Source: Fragilaria crotonensis (Eukaryota > Bacillariophyta > Fragilariophyceae > Fragilariales > Fragilariaceae). From it: a stretch of 20,646 nt of DNA. Both the position numbers and the translations under genes were made by a program. The stretch is from NCBI GenBank assembly GCA_022925895.1, contig JAKSYS010000830.1, forward strand, positions 1 through 20,646, given 5' to 3'. Below are positions 1 to 20,646 of this stretch, in pieces (position 1 is the stretch's first letter; every line of letters starts with the position of its first letter). The notes beneath the pieces are model-generated. The model saw nothing but the letters and a program-made list of their open reading frames with translations. It was not told where the DNA came from and searched no databases.

Positions 1-787
1 TTGTACTGGAAGCTTTGTAGACTATAACTTGTGGTTCTGGCATCACTCATTTGGGTGTGGGGTCGCTGAATGATATAAACATTTGGGATCAAAGTAGTCT
101 CTTAAAGAGTTTCCTGGATGGTTCATTTGCAGAGCAAAGGGGTTGATTTTGAACTTGAGATTGGAGGTCAAGTTTTCAATCGATTCTGGCTCATGGTGGA
201 TGGAATCTACCTTGAGCTTTCTAGGTTTCTGAAAACAATCGAGGAGCCGTGTGATTGTATTGAATTGGCATTTGCGAAGTGGCAGGAAGCCACAAAAAAG
301 ACATTAAACGTGCATTTGGTGTCTTACAACAAAAATTTCACTTCCTCGTACGAATGATAGAGATGTGGTACGTCGGTGACATTGCATGCTCCTGTGTGGT
401 GGACACTTGTATAACGCTGCATAACATCATGATGGTTTTGCATCGAATTGACAATGATGAGGTTGAATCAGATGCCATATATGTGTCTGATGGACGTTTG
501 GAAAATGATGTGCAACACACGACAGCAGCAGGTCTTGAAGCTGAACAACAGCACGTGAACCGACGGATTGCAGAGATGGAGTTGCATCAGCAGCTATACG
601 AAATCACAGAAGAGATTGCCATATGAGTTATCAACAAAAGGCAATTATTGACTCGCTTTGATTCCAGTATGTGCAGCAACGGTGGGAGTGTTTATACAAT
701 GTGGAGGAACACCATCAATTGAAAGATGCATGCATGGACGAGCTTCTTGTTGAGATTCTCAAGAACAACAAAGAAAAGGAGAAGTAG
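1..787 (+). pseudogene. PIF/Harbinger transposase relic, 3' part
   Basis: This is the C-terminal part of a DDE transposase of the PIF/Harbinger (ALP1-like, DDE_Tnp_4) family. The matching blocks lie in different frames: WFWHHSFG then GSLNDINIWDQS near 30-100, a DGIYLELSRFLKTI block near 200-240, and KRAFGVLQQKF near 300-330. A C-terminal YVQQRWECLYN block lies near 668-700, and the frame stops at 785-787. At least three frameshifts and one in-frame stop (659-661) break it. The third catalytic acidic residue, normally Glu in the family's ERxFG motif, appears as Lys in KRAFG, so the enzyme would be dead even if the frames were joined. The 5' half lies outside the window. It converges on the accessory-protein relic at 897-1905, as expected for a two-gene Harbinger element. 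Family assignment is confident; exact ends are not. Confidence 0.85.
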
Positions 788-896
788 AGGAGTCTTTTTA
801 GTAAGGTGGCGACAGTGGCGGAAAGTATTAGCTACAGCACTGCTTATTATTGCCTCTCTTATTTGTTCTCAATAATAACTATAAGCTATTAGTTGG

Positions 897-1905
897 CTAG
901 TAGAATGACTGCAAATTTGTGCCCTTGTCTCTTCCTTGTTCTGCCACCGCATCAACATTTGCCTCAAGTCGGCGTCGTTTCTCTCGCGTCTCAGCAATCC
1001 TCAAAGCCATCTGCTCTCTTGCAAATGCCTTCCTATCAGCAGGTGTATCCAGAGACTGCGCAAGCCTCATATTTTGTTCCGCCTTCATGTTTTCCATGAG
1101 AGCATTTCCAACATTGGCAATCACGTTGGAGATGTTTTGGAGGGCTTCGCCCATACCGCCAGCACCATTGATTCAAAGCTGTCAATGCCACTGTTGTTAC
1201 TACCTGCACTAGATCCTCCATTGCCATGATGATTTGTGTACACTCCTCCACCACCCTCTTTTGTAATAATCACCTCTGAAATTGCAGGTTTAACAGTTTT
1301 GCATCAGCCTCCAACTGGGCTGTCTTCTTCTTTCCAATTGGACGCTTCCCAAGGAGTTCCTCCTCAGTTTTGGTGTGAAAGGACAAGAACTTGTTTTTGA
1401 CACGGAGGTACTCGCGAACAGCATAAAAGTCAAATGCTGGACAACCATACCTTTTCTTGTAGAACTCAAGACATGGAGTCTTATGATCTTCAACACTCCA
1501 ATCACTTGCCATATTGGTTGTCTTGTGGATTCCCAAACATTTCATTACCTCAGGTGTAATTGAACTTTTGAATTGTTATGATTAAATTGATTCACCGCTG
1601 CGATCTGCATACAGCGTTCCAACTCCTTTCTGGATGCACTCATCTCGTGTTGTCTCTGAACTTTGTTTGATTAGGGCCTTTTCCAATTCCATCTGCTCCT
1701 TGATGAATTTACAATAAATGTCGAACATGTGGGCCTTAAATACTTTGCCGTTATGATGAGCTCCGCAAATTGCATTTTCTGATGCTGAAATAAACGACCG
1801 TGCCACTATCATGTCCTCCACATTGGTATAGCCAGGGCCCCGTTTGGATTTCTCAGCATTGGCACTGTTGATGCCGGAAAGAGCATTTGGAGCCACAGCA
1901 GCCAT
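897..1905 (-). pseudogene. Harbinger-associated Myb/NAM-like protein relic
   Basis: This looks like the second protein of PIF/Harbinger elements, which binds DNA and helps import the transposase into the nucleus (family knowledge). It starts at an ATG at 1903-1905. A SANT/Myb-like block, KRGPGYTNVEDMIVARSF, is followed by a segment resembling the NAM-associated C-terminal domain of plant proteins (DWSVEDHKTPCLEFYKK, then KRPIGKKKTAQLEAD). A helical Glu/Arg/Ala-rich tail reads REQMALRIAETREKRRRLEA. It is broken by two nearby in-frame stops around 1576-1584 and by frameshifts near 1270 and 1160. The transposase relic lies 110 bp beyond its 3' end, in convergent orientation. No intact product is expected. 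The alternative, a host Myb-like gene, is unlikely given the neighbour. Confidence 0.75.
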
Positions 1906-2039
1906 GGCGAAGGACAGTCAATTTGCAATTTTTTTGTGCATTTGCTCGGGGAGCAAAAATTTCGAAAGGGTGGCTGGCGCAAAACCAATTTCGAGGTGGC
2001 ATGTCAAAATCCCGTCGGCATGTCATTTGCAAGTTTTTG

Positions 2040-2064
2040 CATCCCCCCTTTAAAGATGCTCTTA
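2040..2064. repeat. Candidate Harbinger terminus with TTA target site
   Basis: Read outward-in on the minus strand, the sequence begins GAGCATCTTTAAAGGGGGG, which resembles PIF/Harbinger terminal inverted repeats. It is directly followed on the outside by TTA (2062-2064), the 3-bp target site this superfamily duplicates. It lies about 155 bp upstream of the accessory-protein ATG, where a terminus is expected. The matching left end is outside the window, so the inverted repeat cannot be confirmed here. Confidence 0.5.
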
Positions 2065-2243
2065 TATCATTCCTTTTGTTGGTTTCAAATTGGATAAATC
2101 ATAAAATGCATGCTTTTATTCTTATACTCTCATGACGATGACATAGCTATCATACTGTATGACATTGTAGCTATGACGTACTACATGTATGATAGTAGTT
2201 GTACAGCCACATCCTCGGAATTGTGACTGACGGTACATACGAC
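2065..2243. other. Gene-free stretch with a small hairpin
   Basis: No coding signal is visible. It contains an inverted repeat, CTATCATAC at 2147-2155 and GTATGATAG at 2187-2195. These sit in a longer imperfect match (TATCATACTGTA against TACATGTATGATA), surrounded by repeated TATGAC/GTAC words. It could be the fold-back end of a short mobile element or simple fossil sequence. Confidence 0.5.
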
Positions 2244-2350
2244 TAGTATGACAGTGCAATGCAGTTGACATTCCTCTGTATGGTTGGCAGTTTGGCAGAA
2301 GAAAACACCTCATCCCATTTGCAGCGCACACGGAAGCTGGATAGGCGATA
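2244..2350. repeat. 107-bp direct repeat, copy 1
   Basis: The 107 bases from TAGTATGACAG to GGATAGGCGATA recur at 2363-2469, 119 bp downstream, with no difference that I could see. Copy 2 contains the first codons of the tyrosine-recombinase reading frame. Copy 1 holds the same start region cut off from the rest of the gene. This could be a local tandem duplication or part of the element's terminal structure. Confidence 0.9.
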
Positions 2351-2362
2351 TACGACTACCGG

Positions 2363-2469
2363 TAGTATGACAGTGCAATGCAGTTGACATTCCTCTGTAT
2401 GGTTGGCAGTTTGGCAGAAGAAAACACCTCATCCCATTTGCAGCGCACACGGAAGCTGGATAGGCGATA
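2363..2469. repeat. 107-bp direct repeat, copy 2
   Basis: Second copy of the repeat at 2244-2350. A 12-bp spacer separates the copies, and the perfect palindrome ACTACCGGTAGT spans 2355-2366, across the spacer and the start of this copy. The recombinase frame opens inside this copy (ATG at 2399-2401) and runs out into unique sequence. Confidence 0.9.
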
Positions 2470-3557
2470 CGTACAGTTCCTCGAAACCATAGGTCTCGCG
2501 ACCGACCCATTCCTTGACAGACTCAACGAGCAGGTAAGAGTCGAGCTGATCACCTGAATTGCTACATACCTCAGAGTAGATGGACAAAGAGGTGATACCG
2601 AATATTTTGTGGGGCTACCTTTAGACTCTGTTCGACCTTTGTTCGTCCAGCCATTGATGGCGTGGCGACGTCCACTAGGTCTCACAAACTTGGCAGTCCC
2701 ATGCACGACGGGTAAGATAGATTGCACCAAGTTCTGGCTTCCCAGCGCTAAGGATACTCATTATAAGCCCTTCTCTAAAGCAACAACCCGCGATTCCGCC
2801 ACCCGTCGTCCGATCGTCGCTCACGTTACGTCCACTCCAACAAATGTGGCAATTGGGCAGCTCGTGGTGGTTACTTTCTTCTTTGCCCTACGATAGTGCG
2901 AATACAGGACTGTCCAGAGTTCGCGACGAACGAGCTTGATCCCTTCATCGGACGTGGTGTTCTACAGACATTGTAGACGATTGGAGCCCGGTAGCGACGA
3001 CGCTCTCGATCGAGCGGAGTTCGTCTCCATTCTGTTCCGACAACTGAAGAACGGCGAGCGAGATGCGGTCATCGCTCAGCGCAGAGTTTCAGTTATGCAG
3101 GGCGTCATGTGTCCGGTGCAGGTGATGGTCGGTCTAGTCAACCGGATAGGCGTTTATGATCTCGGTCACCGATCGTTGGCCAGAGCGAGTGATGGTGATC
3201 ATCCCATCAATTTGGTCTGGTCGGATCAACCATGTTGTCCGTTGTACATAACGGCGCACAGGTGCTGCGCCACCCCGAGCAGCTGTCTTGCAGTACGGCG
3301 AGAGCCGCCTCGGATTCAGAGTGGCCCATTTAGGTACCCACTCCCATAGATCACTTGCAGCGATGACTATGTCCCTCGCGAGCGTCCCTCTTAACACGAT
3401 AAAACTCGTTGGCAGATGGAGAGGCAACTCGTTCCTTTGGTGTCTGCAACCTTATGTCCAACACATCTCATCCGGTGTGTCCGGGGACATGTGTCGGCAC
3501 CCACATTTGTTCACGGTGGGAATCTCAACATCACATTTCAGAAGGAGAAGAAATTAG
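2399..3557 (+). pseudogene. Tyrosine recombinase relic (Crypton/DIRS-like)
   Basis: The reading frame resembles the large family of tyrosine recombinase/integrase proteins found in mobile elements of diatoms and oomycetes. Blocks in order: RTRKLDRRYVQFLETIGLA (N-terminal SAM-like domain), IGQLVVVTFFFALR with CEY after a stop, VSILFRQLKNGERDAVI, CPVQVMVGLVNRI, and the catalytic block LGTHSHRSLAAMTMSLASV with IKLVGRWRGNSFLWCLQ. The H-x-x-R box and GRW are present. The nucleophilic Tyr expected in the FLRYI motif is Cys here (FLWCL). In-frame stops lie at 2555-2557 and 2894-2896, and the frame shifts near 3240-3270. A further decayed tail with several stops runs to about 3797. Family call is good; the element type is uncertain because no ends or RT were identified. 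Confidence 0.75.
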
Positions 3558-3936
3558 GGAAGGCAAGGTCGAAAGGGAAAGGATTGGGTTCATTAGTCAA
3601 TTGCGTGAACAGCCAAGAGTGTCGAACGGAGTCCCAAGGATGACGCGAACTACCGGAAGACTCTAAGCTTCTTCGATACTGCTCTTGAGGCTTTGGACTC
3701 ATCCGTGTCAAGATCGAAGAACAACGCAACTATGCAGGATAGCGAGCCTCCACATGACCTTCAGGATGTGTCAACTCTAGGTTGTGGTATGACATAGTTA
3801 CTGCGTCAGCCCGTCGCTGGGGCACACCTGATGTGCCATGAGCCATCAGTACAATGGAGTAGCGGGGACGAACGATGAAAGCATACTAGCTGTGATCAGC
3901 GTCATGCTGTTGCTACAAAATGCGTAACATTCATTC
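3558..3936. other. Stretch with decayed recombinase tail, no intact gene
   Basis: Frame 3 continues the recombinase with several stops and holds one cleaner patch (KDDANYRKTLSFFDTALEAL, near 3636-3695) ending at a TAG at 3795-3797. After that I see nothing coding. The last ~40 bases before the neighbouring gene's stop share CAGCGTCATGCTG with the sequence just past the paralogue's stop (18475-18487), so they belong to the 3' flank duplicated with that gene. Confidence 0.45.
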
Positions 3937-5295
3937 TTAATCCAGCCTAGGCCTCAAATGGCGGCCACGCCCTCCAATCCGGATGCGTCCATTGGCATTG
4001 CGGGCACTCGTTCCATTTCCTTTCTGTCGCCGACCGTTTGAATCGATAAAAAAGTATTCATCATTATGAGTTGCCATGTTGATGCATTCGTACCATTGTT
4101 TTTCAAACGGCCCGTATCCACAGCTTGGATTGCCGCATCTGCGGATATCCAAGCCCTGCAGAGATTGCCTCGTAGCTTCTTCCTCTTTACGACGCGCTGT
4201 TTCCAGTCGTTCCTGTTCCTGGCGAAGGCGCTCAGCTTCCGCCGCGCGTTCTTCTTCCAAACGCTTTCGTTGCAGTTCAGCCGCCTCTCGTCGGGCAATT
4301 CGCTCTTGGCGAAGACGTTCCTCCGCCGCCGCCGCCGCGGCTTGTGCATTCGCCACTTCCCGATGCAAAGTCACTAATTCGTCTTCAAGACTGTCCACAA
4401 GACTTTGCAACTGTTGACGAAGGCTCCCATAATATTCATCCAGCGCGCGTTCTGATTCAAGTCGAGCGAGTTCCAGATTATTGCGAAGGACAAGAACTTG
4501 ATGCCGGATCCGAACAGAAGGATAACGGAGGTCAAGGGGAAGTTCAATAACGTCATCAATACCGATCGTCCCAATAGCCGCCAAGTCTGAGATTGCAATC
4601 TCTACAGTCGCTGCATTCAATGAGGGTAAAATCAGTTCAGTATTGTCTTCAACTTCAATCCTTGCCTTCGAGTGATTTGAAGATGCCGTCACGTCCCCAC
4701 TTGAGGCATCACCAGCATGATCGTTCAACGAAGATGAAGCGTGATCTGAATTCGAGGCCGATTTTCTGCTGGTGAAGGGCATGAGTACCATTCGAGTAAG
4801 TGAGCTTGCAAAGCTGAGACCTAGGAAACCATGCTGATCATTCCCATCATCACACGTTGCCCTGGCAGTGGTACCAATGGAGAAGCCTGGCACTGGAAGT
4901 GCGTGGCTTTGTTGTCGCTGCTCAAGTTCTTCCTTTGCCTGCGTCAATTCCATGGACAACTGGTCGTATCTGTGCATTAACTCGCTAACTTTCATGCCAA
5001 ACACGTCGTCATGCTCATCGGAAGGACCCTCGTCGACCAAGGCATCATGTTCCGCCATGGCAGCAGCACATCTACATTCCAAATCCTTAACATGCTCTGT
5101 CGTCTCTTCCGATCCTGCAGTTTTCTCGCCGAGGTTTGCCTCGTTCAATCTCAAGGACATTGCAACACCGAGGTCCGCCGTAGCTTCATTCAGCTGATGC
5201 TCAAGAAGCGAGCCTCGAATCATGCCTTCTTCTGTGGTCCAATCAATTTCATCCCATTCTGCGCTGATTTCAGAAATTCTAATTTGCAAGCGCAC
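3937..5295 (-). CDS. C-terminal coiled-coil segment of the large gene
   Basis: This frame of 452 codons continues the gene after the frameshift at about 5521; the stretch 5296-5520 is open in the same frame and joins them. It holds coiled-coil blocks (VKDLECRCAAAMAEHDAL, ELMHRYDQLSMELTQAKEEL), a Ser-rich linker, a conserved SDLAAIGTIGIDDVIELPLD block and a long Glu/Arg/Ala helix (EERLRQERIARREAAEL onward). The Cys-rich end is RRCGNPSCGYGPFEKQWYEC. After NGRRQ a one-base deletion (4021-4024) puts the annotated end in the wrong frame. In the paralogue this region continues to an ECPQCQW motif, which gene 1 also encodes in the shifted frame and which ends at the TAG at 3947-3949. Confidence 0.75.
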   Translation of the reverse strand: MRLQIRISEISAEWDEIDWTTEEGMIRGSLLEHQLNEATADLGVAMSLRLNEANLGEKTAGSEETTEHVKDLECRCAAAMAEHDALVDEGPSDEHDDVFGMKVSELMHRYDQLSMELTQAKEELEQRQQSHALPVPGFSIGTTARATCDDGNDQHGFLGLSFASSLTRMVLMPFTSRKSASNSDHASSSLNDHAGDASSGDVTASSNHSKARIEVEDNTELILPSLNAATVEIAISDLAAIGTIGIDDVIELPLDLRYPSVRIRHQVLVLRNNLELARLESERALDEYYGSLRQQLQSLVDSLEDELVTLHREVANAQAAAAAAEERLRQERIARREAAELQRKRLEEERAAEAERLRQEQERLETARRKEEEATRQSLQGLDIRRCGNPSCGYGPFEKQWYECINMATHNDEYFFIDSNGRRQKGNGTSARNANGRIRIGGRGRHLRPRLD

Positions 5296-5310
5296 TTCAT
5301 CTTCAGTCGG

Positions 5311-5520
5311 AGTATCTGTCGCAGGCAGTTTTGTCTCAAAAGCAGATACATCACGGTCTGTTTTGGCAGCGTTGGCTTGGTCTTGAGCTAGGCGAATTTG
5401 GTTCTCAAGTGTTGCCGTCTCTGACGCAGGCAGTTTTTTCTCAATAGTATCTCCATCATGGCCTGTTTTGGCGGCGTTTGCTTGCTCCTGAGCTAGGCGA
5501 ACTTGATTCTCGAGCGTTGC
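5311..5520 (-). repeat. Two 35-codon tandem repeats in coiled coil
   Basis: Units 5416-5520 and 5311-5415 each encode a 35-residue repeat beginning ATLENQ(V/I)RLAQ(E/D)QANAAKT and ending KLPA(S/T)(E/D)T. The paralogue at 18501-20646 has a single related unit (LTLENQILQAQQHAKAAART), so a duplication occurred after the two genes split, or a unit was lost there. The insertion that breaks the frame lies exactly at the start of unit 1. Confidence 0.9.
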
Positions 5521-8500
5521 CCTTTTCTTGTAGGAGCTCCTCGATTCTCTGGCTCAAGACTTTGGCATCCGTCGCATACGCTTGATGGATGCGGTATTGC
5601 AATACTTGATGTTGGAGCTCAGCTTTCTGATCCATCAGAGAAGCCAAGAACTGTCTCAATGCCTCGTCAATTCTTCTAATCAGTCGCGATTCACCAGTGT
5701 CTGATTCTGTTGCGGATCTTGTGCGCAAGACGTGCAAAATCTGCGCCACGCATTCTGGGCAGATCGCATGATCGTCATCCAAAACATCGGAGTACCGAGG
5801 CTTCGCCTCCTTAACATGGAATACAAGGCAGTCAGAGCATAGAATCAGTGTGCATCGGGCACACGCACCTTGACGCGTCGTCTCCAATCTGGTTCGGCAG
5901 CAACTGTTGCTACACCTTGGAATCGTCACTTGTTCACGGGCTGGTCGCTCCCAGTCGTCCGGGCAAAGTGCCACTGCAACTCCAAGATAGAAGTGACCCG
6001 CACGATCGAATGATTGGCTTTGCATCAACACCGTATTGGAGTTGATAGAAACCACAGAAGGTGACTTGGACTCGTGCTGCCTGCTTTCCTGCGTACTCTG
6101 AAGGGTTGACTGAGCAACGACCCGTGCTCGTCTTTCCTGTGCAAGTCTTGTCTTTTCCTTACGTCGCTTTCTCCAATCCTCGAGCTCGCCGTCATCAATG
6201 GGTGTCTGAACCGACTTCACTAGCGATTGAACAGATGGAGCACGCTGGTCATTATTGATGCGAATCTCGGAAATCGGCTCTGCCGAGATGGAGCATGTCG
6301 GGTCAAACTTTCGATCGAGGTTACAACTTTCATCAGCAGTCAATACAATGCCATTCAAGTAACGAAGTCTTTCTTCCGTCTCAGCCATCGTCACACGTCC
6401 AGCAGAGAAATGGAGTTCGATTGGAGATCTCTCATAAGTGTGTCCACTCTCGCAAATCACTGGTTCGGTGTCAAGTTCCTCGGTCATGGGAACTCGAAAA
6501 TGTCCTTGCAAGTCAGGCCATCCACCATGCGGAATTCCCTTGTCGCAAAAGACAGCATCGGCAAATAGCATCTCAGCAGTATCCGCGAATGTTTCCTCAA
6601 CAGCATCGGCGAACCCTTCCAGAGCGACGTAATCTCGAAAAGGAGCTTGCGCATCAGACAATTTCTCATGCGGGTGTCTTCTGTCAGAAACTACAGCTTT
6701 GACGAATGGCTCCCCACTGATGCAATCTTGCGAGTGTAGCAGCGCTCCGGACAACTTGTCATGTGTGTTCCTCTTGTCGCGACACTCAGGATCGGCGAGA
6801 GCTTTCACATTGATCGAATCTTGCAAGTGCAACTCTTGCCCGACCTGCAACAAAGTGGATCCATCCACCGAAGAAGTCGTGAATCGCGACGCTCCTAAGG
6901 TCAACTGTGGCTTGCGGACAATGGCATGCGCTTCAAACATATTCATCTGCTGGGCGTGAAGGGTATCGCCCAGTCCTTCGATGTTTGGAAATTTCTCAAG
7001 TAAAGCGGCGGCTGCAGTTTCCACGGAACCATACCGCATGACAAAGGCTTTCTTAGGGTTATCGAATTGGTTGCCGTGACTGTCAAATAGAAACCACGGA
7101 GCATCGCGGCGCACATCCTTACAGATGAGCAAGATGGTTTCCGGGGGCTTGGTGAGGACCACCGCGACCGATTTCTCGTCGTGACAGTGAGCGTAGGTTC
7201 TCGCCTCCCCGATACATTCTTGAAAGGAGCGTTGAGAAGTAGTCCCGTAAATCACCGTTCGTCGTTGGAGCGGTTGGACAATGTCTGAGTAGAGTGGGTG
7301 GTTCCAGAGATCATCAAGACTTGCATGTTCTCGGTGTTGGAGAAAGAGATCGTTGAAGATCATAGTACCATCTTGAAGGTATCCGTCCAGTGCTCCGGTA
7401 GTAATGCACGATGGTGTTTCGGTTATCTTGTTCAACAGCTGTGCTGCGGCATAGAGACAAATTGACGTGCAGGCCGATCTGCCACCTTCAATTGCATACT
7501 GTGAAAAGTTTGCTTCTGCAATCATGTCTCCGAGAGGACGAGAAGGCGACATAAGCATCAACTGTGAACGATTGTCACGAGTTCCATTCATTTGCAAAGA
7601 AAGCAATCGTGCCATCTCCTCATCGCCACGCTGGTTTTCTTCGGCAGCAAAGGCAGCGGATGGTGGCTTCGTAAGGGATGCATATCGTGGAACGAAAGCG
7701 GAGGAGGGATAATCATGTTGATTGCGAGCATCAAGTTTCTCCACTTGTATCGTTGAATCCTTGGTGACAAGCTTGGATAATGGTTCCTTCACAGCATCGG
7801 CGAACCCTTCCAGAACGACGTAATCTTGAAAAGGAGCTTGCGCATCAGACAATTTCTCATGCGGGTGTCTTCTGTCAGAAACTACAGCTTTGGCGAATGG
7901 CTTCCCACTGATGGAATCTCGCGAATGTAGCAGCGCTCCAGACAACTTGTCATGTGTGTTCCTCTTGTCGCGACACTCAGGATCGGCGAGAGCTTTCGCA
8001 TTGATCGAATCTTGCAAGTGCAACTCTTGCCCGACCTGCAACAAAGTGGATCCATCCACCGAAGAAGTCGTGAATCGCGACACTCCTAAGGTTACTTGTG
8101 GCTTGCGGACAATGGCGTGCGCTTCAAACATATTCATCTGCTGGGCGTGAAAGGTATCGCCCAGTCCTTCGATGTTTGGAAATTTCTCAAGTAAAGCGGC
8201 GGCTGCAGTTTCCACGGAACCATACCGCATGACAAAGGCTTTCTTAGGGTTATCGAATTGGTTGCCGTGACTGTCAAATAGAAACCACGGAGCATCGCGG
8301 CGCACATCCTTACAGATGAGCAAGATGGTTTCCGGGGGCTTGGTGAGGACCACCGCGACCGATTTCTCGTCGTGACAGTGAGCGTAGGTTCTCGCCTCCC
8401 CGATACATTCTTGAAAGAAGCGTTGAGAAGTAGTCCCGTAAATCACCGTTCGTCGTTGGAGCGGTTGGACAATGTCTGAGTAGAGTGGGTGGTTCCAGAG

Positions 8501-8650
8501 ATCGTCAAGACTTGCATGTTCTCGGTGTTGGAGAAAGAGATCGTTGAAGATCATAGTACCATCTTGAAGGTATCCGTCCAGTGCTCCGGTAGTAATGCAC
8601 GATGGTGTTTCGGTTATCTTGTTCAACAGCTGTGCTGCGGCATAGAACAA
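5456..8650 (-). CDS. Central segment: protease-like tandem, U-box, zinc finger
   Basis: This open frame of about 1,064 codons has no genuine start: its first codon is TTG inside a domain. It carries the rest of protease-like copy 1, all of copy 2, a U-box and a zinc finger. Copy 2 has SACTSICLYAAAQLL (Cys codon 7469-7471) and PWFLFDSHGNQFD, a possible Cys and Asp-x-His catalytic set. The U-box reads FRVPMTEELDTEPVI then SGHTYERSPIELHF (about 6505-6390); its second half is divergent. The zinc finger (about 5930-5745) has CSNSCC, GACARC, LCSDC and HAICPEC, a RING/FYVE-type cross-brace spacing without the FYVE RHHCR signature. The end (after RIEELLQEK) is an artefact of a one-base insertion at 5520-5522. 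Confidence 0.75.
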   Translation of the reverse strand: MFYAAAQLLNKITETPSCITTGALDGYLQDGTMIFNDLFLQHREHASLDDLWNHPLYSDIVQPLQRRTVIYGTTSQRFFQECIGEARTYAHCHDEKSVAVVLTKPPETILLICKDVRRDAPWFLFDSHGNQFDNPKKAFVMRYGSVETAAAALLEKFPNIEGLGDTFHAQQMNMFEAHAIVRKPQVTLGVSRFTTSSVDGSTLLQVGQELHLQDSINAKALADPECRDKRNTHDKLSGALLHSRDSISGKPFAKAVVSDRRHPHEKLSDAQAPFQDYVVLEGFADAVKEPLSKLVTKDSTIQVEKLDARNQHDYPSSAFVPRYASLTKPPSAAFAAEENQRGDEEMARLLSLQMNGTRDNRSQLMLMSPSRPLGDMIAEANFSQYAIEGGRSACTSICLYAAAQLLNKITETPSCITTGALDGYLQDGTMIFNDLFLQHREHASLDDLWNHPLYSDIVQPLQRRTVIYGTTSQRSFQECIGEARTYAHCHDEKSVAVVLTKPPETILLICKDVRRDAPWFLFDSHGNQFDNPKKAFVMRYGSVETAAAALLEKFPNIEGLGDTLHAQQMNMFEAHAIVRKPQLTLGASRFTTSSVDGSTLLQVGQELHLQDSINVKALADPECRDKRNTHDKLSGALLHSQDCISGEPFVKAVVSDRRHPHEKLSDAQAPFRDYVALEGFADAVEETFADTAEMLFADAVFCDKGIPHGGWPDLQGHFRVPMTEELDTEPVICESGHTYERSPIELHFSAGRVTMAETEERLRYLNGIVLTADESCNLDRKFDPTCSISAEPISEIRINNDQRAPSVQSLVKSVQTPIDDGELEDWRKRRKEKTRLAQERRARVVAQSTLQSTQESRQHESKSPSVVSINSNTVLMQSQSFDRAGHFYLGVAVALCPDDWERPAREQVTIPRCSNSCCRTRLETTRQGACARCTLILCSDCLVFHVKEAKPRYSDVLDDDHAICPECVAQILHVLRTRSATESDTGESRLIRRIDEALRQFLASLMDQKAELQHQVLQYRIHQAYATDAKVLSQRIEELLQEKGNARESSSPSSGASKRRQNRP
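6590..7780 (-). repeat. Tandem duplication inside gene, copy 2 (gene-3' copy)
   Basis: Second unit of the in-gene duplication, with its frame intact. The shared sequence ends near 6590, where copy 2 diverges into unique sequence leading to the U-box (EETFADTAEMLFADAVF). In copy 1 the same point (EGFADAVKE) runs straight into the next unit (PLSKLVTKDST), which marks the duplication joint near 7780. Confidence 0.95.
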
Positions 8651-8969
8651 ATTGACGTGCAGGCCGATCTGCCACCTTCAATTGCATACTGTGAAAAGTT
8701 TGCTTCTGCAATCATGTCTCCGAGAGGACGAGAAGGCGACATACGCATCAACTGAGAACGATTGTGGCGAGTTCCATTTATTTGCAAAGAAAGCAATCGT
8801 GCCATCTCCTCATCGCTACGCTGGTTTTCTTCGGCAGCAAAGGCAGCGGATGGTGGCTTCGTAAGGGATGCATATCGTGGAACGAAAGCGGAGGAGGGAT
8901 AATCATGTTGATTGCGAGCATCAAGTTTCTCCACTTGTATCGTTGAATCCTTGGTGATAAGCTTGGATA
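7781..8969 (-). repeat. Tandem duplication inside gene, copy 1 (gene-5' copy)
   Basis: About 1,190 bp repeated head-to-tail with 6590-7780. Corresponding points lie 1,191 bp apart, exactly 397 codons, except that this copy lacks one base (gaac at 8645-8648 against gagac at 7454-7458). The copies differ by scattered substitutions only. The unit runs from just after the ubiquitin-like region (ITKDSTIQVEKL) to EGFADAV and encodes one complete protease-like module. Confidence 0.95.
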
Positions 8970-9216
8970 TTTTGTCCATGTCGCGGAGATTCATTGGGCT
9001 TGCTCCGTCATCGTGTAGCAACCAGAGCTCCAGGTCCAGGTCGCGTTGAATGTTTAAGTGAGAACGAGCCATTTCTTTAAGTTCCCCCGAGGTCGTTGAC
9101 TTGGTGTTAATCTTTCGGAGTCGTGCTTCACGGGTCGCCAGTGTACCATTGGACGAGAATTCTTCAACCTTCAAGAGTATGTCGACTTTCTTTGTCATCC
9201 TGTCAAATGAAAGCAT
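8623..9216 (-). CDS. N-terminal segment: ubiquitin-like region and protease copy 1 start
   Basis: This 197-codon frame is the 5' end of the large gene. Residues ~7-100 fit a ubiquitin-like fold by pattern: VDILLKVEEF strand, a helix TTSGELKEMARSHLNI, then LELWLLHDDG and DSTIQVEKL. A DEEMARLLSLQ segment resembles ubiquitin-interacting or short E3-type helices, weakly. The frame then enters protease-like copy 1 (NFSQYAIEGG, then RSACTSIC). Five codons after the putative catalytic Cys (codon at 8659-8661) a one-base deletion sends it to a stop, leaving a tail SMPQHSC. Taken literally, the gene would make only this short protein. The upstream in-frame TGA supports the chosen start. Confidence 0.7.
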   Translation of the reverse strand: MLSFDRMTKKVDILLKVEEFSSNGTLATREARLRKINTKSTTSGELKEMARSHLNIQRDLDLELWLLHDDGASPMNLRDMDKISKLITKDSTIQVEKLDARNQHDYPSSAFVPRYASLTKPPSAAFAAEENQRSDEEMARLLSLQINGTRHNRSQLMRMSPSRPLGDMIAEANFSQYAIEGGRSACTSICSMPQHSC

Positions 9217-9562
9217 CGCAACACCTCAGGAGCAACTTCGACTGGGTGAGACGGATTGTTCACTATTACAGGTGCTCGAACGCGGTTATTTGAACAGTCG
9301 TCGCAATGCTCTCTCCCTCCTGATTTCTGTAATCGCACTTTTGCTCTTTGATATATCAATTATGATTGCGTTCGAACTTGGCTGATATTCAGATATCTTT
9401 GCAGTCGCAGTATCTGCGTATCACAGAATCACAGACGTACTAGTCGTACAAGCCTTGAAGCACGTTTCATCCTTCTCTTGTTTTCATGGGACGTGAAGTA
9501 GACGAGTACCGGTATTCTACAGGTAGACAGGTGCATGAAGTATGATAGTGAATAGTGAATAG
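9217..9562. other. Upstream region of large gene, no gene seen
   Basis: This is the space between the ATG of the minus-strand gene and the first LTR of the plus-strand retrotransposon, so the promoter of the gene should lie here. I recognise no specific motif. Short direct repeats of AGTGAAT (about 9546-9564) directly abut the LTR start. The retrotransposon is head-to-head with the gene. Confidence 0.5.
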
Positions 9563-9772
9563 TGAACAAATGCTGTGGGTCTAGTGGTTAGGTGGTGTGC
9601 TACTAGGCACGGCTACTGTATGTCACGGTATATGTGGAAGCCAGTGAAGCTGTATTAGCGATTGAAGGTAATTGAGGGCTTCGCCTTACTTATCTTCAAA
9701 ATCTTTCTTTTATCGTCTATCTTTAACCTTTACACCAACAGAAAGTAGCGTCTCTTGGATCGTCCGGCAACA
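9563..9772 (+). repeat. 5' LTR of copia element
   Basis: Begins TGAACAAATGCTGTGG and ends GGCAACA, so it has the TG...CA ends of an LTR. It aligns through its whole length with 15038-15261, including the shared blocks CTTACTTATCTT, CCTTTACACCAACAG and GCGTCTCTTGGAT. It is shorter than the 3' LTR mainly because it lacks the GT-repeat insertion. Confidence 0.9.
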
Positions 9773-9780
9773 TTAATTCA

Positions 9781-9792
9781 GTTTATCAGACC
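9781..9792 (+). other. Candidate primer-binding site
   Basis: GTTTATCAGACC lies eight bases past the 5' LTR and shares TATCAGA with the usual copia primer site complementary to initiator methionine tRNA. The match is partial and the element is decayed. Confidence 0.45.
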
Positions 9793-10114
9793 GATACGCA
9801 TGATGCGAGCAGAGTGTTGAGCGGGCAACATGGGTATGCGATCCGGAGAAAGCGAGCGGCAAAAAATGAGTATCTTTCGTGCCACACGTGCGAATACCGG
9901 TCACGTCAGTGACGATTGACTGCAGGTACCGGTGCCTGTGGATATGAGTCGGAGATCAGGGTATCATCCTCTACTGACATTGCCTTAGCGGCAGTCAACA
10001 GCGGGCTGATCATCCAGGCCAGACTTGCATTTGTGATACCTGTACACAATATTTCACGTCAGCCGAGGGAATACCCTAACAATACGAACTTGTATTGCAT
10101 TGTAACATAGTTCA

Positions 10115-10623
10115 AACAAGGCTGAATTATAAGTCCTGCCGTTTAACAAGTTTCTTGACACGTCGCAGAGGATGTTTACAATATTCGAAGAAGAGAACAA
10201 GCCATCGACAGAAAGTGCTAAAGTCAACAAGTTCTTGTTGACCAAAGTTCAAAACTCTGGGCTGGCCACAGTTGTCACGCAAGCTCAGGTATCAATTGAA
10301 TACCACTGGTGTTATGTCTACTGTTGCTGCTTACCACCTTTATTCTGAAATAAATCACAGACACCTGACTACCAGTTATTGAGGAGAATAAATGCAACCA
10401 ACACAAGTACTAGCAGCAGCGGTTGCGGCTATGGGCGTGGCAAAGGAGGTGACCGCGGCCGTGGTGGTCGTGAAGGCAGAGGCAAGAATCTGAAAACAAC
10501 ATACTATCCCAAAGAAGAGTGGGAAAAGTTATCGTACAAAGAGAGGGGTAGGATCCGGAAAGAGCGTGACCGAAAGGGTGAACATGGAGGGACCAAACGC
10601 AGTATTGCGGAGATGTCCACATA
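10115..10623 (+). pseudogene. Copia Gag relic
   Basis: The frame from about 10115 carries a Gag-like block (PFNKFLDTSQRMFTIFEEEN, then KVNKFLLTKVQNSGLATVV) interrupted by stops. After a break comes a Gly/Arg-rich tail (GCGYGRGKGGDRGRGG) and YYPKEEWEKLSYKERGRIRK, the usual C-terminal signature of CoDi Gag, ending with a TAA at about 10622. Gag packages element RNA into virus-like particles in the cytoplasm (family knowledge). The region 9800-10115 is too decayed to read. Confidence 0.75.
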
Positions 10624-10849
10624 ATAACTAACAACCGCACTCATCAGTTGCTTGAAGGCTGCGGCGATCGAGGAGGGCAAATCCGGCAGTGAATCAAAAA
10701 CGAGCGCACCAAAGAAGCCAGATCAGGCCGGTAATGTATTTGGCGGAAGGGAAAACACGAAACAAGTCAAAGCCAACTAACTCGCGGTAGCACAGTATCT
10801 ATTGTCGGCGAGACGAACGCTGCCGAACAATCAAAAAATATTGTCCTTG

Positions 10850-11313
10850 CAAAAGGCGAGGGCCTCTTCTGCCCGTTGCGAACTTGACGCACACGCTGAC
10901 ACTACTGACCGTTGCGAACTTGATGCACACGCTGACACTTGTGCCCTAGGCAGCAACTTGATCCCTTTACATTTTGCAGGTCCAGCATGCGATGTTTCCC
11001 CTTACAACGCTGACTCATATGAACCAGAGCAAGATATACCCATTATCTGCGGAGCATCGGCATGGACATGCCAGGACAGTGGTCAAACATAGAATATCTT
11101 GGTTGTGAACCAATGCCTGTGGTTTGGCGACAAGCTTCAAAATACCCTTCTCAAACAAAACCAATTGCAATACTCGGGCATATTAGTGGCGGACAACCCA
11201 GCATTCAATCCAAAGGAATAGTTATTGATAGTAAACGATGACGTGACAATTCCAGTATTGCTCAGCGGCACAACCATTTACATGATTGAAACAACAACCC
11301 CAACACAATCGTA
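10850..11313 (+). pseudogene. Copia aspartic protease relic
   Basis: The block RCELDAHADTCALGSNLIPL contains the LDxHADTC signature that replaces D-S/T-G in CoDi proteases. Downstream blocks ICGASAWTCQDSGQT, NILVVNQCLWFGDKLQNTL, QYSGILVADNPAF and IPVLLSGTTIYMIE follow in order. An in-frame TAG at about 11090 and a second stop near 11220 break it. The active-site segment is duplicated (see 10874-10939). Its normal job would be cleavage of the Gag-Pol polyprotein. Confidence 0.8.
10874..10939 (+). repeat. 36-bp in-frame duplication of protease active site
   Basis: Thirty bases encoding RCELDAHADT occur at 10874-10903 and again at 10910-10939, with six bases between and one difference. The period is 36 bp, 12 codons, so the frame is preserved and the protease would carry two catalytic LDAHAD motifs in a row. 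Confidence 0.9.
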
Positions 11314-11339
11314 AGTTGATAATTGTCCTCACATTCATC

Positions 11340-12420
11340 TAACATGCAACTCTAAGTAGAATCCACAGACCGTTTGCCTGACGGAGGTGACGAGCAATGT
11401 TGAGAGCGATGTTGAGCCTGGATTAGCTCAAATTTCATCTGTATTCTGTGCCAAATCTTTGGCGGAGGCAATGAATCCCCCGCGTTTACATTTACTCAAA
11501 TCGACGCAAGTCGATGTCCCTGCAGCACGTACATTTGTTTCTAGTAACTGACATTCAACAGCATCGAGCGAGAATCTATGCAAGCGATGGAGCATTGGAC
11601 TTCAACAGGCGAAACAAATGCTGCAGGCTTCGACGCAGAAAGGAGTTTGTTCAGCGATCAAGCCATTGAGCCGGCGGTACTGAACGGACTTGATGTATCA
11701 ACAACGGAAATTGCGTAACCAACAATTCTATACCGACACCTTGATTGGGAAGTACAAAGTCACTCACTTACAACACGTGCTTGCAGATCTTTGTGAATGA
11801 ATCTCACTTTGCAAAAGCATACCCAATGGAAACTAAGGCGATGGCGTGAGCGGCACTGCGGCACTTTATTCGTGATTATAGTGTACCAGAAAAATGAACG
11901 TCTGACGGAGCAGGCAGCGGAGCAGACAGGTCCAAACACGGAATTCATGAAAACTATACGCAAGTATGGGATTGATCATTATCTCAGCAAACACCACCGG
12001 CCGAATCAGAATCGAGCCAAGTCGGTGATTCAAGAAGTCAAGCAAGAGTGGTTTTGTCAAATGGTTGAGCCACGTGTCCTAAGGACGACGCACGCTATGG
12101 GATTTTGGTATAGTATCGGTGTAGGACGACGTCGCTTACAGCAAATTCATCGTTTGCGCTTGGCGGCGGGAGAACACCAACGGAGCAGGTAACCGGAGAA
12201 ACGCCCGACATATCCTAATATCTTGATTTCGGACTTTATGATTGCTGGGTATGGTGTAAAGACAATGCCGGGGTTGGCGAGAACAGCTGGGGGCGCTAGC
12301 TCGGAGTCTCTCATCCAGTCGGCAACCTGATATTGGATACTAACCTTGGCAGGATGAGTGGTGTCGAGAATGATGGTACAAAGGAAAACTAACCTTGAGC
12401 AGGGCACAGGCGAAGTCAAG
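11340..12420 (+). pseudogene. Copia integrase relic
   Basis: Blocks typical of CoDi integrase appear in alternating frames: RWSIGLQQAKQMLQASTQKG near 11586-11645, KPLSRRY and MYQQRKLRNQQFYTDTLIGK near 11660-11750, FVNESHFAKAYPMETKAMA near 11790-11846, and RHFIRDYSVPEK near 11855-11890. FMKTIRKYGIDHYLS, HHRPNQNRAKSVIQEVKQEW and later YLDFGLYDCWVWCKDNAG follow. The last catalytic acidic residue, expected as Glu in the NRAE motif, is Lys (codon 12019-12021). Many frameshifts and stops are present. The enzyme would have inserted element cDNA into the genome; this one cannot. Confidence 0.8.
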
Positions 12421-12429
12421 CAGTGAATG

Positions 12430-13250
12430 AAGGAGTTTGACGAGCGGATCAGGGAGTTGTTAAAGGACCAAAACCATGTGATACAGGGTGAAGGGGACCG
12501 ACAACTTCAGGATTGGGATGAGTACACCGAAGACCCTGATCAAGCGTTCGTCGATGATTTTGATCGCCCAGTATCCGACGAGCGTATCTCAGAAGAGGAT
12601 TAGGACTTTACTCCTGACACGTTCCATGACACTTACATAAACAAGCAGCAGATTGTGCTACCACGAGGGGCAGGTGATAGTGAAAACGTACATTACGTAA
12701 GAGTGACCAAGCCTTTGCGAGATGTGGATGGAAGGCCCATCATCGGGATGGCTAACAAAAAACCAATGCTCGACACGAGGGAGTATGAAGTCGAGTTCAT
12801 GGATGGTCATTCTGGGGCCCTCGCTGCTAACCTGATTGTCCAAAACCTGTATTCGCAGATCGATGAGGTAGGGACAACCGACATATGATGTTGGATGCAA
12901 GACGATTGACAAAGAGGATGCATTTGTGACGATGGCCAACAGCTTGAAGCGCAGGAAGCAGACAACCCAAGGTTGGCAGTTGTTGTATCAATGGAGAGAT
13001 GTGAGCACAAATTGGGTGAACTTGAAGGACATAAAGCACTCATATCCTGTGCCAGTGGCGGAGTGTGCGTTTGCGAATCGCATTGACGACGAGCCTGCAT
13101 TTGCTTGGTGGGTGTCGCAAGTAATAAAGAAGCAGATCCGAGTGGTAGCAAAGCTGAAGTCAAAGTATTGGCAGCGCGCACATAAATTCGGAATCAGGAT
13201 CCCGAAGACAGTCAAGCAAGCGTTAGCGTTTGACGGAGAATGGTGACACA
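12430..13250 (+). pseudogene. Copia integrase-RT connecting region relic
   Basis: A well-preserved stretch of the pol polyprotein between integrase and RT. It contains DFTPDTFHDTYINKQQIVLP after a TAG at 12601-12603, VTKPLRDVDGRPIIGMANKK, TREYEVEFMDGHSGALAANL, then after a frameshift near 12890 GWQLLYQWRDVSTNWVNLKD and IDDEPAFAWWVSQVIKKQ. A second frameshift near 13230-13245 leads into RT. This linker is characteristic of CoDi elements and gives good support for the lineage. Confidence 0.8.
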
Positions 13251-14134
13251 AAATGGTGGGACGCAATCTGCGAGGAGATGAAAAACGTGAGACCGGCATG
13301 CAAGAGGTGGGAAGAAAAGGAAAGTGATTTGCCTCCAGGTTTCCAAAAGATCAAGTGTCATTTTATCTTCGACATCAAGATGGCGGGGAACTTCAGGTGT
13401 AAGGCAAGACTTGTGGCAAATGGTAACGAGACAGATGCACCCCCAACTCTGACGTATTTGTCAGTTGCGTCGAGGGACTCCGTACGGATAGCGTTGCTTG
13501 TCGCATCATTGAATGAATTGGAAGTACTTGTGTGCGATATTCAAAATGCGTATCTAACAGCTGATTGCAGAGAAAAGATTTACTTTATAGCAGGACCGGA
13601 GTTTGGGTCGGAGCAAGGTTTGATCATGATAGTCAAAAAGGCTCTGTATGGTCTAAAGTCAAGCGGTGCGGCATTTTGAGCACACCTGGCGGAGACGCTA
13701 TACAACTTGGGATACAAACCAACGAGGGGTGATCCCGATGTGTGAATTTGGCCGGCTTCCAAGCCATGCGGATTCGAGTACTATGAAATGTTTGCATATC
13801 GGCGGACCCGAGTGTAACGATGCACGGGATACAAGAGAATTTCAAGCTCAAAGACAATAAGATCAAAAAACCCGACACGTATTTGGGAGCACAGCTGAAA
13901 GAAATGTACATCAATGGTCAAATGTGTTGGACCATGAGCTGCGAACAGCATGTCAAGTCAGCAATTGCAAACGTGGTTGAAGCAAAACTTGATAAAGTGG
14001 GACAGATATTACCTTCAAAGTGCCTAACCCCTTTGCAATCCAATAACAGGCTGGAATTGGACACAACAGCGGAGTTGAAGATTGATGTTGTGCTATACTA
14101 TCAGGAATTAATTGGAGTCTTACGATGGGCATGA
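13230..14134 (+). pseudogene. Copia reverse transcriptase relic, YVDD box missing
   Basis: Starts with WWDAICEEMKNVRPA and LPPGFQKIKCHFIFDIKM. RT blocks follow: KARLVANGNETDAPPTLTY, SRDSVRIALLVASLNELEVL, CDIQNAYLTADCREKIYF and KKALYGLKSSGAAF. Two stops (13677-13679 and 13743-13745) fall where the family has Arg and Trp. At 13791-13792 the nine codons around the catalytic YVDD are reduced to two bases, joining EYYEM directly to the shifted frame CISADPSVTMHGI. The thumb region IKKPDTYLGAQLKEMYING continues to LRWA and a TGA at 14132-14134. The CDIQNAYL Asp remains, but the two Asp of YVDD are gone. Confidence 0.85.
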
Positions 14135-14845
14135 GTACTCGGCAGGATTGATATGGCGACCGAAGAATTGAAGATGTCTACTCACCTCGCTCTACCTCGT
14201 GATGGGCACCTTCGGCAGGTTTTTTTCTTCAGATATTTGAAAGCAAAGCCGAAAAGGACCATTGCTTATGATCCAACTCACCCTGACATTGACGAATCAA
14301 GATTTGTCCACTGCGACTGGCATGATTTTTACCGAGATGCAGCGAATTTGATTCCAGGGACATGCCCTACTAATGAAGAGGTTATGTAGTGCCACTACAT
14401 AACCTCTAATAGACAGTGTCTACTCGCTGTTTTGTTGATGTCGATCATGCAGGTAACAAGGTTACAATGAGGTTGCAATCTGGCATCCTATTGTTTGTTA
14501 ATTGAGCGATTATCCAATGGTATACTAGCAAGAGACAGAACACAGTTGAGACTTCCACATGGTAGTGAGTTTGTGGCTATGAGAATTGCAGTGGAGTTAG
14601 TCGAGGCGTTGCGTTACAAGTTGAGGATGTTTGGAGTTCCTATCGAAGGACGATCTACTAATGTTTTCTGCGACAACAAGGCAGCAACGAAGAACGCGAT
14701 GCATCCTGAATCAACCCTCAAGAAGAAAGACAATGCCATCGCGTACCACCGAATGCAAGAGGCGGTTGCTGCGGGGTCAATACAGGTGGCTAAGGAAGAC
14801 ACGAAGACCAATTTGGCTGATATATTGACCAAGCCTTTGCCCTAA
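14135..14845 (+). pseudogene. Copia RNase H relic
   Basis: Blocks: MSTHLALPRDGHLRQVFFF, AYDPTHPDIDESRFVHCDW, then (shifted) FVDVDHAGNKVTMRL near 14430-14475 with the first catalytic Asp, SKRQNTVETST, GSEFVAMRIAVELVEALRYK, NVFCDNKAATKNAMHPES, KKKDNAIAYHRMQEAVAAG and TNLADILTKPLP, ending in TAA at 14843-14845. The end of pol is well preserved over about 115 codons (14495-14845). A perfect hairpin at 14377-14407 interrupts the upstream part. The domain would remove RNA from the RNA-DNA hybrid during reverse transcription. Confidence 0.85.
14377..14407. repeat. Perfect 15-bp-arm palindrome
   Basis: AGAGGTTATGTAGTG (14377-14391), one C, then CACTACATAACCTCT (14393-14407): a perfect inverted repeat with a single-base centre, inside the RNase H relic. 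It introduces a stop in a place where related elements are open, so one arm is probably an inverted copy of the other. Confidence 0.95.
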
Positions 14846-15020
14846 GTCACAAGAGACTATTTGTGCGACAAATTTATGTATTGAGGACAGCAGAACCAGA
14901 AGCCAAGGTTCATCGTGTGTCGATCGCGGCGGCACCAATTACCTCCTGGGCATGCTAAAGGCATGTGGCATTGAATCCAGGTTCTTTGTGAAGCAACCAT
15001 AGCCTTGATCTGAATCCTCG

Positions 15021-15037
15021 CCGATGGTTGAGGGGAC
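15021..15037 (+). other. Polypurine-tract candidate
   Basis: CCGATGGTTGAGGGGAC directly precedes the TG of the 3' LTR. The GAGGGGA part is the expected plus-strand primer of an LTR element. Confidence 0.6.
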
Positions 15038-15261
15038 TGAACAAATGCTGTGGTTAGCTGGTAGGCTAGGCACGGGTAGTACTGTATATCACAGTGTACG
15101 TGCAAGCCGTGTGTGTGTGTGAATTACTTAGAGAATGAAGCAGTATCAGCGATTGACGGTAATTGAAGGCTTTGCCTTACTTATCTTAAAATCTTTCTCT
15201 ATTGTCTATCTTAAACCTTTACACCAACAGTAAAAAGCGTCTCTTGGATTGCCCGGCAACC
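15038..15261 (+). repeat. 3' LTR of copia element
   Basis: Aligns with 9563-9772 from TGAACAAATGCTGTGG to CCGGCAAC. It differs by many point changes and contains a GT microsatellite and adjacent sequence (about 15105-15140) missing from the 5' LTR. The terminal base is C rather than A. Confidence 0.9.
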
Positions 15262-15660
15262 GAGAGACAGTAGGAGTGAATCAGGTTCACATACTAAACT
15301 GAGTGTGTTCATACATCAACAGAAACTTCGATAGCGGAGGCATAATTTGACTCTACATATCACATCGTGTTGGCCGCGGACATGGAAATTATTAGGAGGA
15401 AAAAGGACAAATGTTTTGCGATGCTCCCTAACGCCCAGTTTCTAAAACAAGCAAAGAGAATTGTTGTCGAACTTTAGCTTCCTAAATCTGTCCTACTTTC
15501 GTAATTTGGACTGAAACTAGAGTGAAGATATGATGACACAAAGAGAGAGTTCTTTCGAGCTCGTTTCAATTTGTGTCCTCTAGAAAAAATTGTCAATGAA
15601 AGGACAAATTCAGCAAAAATTCTCCGTACAAAAATCAATCTTCAGGGTTTAACCCCATGT

Positions 15661-15834
15661 CAAATCTCATCTTCACCATGATCATGACTGCTATCTCTGA
15701 ATTTACCCACAACACTACCTTCTATCACATCAAGAAGCTCTGTCTTGTACATCTAAAGGGTATTACAATCACTTTTTGTGGTCTGGCAGCAAGTGGCTGG
15801 ACAATTGGCACTTTTGTCCATTTTTTCATTGTCA
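15661..15834 (+). repeat. Duplicated block, copy 1, possibly exon-derived
   Basis: DNA similar to 15852-16026. Read in the frame starting at the ATG at 15657 it gives FTMIMTAISEFTHNTTFYHI, KKLCLVHL and later SGWTIGTF, ending at TGA (15837-15839). The shared peptide skeleton with copy 2 (TMIM, E, T, TTF, HIK, LC, HL, GWTIGT) suggests that the unit was once coding. I do not recognise the protein; the later part is hydrophobic. Confidence 0.55.
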
Positions 15835-15851
15835 CGTGATGTAGTGCCGCG

Positions 15852-16026
15852 CTAAATTTCTTCTGCACCATGATCATGAACCCTGTCCTTGAAAACACCG
15901 ACAAGACCACTTTCAATCACATCAAAAGGCTCTGTATTGCCCACCTTTCTGTTCTTGCAATGATTTTACTGCTGTCGGGCATCATGCGGCTGGACAATAG
16001 GCACTTCAGCAGTCATTGTCATTGCC
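15852..16026 (+). repeat. Duplicated block, copy 2, possibly exon-derived
   Basis: Reads CTMIMNPVLENTDKTTFNHI, KRLCIAHLSVLAMILLLSGI and, after a one-base shift, GWTIGTSAVIVIAKSP before a TAA at about 16038. It shares conserved positions with copy 1, while other positions differ heavily. The frame is broken once, so this is a fossil. Confidence 0.55.
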
Positions 16027-16322
16027 AAATCTCCGTAATATCCGGGTAAATATCTAATTGATCAGAATCATCTCCGGGTGGGGTTGCAAAAAACCAGACG
16101 TGTTTCGCATTTTTGTGTCGTGTTATTGCTGAAATTTGCCGCCGAGCCGATGTGATTATGTAATTGAAAGTAACGTTCAAACCCGTGCTCTGCCATGAAA
16201 TCTGAGTCATACGCAGAATCTTAAACAATAATAACAGCAACGGGCTGTGAGTCATACAGCACAGTCCGTTACCTACAGCGAGTAAGCCAACCAGATTTGT
16301 AAGGGGCTGTTGTTGACATTAT

Positions 16323-16338
16323 CACGGCACTTGCCGTG
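16323..16338. repeat. Short hairpin
   Basis: CACGGCA (16323-16329) and TGCCGTG (16332-16338) with a two-base loop. The left arm can alternatively pair with CCGTGAT at 16354-16360. Confidence 0.7.
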
Positions 16339-16452
16339 TTAAATTTCATTAATCCGTGATTTTAAGGTTACTTTTTGTCCTGAATTTTTTTCCAACTCAG
16401 ATCGCCAGACGAGGACAAAACCGAAAATAGCAATCGGTCATCATTAATGTTT

Positions 16453-16473
16453 TTGTCCTACCCGGTAGGACAA
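16453..16473. repeat. Palindrome with 10-bp arms
   Basis: TTGTCCTACC, one C, then GGTAGGACAA form a perfect inverted repeat with a single-base centre. The symmetry continues imperfectly outward to GGTCA at 16436-16440 and TGACC at 16479-16483. It is built from the GGACAA word that recurs through 15405-16473. Confidence 0.9.
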
Positions 16474-16871
16474 TTTAATGACCCTCCGTCCGGGGTTAGA
16501 CCCGATCTTAGCAAGGACACAGTGTGTTGAAATTGAAAGAAAGTTGAAAGTGAACAGAACACGGTTCGACGGTCGTGTCGCTTGCCTAAGGCCGTTCATT
16601 ACAGTACAACACAACAATATCAAAACTGTACTCCTGTTTTGTTTTTGTGAAAAACTTGCCCCAAACAGGTTAAGAAAACAACAACAAAAATGTGAAATCA
16701 GTTTTGAAAAGCCCAAAGAAATGACCTACCTCCGACAGAACTGAACTTCAGTTTTGTTAGATTTACTTGAAAACAAAACAGCAACAAAACTACTTCAGAC
16801 TCCTGAAATCGTGTCAAAATCAACCCATCACCACCTATTTGGATATGCCTCCTTGTCAAAAAATTCAGCAA

Positions 16872-17690
16872 TCACATCATAGTCATTCTTGGTAGAATGG
16901 TCGCCTTCAAACAAACTGTATGATACTTGCGTCTGATGACTTGATTCCACACATCAGAACATCGACTTCTGTTGCCCCTTAGCACCTCCTCACCCGTGTC
17001 TTTTGCACGAATGAAGAAATTCTCCTTCAAGAACTTGGTCACATAACATTCAAACGGGTTAAGTTTCTCATCCTGCTTATAGTGAAGACATGAGATCTCC
17101 TCCTTCACACATTCAATATCCAATACGCTTACTTAATTCTCCCGTCCTGTCATAATGAGCAACCAATGCAAGCCAGGCCTTCATGCCATTGGGTGCCCGA
17201 TTGTAGTCTTGGATCCAAATCCAGGCGTCCGACTTGATACATGCCGCTTTCAACATGTTACATACGAGTTTGTTGCCACACTTGAAATTCTCACCTTCAA
17301 GTGGCATCTGGTACATGAGCTCCCTCCTCTTTCTCATCGAAGGTACAATCCTTGTCAACATCCTGACAAACAACATAGATGATTGGGACTTTTGCTGCTC
17401 CCATGGTCACACTCAACTTATTGCTGACAAATGCAACCTGCCAAGCGTCCCATCCAAAATCAGTTTGACACTTACCGGGATCAATGAGATCCATGTCGAT
17501 CTTTTCAAAGTTATGCTCTGCTCCTTTCCTTTGCAAGGTGGACTTAACCTCATCCTCGGTTCACATTTTGGGGTCAACAGTCATGTTCCTCTCATGGTGG
17601 TCCTTAATCCAATACACAAGCGCCTGAATTCTCTTAATTTGTATGGTCAGAATTGCCTTTCAACATTGCAAAGGTGTCAACAATTGTGGT
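16872..17690 (-). pseudogene. Second copia-type Gag relic
   Basis: Minus-strand blocks typical of diatom copia Gag: RIQALVYWIKDHHERNMTVD (about 17625-17570), a stop, EDEVKSTLQRKGAEHNFEKI, CQTDFGWDAWQVAFVSNKLS, then in another frame ELMYQMPLEGENFKCGNKLV, DAWIWIQDYNRAPNGMKAWL and VAHYDRTGELSKRI. After a further shift come EEISCLHYKQDEKLNPFECY and VTKFLKENFFIRAKDTGEEV. Two frameshifts (about 17340 and 17115) and at least one stop break it. No LTR or pol was found with it, so it is a fragment, in the opposite orientation to the complete copia element. Confidence 0.7.
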
Positions 17691-17698
17691 AGACACAA

Positions 17699-17965
17699 TT
17701 GCTTTTGATAGAAAAAAAGCCTCCTCCAGCAAGAGTCAAGAGACAAGCTGGTAGACCAAAAGTGAAACGATACCGCAGAAAAAGTGAACTCTCTGACCCA
17801 TCAAAGTTGCCAATTGTGTGTTCCAAATGTAATGAGCACGGACATCATCGCCGAACATGTAGAATGAAACCAAAGGTGGTTCTAACAAAGGTTGCTGACT
17901 ATAGGCAAGAAAAGCTCTTAAAGAAGTTCAAGTTGCATGTATATGTGATGTTGTGTTGCTCCTGA
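17699..17965 (+). pseudogene. Mutator-like transposase, C-terminal fragment
   Basis: Reads KKPPPARVKRQAGRPKVKRY, then IVCSKCNEHGHHRRTCRMKP, a basic linker followed by a C-x2-C-x4-H-x4-C zinc knuckle. This pairing is the usual C-terminus of MULE transposases, after the SWIM zinc finger. The SWIM and DDE regions are missing: the sequence just upstream is the opposite-strand Gag relic, which appears to have replaced or interrupted them. There is no ATG at the start, and the frame ends in TGA at 17963-17965. A retroviral-type Gag zinc knuckle is the main alternative, but the PPPxRxKxxAGRPK context favours MULE. Confidence 0.65.
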
Positions 17966-18500
17966 TCATGCAGAACAGCTACTTTGTGATGTTATTGTGT
18001 TGTGTTGGTGTCAAAAAAAGATGGTCGATGCACGTTTGTACAGCAGTGTATACTAGGGACTGGCACGTCAAGCCCCAAAAATCTGAAGACGTATGACTTT
18101 GTGACCAGAATGTACTGTACCCACGAGCACACCTATGGCCACATAATTCCTCACATCAACAAGCCAAGACTTGTTGATAGAATAACACAGCTTATTTCAT
18201 CTGTGGGAATCAAATGACAAAGCTAAGCAATGGGTGAGATCCTCACCTTTGAAAGTGTGTCAATGTTGTGGCGTTCGGGTATGATAATTTGCGAGGAGCA
18301 GAAATTGCGGCACCTTCCAAACGGGTGCAAATTGCAACAGGCGTTATTGCAAGTTATTGCAAATCGTGTAAAAGTAGATTAAAAGTTAGCTATATTACAG
18401 CAGATAACAGGTGTTTTCCATTTTAGGAATAGATAAGAGGTGCAATAGCAATTTCCCCTTAAAAACTATTGTCAGCGTCATGCTGCAGCTACCATCCAGC
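17966..18500. other. MULE 3' flank and gene-free stretch
   Basis: No clear gene. A 71-codon frame at 18002-18217 (TKTYDFVTRMY-like, with CTHEHTYGHIIPHINKPRLV) may be a decayed companion reading frame, but I cannot name it. At 18330-18360 the word TTATTGCAA recurs. The segment ends with a candidate element terminus at 18438-18458, followed by the duplicated 3' flank of the paralogous gene. Confidence 0.4.
18438..18458. repeat. Candidate right terminus of MULE
   Basis: On the minus strand this begins GGGGAAATTGCTATTGCACC, a G-rich start like many terminal inverted repeats. It lies downstream of the transposase C-terminus and 43 bp from the neighbouring gene's stop. No partner repeat was found in the window. 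Confidence 0.3.
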
Positions 18501-18780
18501 CTAGGCATCGAACCTCGGCCAAGCATTCCAATTCGGGTTTGTCCATTGGCATTGAGGGCACTCGTTCCTTTTGCGTTGTTGTCGCCTACCATTTGCATCG
18601 ATAAAGGTGAATACATCGTTGTGGGCAGCCATGTCGTTGCATGCGTATTTTTCAAACGGTCCGTATCCACAGCTTGGATTGCCGCATCTGCGAAGATCCA
18701 AGCCCCGTAGAGATTTCCTCGTAGCTTTTTCCTCTTTACGACGGGCTGCTTCCAGCCGTTCTTGTTCTTGGCGAAGGCGC

Positions 18781-19362
18781 TCAGCTTCCGCCGCACGTTC
18801 TTCTTCCCAAGCGCTTTCGTCGCAGCTCAGCAGCCGCTCGTCGGGCAATTCGCTCTTGGCGAAGACGTTCTTCCTCCTCCGCCGTAGCTTGTGCATTCGC
18901 CACATCCCGATGCAAAGTCACTATTTCGTCTTCCAGTCTCTCCACACGACTTTGCAACTGTTGACGAAGACTCGCATAATAGTCATCTAGCGCGCGTTCT
19001 GATTCAAGTCGTGCAAGTTCCAGAATATTGCGAAGGACTAGAACTTGATGCCGGATCCGATCAGAGGGATAATGGAGGTCAAGGGGAAGTGCGATAACTT
19101 CTTCAATGCCGATTGTCCCAATAGCAGCCAAGTCTGAGATTGCAATCTCTGCTGCCGTTGCATTCAAGGAGGGTAAAATCACTTCAATATAGTCAATCCC
19201 TGCCGAAGCTTGATTTGAAGGTGCCATCACGTCACCCCTCGAGGCATCACCGGCAGAGGATGTCGATTTTCTGCTGGTGAAGGGCATGAGCAAGATCCGA
19301 GTAAGCGAGCCGGCGAAGGTGAGACCAAGGAAGCCCTGCTTTTCATTTTGATCTTCACACAC
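18781..19362 (-). CDS. Middle coiled-coil segment of the second gene copy
   Basis: Continues the second copy after the shift near 19360. It reads EKQGFLGLTFAGSLTRILLM, then SDLAAIGTIGIEEVIALPLD, RIRHQVLVLRNILELARLES and a Glu/Arg-rich helix (EERLRQERIARRAAAELRRK). These blocks match gene 1 nearly residue for residue, with a shorter Ser-rich linker. The frame is lost again at 18806-18808, so the true continuation lies in the frame ending at 18501. Confidence 0.75.
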   Translation of the reverse strand: MCEDQNEKQGFLGLTFAGSLTRILLMPFTSRKSTSSAGDASRGDVMAPSNQASAGIDYIEVILPSLNATAAEIAISDLAAIGTIGIEEVIALPLDLHYPSDRIRHQVLVLRNILELARLESERALDDYYASLRQQLQSRVERLEDEIVTLHRDVANAQATAEEEERLRQERIARRAAAELRRKRLGRRTCGGS

Positions 19363-20459
19363 GTTTCACCGGCACTGGTACAAGGGCATAACGCTGGCAC
19401 TGGAAGTGCACGGCTTTGTTGTCGCTGCTCGAGTTCTTCCTTCGCCTGCATCAATTCAAGGGACAGTTGGTCATATCTGTGTGATAGCTCGCTAACTTTC
19501 ATGGAAAACACATGGTCATGCTCGTTGGAAGGACCCTTCTGTATCAAGGCATCATGTTCCGCCATGGCAGCAGCACATCTACATTCCAAATCCTGAATCT
19601 GCTCCGTCGTCACTTCGGATGTGGAAGTTTCCTCGCCGACGTTGAATTCTCTTGCTTCCAAGGACATGGCAACACCGAGGTCTACCATTGCTTCATTAAG
19701 CTGATAATCTAGGAGGGAGCCTCTAATCGTACCTTCCTCTGTGGTCCAATCAATGGAATTCAATTCCGTGCTGATTTCTGATATCCTTGTTTGCAAACGC
19801 TGTTCATCTGGAGTTGAAGAATCTGACGCAGGCATTCTTTCGTCCAAATCAGATTCATCATGGTCTGTTCTGGCAGCGGCTTTGGCGTGCTGTTGAGCTT
19901 GGAGAATTTGGTTCTCAAGTGTTAGCCTTATCTGCTGGAGCTCCTCGATTCGCTGACTCAAGACTTCGGCATCCGTTACAAATGATTGATGGACACGGTA
20001 GTGAAGAATTTGATGTTGGAGTTCCGTTTTTTCATCCATGAGAGAAGCAAAGAACTGTTTCAAAGCTTCGCCAATTTCTTCCACCAACCGAGATTCGTCG
20101 CTGCCTGGTTCTGCGGCAGATCGTGTGCTCACGACACGTAGAATCTGCAAAGTGCATTCTGGACAGATCGCATGATCGTCATCCAAAGCATCAGTGTCTC
20201 TAGAGTTCGCGTCCTTAACATGGAATACAAGACAGTCGGAGCATAGAATCTGTGTGCATCGGGCACATGCCCCTTGACTCGATGTCTGAAGTCGAGTTCG
20301 ACAGCAACTGTTGCAACACCTTGGAATCGACACTTGTTCACGGACAAGTCGCTCCCAGTCACTCGGGCAAAGTGCAACTGCAACCCCTAGATAGAAATGA
20401 CCTTCACGATTGTACGCTTGACGTTGAATCACCACTGCGTTGGAGTCCATACTAACCAC
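19227..20459 (-). CDS. Longest open segment of the second gene copy
   Basis: About 410 codons open. The first codon at 20457-20459 is GTG, and the frame continues upstream to the window edge, so this is not a true start. It covers the zinc finger and the coiled coils (ELQHQILHYRVHQSFV, VLSQRIEELQQIRLTLENQ, MKVSELSHRYDQLSLELMQA). The last ~45 codons, after the shift near 19360, are out of frame and not real protein. In contrast to gene 1, this copy joins the zinc finger to the coiled coil in one frame. Confidence 0.75.
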   Translation of the reverse strand: MVSMDSNAVVIQRQAYNREGHFYLGVAVALCPSDWERLVREQVSIPRCCNSCCRTRLQTSSQGACARCTQILCSDCLVFHVKDANSRDTDALDDDHAICPECTLQILRVVSTRSAAEPGSDESRLVEEIGEALKQFFASLMDEKTELQHQILHYRVHQSFVTDAEVLSQRIEELQQIRLTLENQILQAQQHAKAAARTDHDESDLDERMPASDSSTPDEQRLQTRISEISTELNSIDWTTEEGTIRGSLLDYQLNEAMVDLGVAMSLEAREFNVGEETSTSEVTTEQIQDLECRCAAAMAEHDALIQKGPSNEHDHVFSMKVSELSHRYDQLSLELMQAKEELEQRQQSRALPVPALCPCTSAGETCVKIKMKSRASLVSPSPARLLGSCSCPSPAENRHPLPVMPRGVT

Positions 20460-20646
20460 AGCTGTTGGTTCGGACTCATTTTGACTACTTTCGTGAGTAC
20501 TCTGAAGGGTTGAATGAGAATTGACCTGCTCTCGTCGTTCCTGTGCAAGTCTTGCCTTTTCCTCACGTCGCTGTCTCCAATCCTCAAGCTCACCATCCTG
20601 AAGGGGGATCTGACCCGACTCAGCAAGAAGTTGAACCAGTCGATCA

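Follow-up and report, generated by a model that had tools for sequence, protein, structure and literature searches.

The gene read on the minus strand of the window (the whole 20,646-nucleotide stretch of Fragilaria crotonensis DNA analysed here), between positions 9225 and 3937 and in three overlapping frames, combines ubiquitin-removing and ubiquitin-attaching domains, confirming what had been observed in the original prediction. Our preferred reading, held with about even confidence, is that it is one of a diatom family of large scaffold proteins that carry a K6-type VTD deubiquitinase within a ligase built of a ubiquitin-like domain (UBL), a U-box, a FYVE-like finger and a coiled coil, forming a chain editor, and that the window copy has shifted towards deubiquitination. 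Sequence and fold establish the UBL, a VTD whose second copy has the complete catalytic set, homology to U-boxes, a finger with nine Cys and the co-linearity of these parts in relatives (Table 1). The term "diatom family" is partly inference, since the named diatoms among its members are two, Fragilaria and Seminavis.

Table 1. Features of the gene and of its paralogue, in window positions
Feature	Position	Strand	Remarks
UBL (ubiquitin-like, beta-grasp), N-terminal	8926..9198	-	
UIM-like acidic stretch DEEMARLLSLQ	8782..8814, repeat at 7592-7624	-	sequence reading; weak
VTD deubiquitinase copy 1	8093..8706	-	Cys codon 8659-8661; frame break ~8641-8647
Linker 1	7841..8017	-	two degenerate repeats of U-box first half
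VTD deubiquitinase copy 2	6905..7516	-	uninterrupted; Cys 7469-7471, Asp-Ser-His 7076-7084
Linker 2	6509..6826	-	three degenerate repeats of U-box first half (two clear, one weak)
U-box-derived domain	6215..6505	-	split by insert of ~30 residues; fast evolving in window copy
FYVE/RING-like cross-brace zinc finger	5750..5914	-	nine invariant Cys
Coiled-coil region	4145..5700	-	by sequence reading; conserved in relatives; frame break ~5519-5529
Cys-rich motif CGNPSCGYGP...CPQC, C-terminal	3950..4137	-	frame break ~4018-4030
Paralogue tail (U-box end, zinc finger, coiled coil, Cys-rich end)	18494..20645	-	cut by contig end; two frame breaks

Two domains with a Cys and an Asp-x-His set had been predicted, the latter as a clue to a papain-type protease, and this clue proved sound: the papain-like fold was found, and on its sequence the domain is of the VTD class, the herpesvirus-tegument-type deubiquitinases named in 2022 (Erven 2022, PMC9741609). 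Copy 2 has both the catalytic Cys and the invariant Asp-x-His; copy 1 is broken just after its Cys. Nearest to the window VTD in sequence and fold is Wc-VTD1 of Waddlia (8adb, 8adc), which formed the comparison set of K6-type VTDs together with the fungal Si-VTD and Sl-VTD and the Naegleria Nf-VTD (PMC9741609), and the papain-like fold, the Cys, the invariant Asp-x-His and an acidic pair after HTSV are common to this set and the window domain. On pairwise alignment C313, D440 and H442, the catalytic residues of Wc-VTD1, map onto the C, D and H of the window VTD, and its acidic pair E363/N364 lies opposite Asp-Asp in the profile alignment, with only E363 so placed in the pairwise one. Thirty-four of 35 invariant VTD columns are kept (six rows compared, P0014 being omitted as its VTD is partial). 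Unlike the K6-type VTDs, the window domain is surrounded by a U-box scaffold, occurs in tandem and does not keep the alpha9 residues L481 and F483 of Wc-VTD1 (F483 is replaced by Met, and L481 by Gln in two alignments and by a gap in the pairwise one), and a short helix, at model residues 214-219, is predicted to precede the last strand. The structure model has a mean pLDDT of 50.6 overall, with ten-residue means of 51-91 in its VTD part and values below 50 just before the catalytic Cys; its U-box part is unusable, and U-box and finger are of low confidence. Neither herpesvirus M48 (2j7q) nor the Helitron domain DrT1-VTD2 (8add) was found with the VTD in the sequence profile search. By its closeness to Wc-VTD1, the window VTD may prefer K6-linked chains. 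The biological role of K6-specific VTDs has been termed enigmatic, and a K6-type VTD is proposed to have been introduced into the precursor of alveolates and stramenopiles (PMC9741609).

Over 285 codons the two VTD copies share 97.9% identity (dS 0.037), and the relatives P0006 and P0007 carry a single VTD each. Both observations would suit an assembly artefact in which the tandem, as distinct from the gene, was produced by, for instance, the head-to-tail joining of two haplotypes; against it, the copies are spaced by 1191 nucleotides, a multiple of three, although chance gives this in one case in three. We regard an artefact of this kind as possible and, on balance, unlikely, and it is compatible with the preferred reading of the gene as an editor shifted towards deubiquitination. 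Between the copies dN/dS was 0.46 (18 differences in 285 codons), and 0.77 over the 103 codons that precede the Cys, too few changes in either case to judge selection.

A U-box-like block had been predicted, and its homology held: the window domain matched the plant U-box 1t1h (phmmer E 2.2e-5), and in seven of the eight relatives scanned the Pfam U-box score was at or above the gathering cut-off (P0010 being exactly equal to it, and P0011, which starts inside the domain, reaching 13.9 bits). The window copy itself falls below that cut-off (PF04564, 18.9 bits against 21.4). Homology to U-box E3 ligases such as the plant PUBs and CHIP lies in the first half, and the second half aligns more weakly, as seen in P0010, where it could be aligned weakly with the TCPxT...PN of PUB12; the domain differs from those ligases in the insert that splits it and, in the window copy, in the low Pfam score and the missing Pro of TCPLT. 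The first half of the U-box is also repeated in the linkers, where the repeats of linker 1 scored 50 and 64 (99% of 1000 shuffles at or below 22, best 30) and those of linker 2 scored 47 and 55, with a third at 26 that is within reach of chance since the best shuffle gave 38 (99% of 1000 again at or below 22). Four such repeats lie in the linker from VTD to U-box of P0006 (residues 394, 425, 456 and 487), spaced by 31 residues throughout and in register with the U-box at 518, with scores of 64-75 against 32 for the best of 1000 shuffles; the linkers of P0007 and P0010 gave no half-U-box repeat above the shuffle threshold.

The other domains bear out the prediction of a ubiquitin-like N-terminus and a cross-brace zinc finger. 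The N-terminus has a beta-grasp fold, with no Pfam match for the UBL in the window frame and a sub-threshold one to Ubiquitin_4 (12.4 bits) at the start of P0015. Nine Cys columns of the finger are invariant in ten sequences (window gene, paralogue and eight relatives), with a spacing that resembles the FYVE or RING cross-brace, and Pfam FYVE scores were 10 bits for the window, 20.3 for P0013 and 16.9 for P0015, all under the cut-off of 27.8. The UIM-like stretch gave no Pfam match in the window copy and, with two joined pieces of P0013 as query, a sub-threshold UIM score (20.3 bits, cut-off 21). For the Cys-rich end of P0014 no Pfam family scored above its cut-off, the best being a sub-threshold zinc ribbon, and no PDB match was found.

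Lineage-specific changes, counted between the window gene and P0006 with P0007 as outgroup, were concentrated in the U-box, where 28 changes were found in the window copy alone and three in P0006 (97 sites; binomial p 4.6e-6), an excess over the other domains with Fisher p 6e-4. By the same count VTD copy 2 gave 12 and 10 (204 sites), the linker leading to the finger 10 and 6, the finger itself 4 and 4, and two stretches of the coiled coil 18 and 13 in one and 14 and 13 in the other; the UBL gave 11 and 3 (p 0.057), which we do not claim as acceleration. The contrast persisted with P0010 as outgroup (U-box 25 against 2, VTD 11 against 6), so the U-box of the window copy, and not its VTD, has been freed from constraint or redirected. 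The relative rates of the window gene and its paralogue did not differ significantly (39 and 26 unique changes in 567 sites, p 0.14), and the order in which these two and P0006 branched was not resolved (11, 7 and 5 supporting sites). Between window gene and paralogue dN/dS was 0.29-0.52 in four larger stretches, which on the sequences compared shows past purifying selection, that is, past constraint only; a fifth comparison, of only 25 codons, gave 1.65.

When compared with P0006 the window gene has three frame breaks, two of them within or beside short runs of A, and the paralogue tail has two more. Both nanopore assembly error in repeated DNA and true decay would fit these breaks. If decay, the window copy might be a pseudogene, a decaying duplicate of an intact VTD-U-box gene, with the tandem VTD, the breaks and the worn U-box all products of that decay, a reading that is also suited by the fast evolution of the U-box and by the Copia-type retrotransposon that sits between the window gene and the paralogue tail (Pfam was run on four flanking frames). 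Against decay stand the rates of VTD copy 2 and of the finger, which are near those of P0006, a coiled coil that has evolved little faster, the retention of all but one of the invariant VTD columns, the dN/dS values of the larger stretches, which lie under 1 and record past constraint only, and the A runs at two of the three breaks in a genome that was assembled with Canu from nanopore R9.4.1 reads and polished with Illumina short reads (PMC9476933). We hold a pseudogene to be a less likely account than a gene that has changed its balance, at clearly under even probability.

It is improbable, in our estimate, that the U-box has changed in function and not decayed, so that both halves are active in a self-editing ligase that has acquired a new E2 preference. 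Such a change would be in keeping with the 21 of 31 columns, conserved in all but one of eight relatives, that the window U-box still keeps (the control rows P0006 and P0007 keep 25 of 25, with a reference set that included the window row and a different set of columns), and with the multiplication of half-U-box repeats beside the domain. The Pro of the second loop of the U-box has a role in E2 binding. At the TCPLT of the family, which aligns weakly with the TCPKT of PUB12, this Pro is Ser in the window copy and Pro in all eight relatives, which together with the Pfam score under the cut-off argues against a retained ligase; no CHIP mutant at the second-loop Pro was found in the literature searched.

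Protein searches, in which 7,988 (first) and 7,996 (third) candidates sharing most words were scored, gave 12 family proteins among these best candidates, one of them the annotated product of the window gene itself, F. crotonensis MHU86_25299 (P0005); the third search, which used the full alignment A4, contributed P0016 alone. VTD and U-box lie in one open reading frame in six of the 11 others (P0006, P0007, P0010, P0012, P0013 and P0014), and Cys, Asp-x-His and U-box occur together in P0006, P0007, P0010 and P0013, P0012 and P0014 starting downstream of the Cys. P0013, from the MMETSP transcript set, runs from the UBL-like start through the coiled coil in one open reading frame, without the Cys-rich end. 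A VTD without a U-box was found in P0016 (short, on a 1,610-base contig) and in P0008 and P0009, whose gene models join a UBA-like start, a VTD and methylmalonyl-CoA mutase. A U-box without a VTD was found in P0011, a fragment starting in the U-box, and in P0015, a long protein that seems to be VTD-less and to keep the UBL-like start, the U-box, the finger and the Cys-rich end. That separate genes were merged by gene models can be dismissed as very improbable: the P0005 model starts inside VTD copy 1 and misses a stretch around one frame break, as such a merger might suggest, but a single stop-free frame of 1073 codons contains VTD copy 2, U-box and finger, and the same order is seen in P0006, P0007, P0010 and P0013, upholding the prediction of deubiquitinase-like and ligase-like domains in one polypeptide.

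In its own genome (62.1 Mb and 881 contigs searched; the published draft has 61.85 Mb, 879 contigs and 81% BUSCO completeness, PMC9476933) no copy of the full architecture was found among the best candidates scored besides the window gene and the truncated paralogue tail, and one separate UBA-VTD gene was present. The nearby duplicate that had been predicted thus exists, as a truncated tail only, and the searches do not bear out an expanding lineage-specific family; further copies may exist, since only best candidates were scored and the draft is 81% complete. A viral or prokaryotic origin found no support: scans with patterns from the VTD alignment A5, which reach solely relatives with two short conserved motifs, gave 60 stretches in viral contigs and 50 in genome contigs, with no tblastn relative among either.

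That no named family is known with this domain order needs qualification. The VTD class is named and the VTD-RBR fusions of Agaricomycetes, compared here by their published description, likewise hold a VTD and an E3 domain in one protein (PMC9741609), with the difference that the E3 domain here is a U-box and that UBL, FYVE-like finger and coiled coil are added; no Pfam match to RBR (RING-IBR-RING) was found in the window frames (E up to 1) or in eight relatives (E up to 0.1). A fusion of VTD and U-box was not found in the open-licence literature searched, and the main text of the VTD paper makes no mention of diatoms or a U-box (PMC9741609). In the present family, the U-box of intact members would recruit an E2 and build chains, and the VTD would trim or remove chains that are probably K6-linked, acting on the same substrate or on its own polypeptide. 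The UBL and UIM-like parts may bind either ubiquitin or the proteasome, and oligomers may form through the coiled coil, giving a single oligomeric scaffold for building and trimming. To our knowledge, a deubiquitinase and a ligase in one chain are rare. A20 combines both activities in one protein, using an OTU domain and A20-type fingers. Such ubiquitin-editing enzymes (PMC5811474) are likened here for the idea only, with no homology claimed.

The self-editing ubiquitin factor of the original prediction is a closer fit to the relatives than to the window copy, whose U-box scores under the Pfam cut-off and no longer keeps some conserved positions. With the VTD doubled and retained and the U-box losing such positions, the balance of the window copy would move towards trimming, and its most likely predicted activity, if it is expressed whole, is mainly that of a scaffolded deubiquitinase. 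More tentatively, and with less confidence than in the family reading itself, K6-type VTDs may have been captured independently by RBR ligases in mushrooms and by U-box ligases in diatoms, with the Fragilaria duplicate drifting from editor to pure eraser as its VTD was doubled, its U-box wore down and half-U-box repeats filled its linker. If independent capture is true, writing and erasing on one scaffold would be a recurrent solution for K6-linked chains. The family, including the apparently VTD-less P0015 and the window copy with its worn ligase half, offers a natural comparison set for asking how an erasing half serves a ligase.

A second VTD gene with an unbroken reading frame was found on another contig (C51) of the genome that carries the window gene, encoding a product of ~240 aa. 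A UBA domain, scoring 22.6 in Pfam against a cut-off of 22.4, is followed by the VTD, in which the Cys and the Asp-x-His pair are both present and which matched the structure of the K6-type Waddlia VTD, Wc-VTD1 (8adb), with an E value of 7.7e-6. In the paper naming the VTD class (PMC9741609), the catalytic residue of Wc-VTD1 is written once as Cys319 and its mutant as C313A; the number 313 agrees with the chain numbering from the 8adb alignment.

Within the window, the two gene copies are separated by a Copia-type retrotransposon, and the direct repeats bracketing this element look like parts of its LTRs.

Locations of the separate VTD gene (L012, a locus excerpt from C51 of genome G000) and of mobile elements and repeats in the window
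Feature	Location	Strand	Details
UBA-VTD gene	L012:3398-4186 (G000:C51:39963-40682)	+	Pfam + structure-sequence match
Copia-type retrotransposon	~9645-15260		RVT_2 + direct repeats
RVT_2 of Copia-type element	13227-13679		Pfam
Direct repeats, probable LTR parts of Copia-type element	9645-9771 / 15136-15260
Transposase remnant	264-626		Pfam Plant_tran, E 2.7e-7
Perfect direct repeat	2244-2469		107 nt, 119-nt spacing

Degenerate half-U-box units were observed in the window linkers (6509-6826 and 7841-8017) and also ahead of the U-box in the related protein P0006 (residues 394-517), where they recur exactly every 31 residues. Between the VTD and U-box of the Seminavis robusta relative P0010, residues 496-537 form a paired amphipathic helix repeat (Pfam PAH, E 7.9e-10); of the 8 relatives scanned with Pfam, P0010 alone carries it. 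The gene models of two further relatives, P0008 and P0009, have a UBA-like start and a VTD joined to methylmalonyl-CoA mutase; the fusion may be genuine, or the models may have run separate genes together.
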